Part shown: piece by piece, positions 1-64,000 of the stretch
Layout of the letters: each line of letters opens with the position of its first letter
Position numbering within the stretch: position 1 is the stretch's first letter
Source: Fluviicola sp.
Lineage (GTDB): Bacteria > Bacteroidota > Bacteroidia > Flavobacteriales_D > Crocinitomicaceae
Direction of reading: 5' to 3'
DNA: 64,000 bases
Assembly: GCA_002734085.1 (NCBI GenBank)
Contig: NVXV01000003.1
Location: 1 to 64,000 of the forward strand
Notes under the pieces: generated by a model
The model's input: only the letters and a program-made list of their open reading frames with translations
Databases searched by the model: none
What the model was told of the DNA's origin: nothing
Made by a program: the position numbers and the translations under genes

Positions 1-80
1 GCTATAAACTAAATCGCAGGTACTTTGGTGAGAAGGTTTTCGATAGATTAACGTTAGCCGTTGCTAAATCCTACTGGTAA
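1..80 (+). CDS. C-terminal fragment of an unidentified protein (5' end outside window)
   Basis: An open frame enters from the left edge and ends at TAA 78-80. It encodes about 25 residues ending FGEKVFDRLTLAVAKSYW. The segment is basic and amphipathic and is followed by a strong terminator at 111-144, which supports it being the true end of a plus-strand gene. The fragment is too short to assign to a family. Bacteroidota genes beside recQ vary, so the context does not help. Confidence 0.45.
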   Translation, partial: YKLNRRYFGEKVFDRLTLAVAKSYW

Positions 81-110
81 CATTTGGGGGAATCAAAATA
101 TTTATAGAAG

Positions 111-144
111 GCCTGTTGAAAAATTTCAACAGGCTTTCTTTTTT
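111..144 (+). terminator. Rho-independent terminator
   Basis: The arms GCCTGTTGAA (111-120) and TTCAACAGGC (125-134) form a perfect 10-bp stem with a 4-nt loop, followed by TTTCTTTTTT. It lies 30 bp after the stop of the left-edge fragment and 155 bp before recQ, so it separates the two transcription units. Confidence 0.85.
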
Positions 145-299
145 AATCATCAATACTTTTCAAATCTTATCCAAAAAGAATAACAGTTCATCTATTATTT
201 AACGACTTATGACGAGTTCACGAGAATTCTTCACAATTTTAATGTAAATTAGTGTAGCTTTTTTTTGTATATTTATAAGTGTAAATTGAATAATTCTAT

Positions 300-2489
300 A
301 TGGCTGTTAAAGAAATGACTGAATTGAACCAAGCGCTACGTAAATATTTTGGCTATGATCAATTTAGAGGAGATCAGGAGAAAATCATTACGAATATTTT
401 AGCAGGCAATAATACTTTTGTCATTATGCCAACCGGAGGAGGTAAATCCATGTGTTATCAATTGCCAGCTCTACTCTCTGAAGGAACGGCAATTATTGTT
501 TCACCTTTGATCGCTTTAATGAAGAATCAAGTGGATGCTATACGAAATGTAAGCGAAGATGATTCAGTAGCTCATGTACTTAACAGCTCATTGTCTAAGA
601 CTGAATCCAACAAAGTGAAAGCAGATATTACAGCGGGTAAAACAAAGCTCTTATACGTTGCTCCTGAGTCTTTAACAAAACAAGCCAATATAGATTTCTT
701 TACATCAGTTAAAATTTCATTTTTCGCGATAGACGAAGCGCATTGTATTTCAGAATGGGGTCACGACTTCAGACCTGAGTATAGAAGATTAAGAGAAATT
801 TTCGAAGCGATTTCAAATGTTCCAATTATTGCACTAACAGCAACGGCAACACCAAAGGTTCAACAAGACATTCAGAAAAATCTGAATATGGTTGACGCCA
901 AAGTATTCAAAGCTTCTTTTAATCGAGATAATCTTTACTATGAGGTTCGACCAAAGAAAAATGTTGAGAAAGAGATTATAAAATACATACGTAAACGGAA
1001 AGGTCAGTCTGGAATAATATATTGTCTGTCCCGTAAAAAAGTAGAACAACTTGCCGAAATATTACGAGTAAATGGTATCAATGCTTTGGCTTATCATGCA
1101 GGAATGGATGCGTCGACCCGTGGAAAACATCAAGATATGTTTTTGATGGAAGATGTCGACGTAATTGTTGCTACCATTGCCTTTGGTATGGGTATCGATA
1201 AGCCCGATGTTCGTTTCGTCATACACCATGATATTCCAAAATCGCTTGAAAGCTACTACCAAGAGACTGGTCGCGCTGGTCGTGATGGTGGTGTTGGTGA
1301 ATGTGTTGCATTCTATGCGTATAAGGATATCGAGAAATTAGAAAAATTCCTTCAAGGAAAACCAGTCGCAGAACAAGAAGTTGGTCGTCAACTACTCTTT
1401 GAAATTGTTTCCTATGCAGAAACTTCAATTTGTAGAAGAAAATATTTACTCCACTACTTTGGTGAAGAATACGATGCTTCAAATTGTTCTGATATGTGTG
1501 ATAATTGTCGGAACCCTAAGGAAAAAACGGAAGGAAAAGACGACGTTGTTAAATTATTACATTCTGTAAATGAACTCAAGGAAATGCAGCGCGCAAATCA
1601 TATTTGCTCCTTTTTAGCTGGTGAAGAAACTACTGAGATAAAATCTTATCGTCACGATCAATTGCCTCACTTTGCTTCTGGTAAAGATAAAGACAAAACG
1701 TTTTGGAATGCCGTTATTCGTCAATGTCTCGTTTCCGGATTACTCTCAAAGGATATTGAGACTTACGGTATTATAAAAATGACTAATCGAGGTGAGGAAT
1801 TTCTAAAAAATCCAGTATCCTTCACTTTAGTTAAAGAGCATGACTATAGTTTAGATAGCGATGAAGACATCGTTACTTCAACTGGTTCAAAAGATGCTTT
1901 TGATGAAGTACTCTATCAGGCATTGTTAGATTTAAGAAAACAAATTTCAAAAGAAAAAGACATTCCGCCTTTTGTGATTTTCCAAGAAGGAAGCTTAAAA
2001 GATATGTCTTTTCAATATCCTATTACAGCTGAAGAGTTGACAAATATTCAAGGTGTTGGTCAAGGTAAAGCAAGAAGATATGGATCTCCATTTCTATCAT
2101 TGATCAAAAGCTATGTTGAGGAAAATGAAATTGAGCGTCCACAAGATATGGTGGTTAAATCACTTGTCAACAAATCAGGATTAAAAGTTCAATTGATTCA
2201 AAATATTGATAGAAAACTTCCTCTCGAAGACATCGGTAAATCTCAAGGTAAGTCAATGGATGAAATTATTGAGGAAATTGAAATGATTGTAAACTCTGGA
2301 ACAAGGGTAAATATAAATTATTATCTCGATGAGATTTTAGATGAAGATAACCAAGAGGAAATTTATGATTATTTCTCTGAAGCTGAAACAGATTCCTTAA
2401 AAGAGGCCTACGATGAATTTGATGGCGACTATACAGAAGAGGAATTGCGTCTTATGCGAATTAAATTTATGTCCGAAATGGCGAATTAA
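300..2489 (+). CDS. recQ: ATP-dependent DNA helicase RecQ
   Basis: A 729-residue superfamily 2 helicase that unwinds DNA 3'-5' in recombination and fork repair. Visible motifs are Walker A PTGGGKS (about 44-50), the DEAH box IDEAHCISEWGHDFRPEY (about 144-161), motif VI ETGRAGRDG, and a zinc-binding cysteine set beginning CRRKYLLHYFGEE and ending CSDMCDNC. An RQC winged-helix region follows, then an HRDC-like segment (about 540-615, including LTNIQGVGQGKARRYG). An extra acidic helical tail of about 110 residues is usual in Bacteroidota RecQ, which are longer than the E. coli protein (about 610). The start is ATG at 300. It is separated from arsM by 68 bp, so it is probably its own unit. Confidence 0.97.
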   Translation: MAVKEMTELNQALRKYFGYDQFRGDQEKIITNILAGNNTFVIMPTGGGKSMCYQLPALLSEGTAIIVSPLIALMKNQVDAIRNVSEDDSVAHVLNSSLSKTESNKVKADITAGKTKLLYVAPESLTKQANIDFFTSVKISFFAIDEAHCISEWGHDFRPEYRRLREIFEAISNVPIIALTATATPKVQQDIQKNLNMVDAKVFKASFNRDNLYYEVRPKKNVEKEIIKYIRKRKGQSGIIYCLSRKKVEQLAEILRVNGINALAYHAGMDASTRGKHQDMFLMEDVDVIVATIAFGMGIDKPDVRFVIHHDIPKSLESYYQETGRAGRDGGVGECVAFYAYKDIEKLEKFLQGKPVAEQEVGRQLLFEIVSYAETSICRRKYLLHYFGEEYDASNCSDMCDNCRNPKEKTEGKDDVVKLLHSVNELKEMQRANHICSFLAGEETTEIKSYRHDQLPHFASGKDKDKTFWNAVIRQCLVSGLLSKDIETYGIIKMTNRGEEFLKNPVSFTLVKEHDYSLDSDEDIVTSTGSKDAFDEVLYQALLDLRKQISKEKDIPPFVIFQEGSLKDMSFQYPITAEELTNIQGVGQGKARRYGSPFLSLIKSYVEENEIERPQDMVVKSLVNKSGLKVQLIQNIDRKLPLEDIGKSQGKSMDEIIEEIEMIVNSGTRVNINYYLDEILDEDNQEEIYDYFSEAETDSLKEAYDEFDGDYTEEELRLMRIKFMSEMAN

Positions 2490-2557
2490 TTAAATCCAAT
2501 TGTAAGGTTTTCTTCGTATCTTCGTAAATACTTCAAACAACTAAAGAATTTTAAATT

Positions 2558-3613
2558 ATGTCAGAAATACATGAAAGTGTACAGGATTATTATGGTAAAG
2601 AACTTACTCAATCCGAAGATTTAAAGACAAATGCTTGTTGCACAATAGATGCGCCACCAAAGCATATAATGGATGCATTAAACTTAGTTCATGATGAAGT
2701 TCAAGCGAAATACTATGGTTGTGGTTTGACAATACCAAATGAACTTGATGGATTAAGGATCCTGGATTTAGGCTCTGGTAGTGGACGAGATTGTTATATC
2801 ACGGCAAAACTGGTAGGTGAAAAAGGAGAAGTTGTTGGAGTAGACATGACCGATGAACAATTGGATGTAGCAAATAAACACATTGATTACCACACCGAAA
2901 AATTCGGCTACAAAAAATCAAATGTGAGTTTTGTGAAAGGAAACATTGAAAAACTTGATGAGCTTCCATTTGAACCAGGGAGTTTTGATTTAATTATATC
3001 TAATTGCGTTATTAACTTGGCCTCTGATAAAGACAAAGTATTGAAAGATGCATTCAACTTGTTGAAACCAGGTGGAGAGATGTATTTCTCCGATGTGTAT
3101 TCTGATCAAAGGATACCACAAAATCTTCAACAAGACCAAGTTCTTTGGGGTGAATGTTTAAGTGGAGCACTTTACTGGAATGATTTTCTACGCGCATCTA
3201 AGAATGCTGGTTTTACCGATCCAAGATCAGTAGAAAGTAAGCCAATAACGATAGAAAACAGTGAATTAGAAGCAAAGGTTGGGAATATAAAATTCTTCTC
3301 TGTTACTTACCGTCTCTTTAAAATAAATGGATTAGAAAGCGATTGTGAAGACTATGGTCAGGCTGTAAAGTATAAAGGATCTATTGACACGCATATTCAT
3401 GCATTTGATTTAGATGACCATCACCACTTCCCTACAGGGAAAGTAATGAGTGTATGTGGTAACACTTATAAAATGCTTCATGACACAAGATATAAACGTC
3501 ATTTTGAATTTTACGGAGATTGGTCCACACATTACGGAATTTTTGAAGGTTGCGGTGGAGCAATGCCATTTGCGGAAAACAACAACTCACCTGAAGCAGG
3601 GAGCTGTTGTTAA
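2558..3613 (+). CDS. arsM: Arsenite methyltransferase-like SAM-dependent methyltransferase
   Basis: A 351-residue class I methyltransferase. The SAM site reads ILDLGSGSGRDCY (68-80), with the acidic residue of VVGVDMT after strand 2. The three cysteines expected for As(III) binding in ArsM are present: YYGCG (Cys55), SNCVINL (Cys150) and WGECLSGAL (Cys200). There is also a Cys-Cys pair at 27-28. The last ~90 residues hold His/Cys-rich stretches (DDHHHF, EGCGGAM and a terminal GSCC) that look metal- or metalloid-binding. No arsR, arsB or arsC homologue is adjacent, so the arsenic role rests on the protein sequence alone. TATCTTCG upstream is a plausible -7 box. The gene converges on the next one with 17 bp between stops. 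Confidence 0.85.
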   Translation: MSEIHESVQDYYGKELTQSEDLKTNACCTIDAPPKHIMDALNLVHDEVQAKYYGCGLTIPNELDGLRILDLGSGSGRDCYITAKLVGEKGEVVGVDMTDEQLDVANKHIDYHTEKFGYKKSNVSFVKGNIEKLDELPFEPGSFDLIISNCVINLASDKDKVLKDAFNLLKPGGEMYFSDVYSDQRIPQNLQQDQVLWGECLSGALYWNDFLRASKNAGFTDPRSVESKPITIENSELEAKVGNIKFFSVTYRLFKINGLESDCEDYGQAVKYKGSIDTHIHAFDLDDHHHFPTGKVMSVCGNTYKMLHDTRYKRHFEFYGDWSTHYGIFEGCGGAMPFAENNNSPEAGSCC

Positions 3614-3630
3614 CCAATACTATATAAATA

Positions 3631-4269
3631 TTAAATATTGGTAAGTGCTAGACCGATTTCAGTTTGGCCTTCCAATATTTCTACTTCCTTATTTTTTAAA
3701 ATATCTGAGTTAAGACTCTGAACGATAACCTTAGCAACATCATTTCTAGGTATCTTTCCTGATTTATTCAATCTTTCCTTAGCTTGAATCTCGCTTTTAC
3801 CTTCGTCGTTTGTAAGCATTCCAGGTTTTATTATTGAATAGGTTAACCCACTAGATTTTAGATACTCATCTGCTGCTTTTTTAGATTTCAGGTATTGCTT
3901 TAGTGAAGGAATTGAATCAGGTTGATCAGTTCCCATACTGCTCAACATAACAAATTTTTCTACGTTTGAGTCTACACTTGCATCTATTAATGATTTAGCT
4001 CCATTTTCATCAATATCTACTGTTTTTTGATCACTCGTATCACCTCCAGATCCCGCAGCAAATACGACCTCATCCATACCTTTTACAACACCTGACAACT
4101 CTTTTTCGAGATCACCAATCACTGTTGATATATTTTGTTCTTCGAAGTAAGGGATTTGTGTTTCTTTCCTAACCATAGCAACTGGTTCATAACCTTCCTT
4201 ATCTTTAAGAATTGAAACTATCTGTCTTCCTGTTTGTCCATTCGCTCCTGCAACTAATACTTTCTTCAT
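3631..4269 (-). CDS. NAD(P)-binding Rossmann protein, atypical SDR (NmrA/HSCARG-like)
   Basis: A 212-residue protein with the nucleotide-binding motif GANGQTG at residues 8-14. Family features include VVFAAGSGGDTSDQKT and the YLKSSGLTYSIIKPGML segment typical of atypical short-chain dehydrogenases that bind NAD(P) and often act as redox sensors or isomerases. No catalytic YxxxK is clear. The start is ATG at 4269. An in-frame codon 27 bp upstream would add nine residues before the Rossmann strand and is unlikely. Substrate unknown. Confidence 0.85.
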   Translation of the reverse strand: MKKVLVAGANGQTGRQIVSILKDKEGYEPVAMVRKETQIPYFEEQNISTVIGDLEKELSGVVKGMDEVVFAAGSGGDTSDQKTVDIDENGAKSLIDASVDSNVEKFVMLSSMGTDQPDSIPSLKQYLKSKKAADEYLKSSGLTYSIIKPGMLTNDEGKSEIQAKERLNKSGKIPRNDVAKVIVQSLNSDILKNKEVEILEGQTEIGLALTNI

Positions 4270-4407
4270 GTTATTGTCTTTTTTGGTTCTATACAAAGAA
4301 CACCATGAATTTGGATTTGTTGAACAAGTCGTGTTAAGAAATTAAAAAATGAAGTTATAATTCTTTTTAATAAATTATCAAACCTAAAAACTATGAAATG
4401 TGACTTT

Positions 4408-5595
4408 CTACAAACAAGCCATAACCATCATTTGCATACCAATTTTTAGCGATTCAGGATCTATATCAAATCTTGAGTTATGGACACCATGGACAATTCC
4501 TTTTTCTTCATTACGCACACCAATTCTATAAAAGCATGTTGGCACTTCCTGCGCATAAAAGGAAAAATCTTCTGCAGTCAATCGAATTGGCAAGTCTTCA
4601 ACATTTTCGTTACCTAACCAGTCTTTCGCTTTTGATGTGAATTTTCTAGTAAGCTCAATATCATTTTTCAAAAACGGATACCCTTTACTAATCGTGACCT
4701 CTGCTCTACCGCCATGAGCTAAAGCAATGTGTTCTGCCTGTCTTTTAATACGCTCTAAAGCATCCGCACGCCATTCTTCATTCATTGTTCTAAACGTTCC
4801 TTTTAAATGCACTTTTGACGGCACAACATTCGTTGCTCCTAAACCTTCAAAGTGACCGAAGTTTAAAACACAAGGTATTTTTGGATCGCATTGTCGACTA
4901 ACAATTTGTTGTAATGATGTCACAATTTCTGCTCCAATAAGAATAGAGTCAATTGTTTGGTGTGGAGTAGCACCGTGTCCACCTTTACCGTGAATATCTA
5001 TGTAAACCTCATCACATGAGGCCATGTACAATCCTTCTTTTACACCCACTTTTCCTACAGGCATATCAGGAAAAACATGCAAAGCGTACATTTCTTTTAC
5101 TTTTGGGTTTTCTAAGCAACCTGCCTTTATCATTAAACTAGCTCCCCCTGGATTCTTTTCTTCACCTGGTTGAAAAATGAGTTTAACAGGATGTTCCAAT
5201 TCGTCTTTTAATTCGAATAAAATCTCAGCAGCACCAAGTAATATGGATGTATGCACATCATGCCCACACGCATGCATCACACCATGATTTTTAGACTTAT
5301 AAGGCACATCGTTTTCTTCAATTATAGGTAAGGCGTCTATATCTGCTCTGAGTCCTATGCACTCATCATTTTCTGAATGATGTTTGCCTCTTATAATCGC
5401 AACAACACCTGTATCAGCAATTTTAGCTTCGTAAGGAATACCTATTTGAGTTAACTGCTTCGTGATATAATCCATTGTATCATTCTCTTCGTAAGATAGC
5501 TCTGGATTCATGTGTAAATGTTCACGGTAACCGCGTACCTTTTCAAACAATTTTTCGGAATGCGATTGTATTTTCTCTTTGAGTTGTTGGTTCAT
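4408..5595 (-). CDS. M20-family amidohydrolase (N-acyl-amino-acid hydrolase type)
   Basis: A 395-residue metallopeptidase of the M20D type, which hydrolyses N-acyl or indole-acetyl amino acids. Metal ligands and catalytic residues are visible in HACGHDVHTS (108-117, including Cys110 and His112) and FQPGEEKNPGGA (the GEE pair at 144-146). The dimerisation region contains GKGGHGATPHQTID, and a late zinc-ligand region reads LTAEDFSFY. Length is normal. It starts with ATG at 5595, preceded by the purine-rich stretch AAGAAAGGA. It is divergent from the next gene. The exact acyl-amino-acid substrate cannot be read from sequence. Confidence 0.93.
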   Translation of the reverse strand: MNQQLKEKIQSHSEKLFEKVRGYREHLHMNPELSYEENDTMDYITKQLTQIGIPYEAKIADTGVVAIIRGKHHSENDECIGLRADIDALPIIEENDVPYKSKNHGVMHACGHDVHTSILLGAAEILFELKDELEHPVKLIFQPGEEKNPGGASLMIKAGCLENPKVKEMYALHVFPDMPVGKVGVKEGLYMASCDEVYIDIHGKGGHGATPHQTIDSILIGAEIVTSLQQIVSRQCDPKIPCVLNFGHFEGLGATNVVPSKVHLKGTFRTMNEEWRADALERIKRQAEHIALAHGGRAEVTISKGYPFLKNDIELTRKFTSKAKDWLGNENVEDLPIRLTAEDFSFYAQEVPTCFYRIGVRNEEKGIVHGVHNSRFDIDPESLKIGMQMMVMACL

Positions 5596-5752
5596 TATAT
5601 TCCTTTCTTGATTATTGTAACTAAATTAACTATAAATAAATGAAAGGTGATAGTATAATAAGAAAAAACATAAGTAACCAGATGCAGAACCCTATTTATT
5701 CACTAGACGAGAATCATTATCAACAAAGTTTTTATTCGCCAATCTCATTAGT

Positions 5753-5760
5753 TAACTTTG
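5753..5760 (+). promoter_or_regulatory. Bacteroidota -7 promoter element
   Basis: TAACTTTG matches the consensus TAnnTTTG exactly and ends 16 nt before the ATG at 5777. No clear TTG is seen at the expected upstream spacing, so only the -7 half is supported. Confidence 0.6.
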
Positions 5761-5776
5761 CCCTAAAATAATTAAA

Positions 5777-6415
5777 ATGCAAATAGTTCAATTCACATTT
5801 AACCCACTTCAAGAAAACACGTTAGTTGTTGTAGATGCTAATAAAAATGCCGTTGTGATCGATCCTGGGTGTTATTTTCGAGAAGAAAAAGAGCATTTGG
5901 CCAATTTTATTGCAAAAAATGAATTGAAAGTTCTCGCTTTACTCAATACTCACGCTCATTTAGACCATATAATGGGTAATGCTTTTGTTAAGGAAGAGTA
6001 TGGGGTGGATTTGTATTTGCACGAATTAGATGTTCCTACTTTAAAAATGGGTGAGCAAAGTGCACATGTATATGGTTTAGATCAATTTGAAAGTTCTCCC
6101 TTACCAGATAAGTACTTAGAAGAAGGTCAAAAATTAAAATTTGGGGATATTTCCTTTGATGTAATATTCGGACCTGGACATGCTCCAGGACACGTCGCTT
6201 TTTATAATGAGGCGCAGGGAATCTTAATCAATGGCGATATTTTATTTAAGGGAAGCTATGGTCGTGTAGATCTTCCAGGCGGAAATCTTGAGGAACTTAA
6301 GCACTCGATTACTCAAAAACTATTTAAATTACCAGAAAACACAGTTGTTTACTGTGGGCATGGTCCGCAAACAACAATAGGAGCTGAAAAGGGCTCAAAC
6401 CCAATTCTTTGGTAA
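5777..6415 (+). CDS. Metallo-beta-lactamase-fold hydrolase (glyoxalase II-like, YcbL type)
   Basis: A 212-residue MBL-fold enzyme. The metal-binding motif THAHLDH lies at 58-64. Further ligands are expected in GPGHAPGHV and GDILFKGSYGRVDLPGGN, with the last His in YCGHGPQTTIG. Short single-domain members of this family hydrolyse thioesters such as S-lactoylglutathione-like substrates. They lack the C-terminal substrate domain of classical glyoxalase II, as this one does. It ends 10 bp from the convergent next gene. Confidence 0.92.
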   Translation: MQIVQFTFNPLQENTLVVVDANKNAVVIDPGCYFREEKEHLANFIAKNELKVLALLNTHAHLDHIMGNAFVKEEYGVDLYLHELDVPTLKMGEQSAHVYGLDQFESSPLPDKYLEEGQKLKFGDISFDVIFGPGHAPGHVAFYNEAQGILINGDILFKGSYGRVDLPGGNLEELKHSITQKLFKLPENTVVYCGHGPQTTIGAEKGSNPILW

Positions 6416-6425
6416 GAATGTGATA

Positions 6426-7982
6426 CTAAGAAGCTTGAGCTAAAAACGACTCTCTTTTAATCACTTTAAATGATTGTTTCTTAAGTTTTGATTTTAGCCA
6501 AGATTTAAAATCAAAGTATTCGAGCGCCACAGATTCGAAGGGGTCATTTGCTATTTCTTCAATATCTTTTTCAATATCAGCAAAAATTTGTTCGACTTCA
6601 AAACGATCAGTGGCATTGGATATTTTTCTAATTTGCTTAAGGAATATCGTTTCGAACTTATAGCTACGATCGCGCTTTTTAAGGAAACGCATTGTACTTT
6701 TCAACGCATAAGGTAATAATTGGTCATTATTTAGTTCAAAATGAATAATTAAGTTCAATATTTGGGCAAAAGCAATAATATCTTCCTTCTCGTCAAGTTC
6801 AGAATCGTTGAGAACATTATTTACCCAGCAGAGACTTTTATTGTAATCATCCACACCAAAGAATGCAACAGCTAAATTGAAAGACAGATAGGCCTTTCTC
6901 AACGGTGTTATTGCATCTTCGTACAGTCGGAAACCCTCTTTTATAATTGGTTCTAAAACAATAGCTTTTTCAAACTCTGCTCTATGTATATGTATCATCA
7001 ACTCTATACTATTGATACTAGAAAACAACTTAATATCTAAATCTTCACTTGAATTAATTTTATATTCCTGTTTGAATGATTTTAGTTCTTTTAAGTATTG
7101 ATGTACATTTTTATAATTACCATTCGCAGTCTCTAGATGAATAATATTGGTCAATATAGAGAAATACTTGTTTGGAACGGATTGGATTGCTTTTGAAGTA
7201 TTCTTCATTAAGCTTAAATTTTTCTCCATAAACTTGAGAGACATCTTAGCATCAAGAATTGCAAAATAGTAAGCGCTTTCAAAGTGATTTGTTAGGTATT
7301 CAACTTCAAACCCCATTGTTTTTGGCTTTTTGAGCTTTCGATAGGATAGAAAAATAGATTTGAAAACTTCTAGGTCGGCGTCAGATCTGGATTTTCCTTT
7401 TCTATTCATGTGGTTGAATAACTTACTCTTCAAGAACCATAATTCATCATAGTAATGAATTTGTAAATGATTTTCTTGATCCTTTAATCGTATTTCTTCC
7501 AACTCTTTTAAATCATGATTTTTATATCCCTCCGTTTCGATTATTTTCTTTTGTTGAATAGCTATTTCTTGGATTAAAATATCGCGATTATGTTTTTTAG
7601 CCAATTTCTCTGCACTCTTCAATTGTCGTTTAGCGTGATCATACAATCCCTTATTATAAAGTATTTGTCCACCATGTAGTAGCTTATAAATTTGTGCATC
7701 AATAGAAGCTCCACTATGGAAACTGTCTAGAGATTTCATTACTTGATCATACAATCTATTTTTTGTTATCGAGAATTTATTCAAAAACGCCTCACCTTTG
7801 AAGTTGTCGTGAATCTCTTCGTCATTAAAAACTTCTTGTGACTCGATAAAATCAAAAATTCGGATATAATTATTTTCTTCGCCTATTGTATGTCGAGAAG
7901 CAAAAAGCTTAAAGTATCTTTTTTCACTTTTAGACATGCTACTTATAAGCTCGAATAACGCGGGAGATGCTTTCTTTGACAT
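6426..7982 (-). CDS. Conserved helical (TPR-like) protein of unknown function
   Basis: A 518-residue, lysine-rich and almost entirely helical protein without signal peptide or membrane segment, hence probably cytoplasmic. The N-terminus LISSMSKSEKRYFKLFASR resembles a family of Bacteroidota hypotheticals with that opening. The centre has weak TPR-like helical pairs (for example LYDHAKRQLKSAEKLAKKHN). No catalytic motif is visible. It begins with ATG at 7982 and stands alone, facing the MBL gene tail to tail. A scaffold or protein-protein interaction role is only a guess. Confidence 0.85.
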   Translation of the reverse strand: MSKKASPALFELISSMSKSEKRYFKLFASRHTIGEENNYIRIFDFIESQEVFNDEEIHDNFKGEAFLNKFSITKNRLYDQVMKSLDSFHSGASIDAQIYKLLHGGQILYNKGLYDHAKRQLKSAEKLAKKHNRDILIQEIAIQQKKIIETEGYKNHDLKELEEIRLKDQENHLQIHYYDELWFLKSKLFNHMNRKGKSRSDADLEVFKSIFLSYRKLKKPKTMGFEVEYLTNHFESAYYFAILDAKMSLKFMEKNLSLMKNTSKAIQSVPNKYFSILTNIIHLETANGNYKNVHQYLKELKSFKQEYKINSSEDLDIKLFSSINSIELMIHIHRAEFEKAIVLEPIIKEGFRLYEDAITPLRKAYLSFNLAVAFFGVDDYNKSLCWVNNVLNDSELDEKEDIIAFAQILNLIIHFELNNDQLLPYALKSTMRFLKKRDRSYKFETIFLKQIRKISNATDRFEVEQIFADIEKDIEEIANDPFESVALEYFDFKSWLKSKLKKQSFKVIKRESFLAQAS

Positions 7983-8153
7983 ATTGAATTAGTTTAGTTT
8001 CGAAATACTCAATACACTTCTTTAAAAGCGTATTAATATAAATGTAACTAAAAATAATAGGCGTAAAAAGATTAAAACTTGAATGGTTGATTTCATTGAT
8101 TGAGATGTAAACTTATTGAGTGTAATGTAATTAAATAGACAGGTATAAAAAAA

Positions 8154-8185
8154 TAAAAAAAAGCGTCATTTAAAAAATGACGCTT
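8154..8185 (-). terminator. Rho-independent terminator of the small lipoprotein gene
   Basis: AAGCGTCATTT (8161-8171) pairs with AAATGACGCTT (8175-8185) around a 3-nt loop. Read on the minus strand the stem is followed by a long T-run (8154-8162). It lies 25 bp beyond the stop at 8210. Confidence 0.88.
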
Positions 8186-8209
8186 CATATAAATATATTC
8201 TGTAAAGAA

Positions 8210-8434
8210 TTATCTTTTGGTTTTTTCATCCTCATCCTCATCGTGATTAGGATCTGTAATTGTATCAATAGGCCTTCCATTATCGTTATCATCAGACCCA
8301 GGATTCTTTAAAGCTTTTTCATTGCTAAAATCTGAAGCCGTTTGATCTGTAGTATTTGGACGTATATCTTCCTTTTGACACCCTACTACTAGGAGTATCA
8401 TTGATAAAGACAAGAAAATTACTAACTTTTTCAT
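8210..8434 (-). CDS. Small lipoprotein of unknown function
   Basis: About 74 residues. The signal sequence MKKLVIFLSLSMILLVVGC carries a lipobox (LVVGC) with the lipidated Cys at 19. The mature part is short, hydrophilic and strongly acidic, ending DPNHDEDEDEKTKR. An alternative ATG three codons upstream (8443) is possible. It has its own promoter inside the 3' end of the sensor gene and its own terminator, so it can be made independently of the two-component system. Function is not recognisable. Confidence 0.75.
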   Translation of the reverse strand: MKKLVIFLSLSMILLVVGCQKEDIRPNTTDQTASDFSNEKALKNPGSDDNDNGRPIDTITDPNHDEDEDEKTKR

Positions 8435-8457
8435 AACAAACATTTTAAGCTTACATC

Positions 8458-8489
8458 CAAATATACAACACTTTATCTGTTATTCCAAA
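8458..8489 (-). promoter_or_regulatory. Full Bacteroidota promoter (TTTG-N20-TATATTTG)
   Basis: On the minus strand TTTG (8486-8489) and TATATTTG (8458-8465) are spaced by 20 nt, matching the -33/-7 consensus. The -33 half lies within the last codons of the sensor kinase gene. It would drive the small lipoprotein. Confidence 0.75.
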
Positions 8490-11395
8490 TATTGTTTGAT
8501 GATTTTGAATGTAACGAGCGTTCCATTGATTGAACTGTCACTTTCATTGATTTGAACGGGGCCAATCATTTCTATAGATCTTGCAGATATCTTCTGTAGA
8601 AGCTCAATTCGCCCTTTAGTAATCAGCATACCCTGCGATTCATGATCGCCAGTGACTTCTTTTTTACTTTTAACAGAATTTTCTATTCCTACCCCATTAT
8701 CCCTTATTTCGATTCTAATATGGTCTAAATGATCCGTAATTGTGATTTTAATCTCCCCTTTTCTTTCTTTTAGAGGTAAAATACCGTGTATGATACTATT
8801 TTCAACAAAAGGTTGAAGAAACATCGCAGGAACTTTCAACATCTCCACCTCAACATGCTCACCTATCTCTAAACGATAGCTAAACTTCTCATTGAACCTC
8901 ATGGTCTCTAGTTCCAAATAAAGCTCTAGACGTTCTAATTCATCGTTTAATGGAACCATCCCATTTTCCTGATGAGAACTATCTAAGTTCTTTCGAATTA
9001 ATTTTGCAAATCGCGATAAGTATTTATTTGCAGACTTCTTATCTGAAGAATTAATGTAGTATTGAATAGAGTTCAAAGCATTAAATATGAAATGCCTATT
9101 CATACTTGCGTTGAGCGATTGTTGTTCCAGTCGAGTCAATTTATTTTGAAACTCTAATTTCAATCTGTAATTTTTCCTATCTAACCTTTGAACTCGGATG
9201 CGATCCAAAAACACGACTACTAGAGTAAGTAAAATGAAACAGATCAAATAAAACCACCAAGTACGGTAAAAAGGAGGCAGTACTTCAAAAGACATTTGAT
9301 AAATTTCAGAATCTACACCTTGGGAAGTAGTAGCTTTAAACATTAAGGTATAGACACCTGGAGATAAATTAGTAAAACTCAACCTAGGGTTATTTGAGGG
9401 TGGCGACCAATCTTCGGAAAACCCTTCTAGAAAATAACTATAACTTAACCCATTAGGATTACTCAAATAAATACCGTCAAAATCGAAGGAAATATTGTTA
9501 TTCTTGTATTCTATTCGAAAATCTTCTTTTACGTTTTTATTGATATTTTTAATTTTTTTATCACTCAGTTTGTTAAAGTTGATTTCAATATCAGTTAAAT
9601 GAATTTTAGGAGGAATATTGTAAAAAAGATTATTCCTTTGTTCTAAATTCATTTTCATCAAACCCGCAGCTGTTCCAAACCACAAGTAATTATTATTATC
9701 CAAATAACTCGAGTTAAGGTTTGTTTCTAAATCAACCAAACCAGCATTAATATCATAGTGCTTCCAATGTTTTCTATCAAAACTTATTTCATACAGCCCA
9801 TTATTGGTTCCAATAAACATGACTGAATCTACTTTTTTAATAAAATTGATATAATCAGCGCCACCATTTTCTTCAAGAACATAGTTCGATAATTCTCCAT
9901 TTTTTTCAATGTATAAGCCGTTCTCTGTTCCTACCCATATCGAATTATCGTTGTCTAATTCAATACAGTTAATACCCGCATCGAAAGTCTGGACGAGCTT
10001 TACCGCGTTATTATATATTTTATAAATACCATTTTGAGCAGCAAAAATCAAGGTGTCTTCAATCTCAATAAAATCACGAACATTATTTAATGATTTAGCT
10101 TCACTATTTAAAGGTGAAAACGTTGCTGTTTTCTTATTAAATACTACTGTTCCTTCAGAGGTACCAACAATGATGAGTCCGTTTTTTGTTCTTTTTAGTC
10201 CTTTTATTCGATTGGAAGGCAATCCTTGTTCCTCATAATAACTTGTCCAAGTTTTGTAGTCGTAAACGTGAAGTCCAAAATTACTACCAAACAAAATCAT
10301 ATCTTTTGTCTGCTCCATACTCCAAACAACACTTAGAACATACGGTTCTTTTGAAACTTTCCCATCATTATCAATTGTGCAAATACCTTTGTCTAATGTT
10401 GATAGCCACAACTTGTCGTTTTTATCTTTTAGCATTGATATGACTAAATCACTGGGTAAATTACTTTTTTCATTAAAATGGGTAAAAACATCTCCAGTAA
10501 ACTTCAACAAGCCTTTCCCTCCTGTACCAAACCAAATATTTCTTTCCCTGTCTTCAAAAACGATATTAATATCATTGATTGGTAAACCTGTCTGCTCATA
10601 AAACCTAATTGCCTTTTGTCCTTTTATTAATGTTACTCCATTTTTTGAATTTAACCAATAATCTCCATGGTTATCAATAGTCACGTTCCTATAGGGATCA
10701 TTTTCATCTCGATGAATTACTTTAACTTCTTTTGTTAGAAAAGAAAAACTCATGAGAATACCATCATACGAAGTAAAAACTATCTCATCTCCTTTAGCAA
10801 TAACAGAGGAATAAGAACCCTCTGGTATCCCTTTGACAGACTTAAACTTGGTTGTGTATTCAATTATTCCATTTTTTGTGGCTAGGAAAAGTGAGTTCGA
10901 ATGCTTTTCAAGACTACGAATTCTTTCAGGACTATCTTTGACATAAGACAATGAATTACTTTTCTTATCCAGTACAAAAAGTCCAGAACCATTGGTAGCA
11001 ATAAAAATCTTTCCATTGTGAAGCTGAATGTCTGTAACGTTTCGTGAAGTAACGTTTGCTGGAAAATTAATTGGACAAAAACTGTCGATAGCACATTGAT
11101 ACGAAATTCCTTTATCATGTCCAACGTAAAGCTGTTCTTCGATTATCTCTACGTGTGTAATTCGATTATTTAATAGACCATCACTCTTACCATAAGAAAT
11201 AAATTTTTTCCCATCAAATTTTGCTAATCCACCAAGTGTACCGAGCCACAAATAACCATCGTTATCTTGAATAATCGTATTCACTTGTGATTGAGGTAGA
11301 CCTTCCGAAGTACTGTAATTAATGAAAGCATACCGCTGAGAAAAGACCGAAGAAGTAAACAAGAACAGTGTTACAAACAACAGCAATTTTATCAT
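8480..11395 (-). CDS. Two-component sensor: beta-propeller / Y_Y_Y / LytS-type histidine kinase
   Basis: A 971-residue inner-membrane sensor with a large periplasmic part. Order: signal peptide (1-19), about 14 two-component-regulator propeller blades (repeats such as GYLWLGTLGGLAKFDG and NIWFGTGGKGLLKFTG), a Y_Y_Y immunoglobulin-like domain (about 640-715), one membrane helix (about 718-738), then a LytS-family kinase. The phosphoacceptor region is NRHFIFNALNSIQ with His768, where the usual Pro before His is Arg. The ATP site has LQPFVENS and RDNGVGI. There is no fused receiver or DNA-binding domain, unlike hybrid polysaccharide sensors. Its ATG overlaps the regulator stop (ATGA), so the two are co-translated. 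The ligand is unknown; no polysaccharide-utilisation locus is nearby. Confidence 0.95.
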   Translation of the reverse strand: MIKLLLFVTLFLFTSSVFSQRYAFINYSTSEGLPQSQVNTIIQDNDGYLWLGTLGGLAKFDGKKFISYGKSDGLLNNRITHVEIIEEQLYVGHDKGISYQCAIDSFCPINFPANVTSRNVTDIQLHNGKIFIATNGSGLFVLDKKSNSLSYVKDSPERIRSLEKHSNSLFLATKNGIIEYTTKFKSVKGIPEGSYSSVIAKGDEIVFTSYDGILMSFSFLTKEVKVIHRDENDPYRNVTIDNHGDYWLNSKNGVTLIKGQKAIRFYEQTGLPINDINIVFEDRERNIWFGTGGKGLLKFTGDVFTHFNEKSNLPSDLVISMLKDKNDKLWLSTLDKGICTIDNDGKVSKEPYVLSVVWSMEQTKDMILFGSNFGLHVYDYKTWTSYYEEQGLPSNRIKGLKRTKNGLIIVGTSEGTVVFNKKTATFSPLNSEAKSLNNVRDFIEIEDTLIFAAQNGIYKIYNNAVKLVQTFDAGINCIELDNDNSIWVGTENGLYIEKNGELSNYVLEENGGADYINFIKKVDSVMFIGTNNGLYEISFDRKHWKHYDINAGLVDLETNLNSSYLDNNNYLWFGTAAGLMKMNLEQRNNLFYNIPPKIHLTDIEINFNKLSDKKIKNINKNVKEDFRIEYKNNNISFDFDGIYLSNPNGLSYSYFLEGFSEDWSPPSNNPRLSFTNLSPGVYTLMFKATTSQGVDSEIYQMSFEVLPPFYRTWWFYLICFILLTLVVVFLDRIRVQRLDRKNYRLKLEFQNKLTRLEQQSLNASMNRHFIFNALNSIQYYINSSDKKSANKYLSRFAKLIRKNLDSSHQENGMVPLNDELERLELYLELETMRFNEKFSYRLEIGEHVEVEMLKVPAMFLQPFVENSIIHGILPLKERKGEIKITITDHLDHIRIEIRDNGVGIENSVKSKKEVTGDHESQGMLITKGRIELLQKISARSIEMIGPVQINESDSSINGTLVTFKIIKQYLE

Positions 11396-12171
11396 AATGT
11401 ACCTTTTACGGTTTTCAAAAATGTACTTACTCGATTTCTTGCAACGGGTAATTGAACATCATTTTTCAGAACAATAATATGCCCATCTTCACTGAGATAT
11501 TCTTTTATCATATCCATATTAATAATGTATGATTTGTGAACTCTGTAAAACCTCTTTTCGTCTAGAATCTCTTCATAAACTTTCAACGTTCGGGTGTCCA
11601 AATACCGTGTTCCATCTTTAAAATATATCATTGTACAGTTTCCACTAGCCTCCAAATATGCAATAGTGTCTTCTTCTACAATCTTAACGCCTTTGGTATG
11701 AGAGATTGCTATTCGATTTGTTTCTTTATTTCTCAATAAACGGTCTGCTAAGTTTTGTAAAGAGTTAAAGTAAGCCTCATAATTACCAGGGTTTTGAGTA
11801 AATGTTTCTTTTGTAGCTATCAACTTATCTACAGCTGATCTCAAATCTTCGTCATCTATTGGCTTCAATAAGTAATGGGCTGCATTGGCTTGAAAGGCTC
11901 GTATTGCATAATCTTTAAATGCTGTTACGAAAACAACCAAAAAATTGCGGTTTTCTAAACTTTCAAGTAATTCAAACCCTTCTGATCCACTAGGCATTCT
12001 TATGTCGAGAAATACAACATCTGGATTCGAACTCTCTATAATACTTTTCGCTTCTTCTTTATCACTTGCTTCACCTATAACATCAATCTCTGGACAGTAA
12101 GTCTCTAGCATCATGATTAGGTTTTTTCTTGCCAAATCTTCGTCGTCTACAATAACTGCTCGTAAGTTCAT
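11392..12171 (-). CDS. LytTR-family response regulator
   Basis: A 259-residue regulator. The receiver domain has acidic residues VDDED near the N-terminus, phosphoacceptor Asp56 in DVVFLDIRMP, and the late Lys in LLKPID. A LytTR DNA-binding domain (about 155-259) includes the characteristic RFYRVHKSYIINMDMI. The start is ATG at 12171, because the longer frame to 12231 adds 20 residues ahead of a canonical receiver. It shares a 4-bp overlap with the sensor gene and must be its partner. Target genes cannot be inferred with certainty; the divergent region at 12.3-12.9 kb is an obvious candidate. Confidence 0.95.
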   Translation of the reverse strand: MNLRAVIVDDEDLARKNLIMMLETYCPEIDVIGEASDKEEAKSIIESSNPDVVFLDIRMPSGSEGFELLESLENRNFLVVFVTAFKDYAIRAFQANAAHYLLKPIDDEDLRSAVDKLIATKETFTQNPGNYEAYFNSLQNLADRLLRNKETNRIAISHTKGVKIVEEDTIAYLEASGNCTMIYFKDGTRYLDTRTLKVYEEILDEKRFYRVHKSYIINMDMIKEYLSEDGHIIVLKNDVQLPVARNRVSTFLKTVKGTL

Positions 12172-12331
12172 AATAGTTGTTTTACATAAATGTAATGAAA
12201 TATTTACAAGTCTAAGTTGGAAATCACACAATTAATCATAGTGTGTTATCAACTCAAACGCTAATGTAAACACTTTACTCAATAGAGTTAATACTTCACA
12301 TATTATTTATTAAAACAAGGTTAATCTTATT

Positions 12332-12339
12332 TAAATTTG
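12332..12339 (+). promoter_or_regulatory. Bacteroidota -7 element before a short transcription unit
   Basis: TAAATTTG is an exact TAnnTTTG match, 39 nt upstream of the 20-codon ORF at 12379. No good TTG is present at the usual spacing, so the promoter may need an activator. Confidence 0.5.
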
Positions 12340-12378
12340 AAGTGAAGCGCAATTGAAACCTTATTAAATTCAGACATC

Positions 12379-12441
12379 ATGGAAAATGATACTACAATTT
12401 TAACAAATACTGTATGGATCTTTAATGATAACGGAAACTAG
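12379..12441 (+). CDS. Possible 20-codon small ORF or leader peptide
   Basis: ATG 12379 to TAG 12439-12441 encodes MENDTTILTNTVWIFNDNGN. It is preceded by a -7 box and its last codons form the left arm of a strong terminator (12430-12458). This suggests a discrete RNA of about 110 nt carrying either a small peptide or a regulatory leader. There is no signal peptide and no recognised family. The coding claim is weak; the promoter-plus-terminator arrangement is the firmer observation. Confidence 0.35.
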   Translation: MENDTTILTNTVWIFNDNGN

Positions 12442-12458
12442 TTTTCCGTTATTTTTTT
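12430..12458 (+). terminator. Rho-independent terminator
   Basis: AACGGAAA (12430-12437) pairs with TTTCCGTT (12443-12450) around a 5-nt loop, followed by A and seven T. It closes the short unit starting near 12345 and lies about 140 bp before the next plus-strand gene. Confidence 0.85.
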
Positions 12459-12582
12459 AATCTTTTGTTAATTTACTATGTACGCCTAGCTTATTGAAGG
12501 ATGAATTTCCCCGTTTAATCTTTTCAAAACATGGTTTTGGCTAAAATAATATAGATTAAAAACCTATTCACTTTTCATTGTT

Positions 12583-12590
12583 TACATTTG
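12583..12590 (+). promoter_or_regulatory. Bacteroidota -7 element immediately before an ATG
   Basis: TACATTTG matches TAnnTTTG exactly and ends only 6 nt before the ATG at 12597. Transcription would start within a few nt of the start codon, implying a leaderless or near-leaderless mRNA. Confidence 0.6.
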
Positions 12591-12596
12591 ACTTCG

Positions 12597-12869
12597 ATGA
12601 ATTCAGATACAAACAAAATATTGCTCTCTTCTCAGGCTAATTCTGAAACAGCTCCAGTTGTTCAGTTATACGACTCAATATTAGAGTGTTCATTCAAATG
12701 TGAAGGTGAGTATCAATACGCTATTTCAACTGAAAATGGGTCTATCCTACTCAAAGGAGAGTTTCTTAATGGATTTCGTTTAGACATTAGTGATATTGGA
12801 CCGGGTTTTTACAAACTTGTACTCTTCAATGCTCTAAAGCGTCACGTCTATTCTTTTAGAATCAAATAA
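12597..12869 (+). CDS. Small protein resembling a free-standing T9SS type A C-terminal domain
   Basis: A 90-residue protein. From about residue 22 the pattern is beta-rich: YQYAISTENGSILLKGEF, then LDISDIGPGFYKLVLFN, ending HVYSFRIK. This follows the layout of type A sorting domains (strand, turn with G, then idls-l-xGxYxL, then a basic end). It lacks the usual PNP motif, a signal peptide and any cargo domain. The start is ATG 12597; a TTG nine bp upstream overlaps the promoter. Its stop overlaps the convergent hydrolase by 8 bp. It may be a cytoplasmic decoy, a regulator or a relic of a larger cargo gene. The family call is my pattern match and not certain. Confidence 0.65.
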   Translation: MNSDTNKILLSSQANSETAPVVQLYDSILECSFKCEGEYQYAISTENGSILLKGEFLNGFRLDISDIGPGFYKLVLFNALKRHVYSFRIK

Positions 12870-13626
12870 AATTTACTATTTGTTCAATTACCTCTAATTC
12901 TGATTCATGATGTGCCATGTGTCCGGCATCTTCAACCAAATAATACACATTCCCATACTTTCTTGTAAATTCTTCCATCTCATTAAAAGAAATAAGGTGA
13001 TCATACCTTCCTTGAATCACTAAGCAGTCGCGTTTTAATTCCTTCATTATTTCCATAGCATCTTTTCTATCACGCATAGCAATGAGGGATTGAATAATGG
13101 CAACTTCAGTCATTTTAGTTGCTTCTCTAAGTTGTATTTGAACCTCCTTTTTATACTTCAAAGGGTTGCGATAAAGATTTGGGATAGCCTCGTTGAGAAA
13201 TAACAACTTATTGTGATCAACAATGTTCACAACGCGCGTTCGTTCCTTTTTCTTAGGTTCTGAATCACTCCAGGGGTGGGAATTTAGCAACACAACCTTT
13301 TCAATTGTATTTTTATTATCTATCGTTTTTAAATCTAACGCTACATACCCTCCAAGTGAATGACCAACAATTGAAAAATTTCCGATTGAAAGCGTTTTTA
13401 GTACTTCATTGACATCTTCAGACATATCCCTGATTGTCATCTCTTCACCATAAGGATAAAAGGGTGAGTCTCCATGACCTGGAAGTTCGATTAGAATAGC
13501 CTTAACTCCTTTGAGTTTTGGAACGACAGATTCCCACATGGTATTACTTTCTAGAAAACCATGTAAAAAAACAACAGGGTAACCTTCACCGATTACCCTG
13601 TGATTCAATTTTATTCTTGTTTTCAT
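12862..13626 (-). CDS. Alpha/beta-fold hydrolase
   Basis: A 254-residue cytoplasmic hydrolase. The oxyanion motif is FLHGFLES, the nucleophile elbow GHSLGG (Ser90), the acid probably Asp in QGRYDHLIS, and the catalytic His in DAGHMAHHE. Length and order fit small esterase or peroxidase-like members. The ATG shares its first base with the stop of the aminopeptidase gene (TAATG), so the pair is translationally coupled. Substrate unknown. Confidence 0.92.
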   Translation of the reverse strand: MKTRIKLNHRVIGEGYPVVFLHGFLESNTMWESVVPKLKGVKAILIELPGHGDSPFYPYGEEMTIRDMSEDVNEVLKTLSIGNFSIVGHSLGGYVALDLKTIDNKNTIEKVVLLNSHPWSDSEPKKKERTRVVNIVDHNKLLFLNEAIPNLYRNPLKYKKEVQIQLREATKMTEVAIIQSLIAMRDRKDAMEIMKELKRDCLVIQGRYDHLISFNEMEEFTRKYGNVYYLVEDAGHMAHHESELEVIEQIVNFI

Positions 13627-14918
13627 TAGCTATTCATAATGTCTTCTATCTCTTCAATTTCAATTGGAATACCAGACATCATATTGAAAGGACTTTTACC
13701 ATCTCTAATAATTAAATCATCCTCTAAACGAATTCCAAGATTCTCTTCAGGAATATAAATTCCAGGTTCACAAGTGAAAACCATACCTGCTTCGATCGGC
13801 TTGTGGTACAATCCAGAATCATGTGTATCAAGACCGATGAAATGAGACGTTCCGTGCATAAAGAATTTCTTATATGCTGGCCAATCTGGATTTTGGTTTT
13901 TAAGATCTGTTCGATCTAACAATTTCAATTTTACGAGTTCCTCTTCCATTAGCTTACCAACTTCTTTATGATATTCTGGAATCAAAGTTCCTGGAACTAG
14001 TAATTTTTCAGCTTCTTTTTTCACATGAAGAACAGAGTTATAAACTTCCTTTTGTCGCTCAGTGTACCTTCCACTTACTGGAATTGCCCGTGTTTGATCA
14101 GATGCATAGTTTGCATATTCAGCACCGAAATCCATAAGAATTACTTCCCCATCTTTACATTCAGCTCGGTTTTCGATATAATGTAAGACACATGCGTTCT
14201 TTCCAGAAGCAATAATCGGTGTATATGCAAATCCTTTCGAACGATTTCGCACAAATTCATGAATTATCTCTGCTTCAATCTCGTGTTCCCATACACCAGG
14301 TTTCACAAATTTTAAAACGCGCTTGTAAGCACCTTCTGTGATATTACATGCTTTTTGCATCAAGTCGATTTCAATATCTTCTTTCACACTTCTGATGGCA
14401 TGTAAAATCGGTGCACTTTTGTGTACTTGATGAGCGGGATGATTTCGTTTACACTTTTTAATAAAACGATCCTCACGTGTTTCCACCTCTGTGTTTGCTC
14501 TTAAATGCTCATTGGTATTAAAATAAATACCTTCTGCCTCAGCCATGAGTTGTTTAAAAATTGATTCAAATTGATTCAACCAGTAAACGGTTTTAACACC
14601 AGTAGTTTCAAAAGCCGCTTCTTTGTCAAGCTTTTCTCCCTCCCATACTGCAATGTGTTCGTTCGTTTCTCTTAAAAACAAGACTTCTCTATGCTTTGGG
14701 TCTGAAGCATCTGGAAATAACACCAAAATACTTTCCTCCTGATCTACACCCGAAAGGTAAAACATATCCCTATGTTGTTGGAAAGGAATTGTACTATCAG
14801 CACTAATTGGATAAATGTCGTTTGAATTAAATACCGCCAATGTCTTAGCTTTCATCTTTTGCATAAACTTTGTGCGATTTCTTTCGAATAGTCTTTTGTC
14901 AATACGTTCGTATTTCAT
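13626..14918 (-). CDS. pepP: Xaa-Pro aminopeptidase (M24B)
   Basis: A 430-residue enzyme that removes N-terminal residues preceding proline. The N-terminal domain opens MKYERIDKRLFERNRTKFM, with QHRDMFYLSGVDQEESILVL typical of aminopeptidase P. The dinuclear metal ligands lie in MDFGAEYANYASDQTR (two Asp), HGTSHFIGLDTHD (His), CEPGIYIPEENLGIRLEDD (two Glu). The start at ATG 14918 gives the usual length; the longer frame to 15002 adds 28 basic residues not typical of the family. First gene of a two-gene operon with the alpha/beta hydrolase. Confidence 0.94.
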   Translation of the reverse strand: MKYERIDKRLFERNRTKFMQKMKAKTLAVFNSNDIYPISADSTIPFQQHRDMFYLSGVDQEESILVLFPDASDPKHREVLFLRETNEHIAVWEGEKLDKEAAFETTGVKTVYWLNQFESIFKQLMAEAEGIYFNTNEHLRANTEVETREDRFIKKCKRNHPAHQVHKSAPILHAIRSVKEDIEIDLMQKACNITEGAYKRVLKFVKPGVWEHEIEAEIIHEFVRNRSKGFAYTPIIASGKNACVLHYIENRAECKDGEVILMDFGAEYANYASDQTRAIPVSGRYTERQKEVYNSVLHVKKEAEKLLVPGTLIPEYHKEVGKLMEEELVKLKLLDRTDLKNQNPDWPAYKKFFMHGTSHFIGLDTHDSGLYHKPIEAGMVFTCEPGIYIPEENLGIRLEDDLIIRDGKSPFNMMSGIPIEIEEIEDIMNS

Positions 14919-15202
14919 TGAATGAGTTTTATTACGTTTAGATATACTACCGCCATTAATAGCTGTAAGAACATCTATAAATTTGTTTTTTGCAAGATAC
15001 AAATATTTCTGTTTTTTGGAAGTGAGTTAAGTTGGAATTGGGTTTTTGGAACAAGTTAAAGGTATTTCACATTAGTTTGGATAAAGTATAGTTATATTCC
15101 AATGAAAAAATGACTAGCCATAGAAAAATTAGAGTTTGTCTAATTGAGTGCTCTTTGTCATGATTTTTGGAGCAAAAAATCACGCCAAAAAGGGATTTCA
15201 TC

Positions 15203-15248
15203 TAATATTCTATATCCGCGGGTTAAAACCCACTGCAATAGAATATTA
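15203..15248. repeat. Intergenic palindrome, REP-like
   Basis: TAATATTCTAT (15203-15213) and ATAGAATATTA (15238-15248) are perfect inverted arms enclosing a second hairpin, GGGTT-AA-AACCC (15220-15231). It sits in the 414-bp gap between pepP and clpX, which holds no convincing gene. The GC-rich core inside AT-rich arms resembles REP-type extragenic palindromes. It could also serve as the clpX 3' structure. Confidence 0.7.
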
Positions 15249-15332
15249 TCTAGAATTTCTCTGGAGTCATTGGTAAAACAAAAAAATCACACCCCGCAAT
15301 TATCACTAAGCGAAAGGCAACGTCACCATATA

Positions 15333-16580
15333 TTACGCCGCCTTCATCTTCGCCATCTTAGATCTGGCAAATTGCGCTTTTGCATAATCTAAAGTCACGC
15401 GATATTCTTTAAGCTCATCCTTTTTAGAAGGGATGTCGTACATTGCTTCAGTTAAAATAGCCTCGCAAATTGAACGCAGTCCACGTGCACCAAGTTTGAA
15501 ATCAATTGCTTTTTCGACGATAAAATCAAGTACTTCGCTATCGAACTTCAACTCTACACCATCGATTTCAAAAAGGCGAACATATTGTTTCATCAATGCA
15601 TTTTTCGGCTCTGTGATAATTCGTTTCAACGCTTTTGCATCCAATGGATTTAGATATGTCAACACTGGGAAACGTCCAATTAACTCAGGAATTAAACCAA
15701 ATGTTTTTAAATCTGTAGGGTTGACAAATTCTAATAAATTTTCTTTATCAATTCGTTCTTCTTCTCCTTCATTGCTAAACCCAATAGCTTGTCTATTTAC
15801 ACGACGTGCAATCACTTTTTCGATTCCATCAAAAGCACCACCACAAACAAAAAGTATGTTTTGCGTATTGACTTTTACCATTTTTTGTTCAGGATGCTTA
15901 CGACCACCTTGTGGCGGAACATTTATTTCAGCTCCTTCCAATAGTTTCAAAAGTGCTTGCTGCACTCCTTCTCCTGACACATCTCTAGTTATTGAAGGGT
16001 TATCACTTTTACGAGCGATTTTGTCTATTTCATCAATAAAAATAATTCCTCTCTCTGCAGATTTCACGTTATAATCGGCAGCTTGAAGTAAACGTGAAAG
16101 AATACTTTCTACGTCTTCCCCTACATAACCAGCTTCCGTCAGAACAGTTGCATCAGCAATACAGAAAGGGACATTCAACATTTTGGCAATGGTCTTCGCG
16201 AGTAGTGTCTTACCCGTACCCGTTCTACCCACAAGTACAACATTAGACTTGTCGATTTCTACCTCATCAGCGCCCACTTTTTGATTCAAACGCTTGTAGT
16301 GGTTGTAAACCGCAACAGAAAGCGTCTTTTTCGCGGAAAGCTGACCGATAACGTATTCGTCTAGTCTTTCTTTGATCTCTGCGGGCTTCATTAAATTCAA
16401 TGGAGCTGCATCATCACCAGATACACCTTCAATTTCTCCGTTAGGAATCTCTTCTTTAACGATTGATTGCGCCTGCACAATACAGTTATCACAAATGTGA
16501 CCTGAAATACCAGCTATCAAAAGCCTTACTTGACTTCTTGGTCTTCCGCAGAACGAACAAGTTGTTTCTTTTTTACTCAT
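15333..16580 (-). CDS. clpX: ClpX, ATPase subunit of the ClpXP protease
   Basis: A 415-residue AAA+ unfoldase. The N-terminal zinc domain is CSFC...CDNC. Walker A is VGRTGTGKT, where the usual Pro after the first Gly is Arg. Other motifs are the pore loop GYVGED, Walker [10 protein letters not shown] and the ClpP-docking loop with QAIGF. The start is ATG 16580 (MSKKETT), which fits family N-termini; ATG 16586 is an alternative two codons earlier. It lies downstream of clpP in the same direction. Its own promoter is at 16633-16663, and a hairpin with a T-run sits in its leader (16591-16620). Confidence 0.97.
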
Positions 16581-16590
16581 AGACATTGCC

Positions 16591-16620
16591 AAAAAAAGGC
16601 CAATCCGAAAATTGACCTTT
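16591..16620 (-). terminator. Terminator-like hairpin in the clpX leader
   Basis: On the minus strand AAAGGTCAAT (16611-16620) pairs with ATTGGCCTTT (16595-16604), with one mismatch and a 6-nt loop, then the T-run continues to 16591. It ends 5-11 nt before the clpX start codon and lies downstream of the clpX promoter. It can therefore be the clpP terminator, an attenuator of clpX, or both. Confidence 0.65.
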
Positions 16621-16632
16621 GAATTCGTATTA

Positions 16633-16663
16633 CAAAGATAGTTAATTTGACTTGCTCAACAAA
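16633..16663 (-). promoter_or_regulatory. Full Bacteroidota promoter of clpX (TTTG-N19-TATCTTTG)
   Basis: On the minus strand TTTG (16660-16663) and TATCTTTG (16633-16640) are 19 nt apart, an exact match to the Bacteroidota consensus. Transcription would begin near 16629, so the leader is about 40-50 nt and is mostly occupied by the hairpin. Confidence 0.8.
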
Positions 16664-16704
16664 ATGAAGTGTTAAAATAGTCAAACAATAATCATTAAAT
16701 GTTA

Positions 16705-17373
16705 TTATTTCTTTTTACGAAGTAACACTTCGTCCACCATACCATATTTCTTAGCTTCTTCAGAAGTCATCCAGTAATCTCTATCAGAATCTTCCTCTAC
16801 TTTATCAAATGGTTTTCCTGTATGCGTTGCTATAATATCGTAAAGTTCTTTCTTTAACTTCAATATTTCTCGTGCTGTAATCTCAATATCAGAAGCCTGA
16901 CCTTGAGCACCACCTAAAGGTTGGTGAATCATTACACGTGAATGCTTCAACGCTGTACGTTTACCTTCAGCTCCAGCGCAAAGAAGAACTGCTCCCATTG
17001 AAGCTGCTAATCCTGTACAGATTGTCGCGACATCAGGACTGATATATTGCATCGTATCATAGATCCCCAATCCAGCATAAACACTTCCACCTGGAGAGTT
17101 TAAATAGATTTGAATGTCTTTCTTCGGATCCACAGATTCTAAGAAAAGTAACTGTGCGTTGATAATATTAGCTACCTGATCATCAATTCCAGTTCCCAAA
17201 AAGATAATTCTGTCCATCATCAATCGAGAGAAAACGTCCATTTGAGACATATTCAATTGGCGCTCTTCAATAATGTAAGGCGTCATTGAAGACTCTATAT
17301 AGTGACCTAAATGAGTACTATTAATACCCATGTGTTTTGTAGCAAATTTATTAAACTCGTCTTTATTGTGCAT
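16705..17373 (-). CDS. clpP: ClpP, proteolytic subunit of the ClpXP protease
   Basis: A 222-residue serine protease forming the tetradecameric chamber. The catalytic Ser125 is in [10 protein letters not shown] and His150 in [11 protein letters not shown], with Asp further on in the usual place. The handle region and [12 protein letters not shown] segment are standard. It starts with ATG 17373. The N-terminal ~30 residues are a cleavable propeptide in related proteins. It is separated from clpX by 124 bp that contain a promoter and terminator-like hairpin, so the two can be expressed at different levels. Confidence 0.97.
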
Positions 17374-17520
17374 TGTCTTAATTTTTATTACTTATTCTGA
17401 CGTTAAATATACAAACACTAACGAAAATAGAACTGAATTGTTGGATAGATTGTTAATTTTCTTGACCAAAATAAATTGACCATACAAAATTGAAACTTAT
17501 ACAAATCAATTAATGCAAAA

Positions 17521-18702
17521 TCACTTCTTTAATAGAGTTAATTTCTGATTACCAAACCTTAGAATATAACAACCAGCATCAACATCACTTAAATCTATTG
17601 TTGTTGATGAATTGTTTGCAACATCAAACGAACGTACCAACCTGCCTTGAAGATTATAAATCTCAATCTGGTTGTTCTTATTCAATCCTTTCTTATTCCA
17701 AAAGACATTGAACAATCCTTCTGAAGGATTGGGGTAAACTTTAAACTCCTCAAAATTGTAATCCAGGGAAACAATGTCTGAATAAGAGTACTCTTCATCA
17801 AAATCAACTTGTTTAATACGATAATAACTCAATCCAGGGGTTAACTCCAAATCTATAAATGAATAATTTAACTCTTCAACTGAATATCCGGCACCTTGTA
17901 CTGTCCCTATTTCATACCAATCGTTATTTGATATCATTTTCTCAACAATAAAATGGCTGTTATTTCTTTCTGAAGCTGTTGACCAATTAACATGGGCGTA
18001 ATCGCTCGATACGCTATTTACTGACACTTCAACAAACTCAACAGGTAACGGAGAGCAATCTACTGCACCGACAACAAACTGATCCAACGCTGTTTGATTA
18101 CTACCGCTTCCATCCATTCTCCCTCCGATTACGACATCTCCAGAGCCAACCCAGTACATATTTCGATTATCAGGACCATCATTCATCCAAACCAATGTAT
18201 TATTGACTAAAACCATCCCAACACCATCACATGGAGTATAAATAAACCGATAATGTCTCATTACATTATCATTTGGAATAGCATATACATTTCCTGAATT
18301 CACCGTATTATATCCGCCTCCACCATCGTCTACTCGATAACGTATTATAAGGTTATTGGTTCCTTCAATACGCAAGCTCTGACCTCGCTCAAAAAACTCA
18401 CCTACGCTTTCATCGCGTTGGTAGTAAAAAGAAACATCAATTCCGTTAACATCGAAGGTTGGAGAGCCTGGCACAACCATTTCAATATCCATTTTTGGAA
18501 GTCCAGGGTTAAGTCCGTTCGTTCCACCAATTCCACCAGGACTCGATGTAGCACTAGTAGAAATAGAAGTTGCATTAGGACCAACAGTTGCATTAGTCAC
18601 AGGATTAGAATTAAAATCAAATTGACTGATAATTTGAGCATTAGAAATTCTAATCATAGAAACTAATATTACAAATAACAATAAAGTTCTCAATCGTTTC
18701 AT
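17521..18702 (-). CDS. Secreted protein with T9SS type A sorting domain
   Basis: A 393-residue secreted protein. The signal peptide MKRLRTLLLFVILVSMIRIS ends at an NAQ-type site. A beta-rich jelly-roll-like domain (about 25-220) recalls LamG/concanavalin-type modules. Then comes a segment beginning PLPVEFVEVSVNS with VNWSTASERNNSHFIVEK, a fibronectin-like module common just before T9SS tails. The C-terminus carries the type A signature VYPNPSEGLFNV and ends LRFGNQKLTLLKK. The start is ATG 18702, with TAATTTCG (18715-18722) as a probable -7 element. No enzyme motif; surface or adhesive role inferred. Confidence 0.85.
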   Translation of the reverse strand: MKRLRTLLLFVILVSMIRISNAQIISQFDFNSNPVTNATVGPNATSISTSATSSPGGIGGTNGLNPGLPKMDIEMVVPGSPTFDVNGIDVSFYYQRDESVGEFFERGQSLRIEGTNNLIIRYRVDDGGGGYNTVNSGNVYAIPNDNVMRHYRFIYTPCDGVGMVLVNNTLVWMNDGPDNRNMYWVGSGDVVIGGRMDGSGSNQTALDQFVVGAVDCSPLPVEFVEVSVNSVSSDYAHVNWSTASERNNSHFIVEKMISNNDWYEIGTVQGAGYSVEELNYSFIDLELTPGLSYYRIKQVDFDEEYSYSDIVSLDYNFEEFKVYPNPSEGLFNVFWNKKGLNKNNQIEIYNLQGRLVRSFDVANNSSTTIDLSDVDAGCYILRFGNQKLTLLKK

Positions 18703-18834
18703 AAATACTGAATTCGAAATTATATATAAAATATATCTATTTACTGCCTTAAATGCAGGAACGGACATTTAATTCATGCCTATCACATGCGAAACATACA
18801 GATATAATATAATTATGTCAAGCCTGTTAACTCA

Positions 18835-18863
18835 TTTAACATATTTACTCTGTTAATGTTAAA
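18835..18863. promoter_or_regulatory. Inverted repeat upstream of the T9SS cargo gene
   Basis: TTTAACA (18835-18841) and TGTTAAA (18857-18863) flank 15 nt, and additional TTAA-type copies lie on both sides. It is about 135 bp upstream of the cargo start at 18702. It may be an operator, but AT-rich DNA makes chance occurrence plausible. Confidence 0.3.
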
Positions 18864-18916
18864 GTGTTAAATTAAGGAGTGGTAAATGACTAGGATTCGG
18901 CATTATTTCAACTTAA

Positions 18917-20179
18917 TCACGCTCCAAAAACACTTGAAATATCCTTAAAATAATCTGGATAAGATTTATTTATCGCTTCCGGGTGTTCAATCAATATCGG
19001 ATTCGTTGTTCGCAACCCAAATAACGAAAGCGCCATTGCAATACGGTGATCATTTCTTGAGCTCACTTTACCGCCTTTTATAAACAAGGACTCTCCATTG
19101 CCAACAATATGCATTTCATCTGGTTTCAACTGAATTTCAACACCTAATTTTTCAAACTCTTCCTTAATTGTTAGCGCTCGATTACTCTCTTTGTGTTCTA
19201 AACGAGAAGTACCTTTAATTACTGAAGTGCCATCAGAACAAGCTGCTAAAACAGCTAATGGTGGAAAGAGATCTGGACAATGTGTTGCATCAAACGTAAA
19301 GGCTTTATTCTCGTTTTGTTTTATATTAAGAACATCTTCTTTCCAGTTAAATTCAGCTCCAAACGCTGTTAAAGCGTCCAAAATCCTCATGTCTGCTTGC
19401 CTGGAGCTTGGATTTAAGCCTTCCAACTCAATTTTACCCGCAATTGCAGCAGCCACAATAAGAAAAGAAGCCCCGCTCCAATCCCCTTCTACTTGATATT
19501 TTTTTCTTTTCGGAACTTGACTTCCTTTTACTTCAAAGATTTCGTAATTCTCATTTCGAATTTCAATCCCAAAATCACTCAATATCTCAAGTGTCATGTC
19601 AATGTAGGGAATGCTTTTTAAATTTTTAACATGAATCGTTGTGTTTTGAGTTAATCCAGGTGTGACAATCAGAAGCCCAGTTAACAATTGGGAACTCACC
19701 GCCCCATCGATATGAATTTCGTTCGTTTTTGTTTCTCCTGATATTACGAGCGGTAAACACCCGTCTTTAGAAGTAACAGACTTACCAAATTGTTCCAGAG
19801 CTTCAATCACCATATCCATTGTACGCTCCATAATTGATCCATGTCCTGTTACAGTAAAATCATTTTCAAATAATAAGCTGAATGCACTAAATAGTCTCGT
19901 ACTCAACCCCGACTCACCACAATTGATCTTAACATGTTCTTTTGAATCAAGCTTAATACCTTCTAGTAAATTTAAATCTTTACCATTTCGTTGAATTTTC
20001 GCTCCGAGTGACTGAATTATTTGTTGCGCTGCAACGACGTCATCACAATCCGTTAGATTTTCTAGACACACTAAATATTCACTTAGCGCTGCAATTGCTA
20101 TTGCTCTTTGCGCGTAGCTCTTCGATGAAGGTACTACGAGTTTTCCTGAAACACTTTTTACCGGATCAATTTTTTGCAT
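18917..20179 (-). CDS. aroA: 3-phosphoshikimate 1-carboxyvinyltransferase (EPSP synthase)
   Basis: A 420-residue enzyme of the shikimate pathway that joins phosphoenolpyruvate to shikimate-3-phosphate. Diagnostic motifs are SKSYAQRAIAIAALSE near the N-terminus, NCGESGLSTRLFSAF, GDWSGASFLIVAAA, RLEHKESNR and SSRNDHRIAMALSL. Two inverted alpha/beta domains at normal length. It starts at ATG 20179. It stands alone, with repeat-bearing DNA upstream and about 210 bp of AT-rich DNA before the downstream cargo gene. Confidence 0.96.
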   Translation of the reverse strand: MQKIDPVKSVSGKLVVPSSKSYAQRAIAIAALSEYLVCLENLTDCDDVVAAQQIIQSLGAKIQRNGKDLNLLEGIKLDSKEHVKINCGESGLSTRLFSAFSLLFENDFTVTGHGSIMERTMDMVIEALEQFGKSVTSKDGCLPLVISGETKTNEIHIDGAVSSQLLTGLLIVTPGLTQNTTIHVKNLKSIPYIDMTLEILSDFGIEIRNENYEIFEVKGSQVPKRKKYQVEGDWSGASFLIVAAAIAGKIELEGLNPSSRQADMRILDALTAFGAEFNWKEDVLNIKQNENKAFTFDATHCPDLFPPLAVLAACSDGTSVIKGTSRLEHKESNRALTIKEEFEKLGVEIQLKPDEMHIVGNGESLFIKGGKVSSRNDHRIAMALSLFGLRTTNPILIEHPEAINKSYPDYFKDISSVFGA

Positions 20180-20228
20180 GATGGGTTAAAATTAGAAATA
20201 AAAGAGTGAAAATCGGTGAATAGCATAC

Positions 20229-20307
20229 AAGACTTTGAGATATTAAGACAAAAGACACGCTGCGCTGTATGACTTGATTTATAGAGGTCTTAAAATCTTA
20301 ATGTCTT
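20229..20307. repeat. Palindromic intergenic repeat, copy 1 (AAGAC-TTAAGA type)
   Basis: The arm at 20229-20249 and the reverse complement of 20287-20307 match at 18 of 21 positions by eye, around a 37-nt centre containing GCTGCGC. A related structure occurs at 45999-46080. It sits between the divergent aroA and DoxX-like genes. Confidence 0.6.
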
Positions 20308-20371
20308 AAGATCCAAAAGGAGCAACATCACTCATTCTTCTACCATCAACAGAAATCCCTATATTTAGCAC

Positions 20372-20716
20372 ATGAATTGGTTGTACTTAATGTCAGGGAT
20401 ATACATTTTTGCTGGAGTAATGCACTTTATTACACCTGTGAGCTACGTAAAAATTGTTCCAAAATATATTCCGAAACGAATGCTGATGGTTTATCTATCG
20501 GGATTTTTTGAGGTTCTCTTTGGAGTTGGCTTACTTTTTCCTGAAACACAGTCTTGGTCAGCTATTGGAATTATCGCTTTGTTGATTGCGGTATTCCCTG
20601 CCAACATATACATGGCTCAACGCATGAAAGAAAAACAAAATAAATTTGTCTGGATTGCTTATTTACGCTTACCGTTACAAGCGTTTTTGATTTACTGGGC
20701 TTATTTGTATGTTTAA
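20372..20716 (+). CDS. DoxX-like small membrane protein
   Basis: A 114-residue protein with four hydrophobic segments. The opening WLYLMSGIYIFAGVMHF, the central IPKRMLMVYLSGFFEVLFGVG and the NIYMAQ segment fit the DoxX/DUF4267-type family of four-helix membrane proteins. A -7-like TATATTTA precedes the ATG by about 5 nt. It converges on the ABC ATPase gene. Function is unknown; relatives are linked to redox or thiosulfate metabolism. Confidence 0.82.
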   Translation: MNWLYLMSGIYIFAGVMHFITPVSYVKIVPKYIPKRMLMVYLSGFFEVLFGVGLLFPETQSWSAIGIIALLIAVFPANIYMAQRMKEKQNKFVWIAYLRLPLQAFLIYWAYLYV

Positions 20717-20768
20717 TTTACGATGAATAATGATTTAACTGTTGGTATGATAAAAGTAATGAATTCTA

Positions 20769-21476
20769 TTACACCTCTTTCACTTCAAAAGGATTGAAAT
20801 TCCCTATTGACTCAATTTCATTGATGGTGTTTTTCTCTACACGTAAAACACGTCCCGGAAATTTTTCTACAAGACTCATGTCATGTGTCGCCATGAGTAA
20901 TGTTGTTCCTTCTTTTGCAATTGCGATGAGTAGTTTCATAATTGCTTCAGAAGTCTCAGGGTCTAAATTACCTGTTGGCTCATCGGCCAAAATAAGTTCT
21001 GGCTTGTTCAGTAAAGCGCGTGCAATAGCCACACGCTGTTGTTCTCCTCCGGAAAGTTCATGCGGCATGCGATAAGCCTTCTCTTCAATTCCAACCATTT
21101 GCAACACTTCCAACGAACGCTGATCCATTAATCTTTTTTTCTTCCAGCCTGTTGCTTTAAGCACAAAATGCAGGTTTTTCATAACAGAGCGATCGTATAA
21201 AAGTTGAAAATCTTGAAATACGATACCAATCTTTCTTCTTAGAAGTGGAATTTCTTTTTTTCGGAGTTTGTTCAAATCAAAACCTGCTACCTCTCCTTGT
21301 CCATCTACAAGCTTCAAATCTCCGTAAAGCGTTTTCAAGAAACTACTTTTTCCGGACCCAGTTTTTCCAATCAAATAGACAAATTCTTTTTGCTCAAGTA
21401 AAACATTTACATGTTGCAAAACAGTAACCTTCTTCTGTTCTATTCGACCTTCCTTTATATGAACAACCTTTTCCAC
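20769..21476 (-). CDS. ftsE: FtsE-like ABC transporter ATP-binding protein
   Basis: About 235 residues. Walker A GKTGSGKSSF, Q-loop FQDFQLL, signature LSGGEQQR, Walker B LILADEPTGNLD and the H-loop ATHD are all present. The EFVYLIGKTGSGKS stretch is typical of Bacteroidota FtsE, the ATPase that with FtsX controls cell-wall hydrolases at division. No ATG fits the N-terminus; GTG at 21476 gives VEKVVHIKEGRIEQ and the family length, whereas the TTG at 21530 would add a hydrophobic stretch of about 18 residues. No ftsX is adjacent, so the partner must be elsewhere. Related LolD-type ATPases cannot be excluded. Confidence 0.85.
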   Translation of the reverse strand: MEKVVHIKEGRIEQKKVTVLQHVNVLLEQKEFVYLIGKTGSGKSSFLKTLYGDLKLVDGQGEVAGFDLNKLRKKEIPLLRRKIGIVFQDFQLLYDRSVMKNLHFVLKATGWKKKRLMDQRSLEVLQMVGIEEKAYRMPHELSGGEQQRVAIARALLNKPELILADEPTGNLDPETSEAIMKLLIAIAKEGTTLLMATHDMSLVEKFPGRVLRVEKNTINEIESIGNFNPFEVKEV

Positions 21477-21639
21477 GATATTGGTTTTTACAAAGATGAA
21501 CAAAAAATAGTAAGAAATATTATTCTTCAAATAACAATCTTAACAGATTTTCGTTTAAAACTTTTAGGAAGTCCTTCCAGCTCATCGCTTTTCCTGTATA
21601 CTTTTAACATGTTAAGTTATAATGAATAATATACAAATC

Positions 21640-24600
21640 ATGAAATTCAAGCCACAGTTGCTTTTGTTCCTGTTTTCTTTGATAGCAATGCCCTTTTTAT
21701 TTGGACAAACATCAGAGGAATACAGTGGCGAATATGCCAATTTTTATCGAGCTGAAGAATTGTTTGAGAAAGAACAATATAACTCGGCGAGAGAGGTTTT
21801 TGCTGAGTTTTTAGCTGAATTCAAAGATAAAAATGATCCTCAATACATAAAAGCGAGGTATTATGAAGGACTTTCTGCGCTTCACCTCTACAACAATGAC
21901 GCGATTAAGTTACTTCAAGAATTCAATAACGACTATCCAGAGAATATTTATAAGAACACGATATATTTTAAAATCGGACAGTACTTTTATCAACGCAAAA
22001 AATACAACGATGCGCGAGAGTGGCTCGACAAAACAGATAAAACCGAAATCGACACTTCTTATATTGCAGAATACTATTTTAAGTTAGGATATTCCAATTT
22101 CCAACTTGGAGAATATTCTGAAGCGAGAAATTCATTTCATGAAATAAAAGACGGAAAATCGGCTTATGCCGCACCCGCATTGTACTATTATTCACATATC
22201 GCTTATCAAAACAAAACTTATCAAGTAGCACTTGAAGGATTTTTAGAGTTAATGGATGATCCTACATTCAGGAATGAAGTTCCTTACTATATCACCCAGA
22301 TTTATTATTTACTTGGCAATTATGAAAAAGTAACTGAATTTGCTCCCATAGCTGAAGACCCAGACTCCAAAGAAACTTCGGCAGAAATGAATTTATTAAT
22401 CGGTGATGCTTATTATAAAATTAAAAAATATGATGAGGCTGTTCCTTACCTCGAGGATTATGATAAGCGTAAAAAAACAACTCGGGAACAAGATTACGCC
22501 CTTGGTTTTGCTTATTATAAAAGTAAGCAGTGTGATAAGGCCATTAAAATGTTTGATCGGGTTTCAAGAACTGAGGATGAATTGGCTCAAGCTGCACTAT
22601 ATCATGCCGCAGAATGCTATTTAAAGAATGATGAGTTGAACTATGCAAGAGCCGCTTTCAAGGGTGCTTCTGATTTAAAATATGACGCAGAAATTCAAGA
22701 AGATGCACTCTACAATTATGCTGTTCTTTCTTATGAATTAGACTACAATCCTTACGATGAAGCGATTCTAACATTCGAGTATTTTTTAAATGAATTCCCA
22801 AATTCAAAAAGAACTGAGGATGTTTATGGATATTTAATCAACGTATATTCAAGTACAAAACGTTACAAATCAGCACTTGAATCAATTGAGCGTATAGATC
22901 GGTTAAATATTAAATTAAAAACAGCGTACCAAATTGTTTCTTATAACATGGGGATAGAGGCTTTTGAAAGGGGTGATTACAGCGGAGCAATAAGAGCTTT
23001 AGAAGGTGTTTCAAAATACGATGTGGATCCAAGTTTGACTGGTGGCGCCGTATTTTGGCAAGCTGATGCACTATATAATTTATCCAAATACACGGAATCA
23101 ATAAAAAAATATCGTGAATTTTTAGCCATTCCAGGGGTGACAGATCAATCCTTGAAAGAGTCTGCCTATTATAACATTGCTTATGCTTATTTCCAACAAA
23201 ATGATTGGATTCAAGCGATTGAAGCTTTTAGAACATTTACACAATTATCAAACATTAAAAACCAAAGAAAATTAGCTGATGCGTATGCTAGAATAGGTGA
23301 TGCTTATTACACAAAAAAGAATCCAGAGTTTAACCTGGCAGTTTTAAACTATGAAAAGTCAATTGACCTCAAACAGGGAAATGAAGATCGAACACTGTTT
23401 TCATTGGCTAAAGCATATCAATATTTACCAAACAAACGTCAAGAAAAAATCACAACCTTGTTAGATATAATAAATAACTATACAGGTTCTACATATATGA
23501 TTCCAGCTATTTTTGAAGTAGGCTTAAGTTATAAGTATGAGGGCAATCTATCAAAAGCATTAGATTACCTAAACCAAATCATTAATGACTACCCGAATAA
23601 CATCTTGGTAAAAGATGCAATAATTGAAATTGGCGATATTAAATACAAACAAAAGAAATATCAAGAATCAGAAAGTTATTTTAGAAGGGTGCTCAATGAA
23701 TACTCCTTAGATACTACAAACTGTAAAAGAGCAACAAATGGCTTGCAAGATATTTATAGAGCAACACGACAACAAGAAAAAATCACTCAATTAAGTAAAG
23801 AATATGCTTGTGCTGATATCTCAGAAGATGATGAGGAAATATTCTATTACGAAACGGCTAATGAACTATACCTCAATGAGGAGTATGACGAAGCAATTCC
23901 TGAAATTGAAAAATATTTGAATAAATATCCAAGTGGACGTTTTTCAATTCAATTAATTAGTTATTTGGCTGATATATATTACCAAAGGGATAATAAAGAA
24001 AAAGCAATATCCTATTATGAACAAATTATTGAGCGACCAAAATCGGCGTATACCGAAGAGGCGCTTGTTAGAACCTCAAAAACACTATACAACAATGGAG
24101 AATACGAAAGAGCCCTTCCGTATTACGAACAGCTTGAAGATTTAGCTTCTAGTCCACAAGTGATATACAACACACGTGTTGGTTTAATGAGATGTAATTT
24201 CTTAGTAGATAATCACGAAAATGCAGCAGAGGCAGCTGAAAAAGTATTAGAGGATAAACTATTGAGTGATGAAAAAGTAAAACTTGAAGCTAATTATGTG
24301 GCAGGAATGTCCAATTTTTACAGTGAACAATATCAAACTTCCTTACCTTACCTTAAGTGGACGGCTGACAACACAGGAGAAGTTAGAGGAACTGAGGCAC
24401 TCTTTACTTTAAGCTATAGTCATTATCATTTGGAGAATTATGAAAAAGCGGAAGAATTGCACAAAAACTTACTCAAGCGTAAACCAGCTTACGATTATTG
24501 GATTGCGAGATCACTGATTTTACAAACACGTGTGTTTATGGCAACAGATGATTTATTCCAAGCTGAAAAAACAATCGATTTGGTAATTAATAATTATCCT

Positions 24601-24732
24601 AACGATGAAGATGGCGTGCTAACAGAAGCAGAAAGAGTAAAGTCTGAATTAATGCAATTGAAAGACAAACCAAAAGATACCGAAGACGATACAGATCGAA
24701 GTATTGATTTAAACGAAGGCGATGATGAATAA
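21640..24732 (+). CDS. Large periplasmic TPR protein
   Basis: A 1,030-residue exported protein. The signal peptide MKFKPQLLLFLFSLIAMPFL ends at FGQ. Nearly all of the rest is tandem tetratricopeptide-type helical pairs of about 34-38 residues, with repeated motifs such as YYFKLGYSNFQLGEYSEA and YNIAYAYFQQNDWIQAIEAF. The end is acidic. ATG 21640 begins the signal peptide; ATG 21622 is also possible. The next gene starts inside the last codons, so the two are translationally coupled and probably form a periplasmic scaffold plus outer-membrane partner. Confidence 0.9.
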   Translation: MKFKPQLLLFLFSLIAMPFLFGQTSEEYSGEYANFYRAEELFEKEQYNSAREVFAEFLAEFKDKNDPQYIKARYYEGLSALHLYNNDAIKLLQEFNNDYPENIYKNTIYFKIGQYFYQRKKYNDAREWLDKTDKTEIDTSYIAEYYFKLGYSNFQLGEYSEARNSFHEIKDGKSAYAAPALYYYSHIAYQNKTYQVALEGFLELMDDPTFRNEVPYYITQIYYLLGNYEKVTEFAPIAEDPDSKETSAEMNLLIGDAYYKIKKYDEAVPYLEDYDKRKKTTREQDYALGFAYYKSKQCDKAIKMFDRVSRTEDELAQAALYHAAECYLKNDELNYARAAFKGASDLKYDAEIQEDALYNYAVLSYELDYNPYDEAILTFEYFLNEFPNSKRTEDVYGYLINVYSSTKRYKSALESIERIDRLNIKLKTAYQIVSYNMGIEAFERGDYSGAIRALEGVSKYDVDPSLTGGAVFWQADALYNLSKYTESIKKYREFLAIPGVTDQSLKESAYYNIAYAYFQQNDWIQAIEAFRTFTQLSNIKNQRKLADAYARIGDAYYTKKNPEFNLAVLNYEKSIDLKQGNEDRTLFSLAKAYQYLPNKRQEKITTLLDIINNYTGSTYMIPAIFEVGLSYKYEGNLSKALDYLNQIINDYPNNILVKDAIIEIGDIKYKQKKYQESESYFRRVLNEYSLDTTNCKRATNGLQDIYRATRQQEKITQLSKEYACADISEDDEEIFYYETANELYLNEEYDEAIPEIEKYLNKYPSGRFSIQLISYLADIYYQRDNKEKAISYYEQIIERPKSAYTEEALVRTSKTLYNNGEYERALPYYEQLEDLASSPQVIYNTRVGLMRCNFLVDNHENAAEAAEKVLEDKLLSDEKVKLEANYVAGMSNFYSEQYQTSLPYLKWTADNTGEVRGTEALFTLSYSHYHLENYEKAEELHKNLLKRKPAYDYWIARSLILQTRVFMATDDLFQAEKTIDLVINNYPNDEDGVLTEAERVKSELMQLKDKPKDTEDDTDRSIDLNEGDDE

Positions 24733-26452
24733 ATTAGGACTTACCATATTGGCAACAAGTTTTGTATTCAGTTTAATGAGCCAAAACAATAATGAAGGTG
24801 ACGTTAGTGTTATCACTGACTCAGATCGTTCTCTTGCACCAGTACAGCGTATTTCAATGCGCCCAAAAATGATTGATACGGTAATCTCATCTTCAATTGT
24901 GGAATACCCCTTACTCGTGATTCAAAAAGAGACTTCTTTTGATCTTGACAATATAGAACCCGCAAATATTCGACATAAACCTCAACTTTCTCAACTCTAC
25001 AGAGGTTATGCGAAAATTGGAGGAGGAAGTAGGTTAATGGGATTAGGTGAAGTATATTACGGTTCTGTACGTTCTAGAAAATACAACTGGGGTATTCACG
25101 CCAAACACTTATCCGAGTGGGGACAAATAAAAGACTATGCTCCTTCTCAATACGATAGAACAAGTGTTAAGGCTTTTGGAAAAGTTGAAGAAAGAAGGTA
25201 TTCTTATGGGGGTGAACTCGGGTACAAGAACCAAGGGTTACACTATTATGGATTTGAAAATCCTGATGCTTCCAGAGATAGCATTTCGCAACGTTACCAA
25301 TCTATAGATTTTTCTGGTTTCTTTGACTCACACAAAAAAGATAGCTCAATGCTGAATTATCGTGTAGGGCTAGACTATTCAAATTTCATGGATCAAAAAC
25401 CTGAAATTGATTCTCTCGATAAATGGAGAGGAAGAGAAAATTACGCTGCCTTAAGAACCAGGTGGCAATATAACATGAGCAGTAATGTCCTGCTGTCTAA
25501 TCTGCGTGCAGACCTTAATGTACTCTACAACGATTATCGCTATGGAATCAAAGACAGTTCTTTAACTGCGTTAGACACTGGATTTATCTCGAGTAACACA
25601 ATAATACAGCTTAGACCTATAACTCATTTTTACAGTAAAAATGAAAAGTTTCAGTTTAAAATTGGGGGTGAACTAGCCATAGACATTCGAGAGAAAACAA
25701 AAGCAACACTTTACCCAATTGCAGAGGTAAGGTACTCTTTATTTAACGACTTATTTATTCCTTATGCTGGACTTGAAGGAGGATTAAAACAGCAAAGATT
25801 TCAAAACCTAGCAGCTCAAAATGAATTCATCAGCTCTAATGTTGAACTTCGAAACCAAGAACGTTATGAATTACACTTTGGAATCAAAGGGACATTGTCG
25901 AAAAAAATGAGTTTTAATGTTGGGGCTTCATTCTCTCAAAACAGAAACCACGTACTTTTTGTAAATGACACGATTTATTCTTCAGGAAATCAATTCAACG
26001 TCATTTATGACACGATTAATATTTCGAGAATAACAGGTAGCTTATCTTATCAAGCGAATGAAAAATTAAAAATTGATGGAATAGCACATTTTAATAGTTA
26101 TCAGGCGAGAAATAATCCATATGCTTGGAACTTACCACAACTTGAAGTCATCCTCAGAGGGAATTACAACATTGCAGATAAATTGATTATTAGAGCGGAC
26201 TTCACACTTGAAACAGGAAGAAAAACAAAAGTTTTTGATCCTACATTGGAAGGTGTTGAAGAGCAGGATGGTACTTATTTTATGCCACTTGGTGTTATTG
26301 CAGATGCAAACATTGGGGCTGAATTTAGATATACAAAGCGCATCTCTATTTTTGCTAACTTCAACAATGTTGCTGCACAGCGCTACAAACGATGGTTTAA
26401 TTATCCTGTGCAAGGTTTTCAATTTATGGCAGGTGCTACCTTTAGGTTTTAA
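24722..26452 (+). CDS. Outer-membrane beta-barrel protein (TonB-receptor-like barrel without plug)
   Basis: A 576-residue protein with signal peptide MMNKLGLTILATSFVFSLMS. From about residue 95 it shows alternating amphipathic strands with aromatic girdles, ending in FQFMAGATFRF, whose terminal Phe is the classic outer-membrane barrel signature. There is no obvious plug domain or TonB box. The N-terminal ~90 residues may be periplasmic and contact the TPR protein. Two ATG codons (24722, 24725) lie within the upstream stop region, an 8-11 bp overlap that argues for a stable stoichiometric pair. Substrate unknown. Confidence 0.85.
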   Translation: MMNKLGLTILATSFVFSLMSQNNNEGDVSVITDSDRSLAPVQRISMRPKMIDTVISSSIVEYPLLVIQKETSFDLDNIEPANIRHKPQLSQLYRGYAKIGGGSRLMGLGEVYYGSVRSRKYNWGIHAKHLSEWGQIKDYAPSQYDRTSVKAFGKVEERRYSYGGELGYKNQGLHYYGFENPDASRDSISQRYQSIDFSGFFDSHKKDSSMLNYRVGLDYSNFMDQKPEIDSLDKWRGRENYAALRTRWQYNMSSNVLLSNLRADLNVLYNDYRYGIKDSSLTALDTGFISSNTIIQLRPITHFYSKNEKFQFKIGGELAIDIREKTKATLYPIAEVRYSLFNDLFIPYAGLEGGLKQQRFQNLAAQNEFISSNVELRNQERYELHFGIKGTLSKKMSFNVGASFSQNRNHVLFVNDTIYSSGNQFNVIYDTINISRITGSLSYQANEKLKIDGIAHFNSYQARNNPYAWNLPQLEVILRGNYNIADKLIIRADFTLETGRKTKVFDPTLEGVEEQDGTYFMPLGVIADANIGAEFRYTKRISIFANFNNVAAQRYKRWFNYPVQGFQFMAGATFRF

Positions 26453-26500
26453 GGGGTAGTATTACACTGCGATTTTTCTTATTGAATAATCGCTCTTAAG

Positions 26501-27214
26501 TTAGTTTAATATCTTTTTTAATAAGGCATTAATCTCGTTAGCACGCGTTAAAGTCATCATGTGAGAACCTTCTTCAATTACGTAATTTATAGATAATTCA
26601 TCAATCGGAATTGTGTTGTCTTTTGCGCCATGAATATGAATAATATTCTTGCTACACGATGTTCTATTCCAATGAATAAGCATTTCAACAGTTCGTTTAA
26701 AATATAATGGAGATTTGCGGTTAAGCATTGATACAAAAGTTTCTTTTTCATTTCTACGATCTGGCTCAACAATGGGCTGTAAAAGTAGAGCTCCTTTCTT
26801 ATACCAGTGATCAGGTATAATTTTAAAGAGTTGATACTTTCTTTGAACGGTATACTTTCGTGGCAACTCATCCATCGTTTTTGCACTAGATATTATTATA
26901 GTTTTCTCAGGATTTAAGACGTGTGCTATTTCTGTACAGAACATTCCTCCTAAAGAAACCCCAATCAAGACAAAAGATCTTGTAGTGTCAATTTCCTCAC
27001 TTAACCGCATCGCAAAGTCGCTCAAACTTTCATTTTCTGGAGGGACTCCGTAATCAAAGCAATGAACTTTATATTTAGAAGTATCAAACTCCAGTTTTGA
27101 AAAAATCCTACAATCTGAGCCTTGTCCTGGAAACAAGTACACATCCGTTTTTTGCTGAGCATTAGAAAAAGTAATCGCCCAACAGAATAGTACTGTAAAA
27201 ATTGATCTAAGCAT
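26501..27214 (-). CDS. Exported alpha/beta hydrolase
   Basis: A 237-residue protein with signal peptide ending FSNAQQ. The region DVYLFPGQGSDCRIF corresponds to the oxyanion loop. The nucleophile elbow is GVSLGG, the catalytic acid probably in HIHGAKDNTIP, and the His in EEGSHMMT. These fit a periplasmic or outer-membrane-facing esterase/lipase. It lies 26 bp before the hemL gene end in the same orientation, so co-transcription with hemL is possible. Substrate unknown. Confidence 0.85.
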   Translation of the reverse strand: MLRSIFTVLFCWAITFSNAQQKTDVYLFPGQGSDCRIFSKLEFDTSKYKVHCFDYGVPPENESLSDFAMRLSEEIDTTRSFVLIGVSLGGMFCTEIAHVLNPEKTIIISSAKTMDELPRKYTVQRKYQLFKIIPDHWYKKGALLLQPIVEPDRRNEKETFVSMLNRKSPLYFKRTVEMLIHWNRTSCSKNIIHIHGAKDNTIPIDELSINYVIEEGSHMMTLTRANEINALLKKILN

Positions 27215-27240
27215 GATTAAAACTAAAAGATTCTAATCAA

Positions 27241-28530
27241 TTAACCAAAAACCTCATCCAAAGCACTACAAAATGCTTCAACTGCATTTTCTAAAACCTC
27301 TTCCGAGTGGACAAGTGAAACAAATCCAACTTCATAACCGCTCGGACCAACATAAACACCTCTTTCTAAAAGTGCTTTGTGCAGATTTTTAAAAGGAGTC
27401 ATGTCATTACCTATTTCATCAGCTCTACGAATAGCCAGTTTATCAGAAAATGCGAGCCAAAAAATAGAACCTACAGTAAAAATTTCAAATGTGTAGCCTT
27501 TTTCTTTTGCATAAGCATTAATTGGTTCCACCATGCCCTTTGTGCGCTTTTCCTGGTCTTCGTAAAATTCTTTTTGGGCACACACTGTTAACTGCGCAAT
27601 TCCTGCGGACATTGCAACGGGATTTCCACTTAAGGTTCCTGCTTGATAAACCGGACCGTCAGGAGATACACTTTTCATAATATGGTTTTTAGCTCCATAG
27701 GCTCCAACTGGTAAACCTCCACCAATTATTTTTCCATACGAGACAATATCTGGAGTGATTTGATAGTACTCAGCTGCTCCAGAAAATGCAACTCTAAATC
27801 CAGATATTACTTCATCAAAGAAAAGTAGCACATTATTATCAGTACATAATTCTCTCAATTTCAAAAGAAAAGATTTTTCCTGCAGTAAAAGTCCATTGTT
27901 CGCTGGAATTGGCTCAATGATAGCACAGGCTAATTCATCCTTATACTTATCAAAACACGCTTCAAGTGCTGATTCATCATTCAACGGAATTACAATAGTA
28001 TCAGCAGCTACGTTTTCAGGAACCCCTGCACTTGAGCTTTCTCCGAATGTAGCCAAGCCAGAACCCGCCTTTACGAGCAGTGAATCTACGTGCCCGTGAT
28101 AGCAACCATCAAACTTGATGATTTTATTTTTTCCTGTATAACCTCGTGCCAAACGAATACCTGACATTACTGCTTCTGTTCCAGAACTAACAAAACGAAT
28201 TTTATCAATGTATGGATTTCTAGAAAGAATAATTTCAGCCAACTCATTTTCTAGTTTTGTTGGAGCTCCAAAGCTTGTTCCATTTTGAAGATTTTCAGTA
28301 ATATTATCATAAACCTCAGGATGATTATGACCTAAGATCAAAGGTCCGAAACTACAACAGAAATCGATGAATTTATTATCGTCCTCATCCCAAATGTACG
28401 GTCCTTGTCCTTTTTTAATAAACAAAGGGGCTCCTTCCACTGCTTTAAAAGCTCGAACTGGAGAATTAACTCCTCCAGGAAAAAAGTTTTTAGCCGTTTC
28501 GTATAGTTTTTCTGAATTGGAACGTTTCAT
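27241..28530 (-). CDS. hemL: Glutamate-1-semialdehyde 2,1-aminomutase
   Basis: A 429-residue PLP enzyme of the C5 route to 5-aminolevulinate and haem. Hallmarks are FFPGGVNSPVRAF at the N-terminus, RFVSSGTEAVMSGIRLARG, DEVISGFR with the PLP aspartate, and the Schiff-base lysine in SYGKIIGGGLPVGAYG. The start is ATG 28530 (MKRSNSEKLYETA), not the GTG nine bp upstream. A -7 element lies at 28554-28561. The other haem-pathway genes are not in the window. Confidence 0.97.
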   Translation of the reverse strand: MKRSNSEKLYETAKNFFPGGVNSPVRAFKAVEGAPLFIKKGQGPYIWDEDDNKFIDFCCSFGPLILGHNHPEVYDNITENLQNGTSFGAPTKLENELAEIILSRNPYIDKIRFVSSGTEAVMSGIRLARGYTGKNKIIKFDGCYHGHVDSLLVKAGSGLATFGESSSAGVPENVAADTIVIPLNDESALEACFDKYKDELACAIIEPIPANNGLLLQEKSFLLKLRELCTDNNVLLFFDEVISGFRVAFSGAAEYYQITPDIVSYGKIIGGGLPVGAYGAKNHIMKSVSPDGPVYQAGTLSGNPVAMSAGIAQLTVCAQKEFYEDQEKRTKGMVEPINAYAKEKGYTFEIFTVGSIFWLAFSDKLAIRRADEIGNDMTPFKNLHKALLERGVYVGPSGYEVGFVSLVHSEEVLENAVEAFCSALDEVFG

Positions 28531-28553
28531 TTCTGACACTTTTTGATTTTAGA

Positions 28554-28561
28554 CAAAGTTA
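28554..28561 (-). promoter_or_regulatory. -7 element of hemL
   Basis: TAACTTTG on the minus strand matches TAnnTTTG exactly and ends about 23 nt before the hemL ATG. The -33 half is not evident. Confidence 0.6.
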
Positions 28562-28611
28562 ATGTTATCCACTAAATCTCCATGAAATAACCGCATTTTT
28601 GGTCTTAAAAT

Positions 28612-28645
28612 AAAAAAGCGATTGTCACAGTATGACAATCGCTTT
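28612..28645 (-). terminator. Rho-independent terminator of the type B T9SS cargo gene
   Basis: AAAGCGATTGTCA (28615-28627) and TGACAATCGCTTT (28633-28645) form a 13-bp perfect stem with a 5-nt loop. T-rich runs follow on both strands, so it can act in either direction. It follows the stop at 28667 by 21 bp and insulates hemL. Confidence 0.92.
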
Positions 28646-28666
28646 AAAAAAAATTATAGATAAAAA

Positions 28667-30457
28667 CTACCTAACAATATGCACAAATCCATGCATTAGA
28701 AGTGGATTTTCATCTTCTCTATATTCATATTTATCACCAGAAGGTATAACCGTATAGAAATATACACCTTCAGTTAAAGGAATACCATTTTTATTAATTC
28801 CATTCCAATCATCCTTGTAGTCTGTATCTTCATAAACCAAATTCCCCCAACGATTAAATATCTGTAATTCTAAGCGATCATAATCTTCGCTATTTCTAAT
28901 TTTAAACAAATCATTTGAGCCATCTCCATTTGGCGTGATGATATTTGGAACGACTAATCGACATTGTTCATATATTCCAATAGATCCACTTTCAACTTCG
29001 TAGCCACATTGATCATAAATTATCAAGCTAAACTCATTGTAATTATCTTCCAAAATTGATGCATCAACATAAATCGTGTCATTATTCGGATAAGTACTCG
29101 CATAACTATTCCATTGATAATAATAAGGTCCAACCCCTCCTGTGAATACTGACGGAGTAAGTGTATGAATATCTCCATCTTCAGCACAAACATTAATACT
29201 ATCCTCAATAATTAGCTCCATTTCAATGTAGTCTTGGATATTAAATGTTGTCGAAGCCGTATCAAGATTTCCTGTACATGGATTAAGATACAACACATAA
29301 ACGGTTCCTGTCAACTCTCCTTCTTCTTCACTTTGATAAATCGTATTTACCTCAATCGTGTCGTTCGAAACACCTTCAGGAATAAATACTGTATCAGGTA
29401 AATCAGTGTAGTTAAAGCCCATCACTGCATCACCTGAACTTTCAACAATAAGTGGTAAATCTCCAATAGTATCATTACGTTCAATTATAAAAGAAACACC
29501 TCCACAACCTTCAATGATATCACCTCCACCAAGCACGTTAATTTCAAATGCTGGTTCAGATTCACATTCTACAATATTGTATCCAAAAGTTCTTGAGTGT
29601 GTATTGATCAGAACACCATCTCTCCATTCTTCCACACAAATACGAGCAACAAATTTACCTAACATACTTGGTGTAACAGAAAAGTCTCCAGTAACTGCAT
29701 CAATTGTTGTTGGAGATCCGTTCTCAAATGGAAAATTAGCACTAAATCCAGTTTCCCATGGAATTGGGTCGTATGGAGGAGCTAACTCTGGATCTGGATT
29801 AAGCTGTCCGTTTGGCGCCATAAAAGGATCACAAAGTTTAAAAGCCAAACTATCTCCATCTTCTTCTATCATATCATTTGGAATCGTTAACTCATTATCA
29901 AGACAAAACACAATTTGTGGATAATCCTGAAAACGTGGTGAATTATTCGCTACGTTTCCAACACTATTTGTTCCTGGTATTGTACTTGTAATAGTCATTC
30001 CTATCTGAGCTGGATCAATAAAATTGACATAATCACCCGACCAGTATCCCACTTGATATGCGATTAAATAATCACCTGGAATTATCGGTAATGCGACAGT
30101 TGTTTCATATACTGCACTCTCAATGCATACATCATCAGGAGGCTCTACACAAGGGTCATCATAAACCAATGGCAGTTCAGTTGAATTTGTAAAAGGTATT
30201 TCTTCATTCAAAACAACGTTATTAGCAGCATCAAAAATTGTAAAGTGAAATGCTGCACCTGCGCCGTCTCCAGGGAATGAAGCCGCAGCATCGCAATCCC
30301 TAAACAACTCAAACCTTAGATTGTAAACCATATCGCCATTTCCATCTACTCCTACTGTATCATAGGATACTTCACCTCCAACAATATGGCTAGCGAATGA
30401 GTTAAATGCAAATAGAGCAGAAAAAATACAGGTAACTAGTGTGAAAAACTTATTCAT
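28667..30457 (-). CDS. Secreted protein with gliding-motility-associated (T9SS type B) C-terminal domain
   Basis: A 596-residue protein. Signal peptide MNKFFTLVTCIFSALFAF ends near SFAS; the mature part starts HIVGGEVSYDTVG, seen in many Bacteroidota surface proteins. Several beta-sandwich modules follow. The end has the type B sorting signature VVPNIITPNGDGSNDLFKI and FNRWGNLVYE, finishing with YFYTV and HGFVHIVR. Type B cargo such as SprB-like adhesins is exported by the T9SS and usually needs a PorP/SprF-type partner; the porP at 57 kb is not adjacent to it. No enzyme motif is seen. Confidence 0.93.
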   Translation of the reverse strand: MNKFFTLVTCIFSALFAFNSFASHIVGGEVSYDTVGVDGNGDMVYNLRFELFRDCDAAASFPGDGAGAAFHFTIFDAANNVVLNEEIPFTNSTELPLVYDDPCVEPPDDVCIESAVYETTVALPIIPGDYLIAYQVGYWSGDYVNFIDPAQIGMTITSTIPGTNSVGNVANNSPRFQDYPQIVFCLDNELTIPNDMIEEDGDSLAFKLCDPFMAPNGQLNPDPELAPPYDPIPWETGFSANFPFENGSPTTIDAVTGDFSVTPSMLGKFVARICVEEWRDGVLINTHSRTFGYNIVECESEPAFEINVLGGGDIIEGCGGVSFIIERNDTIGDLPLIVESSGDAVMGFNYTDLPDTVFIPEGVSNDTIEVNTIYQSEEEGELTGTVYVLYLNPCTGNLDTASTTFNIQDYIEMELIIEDSINVCAEDGDIHTLTPSVFTGGVGPYYYQWNSYASTYPNNDTIYVDASILEDNYNEFSLIIYDQCGYEVESGSIGIYEQCRLVVPNIITPNGDGSNDLFKIRNSEDYDRLELQIFNRWGNLVYEDTDYKDDWNGINKNGIPLTEGVYFYTVIPSGDKYEYREDENPLLMHGFVHIVR

Positions 30458-30554
30458 TTTTATGTAGTATTAAATTAATTCATTTTTGAAACGCTTTAAA
30501 CCTAAAAGAGGTTGCATGGGAATTAAAAATGAGTACTAAAATAATAAAAAAGTT

Positions 30555-31598
30555 CTATTCGCCTCGAAATGAATCCCATCCCTGTGCTTTCAATTTAATT
30601 GCTGCACCTTGCTTGTCAATCATATAAACTCCGGCATCTTTAGATGTAAAGTGACCAATAATTGACATGTGCGGGTTTCCTTTTATTTTATCAAAATCTT
30701 CCTGAGCAACAGAAAATAATAATTCATAATCTTCTCCACCATTTAATATACACGTTGCTGGATCAATGTTAAAGTCAATTGCAGTCATTGACACCTTAGT
30801 ATCAATAGGCAATTTTTCATCATAAATCTGTGCCCCCAAATCTGAACCTTTACACAAATGAAAAATTTCTGAAGCCAATCCGTCAGAAACGTCAATCATA
30901 GAAGTAGGTTTTACATCTAAATCTTTTAAAAACTGAATCACATCTTTTCTTGCTTCAGGTTTGAGTTGGCGCTCGAGTAAATAATCAAAACCGTCTAAAT
31001 CGGGTTGAATATCTGGATTTGCCTTATAAACAGACTTTTCTCTCTCCAAAACTTGTAAGCCCATATAAGCAGCTCCTAGATCACCTGTAACCACTAATAA
31101 ATCATTTTCTTTAGCTCCACTTCTATAGACTACATCCTCTTTTTTTGCAGTACCTAATGCAGTAACAGAAATAACTAACCCCGATAATGAAGAAGTCGTA
31201 TCACCTCCAATTAAATCAATGTTGTAAATATCACAAGCGGTTTTTATACCATCATACAATTCTTCCAAAGCTTCTTTTGGAAAACGATTTGAAACGGCAA
31301 TGGAAACAGTTATTTGCTCTGGCCTACCGTTCATTGCATATATGTCAGATAAATTTACAACCACAGACTTATATCCCAAATGCTTCAATGGCGTATACAT
31401 CAAATTAAAATGAATTCCTTCTATTAGAAAATCAGTAGAAACTAAAGTGACATTTTTATCATCGCGGTTGATTACTGCAGCATCATCACCTATACCAAAG
31501 ATGGTTGAATCGTTTTTCTTTTTAAAGCCTTTTGTGAGCGCATCAATTAATCCAAACTCTCCAATGGTCTCTAATTCTGTTCTTTTATCTTCACTCAT
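30555..31598 (-). CDS. thiL: Thiamine-monophosphate kinase
   Basis: A 347-residue enzyme that phosphorylates thiamine monophosphate to thiamine diphosphate. Motifs are GIGDDAAVI, TDFLIEGIHF, VNLSDIYAMNG, TGDLGAAYMG, MIDVSDGLASE and LNGGEDYELLF, in the order of the PurM/ThiL superfamily. Start at ATG 31598. It is followed 97 bp later by the type B cargo gene and preceded by the deacetylase with 25 bp between, suggesting a shared minus-strand transcript with the DUF2723 gene. Confidence 0.96.
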   Translation of the reverse strand: MSEDKRTELETIGEFGLIDALTKGFKKKNDSTIFGIGDDAAVINRDDKNVTLVSTDFLIEGIHFNLMYTPLKHLGYKSVVVNLSDIYAMNGRPEQITVSIAVSNRFPKEALEELYDGIKTACDIYNIDLIGGDTTSSLSGLVISVTALGTAKKEDVVYRSGAKENDLLVVTGDLGAAYMGLQVLEREKSVYKANPDIQPDLDGFDYLLERQLKPEARKDVIQFLKDLDVKPTSMIDVSDGLASEIFHLCKGSDLGAQIYDEKLPIDTKVSMTAIDFNIDPATCILNGGEDYELLFSVAQEDFDKIKGNPHMSIIGHFTSKDAGVYMIDKQGAAIKLKAQGWDSFRGE

Positions 31599-31623
31599 GA
31601 CACTGAAATTAATGTTTTCAAAC

Positions 31624-32256
31624 TTATTCTAAAACGGCAAAGTTAAGCCCTTTCTTACGAACTATACGGATGATTTCCGGGATAATTTCTTCCAATCGGT
31701 CTTTTGACTTCTCATTCTCGTGAAAAACGGCAATATCTCCTTTTTTAATATCCTTTTTAAAGCGATCAATGATCTGCTTGACCTTGAGCTGACCATCCCA
31801 ATCATAGCTCATCCAACTCCACATTACTAATTTACCGTTCTTTAATACATATTTTGCCTGAGCCTTTTTAATATCTCCATAAGGTGGCCTATATAAATTA
31901 CTTGATACGACAGACTGTGACTTTTTATAATTCTCTTTGAATTCAGCTAAGCTTTGCTTTTTAGCCGAAATATGATTGTTGCCGTGATGCCCAATTGTGT
32001 GGCCTTTTTCTCGCGTTTGATTCAATAACTCTGGATATTTTTCAGCCTGTTCACCCAGAAAGAAAAAAGTGGCTTTAATATTATTTTCCTTAAGAATATG
32101 GAGTAACCACGGGGTAGTTTCAGGATGCGGTCCATCATCAAAAGTGAGATAAACCGCATCTGATTTTTTTATACTCCATATTCGCTTGGGGTAAAACCAA
32201 GTAACAAAATGTGGAATACGAAATAGTCTATTGTCCACCGGTTGCTTGAGGCTCAT
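31624..32256 (-). CDS. Polysaccharide deacetylase family protein (NodB-like)
   Basis: A 210-residue NodB-fold protein. Metal-binding and catalytic motifs are TFDDGPHPETT (Asp-Asp), HHGNNH (His ligands), RPPYGD, and the late AVFHEN. No signal peptide is evident, though WFYPKRIWSIKK near the N-terminus could be membrane-proximal. The start codon lies 29 bp inside the 3' end of the DUF2723 gene, an overlap that implies coupled expression. A role on cell-envelope glycans is likely from family and partner; the substrate is unknown. Confidence 0.9.
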   Translation of the reverse strand: MSLKQPVDNRLFRIPHFVTWFYPKRIWSIKKSDAVYLTFDDGPHPETTPWLLHILKENNIKATFFFLGEQAEKYPELLNQTREKGHTIGHHGNNHISAKKQSLAEFKENYKKSQSVVSSNLYRPPYGDIKKAQAKYVLKNGKLVMWSWMSYDWDGQLKVKQIIDRFKKDIKKGDIAVFHENEKSKDRLEEIIPEIIRIVRKKGLNFAVLE

Positions 32257-35200
32257 CCGCTAATCCAGTTTCCTGTAGTAAAGCAGTATACAAATTACGG
32301 AATTCTTGTGCTTCACGATTCATATTTCTTACAACCGTTCTACTACCTCGCGTATCACTAATCTTTCTAGATTGAATCTCATTGGCAATACCAGGAACAA
32401 TTTGGTTTGTCAACCTATTTTCTAGATTACTAGCATAATTTGCGATTTCATTATCTTCGTTTGAGACATAAACAGACCTGAAAGTTCTTAGGAAATTCAT
32501 CCCAAATGCAATAAATTCATCTTGATTATCATAAGCAATCATTGCATCACTATGTTCAAAATAGTTCATTACTGTTTCAAGTTGTTTAAAATATTCCATC
32601 GCAATTTCATTCGCCGTTTCCGTCTTACCAACTTCATACAGAATGTTAATGTAATCAGGCATTACTCCATCAGAATAAATCTGACGCCCATTTGGTAGTC
32701 TTTTTCCAACTGCTCTTGGCTCTCCGAAGTCAAACACCTTATCGAGGGGTAGTTTCTCCATAGCAAATAAAATAATCTCTTCTACTTTATCAGCATATTT
32801 CTCAGGATCTTCAATCTTACTTGACACGGATATTGTATCATTTCGTTGACGCTCAATTTTATTTTGTACTCCTCTGTATTCACCTACATACTTAGAAGCC
32901 AACTCAACGAAATTATTTCTATATTGAGTAGTATGTCTACGCACATAATAGTCAACTAGTACTCCCTCTTCATTTAAATTCGCGTAATCATACTCTTCCA
33001 TTACATTTTCATACATTTTCTCGCGAGCATCATCTTCAGCAGCGTTTCGATTCAAGGGTGATAATCCATGCACCTGACCTAGGTTCTGCAATAATCCTTC
33101 TGAGTACAACGCTTTCGAAACATCCGATCCTCCTGGACTTGAGAAGTAAATTCCTCTTTTCCAATCAAAGTTTGCCAATATATCTAGCATCATTGTTTCT
33201 TCACGACTCAATCCATTCACATCGCTTCTAAAGATCCCTCCTTTTCTGAAGTTAAATCTGACTTTGTCAACACATTGCCCTACTTGATCTTCAGATATAA
33301 TTCCCGCTTTCACAGCATTTTCTGGATTGACATCTAAAACAAATCCTGATGCAGGGAAGAATCTCAACTTTCTCCCGCCTGGTTGTTCTATCATATTTGC
33401 ATCATCTCTTACAAATTTCATTGCAAAATCCAATGGCAAATAATCCCAGCTGCCTGTCCAAGATATAGCCGCTTCTTGAAGCTGGTTAATCAAGTTTTCA
33501 CTTGCAGATAATCGGCTACTTCTCAACTCACTAAATAAACTACGAATGATTTTATCTGTTTGCTTATATTCAGCATATCCAGGATTATCTAAAGGACTTT
33601 CTAGAACTTCAACAAGTTTAGCCATTAACGCTTCGGTTTCCTCATTACTTGCTTTCATTGACTTAATAGCTCCTATTAAACCATTATTTAACTGTCGTAA
33701 TGATTGCTTGAAAATCTGTTTATTTCCTTTTATCTTCTCTTTCATTATTTCTTCAGCAACGCTTGGAGATATTCTAGACTTATACTGCTCATAATCGAGG
33801 AACAAAGTATAATCCGTATTTCCAGCACCCATCAAAATTTGATCTTCTCTAAACTTGATTGGCAAAGGGTCTGACTCATAAGCACGCATCATCATTTGTT
33901 CTGTGTACCAATCTGTTTGCATCAAAGATAAGTTTGCTACACGAACATCTGTTCGCACTCCTTCAACTTCTTGTAAATACCACAATGGGAAAGTATCGTT
34001 ATCTCCATTTGTGTATAAAATTGAGTTCGGTGCACAACCTATTAAATAGTTGTATGCTAAAGATTTAGCTGGAGTACGATTACTTCTATCGTGATCATCC
34101 CAGCCTTGAGTTCCCAGTAAAAATGGTGCAGCCAGACCTAATAGTATAGAAATTCCTGCTGCTCCATTACTTGAGAAATTGATTTTCTTCAGTAACGACA
34201 TAAGAGCCAATGCTCCGATTCCAATTGCACCAATTATCAATATGGACATAGTAGTTGACATTCCTCCAGTACCACTCAAATCAGCAATAATACCGAAAAA
34301 CAAAATACCTCCATAAGGGATTATCAATTTAGTATATTCCTTTTTAGAAAAGGACCTAAAGGCTTCAAATAAACCATAGACGCCTAATCCAATCCAAATT
34401 GCAAAAGCATAAAAAGACGCAGCATAGGCATAATCTCTTTCTCTTGGCTCAAATGGTTTTTGATTCAGGTAGACTACGATTGCCAAACCTGTAAACAGGA
34501 AGAGCAATAACACTACGAAGGCATCTTTTGGGGCTTTCAAGAAGTGGAAAAATAATCCAATTAGTCCTAGAATTAAAGGAATAAAGTAGAACTTATTATT
34601 ACTTGGATTGTGTTGTGTGTAGTACGGTGCGTTTTCACCTTGAGCACCTAATCGTGCTTCGTCAACCGCTTCGAATCCAGACAACCAATTCCCTCTGAAT
34701 TCATCACCATGTCCTTGGATATCATTTTGTCTACCCGAGAAATTCCACATAAAATAACGCCAATACATCCAATTTACCTGATAACTCATGAAAAATGTCA
34801 TGTTCTCACCAAAGGAAGGAATAGGTCTGCCATCTTCCCCTTTCGGACCTCTTCGACTCTCATCATATCCCGACCAATTTCTATAACCACTTGCTCGGTT
34901 AGCATCCCCCCTGAAGAACATACGCGGGAAAAATGTATTTTGCGTATAAACTGGCACTTGATTTTCTCGTGTATTTTTATTGGTTTCAAAGTATTTATGA
35001 ACTAAATCGTAACTTTTACCGCTGTTTTTTACATAATTCTCAGCAACGGTTTTATCTCTAAATGCGGCAATTTCTGAACCTGAAGAAGTGGTTACCACCC
35101 ATCTTTTATCATAAAAAGGCGAACGATCTTCATATTGTTCAACAGGCGCTGTTTTAGAATTAAAATACTCACCATAAAGAATTGGCCATGATCCATATTG

Positions 35201-36238
35201 TTCACGCTTTAAGTAAGCATGCAATGTCACAAGGTTTTCTGGGTTATTTTCATCTAATGGTGGGTTAGCATTTGAACGAATTACGATTGTGGCAAAAGAT
35301 CCATAACCAATGAATAAGACAATCAAACCTAACATGGCAGTATTTGCCAATTTCATATTCTTTTTTCTAGTGATAAACAACCCTAAAGAAAGAAGTCCAA
35401 TCAACAAAATAAAGAAGAATGCAGCCCCAGATGCAAATGGTAAACCAAGTGTATTTACAAAGAATATTTCAAGGCTTGATGCTAAAGCGATCGTACCTGG
35501 AATGACACCGTTTTGGATAAAAGCTAGCACGAACACACCGATTATACCCGTAAGAATGAAAAGTTTTGGTGAGACCTTATTGTTGTATTGGAACATCATA
35601 ACGTAGGCAATACAAGGCAATACAAGTAATCCTAATAAATGGACACCTATTGCTAAACCAAACAGGAACATAATCAAAACCAACCACCTCATAGGTCGGA
35701 TATCATGTGAAAGCTCACCTCTTTTAATTCTTGTAAGTTCTTCATCCCATTTAAGAATAGCCCAAAATATGACAGCTGTAAAAAGTGATGACATTGCATA
35801 CACCTCTCCCTCCACTGCGGAGAACCAAAAAGATTCAGTAAATGTATAGGCCATTGCTCCCACAAAGCCAGCACCTAGAATAGCTATCTTTTGTCCGCTT
35901 GACATTATTGCTCCATCTTTTTGTGCGATTTTCTTCCCTAGCATTGTTATGGACCAAAACAGAAACAAAATCGTCAAGGAACTTGATAAGGCCGACATTC
36001 GGTTAATCCAAAGTGCAACTTCACCAACATCTCCACCAGCAAAAAGTGAAAATACTCTACCTACGAGCATAAAGAAAGGTGCTCCTGGAGGGTGACCCAC
36101 TTCTAATTTGTATGCTGCAGTTATATATTCACCGCAATCCCATAAGGAAGCAGTGTCTTCAACTGTAATGAAATAAACAATTGTGGCTATTAAAAAAGCA
36201 AGCCAACCAAGAGATACATTTAATTTTCTATAGTCCAT
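32228..36238 (-). CDS. DUF2723 multi-spanning membrane protein, probable GT-C glycosyltransferase
   Basis: A 1,336-residue protein. The N-terminal DUF2723 region contains ASLWDCGEYITAAYKLEVGH and PPGAPFFMLVGRVFSLFAGG, followed by about 12 or more membrane helices to residue ~700. The large soluble C-terminal part begins near TNGDNDTFPLWYLQEVEG and holds helical repeats. DUF2723 includes human TMEM260, an O-mannosyltransferase, so protein or lipid-linked glycosyl transfer is a reasonable inference. The acidic DCGEY motif fits a GT-C catalytic loop. Start at ATG 36238, with TAACTTCG 20 nt upstream. It overlaps the deacetylase gene. Confidence 0.9.
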   Translation of the reverse strand: MDYRKLNVSLGWLAFLIATIVYFITVEDTASLWDCGEYITAAYKLEVGHPPGAPFFMLVGRVFSLFAGGDVGEVALWINRMSALSSSLTILFLFWSITMLGKKIAQKDGAIMSSGQKIAILGAGFVGAMAYTFTESFWFSAVEGEVYAMSSLFTAVIFWAILKWDEELTRIKRGELSHDIRPMRWLVLIMFLFGLAIGVHLLGLLVLPCIAYVMMFQYNNKVSPKLFILTGIIGVFVLAFIQNGVIPGTIALASSLEIFFVNTLGLPFASGAAFFFILLIGLLSLGLFITRKKNMKLANTAMLGLIVLFIGYGSFATIVIRSNANPPLDENNPENLVTLHAYLKREQYGSWPILYGEYFNSKTAPVEQYEDRSPFYDKRWVVTTSSGSEIAAFRDKTVAENYVKNSGKSYDLVHKYFETNKNTRENQVPVYTQNTFFPRMFFRGDANRASGYRNWSGYDESRRGPKGEDGRPIPSFGENMTFFMSYQVNWMYWRYFMWNFSGRQNDIQGHGDEFRGNWLSGFEAVDEARLGAQGENAPYYTQHNPSNNKFYFIPLILGLIGLFFHFLKAPKDAFVVLLLFLFTGLAIVVYLNQKPFEPRERDYAYAASFYAFAIWIGLGVYGLFEAFRSFSKKEYTKLIIPYGGILFFGIIADLSGTGGMSTTMSILIIGAIGIGALALMSLLKKINFSSNGAAGISILLGLAAPFLLGTQGWDDHDRSNRTPAKSLAYNYLIGCAPNSILYTNGDNDTFPLWYLQEVEGVRTDVRVANLSLMQTDWYTEQMMMRAYESDPLPIKFREDQILMGAGNTDYTLFLDYEQYKSRISPSVAEEIMKEKIKGNKQIFKQSLRQLNNGLIGAIKSMKASNEETEALMAKLVEVLESPLDNPGYAEYKQTDKIIRSLFSELRSSRLSASENLINQLQEAAISWTGSWDYLPLDFAMKFVRDDANMIEQPGGRKLRFFPASGFVLDVNPENAVKAGIISEDQVGQCVDKVRFNFRKGGIFRSDVNGLSREETMMLDILANFDWKRGIYFSSPGGSDVSKALYSEGLLQNLGQVHGLSPLNRNAAEDDAREKMYENVMEEYDYANLNEEGVLVDYYVRRHTTQYRNNFVELASKYVGEYRGVQNKIERQRNDTISVSSKIEDPEKYADKVEEIILFAMEKLPLDKVFDFGEPRAVGKRLPNGRQIYSDGVMPDYINILYEVGKTETANEIAMEYFKQLETVMNYFEHSDAMIAYDNQDEFIAFGMNFLRTFRSVYVSNEDNEIANYASNLENRLTNQIVPGIANEIQSRKISDTRGSRTVVRNMNREAQEFRNLYTALLQETGLADEPQATGGQ

Positions 36239-36257
36239 AATGTAAAATTGAATCGCA

Positions 36258-36265
36258 CGAAGTTA
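36258..36265 (-). promoter_or_regulatory. -7 element of the DUF2723 operon
   Basis: TAACTTCG (minus strand) matches TAnnTTYG. A TTCG block 19 nt upstream resembles the -33 element with one mismatch. It ends 19 nt before the ATG. Confidence 0.5.
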
Positions 36266-36374
36266 AGAATATTCAAGCATTCACCGAAAATAAGGATTTA
36301 AAATTTCTTAAAATTTTAAAATGATGGTTTTCAGTCGATAAATTACTGATTTTATATTTTTTTATAATTTAGGG

Positions 36375-36403
36375 TTGTAGACAAAAAAATATTTATAAAT
36401 TTG
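36375..36403 (+). promoter_or_regulatory. tRNA-Gln promoter (TTG-N18-TAAATTTG)
   Basis: TTG at 36375-36377 and an exact TAAATTTG at 36396-36403 are spaced by 18 nt. The -7 box ends 10 nt before the first base of the mature tRNA. Confidence 0.75.
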
Positions 36404-36413
36404 CACTCGCAAT

Positions 36414-36486
36414 TGACCCATGGTGTAACTGGCAACACATCTGTTTTTGGTACAGAAGAGTCTAGGTTCGAGCCCTAGTGGGTCAA
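36414..36486 (+). tRNA. tRNA-Gln (anticodon TTG)
   Basis: The acceptor arms TGACCCA (36414-36420) and TGGGTCA (36479-36485) pair over 7 bp with discriminator A at 36486. The anticodon loop TTTTGGT within TCTGT/ACAGA gives anticodon TTG. The T arm CTAGG-TTCGAGC-CCTAG is standard. The CCA end is not encoded. It is a single tRNA with its own promoter and terminator. Confidence 0.97.
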
Positions 36487-36493
36487 CAAAGAA

Positions 36494-36519
36494 GGAGTTA
36501 GGAAACTAGCTCCTTTTTT
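36494..36519 (+). terminator. Rho-independent terminator of tRNA-Gln
   Basis: GGAGTTAG (36494-36501) pairs with CTAGCTCC (36506-36513), one G-T wobble, around a GAAA loop, followed by TTTTTT. Confidence 0.92.
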
Positions 36520-36534
36520 ATTTGAGACTGGGTA

Positions 36535-37872
36535 TTACTCAGCTATAAATACTTTTTCAACGCTCCCATCACTATACATCTTTATTAAAGGAGTATTTGT
36601 TTTAAGCGAAGTCTCTCTTCCCATAAAGTCGACAATTTTAATCAACTCTTTTTTCAGAGGTACAGCAACTGTTTCATCAATGCCTGTTGTAGCACATTCA
36701 GGTGTAATACTTAAAACGGATGAATTTAACGACAAGGCATAATCATATAATTCATCACAAATATACAGTCCATCTCCTTCTCCGTTGGTTAAGACACAAA
36801 TCCCAATATTATTTACCGGGTCTAAGTACATGTCTGTTGACGCTCCAGATTCACCACCGTTGTGTCCCCAAAGCCAATTTGACCCTCCGCTGTGAAAGAT
36901 TTCTTCTTGATACCAATTCAATCCTTGATGTTGATCAATTGTTGGAATTTGAGAGGACCACATTTCATCAATTGACGAACTTGAAAGAATCGCGTTACCT
37001 CCGAAATTGCCACCGTTAAGGTATGCTATCATAAAATTAGCTAAATCTAATGTATTACTTCTCAGCTGTCCATTAGGGTAATCTGCAAATCCATAATGAG
37101 CATAAGGTGTGAAATTTCCTGAATCATATTGATAAGGACGTGCTACTTGTGCAGAATCCAAATCACTAAAATACCAAGAGGTATTATTCATACAAAGTCG
37201 ATTGAAAATATTCTCATTACAATATTGATCAAATGAATAACCACTTGCCCATTCAACTATATAACCGCTTAAAGCTGTTGCCATATTAGAATACTCATAA
37301 ATACTTCCTGGAGAATTAGGTAGAAAATTTAAGTCTGCATTATAATCAGCGCCTGTCTCGGTGAAATATCTTTGCATACAATCAGATAAAGATATAGTTG
37401 GATCAGGATAATCGTAGTAGTCTCCCATAACATCTGGGTTATCAGCAATAGATGAAGTATGCGTCATTAATTGGTGAAATGTAACTGATTCTGATTCAAA
37501 GCCTGGTATTTCTAACACCCATGGTAAGTACTGATCAATTCCATCGTGAAGATTAAACTTACTATTATCTTTTTGCTGCATCAAAGCAGTTCCAGTAAAC
37601 AACTTAGACAATGACGCAAGGAGAAAGATTGTAGAGTCCTTAACAGGAACTGAATTTTCAACGTCAGCATAACCATAAGACTCAATCCATACAATCTTAC
37701 CGTCTTTAACAATTACTGTTGCCACTCCCGGAAGATACTCTGTATTCATTTCAGCTTCGATCACAGCGTCGACTGCAGTGCTTGGGTTAGGGTTTGTTTG
37801 TGCATTTACATTACACATCAAAAAAAGAAATAAACTATTCGTTACTAGAAACTTATAAGATGTAATCTTCAT
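36535..37872 (-). CDS. Serine hydrolase, class C beta-lactamase family, exported
   Basis: A 445-residue exported protein with a signal peptide ending CNVNAQ. The penicillin-binding-type motifs are SLSK (SxxK, nucleophile Ser) in LLASLSKLFTG, YSN (YxN) in YEYSNMATALSG, and HNGG in WGHNGGESG. Such proteins act as esterases, D-amino peptidases or D,D-peptidases more often than as true beta-lactamases. The last 35 residues (IVDFMGRETSLKTNTPLIKM, then YSDGSVEKVFIAE) resemble the end of a T9SS type A sorting domain, suggesting export to the surface. Start at ATG 37872. Confidence 0.9.
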   Translation of the reverse strand: MKITSYKFLVTNSLFLFLMCNVNAQTNPNPSTAVDAVIEAEMNTEYLPGVATVIVKDGKIVWIESYGYADVENSVPVKDSTIFLLASLSKLFTGTALMQQKDNSKFNLHDGIDQYLPWVLEIPGFESESVTFHQLMTHTSSIADNPDVMGDYYDYPDPTISLSDCMQRYFTETGADYNADLNFLPNSPGSIYEYSNMATALSGYIVEWASGYSFDQYCNENIFNRLCMNNTSWYFSDLDSAQVARPYQYDSGNFTPYAHYGFADYPNGQLRSNTLDLANFMIAYLNGGNFGGNAILSSSSIDEMWSSQIPTIDQHQGLNWYQEEIFHSGGSNWLWGHNGGESGASTDMYLDPVNNIGICVLTNGEGDGLYICDELYDYALSLNSSVLSITPECATTGIDETVAVPLKKELIKIVDFMGRETSLKTNTPLIKMYSDGSVEKVFIAE

Positions 37873-37988
37873 AGTGCAGTTTTTATCAAAAATACGAAAT
37901 AATTTCAGCTTCAGGCAAAACCCTTGTTCCTTAACAAATTATATTTGGATATTACCCAATCTTCTTTTTTACAAGCTTTTAGTAACTA

Positions 37989-39209
37989 TTAATTCAACCC
38001 GAGAGCGGCTTCATAACCTTCATTTCGAACAGGAGAAGATGCTGCCTGAAGAAAATCATTAAGTGCGTCGAAAGCTTGAGATTCGGTCATTACTGCAGCA
38101 GTTCCAGTCGGCTCCATAAGGGACTCCATTAAATCTAACCACTCAGAAGGAGCGTTTATTGTATTAATCCCAGGCTGTCCACCAGTTTCTACTTTTTTCC
38201 AACTCCAAACCGCCCATCCAGAGAGCTTTTGGAATCCTTTGCGTAGTCCCTCTATATCATCCATTTTATCTTCACCAAACTCACCAATCACAACGGGTGT
38301 ATCATGACAATTGCTCAATGCAACAAAAGAATTTATCCATTGATCATCATTGAATCCCAACCAAATATAAACGTGAGGACTATATGCCATGTTGTGATCC
38401 AAACGATACGAAAATGAATTAAAGTCACGTGAAAAATCAGAGCCTTCAATTAAAAGCAAATGTTGCGTATCAACATTCCGTACTGCATCTATGATTCTAT
38501 CATACAAAAGAAGTAATTGATCCTCTGAGGAAGGATCTGGTTCGTTCAAAAGATCGTAAGCAAAGATCGTTGGATTGTTCTTATATCTATCTGCTATCTG
38601 TTCCCAATAAAAAACCAATTGATCTTGTGCATTAATATCATCCCACAAAAGGACATTGTCTGGATCTGCAGGAAATGAATTTGATTGACCACCTGGTGCT
38701 GCGTGCATATCTATGATTACATATAGGTCATTTTCCTCAGCCCAACTTATAACACTATCAAGTTTATTCCAACCATCTTGATTATCTAGCAAAGTATGAT
38801 TGATTGGAACACGAACGGTATTAAAACCAAGTTCCGATATATCCTGAAAGTCACTCTCAGTGATAAATTCATTATGAATTGTATTCACAAAATCATCTGC
38901 AGCAGTTTGACCGTAAAGCTCAGTGAACCTCGAAATTATTTGACTTTCAGATCCTTTTTCTAAATCTGTTATATTGAGAGGAGCACCTAACATCCATGCC
39001 TCAAAATGAAGCCAACTTCCTAGATTAACCGCTTTAATGAATACTTCGTTATCATTTTGATCTACAATCTTATTTCCTTTTTGATGTAAAAACATGCTTG
39101 AAACCTCCACGTGATCAGAAAGCGAATTCTCACACGATTCAAACGGAACATTTTTCGAACAACTCACTATTAATCCAAAAAGAATTATTAATCCTATATA
39201 TCTCATCAT
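37989..39209 (-). CDS. Glycoside hydrolase family 5 lipoprotein (cellulase-like)
   Basis: A 406-residue lipoprotein. The signal MMRYIGLIILFGLIVSC has its lipobox Cys at 17. The (beta/alpha)8 domain shows NLGSWLHFEAWM near the start, GFNTVRVPINHTLL, DMHAAPGGQ, the acid/base Glu in YDLLNEPDP and the nucleophile Glu in VVIGEFGEDK, all typical of GH5 endo-glucanase/exo-glucanase-like enzymes. Start at ATG 39209; a GTG 15 bp upstream is less likely. The substrate (beta-glucan or similar) is not determined; no SusC/SusD pair is present. Confidence 0.92.
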   Translation of the reverse strand: MMRYIGLIILFGLIVSCSKNVPFESCENSLSDHVEVSSMFLHQKGNKIVDQNDNEVFIKAVNLGSWLHFEAWMLGAPLNITDLEKGSESQIISRFTELYGQTAADDFVNTIHNEFITESDFQDISELGFNTVRVPINHTLLDNQDGWNKLDSVISWAEENDLYVIIDMHAAPGGQSNSFPADPDNVLLWDDINAQDQLVFYWEQIADRYKNNPTIFAYDLLNEPDPSSEDQLLLLYDRIIDAVRNVDTQHLLLIEGSDFSRDFNSFSYRLDHNMAYSPHVYIWLGFNDDQWINSFVALSNCHDTPVVIGEFGEDKMDDIEGLRKGFQKLSGWAVWSWKKVETGGQPGINTINAPSEWLDLMESLMEPTGTAAVMTESQAFDALNDFLQAASSPVRNEGYEAALGLN

Positions 39210-39307
39210 TTTAATTTTGTCCACTTAATTACAAGCAATTTAATTTGAAACAGCAATTTCTACAGTATTATTGAAGCGTCTGTCTGTATCTTATTTTTTA
39301 TTGAACA

Positions 39308-39492
39308 TAACGTTTTGGCTATGCGCAGTGTGGGATTAAAAACCCGAACCTTTCAACCTTGCACAAACGGTAGCCAAAGCTGCCTTTTGTTTTTTTTTAA
39401 TTTTATTCAACAAAAACATCAAAGCTTTGGCGGGCTACAAGCACAGGCTTTTCGTTTATCACTTCAGCCCGCATTGCGTATAGGTTTCGTTG
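39308..39492. repeat. Nested inverted-repeat element of about 185 bp
   Basis: The left end TAACGTTTTGGCTATGCGCA (continuing GTGTGGG to 39334) matches, imperfectly, the reverse complement of 39468-39492. A second inverted pair lies inside: GTAGCCAAAGCT (39370-39381) against 39423-39438. The whole could fold into a cruciform. There is no transposase or long ORF in it; a short open frame across it is not gene-like. It fills the ~300-bp gap between the GH5 and dioxygenase genes. Its GC content is higher than its surroundings. Confidence 0.7.
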
Positions 39493-39506
39493 GCGGTAGT
39501 TTTTCT

Positions 39507-40142
39507 TTAATCATAGTCTGAAACGTTTTTACCTAAAATGATGTCCCTTTTGCCAACCCAAATGTTGCCTTCCTTTCTCAACTTCAGTAGTCCATCACTT
39601 CCTCCTCTCGGTGAAGTTTGGTTAAGATGTTCTTCAGTCAACAGACTATCTCCCTCAAAACGATAGCTACCAAGCCAATAATATTTGCCGCTAGGTTCTA
39701 GAATGGTTGGGTGAATATGGGCTGGTGAAGAAAGATTCGGGTATATTCCAGGTTTGAGAGTATAAAAGACATATCGACCCATTTCATCAGTTTTAACCCA
39801 ACCTCTTATATGACCGTGTTGTTTTTCCCACCCTGTAGCATTTTCTCTGGGTTGATAAATTCCTTCTTGGTTGGTATGATAGACATAAAGGATTACATCT
39901 TTTGCTGGTGTTTTACCGTCATTTTCGTAAATTGTTCCTGTCACTTTTATTCTAAGACCCTGGTCATTAAAATCAGGTAAAGTATCCACTGGGCTCAAAT
40001 CTTTGTCACCATATTCGAAAATTGCTTCACAACCTTCACAAGGGCCACCAACTAGCTTAAAATTGTCCTGACCTTGATTTTGGGAATTCGCACAAGAAAA
40101 AAGAGTAGTGCTCAAAACCAAGATTATTAATAGTCGTTTCAT
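39507..40142 (-). CDS. Intradiol ring-cleavage dioxygenase-like lipoprotein
   Basis: A 211-residue lipoprotein. Signal MKRLLIILVLSTTLFSC with lipidation at Cys17. The beta-sandwich fold motif DVILYVYHTNQEGIYQP, followed by HIRGWVKTDEMGRYVFYTLK, PGIYPN and PAHIHP, supplies the two Tyr and two His expected for Fe(III) binding in intradiol dioxygenases. The small exported members of this superfamily in Bacteroidota have no established substrate, so a catechol-cleaving activity is not assured. The start ATG 40142 begins the signal peptide. It is divergent from the next gene. Confidence 0.88.
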   Translation of the reverse strand: MKRLLIILVLSTTLFSCANSQNQGQDNFKLVGGPCEGCEAIFEYGDKDLSPVDTLPDFNDQGLRIKVTGTIYENDGKTPAKDVILYVYHTNQEGIYQPRENATGWEKQHGHIRGWVKTDEMGRYVFYTLKPGIYPNLSSPAHIHPTILEPSGKYYWLGSYRFEGDSLLTEEHLNQTSPRGGSDGLLKLRKEGNIWVGKRDIILGKNVSDYD

Positions 40143-40280
40143 ATTTTTTGTTTTAATTATCGCTAACTTGTTTATATACACACCTTTTGGTGTACATTAT
40201 TTCTCACAAAGTACGAACTTTTGTCAAAAAGCGCAATTACTTTCTGAATATTAATAGCCTCGTATCTTCATGTAAACCAC

Positions 40281-40288
40281 TATCTTTG
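40281..40288 (+). promoter_or_regulatory. -7 element close to the start codon
   Basis: TATCTTTG matches TAnnTTTG exactly and ends 7 nt before the ATG at 40296, implying an almost leaderless mRNA. No -33 element is clear. Confidence 0.6.
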
Positions 40289-40295
40289 ATTTCAT

Positions 40296-42008
40296 ATGAA
40301 AAGCAAAAAAGTCAATGTAAGTCTGTGGGGGTTTTTGATTTGTGCGTTGTTGGCTGTAGTGGTTCGATTTAATTATCATACGAACAATTCGGTGAATGGC
40401 TACAATGCTACAACATGGGACGCACTTGGCTATTATATTTATTTGCCTTCAACTTTTATCTATCAAGATGCTACACAACTGGATTGGTTTCCAGCGATTG
40501 ACAGCACTTACAATGTTTCTGGTGGCACTTTGTATCAAGCGACTCTAAAAGATGATGGTAATTACGTGTTCAAGTATTTAGGCGGCGTAGCAATCATGGA
40601 AATTCCATTTTTTGTGGTGGGTCATGTGATTGCTTCGAATTCAGATTATCCTGCCGACGGTTTTTCAGCGCCCTATCAATATTCAATTATTTGGGGAGCG
40701 GTTTTTTGGTTTCTATTTGGCTTATGGTATTTGAGAAAAGTGCTGCTTGTCTATTTTTCAGAGACAATAACTACCCTCACACTCATTCTGGTTGTGGGTG
40801 CATCGAACTTATTACAATATGTTAGCGTGGATGGTGCTATGAGTCATTCTTTTATATTTCCGCTTTATGCTTTACTGCTTTGGTGGACGATTCAATGGCA
40901 CAAAAAACCAAAAAAGAAATTTGCATTTGCCATAGGTTTAATTATTGGAATAGCAACTATCTCTCGTCCGACAGAGTTTATAATGATTTTTATCCCTATT
41001 TTATGGATGCTCCCAGACAGCAAAAATCTCAAAAGTAAATGGAAACTTGTTGGTGAACATAGAGTACATATTCTCTTTGCCTTAGTCGGTGGAATCATTG
41101 GGATATTCCCTCAGCTTCTCTATTGGAAGTTAGCATCAGGTGATTGGATCTATAATGTTGGCAGTAAATGGTTTTTCTTAAATCCATGGTGGCGGGTGTT
41201 ATTTGGATTTGAAAAAGGCTGGTTTATTTATACACCTATAGCGATTTTCTTTATTTTAGGATTGTTCTTTTTGAAAGGAAAACCCTTTAGAAAGTCAGTA
41301 ATTGTATTTACACTTCTCAATATTTGGATTATCATTTCATGGTCGGACTGGCAATATGGCGCAAGCTACTCCACACGAGCCTTGACTCAAAGTTATCCTA
41401 TTCTCGCTCTTCCTCTAGCAGCATTTCTACAACGCATATTTTCGAAAAAATGGTCGCCCATAGTAATTATTGCTGGTGCCTATTTAATTTTTGTCAATCT
41501 ATTTCAAATTTGGCAGTACAATGCTGGTATCATTCACTACAGAGACATGAACAGACAGTATTATAGCGCAATTTATTTAGACCACAACCCCACTCTACTT
41601 GACTATAGTCTTCTGGATACAGGTGAACAGCTTCCCGAGCAATTAATTGGCAAATCAAATTCAAAAACAGCAAAATCAATCTCAAACTTTGAGCTTGACG
41701 CCTGGGAAAGCGAAATTCTACATATCGATAAAAATCCAAAATACACCTGGATTTCAGGTGAATTAGAGCTTACTACTAATATTGGTTTAGAAAATGGGAG
41801 AATCGTGATTGCTTCCTTAAAAAACAACAAAATAATAAAGCAAAGAGTTTTTCGTCTAACTACTCCTTTTTCAAAAAATAAAGAAAAAACTAGCTATCAA
41901 TTTCACTATAAATCGATCAAAAATTGTGATGAAATAGTTGTAAAACTTGAAAGTCTTGGCAACATGAACGTTAAAGAAGCTTCACTCACTTTGGATTTTT
42001 ATAATTAA
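40296..42008 (+). CDS. Multi-spanning membrane protein, probable GT-C-type glycosyltransferase
   Basis: A 570-residue protein with about 10-11 membrane helices up to residue ~430 and a soluble C-terminal region of about 140 residues. The first periplasmic loop contains NGYNATTWDALGYYIYLPS, with an Asp placed like the catalytic loop of GT-C (lipid-linked sugar) transferases, and a later loop ISRPTEFIMIFIP resembles mannosyltransferase-like families. No close family is recognised with certainty. It is followed 50 bp later by the esterase gene in the same direction. Confidence 0.8.
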   Translation: MKSKKVNVSLWGFLICALLAVVVRFNYHTNNSVNGYNATTWDALGYYIYLPSTFIYQDATQLDWFPAIDSTYNVSGGTLYQATLKDDGNYVFKYLGGVAIMEIPFFVVGHVIASNSDYPADGFSAPYQYSIIWGAVFWFLFGLWYLRKVLLVYFSETITTLTLILVVGASNLLQYVSVDGAMSHSFIFPLYALLLWWTIQWHKKPKKKFAFAIGLIIGIATISRPTEFIMIFIPILWMLPDSKNLKSKWKLVGEHRVHILFALVGGIIGIFPQLLYWKLASGDWIYNVGSKWFFLNPWWRVLFGFEKGWFIYTPIAIFFILGLFFLKGKPFRKSVIVFTLLNIWIIISWSDWQYGASYSTRALTQSYPILALPLAAFLQRIFSKKWSPIVIIAGAYLIFVNLFQIWQYNAGIIHYRDMNRQYYSAIYLDHNPTLLDYSLLDTGEQLPEQLIGKSNSKTAKSISNFELDAWESEILHIDKNPKYTWISGELELTTNIGLENGRIVIASLKNNKIIKQRVFRLTTPFSKNKEKTSYQFHYKSIKNCDEIVVKLESLGNMNVKEASLTLDFYN

Positions 42009-42058
42009 TGCTGCAGATTGAGAATTTTGATTTATTTTTACGTTAAAATTAACGGGAA

Positions 42059-43483
42059 ATGAAAAACGCCTTATTACTACTTGGGTTGATTCTATCAACT
42101 TTTTTATCCGCTCAAAACTACGTTGACACTTTGTATAATATTACCACCGAAACAAATATTGAATATGGAACTTCGGTAAATTTTGCAGGCGAACAAAAAA
42201 CACTTGAAATGGATATTTCTTATCCTACTGATGATGTTGTTCCTTCTTGCGGAAGACCTTTAGCACTTATAATTCATGGTGGGGCTTGGGCTGTTGGCAG
42301 CAAAGAAGATGTCAACATCGTAAGAATGCGAAAAGATTTTGCGAAAAGAGGCTATGTAACTGCAGCCATAAACTATAGACTAGGTTATTTTTATACAGAT
42401 GCAAATAAGCATTGTAATATCGAGAACTGGGATTGCTTAAACCTGGCAGATTCAGCCGAATGGATACGAGCATGGTACAGAGGTGTTCAAGATGCAAAAG
42501 GGGCTTTAAGATATTTAATGGAAAATAAGTCAACTTATGAAATTGACGCTTCAAATGTATACGTTTTCGGAGAAAGTGCGGGCGCATATATCTCTATGGG
42601 CGTTGCATATATGGACGTTGGATCTGAAAAACCATTGAGTTGTAACGCATTAAATAGTGTCAATGCCCCTCATTCAAATCTATACAGTACATGCCTTCAG
42701 GGATCAACTTTTGATATTCCCATTGAGGATATGGATCTTTCAAGACCTGATTTAGGGTCTATAAACGGTTATTTAAATCCCTCAAGTGAACCATATATCA
42801 TTAAAGGTGTTGGGTCATTTTTTGGTGGTATGTTCACTGACCTATTTTCTCAAAAATCTTATTTTGATATACCTAAACTTTATCTTTTCCATCAACCCGC
42901 TGATTTGATTGTGCCTTATAATGCCAATGGACTTCTGGCTGGGTTTAATGCTTGCTCAGTTAACCCTGGAGGTTGTGCTCAAATAAATGACAGGCCTATT
43001 TCATATGGGGGCTTTGGAATAAACAATATGATTGACACTTTAAATATTAGCGTAGATAACAAACCTGAAGTTAGGGCTGAATTCACTTCGAATAACGCAA
43101 CTTGTCTTCAGCAGATTTTCGATCCTAGTTTAGGAGGTCACCAATTTGATAGTTATTGGAATCGTACCGTTAGTATGGCCGATTTCTTTGCACAAGGTAT
43201 CGGACCGAATGATTGTGCTTCTCTTTCACTGGAGAATAATAATTTAACTTCGGCTATTGACATTTATCCAAATCCTACAAATAATCTGTTTTATATTTCA
43301 CATAATTCAGATAATGTTAGTATCTCACTTTTTGACGCTCAAGGAAAACTTGTAAAAAACCAAAGCAGAATCGAGAGTGGAAGCTCTATTTCAATAGGTA
43401 ATTTAAATAATGGGGTGTACTACCTTATAGTACAATCAGCATTTCAAAGTACTACACATAAAATCATTAAATCAGGCAAATAG
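42059..43483 (+). CDS. Secreted carboxylesterase-like alpha/beta hydrolase with T9SS type A domain
   Basis: A 474-residue protein with signal peptide MKNALLLLGLILSTFLSAQ. The hydrolase domain (about 40-390) has the oxyanion motif IIHGGAW and the nucleophile elbow FGESAGAYIS, as in BD-FAE/acetyl-esterase-type enzymes. The acid and His probably lie in FHQPADLIVP and GGHQFDSYW. Several cysteines could form disulfides in the secreted protein. The C-terminal ~75 residues carry DIYPNPTNNLFYIS and LNNGVYYLIV, the type A sorting pattern. It is thus T9SS cargo. The substrate may be an acetylated or feruloylated polysaccharide, by inference only. Confidence 0.92.
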   Translation: MKNALLLLGLILSTFLSAQNYVDTLYNITTETNIEYGTSVNFAGEQKTLEMDISYPTDDVVPSCGRPLALIIHGGAWAVGSKEDVNIVRMRKDFAKRGYVTAAINYRLGYFYTDANKHCNIENWDCLNLADSAEWIRAWYRGVQDAKGALRYLMENKSTYEIDASNVYVFGESAGAYISMGVAYMDVGSEKPLSCNALNSVNAPHSNLYSTCLQGSTFDIPIEDMDLSRPDLGSINGYLNPSSEPYIIKGVGSFFGGMFTDLFSQKSYFDIPKLYLFHQPADLIVPYNANGLLAGFNACSVNPGGCAQINDRPISYGGFGINNMIDTLNISVDNKPEVRAEFTSNNATCLQQIFDPSLGGHQFDSYWNRTVSMADFFAQGIGPNDCASLSLENNNLTSAIDIYPNPTNNLFYISHNSDNVSISLFDAQGKLVKNQSRIESGSSISIGNLNNGVYYLIVQSAFQSTTHKIIKSGK

Positions 43484-43502
43484 TCTTTGTAAAAACCTAC
43501 TC

Positions 43503-44438
43503 CTAGTCAACATCGTTCACTCTTCTCGCATACTCTCGATAATCCATGTGAACTTGTTTAACCTTTGTCGCTGATTTACTTGGATGAATTGGCTCGCCCT
43601 TGTAATGCTTTATCGCTCGAACAATCTCTGCACCAAAGAGCACCATAATAGTTGAACAAAAAACCCAAACTAAAATCACAATAACAGATCCAGCAGCTTG
43701 ATAGGTTTCTGAGAAATTACTGCTTTCAATATAAAGTCCAACCAAATACTTTCCAAACACAAAAAGTGATGTTGTAACTAAAGATGCAATGAAAACATCT
43801 TTCCATCTGATTATTACGTCTGGCAGGTATTTAAAGATCAACATAAAGATCAAAAGTACAGAAGTAAAAGACGTGAAATATCCGATTAATTCCAGAAGAA
43901 TAGCAGCTCCTTCACCAAAAAATTCAACAAGGTGCGAGAAAAAGAAATTTAGTATAATATCAATTAGTAAAGAGACAAGCATTATAAAACCTAAACAGAT
44001 AACCATTCCAAAAGAAAGCAATCGATCAACTATGATTTTAAGAAAGCTCTTTTTTGGAACAGCAATAACATCCCATGTTCTATTGAGTGCTTGCTGCAGA
44101 GTTACAAAAACAGTTGTAGCAGAAAATAACAAAACAGCAACACCTATTACAGTACGTATAATATTGTCTCCTGAAAAATCAATACTTCGAACTGTTTCAG
44201 AAACTGTGTTTACTGCTGATTCACTCAGATAGCCTCCCAACTGACTTGTTAATTCAGCTTGTGCTTCTTCGTGTCCTATAAAAACTCCTCCTACAGCAAT
44301 ACTAGTAATAAGTAAACCCGGAAGAGAGAATATCATGTAAAAAGCAATTGTCCCCGCATAAATTAATGTATTGTGCGTATCAAGCCCTTTGATAAGTATT
44401 TTGGTGACTTCCTTAACTGTATTAAAATATTTCAGCAT
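43503..44438 (-). CDS. YihY/virulence factor BrkB family membrane protein
   Basis: A 311-residue protein with six predicted membrane helices. The segment GTIAFYMIFSLPGLLITSIAVGG and the QQALNRTWDV signature match the YihY family (once misannotated as ribonuclease BN). Start at ATG 44438; the TTG nine bp upstream is not needed. It converges on the esterase gene with 19 bp between. Function unknown; a transporter or lipid-scramblase-like role has been suggested for the family. Confidence 0.93.
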   Translation of the reverse strand: MLKYFNTVKEVTKILIKGLDTHNTLIYAGTIAFYMIFSLPGLLITSIAVGGVFIGHEEAQAELTSQLGGYLSESAVNTVSETVRSIDFSGDNIIRTVIGVAVLLFSATTVFVTLQQALNRTWDVIAVPKKSFLKIIVDRLLSFGMVICLGFIMLVSLLIDIILNFFFSHLVEFFGEGAAILLELIGYFTSFTSVLLIFMLIFKYLPDVIIRWKDVFIASLVTTSLFVFGKYLVGLYIESSNFSETYQAAGSVIVILVWVFCSTIMVLFGAEIVRAIKHYKGEPIHPSKSATKVKQVHMDYREYARRVNDVD

Positions 44439-44594
44439 CTGTTTCAAAAGATTATTAGATAGTTTATCTGGTTATAACACCATTTCAATAGCCTCAACAT
44501 AACAAAATCAATTTTAGTATTGTTTTCAGCTTAGAATATAATGAAAAATATTAATAATAATTTCTCATTCACAACTCCAATTGAATAGAATCTT

Positions 44595-44602
44595 TATTTT
44601 TG
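44595..44602 (+). promoter_or_regulatory. -7 element of gpsA
   Basis: TATTTTTG matches TAnnTTTG and ends 9 nt before the ATG at 44612, implying a leader of only a few nt. Confidence 0.55.
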
Positions 44603-44611
44603 TGAGTAAGG

Positions 44612-45613
44612 ATGGATGATTCTATAAATAAAATAGGCGTAATTGGTGGTGGTAGTTGGGCAACTGCATTAGTAAAGATATTATGCAATAATGTTCCAAA
44701 AGTGAGTTGGTGGATGCGCAGTGAAGATGCAGTTGAGCACATACACAAGTATAAGCACAACTTACGTTATCTGCAATCAGTAGAATTTGATCTTTCAAAA
44801 ATTGATGTGAGTACGGATTTAATTGAAACCGTCAAAAATTCTGAAATTATTTTGATTGCTGCTCCGTCCGCATTTCTAACAAATATCTTCAAAGATTTTC
44901 CAATTGAATTATTTGAAGGAAAAACAGTTTTTTCTGCCGTAAAAGGTATTGTCCCGGAATACCATGCTATTCCAGCACGTTTTATTCATAAGACATTCGG
45001 CACTCCATATGACCAAATAGGAATTGTTTGTGGTCCATGTCATGCAGAGGAAGTTGCACTGGAAAGATTATCCTACTTGACAATCGCGTGTCAGGATGAA
45101 GATATAGCCGATGAGGTCGCAGAACTATTTGCGTGTCGCTACATTAAAACCACAACATCTGATGACTTGTTTGGAACAGAATTATCTGCGGTTTTGAAAA
45201 ATGTTTACTCTATTGCTTCAGGAATTTGTTCAGGGTTAGGTTATGGGGATAACTTCCAAGCCGTATTAATTTCGAATGCGATTCAAGAAATAGAGAACTT
45301 CATTGATGAAGTAAGTCCAATTCACAGAGATGTCAAATCCAGCGCTTATCTAGGTGATCTACTTGTTACTGCCTACTCCAAATTTTCGAGAAATAGAACG
45401 TTCGGTTTTATGATTGGAAAAGGGTACTCTGTTAAAACAGCACAAATGGAGATGGACATGATCGCTGAAGGATATTATGCCGTTAAATCTGTTATGGAAA
45501 TCAACGAAAAGTTCCAGGTTGAAATGCCTATCGTTGAAGCTGTAAATAACATTCTTTACGAAAAGATTTCTCCAGTAATTGAAATGAAGATCCTTACAGA
45601 TAAACTTACGTAG
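44612..45613 (+). CDS. gpsA: Glycerol-3-phosphate dehydrogenase [NAD(P)+]
   Basis: A 333-residue enzyme making sn-glycerol-3-phosphate for phospholipid synthesis. The dinucleotide site is GVIGGGSWATALVKIL (9-24). Other motifs are AAPSAF, VFSAVKGIVPE, CGPCHAEEVA, and the substrate-binding stretch with LSAVLKNVYSIASGI (catalytic Lys). Length is normal. Start at ATG 44612. It is alone between YihY (divergent) and the repeat-bearing gap before groEL. Confidence 0.96.
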   Translation: MDDSINKIGVIGGGSWATALVKILCNNVPKVSWWMRSEDAVEHIHKYKHNLRYLQSVEFDLSKIDVSTDLIETVKNSEIILIAAPSAFLTNIFKDFPIELFEGKTVFSAVKGIVPEYHAIPARFIHKTFGTPYDQIGIVCGPCHAEEVALERLSYLTIACQDEDIADEVAELFACRYIKTTTSDDLFGTELSAVLKNVYSIASGICSGLGYGDNFQAVLISNAIQEIENFIDEVSPIHRDVKSSAYLGDLLVTAYSKFSRNRTFGFMIGKGYSVKTAQMEMDMIAEGYYAVKSVMEINEKFQVEMPIVEAVNNILYEKISPVIEMKILTDKLT

Positions 45614-45655
45614 TTTGATAGTGACTAGTGACAATGACCTAGCAAGCTAGTCTTA

Positions 45656-45943
45656 GTGACGAATTTGTAGGGCGTCGTGAGTGATTTGCTCTGGGGAGTT
45701 CACAGATTAGGAGGATTTATGAGATTTTTTTGGTTCGCAAATGCTCACTCTGTCCACTGATTACACAGATTTATAGAGCTGTTATGTTCCCGATGTTGTT
45801 TTACTACGTTTTTTATTGAAAAATATACATTGGGACAGGTGGCAGTAAAATAGAATTTCACAATCCACACTCAAAAATCCCAAAAATCTGTGGACAAGAT
45901 TGACACCCTTGACACCCTACCAACGTCCTACAAAATTCGTCAC
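45656..45943. repeat. 288-bp element with long imperfect inverted repeats
   Basis: GTGACGAATTTGTAGGGCGT (45656-45675) is the near-exact reverse complement of 45923-45943 (one indel, one mismatch). Similarity continues inward: CACAGATT...GGATTT.TGAG on the left has a counterpart on the right arm. The left half also contains CCACTGATTACACAGATT (45754-45771), like a dispersed motif of Bacteroidota and other bacteria. There is no ORF. It occupies much of the 479-bp gap between gpsA and groEL, directly beside the groEL-side terminator. Confidence 0.7.
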
Positions 45944-45976
45944 TAAAAAAAACACCTCGTATCATTCGACACGAGG
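45944..45976 (-). terminator. Terminator downstream of groEL
   Basis: On the minus strand CCTCGTGTCGAATGATACGAGG (complement of 45955-45976) forms a 6-bp stem CCTCGT/ACGAGG, followed after TG by a T-run at 45944-45952. It lies about 120 bp after the groEL stop and would end the groES-groEL transcript. Confidence 0.7.
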
Positions 45977-45998
45977 CGCTCTCTATATTAACATTAAC

Positions 45999-46080
45999 AA
46001 GACTTTAAGACATCAAGATGTTAAGATATTAAGACGAGAAGACTCACAACCGTCTTAATATTTTAAAGCCCTAAAATCTT
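45999..46080. repeat. Palindromic intergenic repeat, copy 2 (AAGAC-TTAAGA type)
   Basis: The block 45999-46035 is partly repeated internally (AAGAC/ttAAGAT units) and is complementary to 46052-46080, with a perfect core AAGATATTAAGAC against GTCTTAATATTTT apart from two positions. It resembles the element at 20229-20307. It follows the groEL stop by about 13 bp, so it may also be part of the groEL 3' structure. Confidence 0.55.
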
Positions 46081-46092
46081 ATTGTCAAAAGG

Positions 46093-47745
<1,653 letters not shown>

Positions 47746-47761
47746 TTAATTTTATTTTTGA

Positions 47762-48037
47762 TTAGCTAAAAATTCCGTAAATATCTGATTCTTTCATAAT
47801 CAAATACGTCTTCCCTTCCAACTTGATTTCAGTTCCTGAATACTGTCCATACAACACTGTATTTCCTTTTTTAACTGTCATTGGTTCATCAGGTTTACCT
47901 TTCCCTACAGCCACTACTTTACCTTTTAAAGGTTTCTCTTTTGCTGTGTCTGGAATAATGATTCCACTTGCTGTCTTTTCTTCGGCAGGTGCGGGCTCTA
48001 TTAGCACGCGATCCGCCAACGGTTGTAATGCTGACAT
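47762..48037 (-). CDS. groS: Co-chaperonin GroES
   Basis: A 91-residue co-chaperonin lid. Motifs are [20 protein letters not shown] (the mobile loop region) and [36 protein letters not shown]. It starts at ATG 48037. It is 302 bp after secG, and the gap carries a hairpin terminator, so groESL is probably a separate transcript from the miaB-secG group. Confidence 0.97.
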
Positions 48038-48151
48038 AATTTTAAATTTATTTTAGTTATTTAATATTAATTATTGACTTTCTTGCATCGACGAATTTTA
48101 TGCCAATTCAGAATCATGTAATAATTGACAGAAATAGGGGTTTTAAAGCAT

Positions 48152-48187
48152 AAAAAAATGTCAGCATGACTGACACACTGACATTTT
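48152..48187 (-). terminator. Terminator after secG
   Basis: AAAATGTCAG (48155-48164) and CTGACATTTT (48178-48187) form a 10-bp stem with a 13-nt loop that holds a second copy, CATGACTGACACA. Read on the minus strand it ends in a T-run (48152-48158). It lies between secG (stop 48340) and groES (start 48037). Confidence 0.75.
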
Positions 48188-48339
48188 GAATTTTATTATT
48201 TTTCTAACTTCTACGGTTCACAATACGCTTTAGTAAAAAAAGAACCGCAGATTATCGAATATGGATTTACGAATTTCGAACTCGCAATTTCTTAAACTCA
48301 TTGTTTATATAGATAATACATTTGCTAAACCAAACATAT

Positions 48340-48663
48340 TTATTCTCCTCCACCTTCTGCTGGTGGATTTGGATTCTCTCCTCCAGTTTCATTTGTAGTT
48401 TCTTCTGTATTTTGCTCTTCTGGGTTTTGAGTCTGATTTGGTCTTGAGTATGTTATCGTCATAAAGATACTTAGTACGGCAATTGCACCTGCAAGACTCC
48501 AAGTAGACTTCTCAATAAAATCGTTTGTTTGTTTTACACCACCCAATTGTTGAGCAGATCCAAAATCAGTAGATAAACCACCTCCTTTTGGGTTTTGCAT
48601 TAAAACCAAAAGTACGAGTAAAACACTCGCGATAATTACTAGTATAGTTAATAAAGTTGCCAT
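48340..48663 (-). CDS. secG: Preprotein translocase subunit SecG
   Basis: A 107-residue inner-membrane protein with two helices, LLTILVIIASVLLVLLVLMQ and SLAGAIAVLSIFMTITYS, and the family loop QNPKGGGLSTDFG between them. A Pro/Glu/Gly-rich tail follows, usual in Bacteroidota SecG. It supports the SecYEG channel. The ATG is 4 bp after the stop of the preceding gene. Confidence 0.95.
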   Translation of the reverse strand: MATLLTILVIIASVLLVLLVLMQNPKGGGLSTDFGSAQQLGGVKQTNDFIEKSTWSLAGAIAVLSIFMTITYSRPNQTQNPEEQNTEETTNETGGENPNPPAEGGGE

Positions 48664-48667
48664 ATTC

Positions 48668-49795
48668 TTAATTTAATTTTCTTTTCAGACTTTCAATTTG
48701 AAGTGCAAAGAAACTCTTTTTTTCTGGAAATTTCAACATTAATTTCTCATAAGCTTCAATTGCCTTCGGATAATTACCTTGAGCTCCATATATTTTCGCT
48801 AGGGTTTCACTCACTGGAAGCCTTGATTCATCAAGACTTTCCTTAGCTTTTTTAACGGGTGAAAAGAACTCTTGTTTCGGTTTTGTTAATGTAGATAATT
48901 CTCTAATTTTTTCTTTAACAAGTCTCCTTTTTTCAAATTCTTCATCATTCTTTTCAAAATTACCACCGATTTTTTCATCCGAAATAAACGGCTGCATCCA
49001 TTCCAAGAATGATTTTTTCTGATCACCAGATTTTAATTCATCTTTTGAGTTTGGTACTTCTACTGAACCTTCTTCTATTATTGATTCAAACTCTATATCG
49101 ACTGATACAGTTTCCTCTGAATCCTGATCTAACGTATTTAATTTACTATAATCAATCTTGAAAGTATCATCGGAAGTAAACTCACTATCAACCTCAAAAG
49201 AAATCGAAGAACTCACCGCATGTGACAAGATTTCTCGATCTAAGTCATCGGTCTTGTGAGTACTATTCTCTTCACCTTTAACCTCTTCAACGGCTTCCTT
49301 CTCACCATTGGTAACATCAGTATCCTTTATTATTTCTTTTTCAGCTTCAAGTTTTTCGGCATCTAAATCTTCCTTCTCAACAATTGGGTTTTCCTCTTTC
49401 GAATTCAATGAGACTGCACTCTCACTTTTGTCTTCCTCCAAAGTAGCTACCTCCTTCTTTTCATCCGTTTCGATAGGTTTAAAAACTTCGTCGTTGGTAG
49501 GCACATCTTTTACACTCTCTTCATTGTTATGCACACTCATGCTCTCGGTGTCATTCTGACTTACAAAATGTACCAAAGAATATAGTTGAGCGCGATCTGG
49601 AATACGATAAGCATGTAATTTTAACTCATCTTCAAACAAGATAGGGTTATTTACAGACAATCCTTTTAAATAAAGTTGAGAAAAAATAGGCGAAAAAGGA
49701 TACTTATCACTCAATTCCTTCAACGAGTCTAAGTCACTTGAGTCCACCAAAGATGGATTCTCTATCAACTGTGCTATTTTTAATGTATCCAACAT
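48668..49795 (-). CDS. Acidic TPR-containing protein of unknown function
   Basis: A 375-residue protein without signal peptide. The middle (about 95-260) is a low-complexity acidic region rich in Glu and Ser. The C-terminus contains one clear TPR unit, [20 protein letters not shown], preceded by a basic stretch. The N-terminal ~80 residues also look helical. It starts directly after the lptE stop (TAA-ATG, no spacer) and ends 4 bp before secG. This position between lptE and secG suggests a role with envelope assembly, but nothing in the sequence proves it. Confidence 0.85.
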
Positions 49796-50305
49796 TTACC
49801 AGTTCGAAAGTAATTTATTTAAAACATCTTGCACAATTTGATCGTTGATTTCTTCTAATAATTGATCTTGAATTGCTCCAACATCTTGATTTGAGTCAAA
49901 ATCAGCAAATCTAGAAACATTTAATTCCATTACATCTTCTTCTGGTGCAGAAATAAATATTTCGAAATAAGCATTTATAGCCAATCTGTTTTTTGCAGCT
50001 ACATCATTATCTTGTAAGGCAAGTGGAGTGACATTGTAACTTTTAACTACACCAGTTACAGTAATCTGAGGGTCGCCACTTTCGTCACTTACTAGCTTTA
50101 ACCCAACCCTATTCTGAATTGCATCCTTTACTAATTCCGTTAAATTTGGCGCATAACTAATCGGAGCGTTTGGGGCTTCATTCTCCAAAGTTGTCACCAT
50201 AAACCTCTTCCATTCTGGAGGGACGCTTCCATCCCTAAACGAAACACTAGAAGGCCAACAAGACGAAAGCAAAAACAACCCGAATATGACTAAAAAGCGT
50301 TTCAT
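49796..50305 (-). CDS. lptE: LPS-assembly lipoprotein LptE
   Basis: A 169-residue lipoprotein. Signal MKRFLVIFGLFLLSSC with lipobox Cys16. The mature domain opens FRDGSVPPEWKRFMVTTLEN, typical of LptE (LptE/DUF3869-type), which plugs the LptD barrel that inserts lipopolysaccharide into the outer leaflet. An unusually acidic C-terminus ends VQDVLNKLLSNW. It lies 15 bp after the activator gene. No lptD is in the window. Confidence 0.88.
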   Translation of the reverse strand: MKRFLVIFGLFLLSSCWPSSVSFRDGSVPPEWKRFMVTTLENEAPNAPISYAPNLTELVKDAIQNRVGLKLVSDESGDPQITVTGVVKSYNVTPLALQDNDVAAKNRLAINAYFEIFISAPEEDVMELNVSRFADFDSNQDVGAIQDQLLEEINDQIVQDVLNKLLSNW

Positions 50306-50320
50306 AACTGCAATAACGAA

Positions 50321-51595
50321 TTAACTTAAATTATATTCTTTGATTTTGCGATAAAGTGTACGCTCAGAAATACCCAATTCTCTCGCAGCGTGTTTTCGTT
50401 TTCCATTGTGTTTTTCTAATGCTTTTTTCACAAATTCTTTTTCGCGCTCTTCTAGAGATAATGACTCTTCTACTTCAATATGTTCATGGTAATCACTATC
50501 CACTATTGTTGGTTGATTATCGTCATCATCGTAATTTGTTTCTTCTGTCGTTGAATGGTGTTGCGTTCCGGATTCTAAGAGCTTGCGACTATCTTCATTC
50601 GATATATCGCTATACACTCGATTTAATACATCCTTTTGCTTACCAGTTAAATTCACATCATCGTTGCCGTTCAAAATCTCAATCACGAGTTTCTTCAATT
50701 CATTCAAATCTCTTTTCATATCGAAAAGAAATTTGTACATCAACTCTCGGTCTGAAAAAGAATCATTACTTCCAGAATTCGATTTTTCAACTACAGAGGG
50801 TAAAATACTACCTTGTTCTTCTGGTAAGTAATAGGTTAACCTTTCTCCTGTAATCTGACGTTCATTTTCAATTACTGAAATCTGCTCAACAATGTTTTTC
50901 AATTGTCGAATGTTTCCAGGCCATGAGTAATTCTCAAGAGCAACTATTGCATCATCGGATAATTTTATCGCAGGCATTCTATATTTCTCCGCAAAATCCG
51001 CTGCAAACTTTCTGAAAAGCAAATGCACGTCTTCTTTACGCTCACGAAGTGGAGGTAATTGAATTGGAACTGTACTTAAACGATAAAGTAAATCTTCACG
51101 AAACTTTCCTTTCTGAATCGCTTTTGCCATGTTCTCGTTGGTAGCAGCAACTACTCTAACATCTGTTTTAATCACTTTAGAAGAACCAACACGAATAAAT
51201 TCACCCGTTTCTAATACACGAAGTAACCTGACCTGTGTTTGTTGTGGCAATTCCGCAACCTCATCTAGAAAGATAGTACCTCCGTCAGCTTCTTCAAAAT
51301 AACCTTTTCGGCTTCCGCTTGCGCCTGTAAATGCGCCTTTTTCGTGACCAAAAAGCTCAGAATCTATTGTTCCTTCAGGAATTGCGCCACAGTTCACTGC
51401 TATATAGTTCCCGTGTTTTCTGGCGCCTAAATGATGAATCACTTGTGGAATAATTTCCTTACCAGTTCCGCTTTCGCCAGTAACGAGAACCGAGATATCT
51501 GTTGGCGCCACCTGCATCGCAACCTCCAAGGCACGATTTAAACGAGGGGCATTCCCAATAATGCTAAATCTCTGTTTTATTTGTTGAATATCCAT
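50321..51595 (-). CDS. Sigma-54-dependent transcriptional activator without receiver domain
   Basis: A 424-residue AAA+ activator. It lacks an N-terminal sensory domain and starts at the AAA+ module. Walker A GESGTGKE is at 40-47, the sigma-54-contact loop GAFTGA at 87-92, Walker B GTIFLDE at 106-112, and the R-finger region RLSTVPIQLPPLRERKEDV is intact. A Fis-type HTH (HAARELGISERTLYRKIKEY) is at the C-terminus, with an acidic low-complexity linker before it. Because the core motifs are present, it should activate sigma-54 promoters. It lies between miaB and lptE. Targets are unknown. Confidence 0.93.
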   Translation of the reverse strand: MDIQQIKQRFSIIGNAPRLNRALEVAMQVAPTDISVLVTGESGTGKEIIPQVIHHLGARKHGNYIAVNCGAIPEGTIDSELFGHEKGAFTGASGSRKGYFEEADGGTIFLDEVAELPQQTQVRLLRVLETGEFIRVGSSKVIKTDVRVVAATNENMAKAIQKGKFREDLLYRLSTVPIQLPPLRERKEDVHLLFRKFAADFAEKYRMPAIKLSDDAIVALENYSWPGNIRQLKNIVEQISVIENERQITGERLTYYLPEEQGSILPSVVEKSNSGSNDSFSDRELMYKFLFDMKRDLNELKKLVIEILNGNDDVNLTGKQKDVLNRVYSDISNEDSRKLLESGTQHHSTTEETNYDDDDNQPTIVDSDYHEHIEVEESLSLEEREKEFVKKALEKHNGKRKHAARELGISERTLYRKIKEYNLS

Positions 51596-51618
51596 TTATA
51601 ATCTAATTCAATTCTGTA

Positions 51619-53043
51619 TTAAACGATAACACCACGAAGTGAAGCTTTAGAGCAATCTGTAATTTCCACCATAACATAATCTCCAATCTTAGAGTCTTCG
51701 CGATCAAAAATAACCTTATGATTACGATCTGTTCTACCTAACATTTGTTCTTCTGATCGAGGAGAAACACGTTCAACAAGTACTTCTTCAACTTTGCCAA
51801 TCTGAGCTTTATTTATTTTCAAACTATGCTCATGTTGCAAAGTGATCACTTCCTCCAAACGTTTCTGTTTGATTTCTTCAGGGACATCATCTTCAAATTT
51901 CCTTTCAGCCAGTGTTTTTGGACGCTCAGAATATTTGTACATATAAGCAGAATCATATTCTACTTCTCTCATCATTGAAAGTGTATCTTGATGTTCTTCT
52001 TCCGTTTCACCACAGAAACCACTAATGATATCTGTTGATATTCCACATTCAGGAATAATTCTTTTAATGGCGTCAATTCTATTCATGTACCATTCACGAG
52101 AATAGCCTCTATTCATTCGCTTAAGCATATCTGTATTACCAGACTGAACAGGTAAATGAATATAATTACAAATATTTTTATGTTTTGCTACAGCGTGAAG
52201 AACATCATCCGTCATATCTTTTGGATGCGAAGTTGAAAAGCGAATTCTTAATTTAGGATTTACTTCAGCAACCATTTCCATTAATTGAGCAAAATTTGTC
52301 GTCGGCTTTTCAGGGTCTTTAATCTCGCCCTTACTTGTCATATTCCAACGGTAACTATCTACATTTTGTCCTAAAAGAGTTACTTCACGATAACCCGCTT
52401 CAAATAAATCAGCACATTCACGAACAATTGTATGCGGATCACGACTTCTCTCTCTACCTCTAGTAAAAGGAACAACACAAAATGAACACATGTTATCACA
52501 TCCTCTTGTGATACTAACAAAGCCTGTTACACCATTTTTATCTAAACGAACGGGGTTAATATCAGCATACGTCTCGTCTCTTGATAAAAGAACATTTACT
52601 GCCTTCTGCCCCCCATCTACTTCTTCAATTAGTCCTGGCAGATCACGATAGGCATCTGGACCGACTACTAAGTCAACTAGTTTTTCCTCTTCCAATAAAT
52701 CTTTTTTCAACCTTTCAGCCATGCATCCCAAGATTCCAATCACCATTCCTGGTCTTTGTTTCTTAGCCTTATTGAATTGAGACAGTCTATTTCGGATTCT
52801 TTGCTCCGCATTTTCACGGATACTACACGTATTAATTAATACAACATCAGCATCAGTTTGATCTTTTGTTGTAGTAAATCCTTTATCAATTAATATGGAT
52901 GCGACGACCTCACTATCTGAGAAATTCATAGCACAACCATAACTTTCTAAATATAATTTCTTACCTGTAGGTTTCTTCCCTTCCATTTCAATCGCTTCGC
53001 CCTGGCGATTTTCATCTACGTCTTTATTTAAGGTAACACTCAT
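51619..53043 (-). CDS. miaB: tRNA-2-methylthio-N6-dimethylallyladenosine synthase MiaB
   Basis: A 474-residue radical-SAM methylthiotransferase modifying A37 of tRNAs that read UNN codons. The N-terminal UPF0004 domain supplies three Fe-S ligands (Cys37, Cys73, Cys107 in [25 protein letters not shown]). The radical-SAM CxxxCxxC is CDNMCSFC (182-189). A TRAM domain ends the protein ([15 protein letters not shown]). A full promoter precedes it. It heads the minus-strand group with the activator, lptE and secG. Confidence 0.97.
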
Positions 53044-53070
53044 CTAAAATTCGAATTTTAAAATAGACTG

Positions 53071-53100
53071 CAAAAATATAGTTTCTTTACATCGTGTCAA
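53071..53100 (-). promoter_or_regulatory. Full promoter of the miaB operon (TTG-N19-TATTTTTG)
   Basis: On the minus strand TTG (53098-53100, within TTTTG) and TATTTTTG (53071-53078) are 19 nt apart, an exact Bacteroidota consensus. It lies 28 bp upstream of the miaB ATG. Confidence 0.8.
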
Positions 53101-53248
53101 AATGTCAGTTGCTAATTTTTCAAAATTTTCTCAATGATATTGCACTTTTGACAATACAACTCAACAGGAGCAAAGGTTTAAGCACATCCAACTAAAGGTT
53201 AAAATGATATTAAATCACCATCAATTCAACCCTCAATATTCAATGAAG

Positions 53249-53280
53249 TTTGGTTTTCGTTTAATTTTAAAGTTATTTTG
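53249..53280 (+). promoter_or_regulatory. Probable topA promoter (TTTG-N20-TTATTTTG)
   Basis: TTTG (53249-53252) and TTATTTTG (53273-53280) are 20 nt apart; the -7 box has one mismatch to TAnnTTTG. It ends 41 nt before the topA ATG. Confidence 0.6.
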
Positions 53281-53321
53281 CACTCAGTTTTTAGAAAACA
53301 AGAGATTAATTCAAACAAATT

Positions 53322-55643
53322 ATGGCGAAAAATTTAGTTATCGTTGAGTCCCCCGCTAAAGCAAAAACAATAGAAGGATATTTAGGAAAAGATTTCGTTG
53401 TGAAATCAAGCTATGGCCACGTTAGAGATTTAGCAAAAAAGGGATTAGCGATTGATATCGAGAACAATTTCAAACCAGAATACGCCGTAAGTACTGATAA
53501 AAAATCAGTTATTACAGAACTTAAGAAATTGGTTAAAGAGGCCGAGACTGTTTGGCTTGCAACGGATGAGGATCGTGAAGGAGAAGCTATTTCTTGGCAC
53601 CTTTACGAAACATTGAAACTGGATAAAAAAGATACAAAACGAATCACTTTTAATGAAATTACAAAACCAGCCGTTCAACGTGCAATAGAAAACCCACGCG
53701 AAATAAATCAGGAACTCGTAAATGCGCAACAAGCCAGAAGAGTGCTTGACCGATTAGTAGGATTCGAACTTTCACCTGTTCTATGGAAAAAAGTTAAGCC
53801 AAGTCTTTCTGCTGGTCGTGTTCAGTCTGTTGCTGTACGTCTAATCGTAGAGCGTGAACGTGAAATCATGAATTTCACACCCGAAAACTATTACAGAGTT
53901 GCAGGGATTTTCAACAAAGGGAATGATACAATTAATGCTAATTTGGCACATAACATTGGCACAGACAAAGAAGTTGAAGCATTTCTTGAAAGCTGTAAAA
54001 ATGCAAACTTTAAAGTAACTGAGGTTACTAAAAAGCCAGCTGTCAAAAACCCAAGCGCTCCTTTTACAACATCAACATTACAACAAGAGGCAAGTTTAAA
54101 GTTAGGTTTTAGTGTTTCTCGAACAATGAGTGTCGCTCAACGACTTTATGAGGCTGGACACATTACATATATGCGTACCGATAGTGTGAACTTTTCAGAT
54201 ACAGCAATCGATGCGGCAAAAGAAGCGATTGTAAAAAATTACGGTGATAAATATAGTAACCCTAAGCGTTATAAGAACAAGAACGCTGGTGCACAAGAAG
54301 CCCATGAGGCGATTCGCCCAACAGAATTTGGAAAACAACATGTTTCCATGGGGTCAGATGAGGAGAAATTATATGATCTAATTTGGAAACGTTCGATTGC
54401 TTCTCAAATGAGTCAAGCTAAATTAGAACGTACCACTATAAAGATTGGTGCAGAAAACGTAAAAGATCTATTTGTAGCTAAAGGTGAAGTAATCAAATTT
54501 GATGGATTCCTTAAAGTATATTTAGAAGCTTCACTGGATGACGATGAAGAAGATAAAGCGCTTGAAGGATTACTTCCAGATGTGAAAGTAGACGATAAGT
54601 TAGACACCGATTCAATTACAGCAACGGAAAGATTTACAAAAGCAGCACCTAGATATGTAGAAGCTTCTTTAGTTAAAAAACTTGAAGAACTTGGTATTGG
54701 AAGACCTTCAACTTATGCTCCAACAATTTCAACAATCCAAAAAAGAGGATATGTTGAGAAAAAAGAACGAGAAGGGGTAGAAAGAAACTACCAGGTTTAC
54801 GAATTAAAAGAAAACAAATTAGACCAAAAAACAGCTACAGAAATAACTGGCCGAGATCGTAATAAACTTTCTCCAACGGATATCGGAATGGTTGTAACAG
54901 ACTTCTTAGTAGAACACTTTGGCAGAATTTTAGACTATAACTTTACTGCAAAAGTTGAACAAGAGTTTGATGAGATTGCAGAAGGATTAAAAGTGTGGAC
55001 TGAAATGATTCAACGCTTCTACGATCCTTTCCATGAGAACGTTGAAGATACACTTGAAAATTCAGAAAGAGCATCAGGAGAAAGACACCTCGGAGAACAT
55101 CCGAAAACGGGTGAAAAAGTGATCGTGCGTATTGGTCGTTATGGCCCAATGGCTCAGATTGGAGACACTGAAGGAGACAACAAAGCCAGGTTTGCTAGTT
55201 TACGCCCAAATCAATCTATCGAAACAATTACATTTGAAGAGGTCATGGACTTATTCAAACTCCCAAGGGAGCTAGGCACCTTCGAAGATAAAGTTGTAAA
55301 AGCAAATGTAGGTCGATTCGGACCATACGTGCAGCATGATGGAAAATTCGTCTCATTAAAGGAAGATGATCCAATGGAGGTTCAACTCGATAGAGCTATA
55401 GAACTCATCAAAGAAAAACGTGAAGAAGACGCTAAGAAGTTGATAAAAACGTTTGAAGAAGATGAAAACATGCAACTATTAAATGGTCGTTGGGGTCCTT
55501 ACCTCAAAATCGGTAAGAAAAACTTCAAGCTTCCAAAAGATGCAGAGCCAGAAAAGTTGACGTATGAAGAATGTGTTCACATATCTGAAAACCAACCAAA
55601 AAAAGCAGCACGAGGAAAAGCTAAAAAGAAGGCTAAAAAGTAA
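53322..55643 (+). CDS. topA: DNA topoisomerase I (type IA)
   Basis: A 773-residue enzyme that relaxes negative supercoils. The Toprim motifs are VIVESPAKAKTIEGYLG and LATDEDREGEAISWHL; the active-site Tyr is in GHITYMRTDSVN. The rest of the core is full length. Zinc-finger cysteines are absent; instead the C-terminus has Toprim-associated repeat units (ARFASLRPNQSIETITFEE, VGRFGPYVQHDGKFVSL) and ends with a Lys-rich tail. This replaces zinc ribbons in Bacteroidota. It starts at ATG 53322. Confidence 0.97.
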   Translation: MAKNLVIVESPAKAKTIEGYLGKDFVVKSSYGHVRDLAKKGLAIDIENNFKPEYAVSTDKKSVITELKKLVKEAETVWLATDEDREGEAISWHLYETLKLDKKDTKRITFNEITKPAVQRAIENPREINQELVNAQQARRVLDRLVGFELSPVLWKKVKPSLSAGRVQSVAVRLIVEREREIMNFTPENYYRVAGIFNKGNDTINANLAHNIGTDKEVEAFLESCKNANFKVTEVTKKPAVKNPSAPFTTSTLQQEASLKLGFSVSRTMSVAQRLYEAGHITYMRTDSVNFSDTAIDAAKEAIVKNYGDKYSNPKRYKNKNAGAQEAHEAIRPTEFGKQHVSMGSDEEKLYDLIWKRSIASQMSQAKLERTTIKIGAENVKDLFVAKGEVIKFDGFLKVYLEASLDDDEEDKALEGLLPDVKVDDKLDTDSITATERFTKAAPRYVEASLVKKLEELGIGRPSTYAPTISTIQKRGYVEKKEREGVERNYQVYELKENKLDQKTATEITGRDRNKLSPTDIGMVVTDFLVEHFGRILDYNFTAKVEQEFDEIAEGLKVWTEMIQRFYDPFHENVEDTLENSERASGERHLGEHPKTGEKVIVRIGRYGPMAQIGDTEGDNKARFASLRPNQSIETITFEEVMDLFKLPRELGTFEDKVVKANVGRFGPYVQHDGKFVSLKEDDPMEVQLDRAIELIKEKREEDAKKLIKTFEEDENMQLLNGRWGPYLKIGKKNFKLPKDAEPEKLTYEECVHISENQPKKAARGKAKKKAKK

Positions 55644-55718
55644 ATTTCTTTTAGGTTTTCGACAATTGATTTTTTATTACTCTCATAAGGGATATTCTAA
55701 TCTATGCTTTCAATAAAC

Positions 55719-55726
55719 TATATTTG
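55719..55726 (+). promoter_or_regulatory. -7 element of the arginase-family gene
   Basis: TATATTTG matches TAnnTTTG exactly, 15 nt before the ATG at 55742. The sequence ATATTTGTTGAAAACA that contains it is repeated exactly at 56929-56944. Confidence 0.55.
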
Positions 55727-55741
55727 TTGAAAACATAGAGT

Positions 55742-56896
55742 ATGAAAGATATATCGATTTATTTTCAGGCCATTGAAATTGATCAAGATTTTGACAAAGA
55801 ATCTTTAGGACAGGAAATAAATCTGCATACACCGGACAACTTTCCAGACATAAAAGAAAAAGGTGTTGCTCTAATATTTACACCCGAGAATAGAAGAAAC
55901 AATAAGTATACAACTGAAAACGAAGACTCTTTTAGAAAGGATTTTTATCAGATGTACAAAGGAAGTAATTGGAATCACTCCATTTACGATCTTGGAACAA
56001 TAAACCCTGGAGAAAAAATTGAAGATACTGTCTACGCGATTAGTGCTGTTTGTCAAGAATTAATAAAGTCAGATATAGTTCCTCTGGTTGTTGGAGGCTC
56101 ACAAGACTTAACTATCGCTTTATATAAAGCGTATGAGAATCTAGAACAATTAATAAACTTGACAACCGTCGACCATAAACTTGATTTAGGTACAACTGAA
56201 AACGAACCTAGAGAAGATCAATGGCTGAGTCATATACTATTGCACAAGCCTTGTTTCCTTTTTAATTACACCAACATAGGAGCCCAGTCACATTACATTT
56301 CTCCAAGTACTTTAGATTTATTCAATGATTTATATTTTGATATTTGTCGTTTAGGAAATATCAATCAAGATTCTAAGTTAGCAGAGCCAATAATGAGAAA
56401 CACAGATATCTTAAGTTTCGATTTAGAATCTATTCGATCAAGTGAACTCTCTAATGGCAAATACACCTCTCCTAACGGTTTATTTGCCAATGAAGCCTGT
56501 CAACTGATGAGATATGCAGGTATTAGTGATAAGTTAACAAGTATCGGTATTTTTAATTGTTACACAAATCAAAACGAGAAAACAACAAACGAACTGATTG
56601 CTCAAATGATCTGGTATTTCAATGAAGGATATGCCAGTCGTAAAGGTGATTTTCCAATTGGAAGTAAACGGAATTACAAAAAATATAGAGTCACATTAGA
56701 GGAACTTAAGGATGAAATTGTCTTTAGCAAGAGTGATAAGTCTGGTAGATGGTGGATGGAGGTGCCTTACCCAGGGATTAAAGGTCACCGCTTTGAACGT
56801 CATCAGCTTGTTCCTTGTAGCTATGAAGTTTATCAAGAAGCAATGAAGGGAGAAGTTCCTGATTTGTGGTGGAAAACGTATCAAAAATTAGCTTAA
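55742..56896 (+). CDS. Arginase/formimidoylglutamase-family protein lacking metal-site histidines
   Basis: A 384-residue protein with the ureohydrolase fold by overall pattern. The three metal-binding motifs are altered. GGDHS is replaced by GGSQDLT (118-124), DAHxD by DHKLD (144-148), and SxDxDxxDP by SFDLES (225-230). Both metal His residues are missing and the second-motif Ala-His is His-Lys, so a Mn2+ centre is unlikely and enzymatic activity doubtful. Its place between topA and the porP-gldK locus matches what I recall for related flavobacteria. A non-catalytic role linked to gliding or T9SS is possible but unproven. Confidence 0.78.
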   Translation: MKDISIYFQAIEIDQDFDKESLGQEINLHTPDNFPDIKEKGVALIFTPENRRNNKYTTENEDSFRKDFYQMYKGSNWNHSIYDLGTINPGEKIEDTVYAISAVCQELIKSDIVPLVVGGSQDLTIALYKAYENLEQLINLTTVDHKLDLGTTENEPREDQWLSHILLHKPCFLFNYTNIGAQSHYISPSTLDLFNDLYFDICRLGNINQDSKLAEPIMRNTDILSFDLESIRSSELSNGKYTSPNGLFANEACQLMRYAGISDKLTSIGIFNCYTNQNEKTTNELIAQMIWYFNEGYASRKGDFPIGSKRNYKKYRVTLEELKDEIVFSKSDKSGRWWMEVPYPGIKGHRFERHQLVPCSYEVYQEAMKGEVPDLWWKTYQKLA

Positions 56897-56923
56897 ATCA
56901 CATCGTATAGTTTTCCACATTTG

Positions 56924-56937
56924 AACAAATATTTGTT
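56924..56937. repeat. 14-bp perfect palindrome upstream of porP
   Basis: AACAAATATTTGTT is a perfect palindrome about 120 bp before porP. It overlaps a 16-bp exact repeat of the arginase-family promoter region (ATATTTGTTGAAAACA at 56929-56944). It could be a regulator site shared by the two promoters. Confidence 0.4.
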
Positions 56938-57002
56938 GAAAACAGCAGATTCTATAAAAATTTATTTCTTTTTTTCTTTTTTTTAACTATTTTAGTCGCC
57001 TG

Positions 57003-57024
57003 ATGGAGTGTTGTTGTGCTCCAT
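57003..57024 (+). promoter_or_regulatory. Hairpin in the porP upstream region
   Basis: ATGGAG and CTCCAT form a 6-bp stem around a T/G-rich 10-nt loop, 35 nt before the porP ATG. It lacks a T-run and so is not a terminator; it could stabilise or regulate the mRNA. Low certainty. Confidence 0.3.
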
Positions 57025-57058
57025 TTAGAACATTAAACAATTGAAAGACATAGCTTTT

Positions 57059-57982
57059 ATGAAGAAATATCTATTGATTTTCAGCTTACTTTGCTCAGGT
57101 ATAAGTATGGTTTATGGCCAACAAGAAAAATTGTTGACGCATTTCATTTTTGATAAAATGAGTATCAACCCTGGAGCTACTGGTGTTGGGATGCCTGCTC
57201 AAGTTTGTGGGACTATGATTTATCGTAATCAATGGGATAAATTTAATGGAGCTCCAAATTCTGCTTTGCTTAACGCTGAAGCGAATATATCTCAATACGT
57301 ACCAAGTGCAGTGGGTCTTTCTTTTTACCATGATGCTATTGGTTTTTCAAGACAAAATAATTTGACATTAAACTATGCATATCATTTACCTATTGCAAAT
57401 GGTATGTTAGGCTTAGGAGTAGGTTTAGGTTTTGTAAGTTATGGAATGAGTCCAACATGGGTAACTCCAAACGATCCTACCGATGCTTCATTGCCAACTG
57501 CAATTAATGAAATTAATTTTGATGCCAATTTCGGTGCTTATTATTCTCACAACAGCGGTTGGTATGCTGGAATTTCTTCAACACACCTTCCAGCGTCAGA
57601 ATTAACTCAGTTGAACTTTAATACTGCAAGACATTATTATGCAATGGGTGGTTACACTTATAAGGATGCATTTGGTATGAACAGTTTAGACTTAGAAGCG
57701 AATTTATTAATTAGAACAGACTTAGTAAGATTCAGTAGTGATATCAATGTTAGAGCTATTTGGAACAATATGTTTTATGGAGGTATTACTTTTAGACCTG
57801 ATGATGCTGTAGGTATTATGGCTGGTTTAAATTGGCAAAGATTTACGTTTGGTTACTCATATGATATTACTGTTAATAGAATATCGTCAATTTCAACGGG
57901 TTCTCACGAACTATTGGTGCGCTACTGTTATCCTTTGCCGCCATTGCCTGTGACAAAGCCTAGACATCCAAGATATTTATAA
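57059..57982 (+). CDS. PorP/SprF-family type IX secretion outer-membrane protein
   Basis: A 307-residue outer-membrane protein. The signal peptide MKKYLLIFSLLCSGISMVYG ends at QQ. The start of the mature part (LTHFIFDKMSINPGATG) is the PorP/SprF family opening, and the remainder alternates short aromatic strands as in a barrel. Family members tether type B cargo to the surface. It begins at ATG 57059; the in-frame TTG at 57041 is not needed. It is 109 bp upstream of gldK and likely in its transcript. Confidence 0.9.
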   Translation: MKKYLLIFSLLCSGISMVYGQQEKLLTHFIFDKMSINPGATGVGMPAQVCGTMIYRNQWDKFNGAPNSALLNAEANISQYVPSAVGLSFYHDAIGFSRQNNLTLNYAYHLPIANGMLGLGVGLGFVSYGMSPTWVTPNDPTDASLPTAINEINFDANFGAYYSHNSGWYAGISSTHLPASELTQLNFNTARHYYAMGGYTYKDAFGMNSLDLEANLLIRTDLVRFSSDINVRAIWNNMFYGGITFRPDDAVGIMAGLNWQRFTFGYSYDITVNRISSISTGSHELLVRYCYPLPPLPVTKPRHPRYL

Positions 57983-58091
57983 GAATTAAAAAAAAATGTA
58001 ACCATTTGGGTATAGTTTCCGTTATAATCATCCCAAGTAAGTTGATCCTGTAGAAAGTTAGTGATGATTCGGAAAGTAAAAACGAGGTAGA

Positions 58092-59636
58092 ATGAAAAAA
58101 TTATTGGTAATTAGTTTAATCGGAATAATCCTCGGATCTTGTAGTACGAGGTCTGGGCATTTGACGGGAGTATTAGGAAGGCCTACATACTACCCACAGA
58201 TACCGTTAGGAATGGTATATATTCCTTCGGGTTCCTATACAATGGGTCAAAATGATCAGGATGTACCTTTTTTACATCAGACCATTGCGAAAACAGTTTC
58301 TGTTCAGGCTCTTTATATGGACCAAACGGAAATCACAAATAATGAATATCGTCAATTCGTATTTTGGGTTCGAGATTCAATTGCTCGTGAAAAAATATTC
58401 GAAGGTCTTGAAGAAGATGAAGAAGCAGAACGCTACATCAACTACCAAGATGAGTATTTCGATGAGGGAGCTTTGGAATGGGTTGAATATGATCCAAGTG
58501 ATCGATTCAGAAATAGAGAAGTCTTCTCTTTAAACTGGGACAGATCATTCTCATATAGAGATCCTTTATTGGTTCCTATTTTAGCGGATATGTATTATCC
58601 TCAACCTCAAAGATTCTATAAAAGAAAAGAAATAGATACGCGTAAACTAAAGTTCCGTTATTACTGGATCGATTTGGTTGAAGCGGCTCGTCGTGGAGAA
58701 GTACATATTATTCCTGATGGTTTTGATAATCAAGGTAATCGTTTAAATAATGACCACAGACAGTTGAGAACTCCTGATCACCCATTTACTGAAGAGCCTC
58801 AAGGTCAAGATATGGATATGGGGTATTTCAATAAGATCGGACAAAACAACGCGATTAGAGGTCATGAAAACAGACAACGTTTTATCATAGATGAAGTTAT
58901 TAATGTCTATCCTGATACTTTATGCTGGGTACGAGATTTTACATATTCATTCCATGATCCAATGACGAACATGTATTTTTGGCATCCAGCTTATGACAAC
59001 TACCCTGTAGTAGGTGTAACATGGGTTCAAGCTAAAGCATTCAATGTTTGGAGGACTCAACTATTAAATAGCTGGTTACAGTCTATGGGAGAAATTTACG
59101 TGAATGATTTCCGTTTACCTACTGAGTCTGAATGGGAAAATGCAGCGAGAGGTGATTTAGATTTATCTCAATACCCTTGGGGTGGACCATACATCAGAAA
59201 TGCTTCTGGTTGTTTCCTTGGAAACTTTAAACCTATGAGAGGTAGATATTTTGAAGATGGTGGTTTCCATACAGTAAAAGCATTCTCATATAATCCAAAT
59301 GGATGGGGTCTATATTGTATGGCTGGTAATGTTGCTGAGTGGACTGAAACAGCTTACGATGAGTCAATGTATGAAATGTCTCATGATTTAAATCCAGAGT
59401 ACAGATACAATGCAATGGATTGGGATCCGCCTTCAATGAAGCGTAAAGTTATCCGTGGAGGCTCATGGAAAGATATTGGGTATTACCTTCAAACATCTAC
59501 ACGTACATACGAGTATAGAGATACAGCTAAGTCTTATGTTGGATTTAGAAGTGTCGCAACTCACCTAGGACGTGGTGGAAGAGACTTCTCAAGTGAGGGA
59601 GGTGAAGAGTTAGATCAAGATCTACAATTACGTTAA
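58092..59636 (+). CDS. gldK: Gliding motility lipoprotein GldK
   Basis: A 514-residue outer-membrane lipoprotein. Signal MKKLLVISLIGIILGSC with lipidation at Cys17. The formylglycine-generating-enzyme/sulfatase-modifying fold spans from GMVYIPSGSYTMGQN to YVGFRSVATH, but in GldK this fold is structural. It includes LPTESEWENAARG and AGNVAEWTET. With GldN it forms the periplasmic ring of the T9SS. Start ATG 58092. Followed by gldL, gldM, gldN in order. Confidence 0.96.
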   Translation: MKKLLVISLIGIILGSCSTRSGHLTGVLGRPTYYPQIPLGMVYIPSGSYTMGQNDQDVPFLHQTIAKTVSVQALYMDQTEITNNEYRQFVFWVRDSIAREKIFEGLEEDEEAERYINYQDEYFDEGALEWVEYDPSDRFRNREVFSLNWDRSFSYRDPLLVPILADMYYPQPQRFYKRKEIDTRKLKFRYYWIDLVEAARRGEVHIIPDGFDNQGNRLNNDHRQLRTPDHPFTEEPQGQDMDMGYFNKIGQNNAIRGHENRQRFIIDEVINVYPDTLCWVRDFTYSFHDPMTNMYFWHPAYDNYPVVGVTWVQAKAFNVWRTQLLNSWLQSMGEIYVNDFRLPTESEWENAARGDLDLSQYPWGGPYIRNASGCFLGNFKPMRGRYFEDGGFHTVKAFSYNPNGWGLYCMAGNVAEWTETAYDESMYEMSHDLNPEYRYNAMDWDPPSMKRKVIRGGSWKDIGYYLQTSTRTYEYRDTAKSYVGFRSVATHLGRGGRDFSSEGGEELDQDLQLR

Positions 59637-59704
59637 TCTTTATAAAAAAGTAATCAAAACAAAAACAAATAAATAAATCGTTAAACCTTAAAAAGTAGTA
59701 AACT

Positions 59705-60511
59705 ATGAAACCAGGAAGTAAAAAGTGGAAAGCCTTTATGGCAAAATTGTATGGATTTGGAGCTGCAGTTGTAATTGTTGGAGCAATGTTTAAAATCATG
59801 CACTGGCCAGGAGCAGGAGCAATGCTTGTTGCAGGTTTGAGTACGGAGGCGTTAATTTTCGTTTTCTCAGCCTTTGAACCAATACATGAAGATCCGAATT
59901 GGGAATTAGTATATCCAGAATTAGCATTAGGTCATGATGAAGATTTTGATCCAGATAGCTTGCCATCAAAAGCAGGTGGTAAAGGTGGAGTTACTGATGA
60001 ACTTGACAAAATGCTAGAAGAAGCGAAAATAGATAGTGAACTACTTGAACGACTAGGTGACGGTATGCGTGCTTTAGGAGATAATGCAGCTCAATTGAAA
60101 GGTGTTACCTCTGCAGCAGCAGCAACTGATTCTTATGTTGATAGCTTACAAGCTGCATCTGATAAAGTTTCAAAATTATCTGAATCTTATGAACGTGCAT
60201 CTGAAGCAATTTCAGGAATGACTTCATCTTCAGAAGAAGGACAATCATTTGGAGAGCAAATGCAAAAAGTATCTAAAAATCTTGCAGCATTGAATAATGT
60301 TTATGAATTGCAATTGAAAGGTTCTTCTGCTCATTTAGAAGCAACTGAGAAATTCCAAGGTCAAGTTACTGATATGATGCAAAATCTTTCTGATTCAGTT
60401 GAAGATACAAGATTATATAAAGAAAACATGTCTATGTTGTCTAAGAACTTAACAGACTTAAACAACGTTTATGGAAACATGTTGAAAGCCATGACTATTT
60501 CAAAAGGCTAA
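59705..60511 (+). CDS. gldL: Gliding motility protein GldL (T9SS motor)
   Basis: A 268-residue inner-membrane protein. Two membrane helices lie near residues 15-32 and 36-57, with acidic residues Glu48 in the second helix (LSTEALIFVF) and Glu58 at its end. In known GldL, charged residues of these helices carry the proton path. The cytoplasmic C-terminal part is helical, with a heptad-like coiled coil (NNVYELQLKG...). With GldM it is the proton-driven rotary motor for gliding and secretion. Start ATG 59705, 68 bp after gldK. Confidence 0.95.
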   Translation: MKPGSKKWKAFMAKLYGFGAAVVIVGAMFKIMHWPGAGAMLVAGLSTEALIFVFSAFEPIHEDPNWELVYPELALGHDEDFDPDSLPSKAGGKGGVTDELDKMLEEAKIDSELLERLGDGMRALGDNAAQLKGVTSAAAATDSYVDSLQAASDKVSKLSESYERASEAISGMTSSSEEGQSFGEQMQKVSKNLAALNNVYELQLKGSSAHLEATEKFQGQVTDMMQNLSDSVEDTRLYKENMSMLSKNLTDLNNVYGNMLKAMTISKG

Positions 60512-60577
60512 TAGCACGGAGAGATAATCAAAATGTTTAAAAGCATTTAATTTAATAATTTTAAAAAATAATTAATC

Positions 60578-62311
60578 ATGGCAGGAGGAAAAGAAACCCC
60601 AAGACAGAAGATGATCGGGATGATGTATCTCGTTTTGACTGCTCTTTTGGCACTAAACGTGTCCAAAGAGATTATCAATGCTTTTGTTACTTTAAATGAT
60701 AAGATTGCTCTTAGTAATGATGCGATAAAAGCTCAAAACATGTCAACTTACAATATGTTCGACATGAAATTAGCTAATCCACAAACTAGTGATGAGCAAA
60801 AAAAGAATATTGTTTATTGGCAAGAAAAAGCTTTAGATGTTAAACGTATGTCACGTAGTCTAGTTAACTTTTATATCACAGAGGCTAGTGAAATGATTGA
60901 GAAAGCAGAAGGAAAGCAATGGCACAAAAAATCTGAAGGTGATGATAAGTATCTTGAGTTATTGCCGTTAGCTGACATTCAGCAAAAGGATAATTATGAC
61001 ATACCAACAAACTTATTCATTGGTCCAAACATGGCAAATCCTAAAGAGAGAGGTCTTAATATTGTGAAAAGAATGCACAATTATAGAGATTCTGTTTGTA
61101 TGGAAATTGCAGGTTATGAAAAAGGAAGCAAGACTTTTAGTTTTACCCCACCGGATATTAGAATTCCAATCGAGGGAGAAACTGAAGAGTTTGATAAAGC
61201 TTTAGAACAAGCCTTACAGACTGTTAATCCAGAAGATCAAGACGTAGTTAGAAGTATTTTCAAAAGCTTAAGCTTACCTGAGAAAGTGAAAAACTACAAC
61301 CAAGAAATCGCTTGGATTGGTGCTCAGTTTGACCACGCACCTTTAGTAGCAGCAGCTGCAATATTTACTTCTCTTAAAGGAGATGTATTGAGAGCTGAAA
61401 GCATGGCGGCTAAATTGATGAATGAAAAAGTGGATGCTCCACCGTTTAAATTTAACAAGATTGAGCCATTGACAAGTGCAAATTCAGCATACATTAATCA
61501 AGGAGATAGCTTGAGCTTAAAAGTAATGATTGCTGCATACGATTCATTGGAGCCAATGGAACTTCATTACTGGTTAGATGATTCAACGAAATCAGAAGCT
61601 AATAAGCAAGTTTTTAAAGGTGATCCAGGTCAGCAGTTAAACCTTACTGGAGGTGTTGGTGCACATACAGTTTATGGTGAATATGCTGTAGAAATTCAAG
61701 GTGAAAAGAAATGGATGCCATGGAATTTCCCATATACAGTTGGTAAACCATCTGGAGCCGTTTCATTACCTGAAATGAATGTTTTATACAGAGGTTATGA
61801 TAACAAAGTACAAGGAGCTGTATCTGGTTTTGTTGATTACAAATTGTCTGGATCAAATGTAAGCTTATCTAAAAAAGGTGATATGTATATCGCTAAACCA
61901 GGAAATGGAAGAGATGCAACGATAAATATCTCAGGTATAGCAGAAGACGGTTCTTCAGCAAATGTTGGTTCATTTGACTTTAGAGTTCGTGATCTACCTA
62001 AGCCAACAATTAAGCTTGGATCTGTATGGGATGGTGAAAAAGTAAATGCTGCAACAATTAAAGCGATGACTCGTTTGTTTGCTCAGTATCCACCAGAAAT
62101 CCCGTTAGAAGCAAAGTTTAGTGTTACGAGTTACGAAATTGTTGTTTCTGGTGCACCTCGTTCTGCAAAAGGTTCTGGTGCAGCATTAAACGGTGACGCT
62201 ATGGGTCTATTGAAACAGGTTCGTGGTGGAGCAACTATAACGATAATGACAGATTTCAGAGGTCCTGATGGTAGAACCAAAAGAAAGAATGCTGTTATCC
62301 AAGTTAAATAA
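60578..62311 (+). CDS. gldM: Gliding motility protein GldM (T9SS motor stalk)
   Basis: A 577-residue inner-membrane protein with one N-terminal helix (MIGMMYLVLTALLALNVSKE, about 12-31) and a long periplasmic part with four beta-rich domains. The opening GKETPRQKMIGMMYLVLTAL is diagnostic. It pairs with GldL and spans the periplasm to the GldK/GldN ring. Length near family norm. Start ATG 60578, 66 bp after gldL; gldN follows after 15 bp. Confidence 0.96.
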   Translation: MAGGKETPRQKMIGMMYLVLTALLALNVSKEIINAFVTLNDKIALSNDAIKAQNMSTYNMFDMKLANPQTSDEQKKNIVYWQEKALDVKRMSRSLVNFYITEASEMIEKAEGKQWHKKSEGDDKYLELLPLADIQQKDNYDIPTNLFIGPNMANPKERGLNIVKRMHNYRDSVCMEIAGYEKGSKTFSFTPPDIRIPIEGETEEFDKALEQALQTVNPEDQDVVRSIFKSLSLPEKVKNYNQEIAWIGAQFDHAPLVAAAAIFTSLKGDVLRAESMAAKLMNEKVDAPPFKFNKIEPLTSANSAYINQGDSLSLKVMIAAYDSLEPMELHYWLDDSTKSEANKQVFKGDPGQQLNLTGGVGAHTVYGEYAVEIQGEKKWMPWNFPYTVGKPSGAVSLPEMNVLYRGYDNKVQGAVSGFVDYKLSGSNVSLSKKGDMYIAKPGNGRDATINISGIAEDGSSANVGSFDFRVRDLPKPTIKLGSVWDGEKVNAATIKAMTRLFAQYPPEIPLEAKFSVTSYEIVVSGAPRSAKGSGAALNGDAMGLLKQVRGGATITIMTDFRGPDGRTKRKNAVIQVK

Positions 62312-62326
62312 TTAAAACTTAGTATC

Positions 62327-63319
62327 ATGAAGAATCTAATTGTAAGTGTAATATTAATGTTCGGCTTGAGTACTTTTGCTCAGGAGGATATTAATGGCGG
62401 ACCTATCAACAGTCGTACAAAGACTGGTGTGATTGATGGGGTATACTTGTCTACACATATTCCAACAAAGAGACTTATTCCGTATGAACACGTTCGTGAA
62501 GCGGATGTAATCTGGAGTAAGCGTATTTGGCGTACGATTGATCTTCGTGAAAAAATAAATCGTCCTCTTTACTATCCTTTGGATGAGTTTGACGCAGCTG
62601 GTGGTTGGGTTCGTAATGAATCTAGATGGAGCTTGTGGACTGTCATTCGTCACCATATTTTAACAGGTGATTTGATCGTTTACTCGCACTATAACCCAGC
62701 AGATTTCTATGTGAAAGATGGTGATATGTTTAAATATCCTATTCTTCCAGAACCAGGAAAAGATTACTTTACTGATTCTGTTTATCGTGAAGAGTTGTTT
62801 AACTACCTCGGTAAACTAGGAACTAGGTCAGATAGAGCTCTTTCAAACATTTATGGTAGTGATTCTGTCGATGCACAAGGAAATACAGTTTACCCTCCGC
62901 GTGATACGACCTGGTATACATCTAAAGACATCGTTCAATACAAGTTGAAGGAAGATTGGTTTTTCGATAAGGAAAGATCTGTTTTAGATGTGCGAATCTT
63001 GGGTGTTGCACCAGTAACTTATGAAAAGGACGACCAAGGAAATATTGGTGGTACTAAAATCATGTTCTGGTTATATTTCCCAACAGATTGTCGTTATGTC
63101 TTCAATAACTACTTTGTATATAATGAAGACAACGGTTCAAGATGGATGAGTTTTGATGACTTCTTTATGAAGCGTAGATTTAATTCATTCATTCACAAGG
63201 AGGAAAATGTTTACGATAGAAGTATTGATAAATACAGAGTCGGTGTTGATGCCTTGATGGAATCAAAAAAGATAACTGAGGAAATCAGATTGCTCGAACA
63301 CGATGTTTGGAGTTTCTAA
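62327..63319 (+). CDS. gldN: Gliding motility protein GldN
   Basis: A 330-residue periplasmic protein. Signal peptide MKNLIVSVILMFGLSTFAQ. Diagnostic stretches are DGVYLSTHIPTKRLIPYEHV, SKRIWRTIDLREKINRPLYY and YPILPEPGKDYF. It forms the periplasmic ring with GldK. It is the last gene before a strong terminator. A paralogue follows at 63477. Confidence 0.96.
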   Translation: MKNLIVSVILMFGLSTFAQEDINGGPINSRTKTGVIDGVYLSTHIPTKRLIPYEHVREADVIWSKRIWRTIDLREKINRPLYYPLDEFDAAGGWVRNESRWSLWTVIRHHILTGDLIVYSHYNPADFYVKDGDMFKYPILPEPGKDYFTDSVYREELFNYLGKLGTRSDRALSNIYGSDSVDAQGNTVYPPRDTTWYTSKDIVQYKLKEDWFFDKERSVLDVRILGVAPVTYEKDDQGNIGGTKIMFWLYFPTDCRYVFNNYFVYNEDNGSRWMSFDDFFMKRRFNSFIHKEENVYDRSIDKYRVGVDALMESKKITEEIRLLEHDVWSF

Positions 63320-63342
63320 ACATTAGAGCTTAATATACTGAA

Positions 63343-63374
63343 GCCGTCCCAATTAATTGGGGCGGCTTTTTTTT
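63343..63374 (+). terminator. Rho-independent terminator after gldN
   Basis: The palindrome 63343-63366 (GCCGTCCCAA...TTGGGGCGGC, one G-T wobble) is followed by eight T. It ends the porP-gldKLMN transcript and shows that the next gene is transcribed separately or by read-through. Confidence 0.93.
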
Positions 63375-63476
63375 GTTTTACATTTTATTCTATTGAATTT
63401 ATCAAGTATAGATCTTCTAATTCAGTAACGAACTCTGAGAATACCGTTATATAAGAAATTAATCAAACTAAGAATC

Positions 63477-64000
63477 ATGAAGAATTTAATTGTAACTGTA
63501 TTATTAAGTATAAACCTAGGTGTTTACGCCCAAATCCCTTCTGGAGGACCTGTCGGTGTCAACAACAAAACTGGTGTGATTGACGGGGTATACTTGTCTA
63601 CACATATTCCAACAAAGCGACTTATTCCTTATGAGCATGTACGCGAAGCGGATGTAGTATGGAGTAAGCGAATATGGCGCACAATTGATCTCCGAGAAAA
63701 AATAAATCGTCCATTGTATTATCCGCTGGATGAGTTTGATGCTGCAGGAGGTTGGGCTCGAAATCAATCTAGATGGAGTTTGTGGACCATTATTCGTCAG
63801 CATATACTAACTGGTGATCTAACTTTGTACTCTAATTACAATCCAGCTGACTTTTACGTCACCGATGGGGATCTATTCAAATACCCTATCCTTCCAGAAC
63901 CGGGTAAAGATTACTATTCCGACCCAGTTTATCGTGAAGAATTATTTAATTATTTAGGTAAATTGGGAATTAGATCAGAATATCCCCTTCAAACGAAAGA
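63477..64000 (+). CDS. gldO: Second GldN-family protein (GldO-like), cut by the window end
   Basis: An open frame from ATG 63477 runs without stop to the right edge (174 codons seen). Signal peptide MKNLIVTVLLSINLGVYAQ. Over the ~130 residues from KTGVIDGVYL to YLGKLG I count about 13 substitutions against GldN, mostly conservative (I/V, L/M, Y/F). The DNA differs at many synonymous sites, so it is an old duplicate under purifying selection. In Flavobacterium johnsoniae gldN is likewise followed by a paralogue, gldO, redundant in function. Upstream DNA carries a gldN-like AAGAATCATG start context. Confidence 0.92.
   Translation, partial: MKNLIVTVLLSINLGVYAQIPSGGPVGVNNKTGVIDGVYLSTHIPTKRLIPYEHVREADVVWSKRIWRTIDLREKINRPLYYPLDEFDAAGGWARNQSRWSLWTIIRQHILTGDLTLYSNYNPADFYVTDGDLFKYPILPEPGKDYYSDPVYREELFNYLGKLGIRSEYPLQTK

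Follow-up and report, generated by a model that had tools for sequence, protein, structure and literature searches.

A class-wide family of small, signal-less proteins that probably share the type A T9SS sorting-domain fold, and their genomic surroundings

What does a protein do that resembles the sorting tail of a T9SS cargo but carries no cargo and no signal peptide? The question is raised by a small gene in a 64,000-nucleotide stretch of a Fluviicola sp. contig, which is referred to here as the window. The type A sorting domain has been described as an export signal on cargo that is exported by Sec (PMC10202324, in the sections available). A sequence-only reading of the window had proposed that this gene encodes such a C-terminal domain (CTD) by itself, and that the product may regulate, act as a decoy or be a relic. 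The features needed to follow the argument are listed below.

8480..11395, - strand: sensor kinase gene with Reg_prop, Y_Y_Y and His_kinase domains, the likely partner of the LytTR regulator
11392..12171, - strand: LytTR response regulator gene, divergent (Response_reg 1.1e-21, LytTR 3.1e-17)
12379-12441, + strand: tiny ORF, 20 aa, between the LytTR regulator gene and the CTD-fold gene
12583..12590, + strand: TACATTTG, a match to TAnnTTTG that starts 14 nt before the ATG
12597..12869, + strand: free-standing CTD-fold protein, 90 aa, without signal peptide or PNP motif
12862..13626, - strand: alpha/beta hydrolase gene, convergent (Abhydrolase_1 2.8e-22)
13626..14918, - strand: ORF, presumably an aminopeptidase P gene, a recurrent neighbour

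The ORF at 12597-12869 runs from ATG to TAA through 90 codons, and its product ends in FRIK, with lysine as the final residue. Upstream of the ATG lie 14 further open codons, with TTG at 12588 as the sole alternative start. The motif TAnnTTTG, which is taken here to be the Bacteroidota -7 box, occurs within 40 nt of the ATG in all five genus members tested and in none of four members of other genera. Mononucleotide shuffles yield it in 1-5% per genus sequence. In the genus, the CTD-fold gene therefore seems to have its own promoter there.

Extent of the family and its kinship with cargo tails

Searched alone, the window protein gave no match in Pfam (at E 1) or in NCBIfam (at E 10), so the case for it rests on its relatives. 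Among 59 relatives, a search returned free-standing homologues from the genus, with identities of 55, 42, 30 and 33%, as well as from three other genera; many cargo tails also matched, weakly. With a profile of seven homologues, ten small ORFs including the window's were recovered (E 1.4e-36 to 7.4e-10) when 240 family genomes were searched, which argues against a chance ORF; one of the ten, in G020, has an in-frame stop. Cargo tails follow from E 1.4e-8. A 31-member profile found a small ORF in 30 of 176 genomes of the order at E 2.3e-25 to 3.9e-12, as counted by reading the rows and with 8 of the 30 already in the profile. The open frames of these small ORFs span 84-142 codons, and the first longer ORF appears at 3.2e-12, the two sets just touching. 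When the expanded profile was run against 395 genomes of the class, further small ORFs were among the matches listed; 20 small-ORF loci were taken from them, leaving out the short-frame rows G509, G473, G677, G700 and G643. The protein had been read as a lone oddity, with a look for orthologues at the same locus advised. Relatives were indeed found, at a recurrent locus, and the oddity is instead one of a family: small free-standing members occupy at least 54 loci in 13 families of the class, with lengths of 74-134 aa from the starts as called in the analysis. One candidate for a second small homologue (G001:C10) was discarded as really the tail of a longer frame broken by one stop.

Thirty-one members were aligned. 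Among the 54 loci, L227 (in G558) was omitted for its unclear start and the G020 copy for its stop. The members have in common a pattern of about [FY]D[IL]CDxNGxIxKxG...Y..L.I.DG[DE], which is looser in the window's family. The profile search advised from the sequence bore fruit through these relatives and failed for the window protein alone: at E <=1, Por_Secre_tail (PF18962) matches 17 of the 31 members (best 2.6e-8) and TIGR04183 matches 15 (best 1.1e-9). DUF3244 (PF11589) matches five members at the same threshold, weakly (best 2.3e-5). Ten members were also scanned singly; one (L222) scored above the curated cut-offs and nine were below the Pfam cut-off or unmatched, so most members can be expected to be called hypothetical in annotation.

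Direct comparison was made with 29 cargo tails cut from the window's own genome and picked for an NP motif near their start. In HHalign, the family aligned with these tails at a probability of 97.1 (E 7.8e-11), while nine members from family f1 alone reached 95.1 and the f1 members against 19 class members reached 98.1; controls, one reversed and eight column-shuffled, stayed at or below 0.4. Scored with a model of the 29 tails, 18 of the 31 members exceed the best of 930 shuffled sequences (13.7 bits). The window member reaches 7.6 bits, below that mark, and none of its own 30 shuffles reaches 7.6. Matches to cargo were in register: both ends are readable in 29 of 32 weakly matching cargo loci, and in these a long ORF continues for 0-16 residues past the match before its stop. 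Solved structures gave a similar picture: a profile search with the 31 members returned two chains at E <0.001. One is a lipase (2e-7) and the other an uncharacterised protein (4.6e-5), and in each the match falls close to the C-terminus, where a sorting tail would sit. These sequence comparisons support probable homology with sorting domains by way of the family and not by way of the single window sequence.

How do the members stand apart from cargo tails? A tree built from the 31 members together with 60 cargo tails places all members in a single group (support 92/94; recovered in 94% of bootstrap trees), a result that is based on 83 columns with an unsettled bootstrap and on members collected with earlier members' profiles, which favours grouping. 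Two loci, L102 and L048, gave no usable cargo tail. PNP, presumably motif A at the start of the sorting domain, is absent from 31 of 31 members, a comparison that is circular against the 29 tails because these were chosen for an NP motif. As to the terminal lysines of motif E, lysine is found in the last six residues of 15 of the 31 members versus 28 of the 29 cargo tails, and G-x-Y in 17 of the 31 members.

The window protein was modelled with AlphaFold2 from three sequences as all beta (pLDDT 85.5, pTM 0.77), with seven strands from residue 21 onward (21-25, 28-33, 38-45, 50-57, 61-63, 70-77 and 82-89). The strands and the profile alignment (residues 27-89) fit the sorting-domain layout that had been read from the sequence, including LDIS-IG-GFYKL, and the predicted fold is the Ig-like sandwich that such a domain should have. 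The outcome named beforehand as refuting that reading, a lack of profile matches together with some other fold, did not arise, even though the window protein has no profile match of its own. Foldseek with the predicted model gave no match at E <=0.001. In VIA-align the top three matches are DUF3244 structures (Z 12.4, 10.2 and 9.9), the first of them 3d33_B (85 residues aligned, 1.9 A). The CTDs of NucA (9.1), mirolase (8.6), RemA (8.4), RemZ (8.2), PorZ (8.0) and RgpB (7.5) align over 68-74 residues, where a Z below about 8 may mean a common arrangement alone. FetP, which is not a sorting domain, ranks among these CTDs with Z 8.2 and 8.1, and other Ig-like domains score about 7. In the model, the fold class is clearly an Ig-like sandwich, and structure alone makes no choice between CTD and DUF3244. 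DUF3244 (PDB 3d33, 4g5a and 3sd2) thus provides the best structural matches of the model and weak matches to 5 of the 31 members, although the window member has no PF11589 match at E 1. The solved DUF3244 chains are small (86-99 residues) and belong to Bacteroides and Phocaeicola proteins. DUF3244 proteins, by contrast, are known as exported proteins.

Taken as a whole, this is very probably an old, conserved family of free-standing proteins with the type A T9SS sorting-domain fold. It resembles the type A domain in its Ig-like sandwich, its strand pattern, its frequent G-x-Y and the profile-profile match, but it is free-standing, lacks signal peptide, cargo and PNP, has fewer terminal lysines, and has its own tree branch and a recurrent genome address. 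The fold and the sorting-domain family are already known; what is apparently undescribed is a free-standing branch without signal peptide that spans the class and has an address of its own. In literature searches judged from titles and the openings of abstracts, no free-standing signal-less sorting-domain proteins and no such peptide as the tiny ORF encodes were recognised, and the standalone CTD in PMC4804311 is, in the portion of that paper available, a recombinant one. As a side observation, a Por_Secre_tail match at G000:C26:29186-29398 in the window genome (E 1.1e-10) sits in an open frame just 90 codons long.

The genomic address and a tiny ORF

Neighbours were counted within a radius of 1.5 kb at E 1e-6 around the 54 member loci, the ORF of L267 being chosen by hand, and 32 cargo-tail loci were treated alike; some flanks end at contig ends, and the 54 loci include close relatives and are therefore not independent. 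A gene for aminopeptidase P, the hydrolase or the LytTR regulator lies within this radius at 45 of the 54 loci, the remaining nine having none. By comparison, the control cargo-tail loci had any of the three at 0 of 32 and a kinase match at 2 of 32. The aminopeptidase P gene occurs at 27 of the 54 loci and the hydrolase gene at 23, both always convergent, with the ends of the hydrolase gene -19 to +67 nt from those of the family member; in the window, the two 3' ends overlap by 8 bp. The LytTR regulator is present at 26 loci, at 25 of them divergent and 72-483 nt away (24 at E 1e-8). An IspG gene was found near a family member at four loci, and a cargo gene close by at several loci of the class. 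The regulator itself is strongly conserved: its other 29 listed matches, from families f1, f10 and f11 down to G044, have 60-86% identity.

Half of the ten genomes in the window's genus, five in all, carry the CTD-fold gene, adjoining the hydrolase. In G002-G006, the regulator and hydrolase are present and no CTD-fold gene was detected between them. In G007, no orthologue of the LytTR regulator was found at E 1e-60, and the CTD-fold gene is kept by the hydrolase. By eye, the members in genus g12 (L056, L057) lie just after a sensor kinase gene, with a response regulator of another type upstream.

The sequence-only reading had placed the CTD-fold gene divergent from a LytTR two-component pair. 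The divergence holds, but the picture was incomplete, as a conserved tiny ORF sits between the regulator and the CTD-fold gene. This ORF (12379-12441) ends in W[IV]FNDNGN-stop, and its relatives are about 17-30 aa long with a variable start. Searched as a DNA pattern with at most one mismatch, the ending gave 83 matches in 82 of 240 family genomes and in 15 of 24 genera, and the reversed pattern gave no match in the 240 family genomes. The non-Trp codons of the ending vary synonymously, and all three stop codons are used. Of 30 regulator loci inspected, 21 have an ORF divergent from the regulator that carries this ending or one close to it (e.g. IWIFIDCGG); of the other nine loci, one is cut by a contig end and two were unreadable with the filter used. 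The tiny-ORF loci include L103-L108 and L163-L186. In genus g1, the nine members with the regulator have the tiny ORF, and G007 shows neither. The tiny ORF is a separate gene, since it also occurs without a CTD-like gene. It is conceivable that it is a precursor-peptide or leader-peptide gene. The ending string had no literature match. Rfam gave a single match on the window stretch, to DapZ, below threshold (22.9 bits versus 56) and on the other strand, which was set aside as chance. By eye, an attenuator- or terminator-like hairpin followed by a T run (12430-12459, + strand) overlaps the stop of the tiny ORF and the codons just before it; none was seen in others such as G005 and G008, while L168, L185 and L186 likewise have hairpin and T run.

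Cellular location and possible roles

If the domain is an export signal in cargo, where does the free-standing protein reside? Scored by the most hydrophobic 10-residue stretch within their first 30 residues, the 31 members have a median of 0.81, and 30 of them score <=1.37. The exception, L187, scores 2.01 and has a doubtful start. By comparison, 11 of the cargo ORFs listed have a complete start, and 9 of these score >=1.94. A missed signal peptide in the window protein was considered and rejected: the open frame has 104 codons, TTG 12588 is the sole other start, and no signal-like stretch is present. The absence of signal peptide, cargo and PNP from the 90-aa protein, as first described, is borne out. 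A protein without a Sec signal would be expected to be cytosolic and not a T9SS substrate, and the family is, from its sequences, presumably cytosolic. Co-occurrence with T9SS provides no discrimination, as SprA_N is found in 383 of the 395 class genomes.

The best explanation overall, at a probability of roughly 0.45, is a sorting-domain-fold family that has been put to cytosolic use, its guessed role being that of an adaptor or modulator for the LytTR system. A sorting domain, or an ancestor shared by sorting domains and this family, may have been turned to a different use, leaving a small cytosolic binding module. The module could bind through sandwich faces like those that contact T9SS parts in cargo tails, and might act within the circuit that the divergent LytTR regulator forms with its sensor kinase. 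Exposed conserved motifs of cargo tails have been suggested to bind T9SS subunits (PMC10202324, as far as the available text goes). The missing PNP and the fewer terminal lysines are what would be expected had selection for T9SS contacts ceased. A regulatory adaptor is the first guess because the divergent LytTR regulator recurs. Is there a precedent for a CTD protein in signalling? In Porphyromonas gingivalis, the CTD protein PorA reportedly acts on a two-component system in control of T9SS genes (PMC7712824, in the portion of the paper available). As described there, PorA reaches the surface, has a FimH-like domain and works with PorXY, whereas the window's family has the tail-like domain alone, no signal peptide and a LytTR regulator.

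The LytTR-linked mechanism taken by itself is a guess and somewhat doubtful. At 29 of the 54 loci no divergent regulator lies within 1.5 kb; G007 retains the gene without a regulator orthologue (E 1e-60), and G002-G006 keep regulator and hydrolase with no such gene detected between them. The gene order may also be old synteny without function, as the enzyme genes occur beside the family members about as often as the regulator gene does. A bolder form of the idea is rather unlikely: a single-origin, class-wide export tag that has become a cytosolic signalling module with the LytTR system, possibly reporting T9SS cargo supply, with the peptide gene of about 20 aa alongside in the window's family. 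Should the family be unable to enter the Sec/T9SS route, the sorting-domain fold would have a second, intracellular life, and a Por_Secre_tail match alone would be an unsafe sign of secretion in annotation. The CTD-fold family would also provide a handle on a strongly conserved LytTR regulator.

The frequent enzyme neighbours suggest another partner. The protein could serve the alpha/beta hydrolase or aminopeptidase P as a small subunit or modulator, with the regulator merely a further neighbour. Convergent aminopeptidase P (27/54) and hydrolase genes (23/54, with closely spaced ends) fit this reading, as does the gene's persistence by the hydrolase where the regulator is not adjacent (G007, G081). 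Convergent genes are not co-transcribed, however, no hydrolase was found nearby in G740 and G601, and 9 of the 54 loci lack all three neighbours; an enzyme partner is unlikely.

Kinship with cargo tails in sequence and fold would equally suit a cytosolic decoy or chaperone buffer, which would mimic cargo tails, occupy the factors that hold unfolded cargo before Sec and so tune cargo entry. In favour of this role, the window genome has 133 Por_Secre_tail matches (129 over the cut-off), and a cargo gene is close by at several class loci. This role is nevertheless quite unlikely. Cargo is exported unfolded and has been proposed to fold in the periplasm (PMC10202324, in the sections available), so that a folded cytosolic mimic has no obvious target, and terminal lysines are fewer (15/31 versus 28/29).

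It is very improbable that the protein is nevertheless a product of the T9SS, exported along an unknown route or read from a miscalled start: the sorting-domain layout is kept and a lysine stands at the end, but the 104-codon frame leaves no room upstream for a signal peptide, and in 30 of 31 members no stretch within the first 30 residues exceeds 1.37 in hydrophobicity.

Selection on the gene was assessed among relatives. In six members from genus g79, dN/dS is below 1 for all 15 pairs (0.09-0.52). Comparison of the window member with its two nearest relatives gives pN/pS of 0.52-0.55, which says little because synonymous sites are near saturation. The relic offered in the sequence-only reading, a tail of a lost cargo gene left open by chance, is barely credible, for the patchy distribution (no gene detected in 5 of 10 genus genomes) and the truncated G020 copy are outweighed by purifying selection in all pairs of that one genus, by the grouping of the members as one family and by the recurrent address (45/54 versus 0/32 loci). 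In G020, the member (L057:8774-9016, - strand) has an in-frame TAA seven residues short of the end of its close relative in G103, and a loss may be in progress there.
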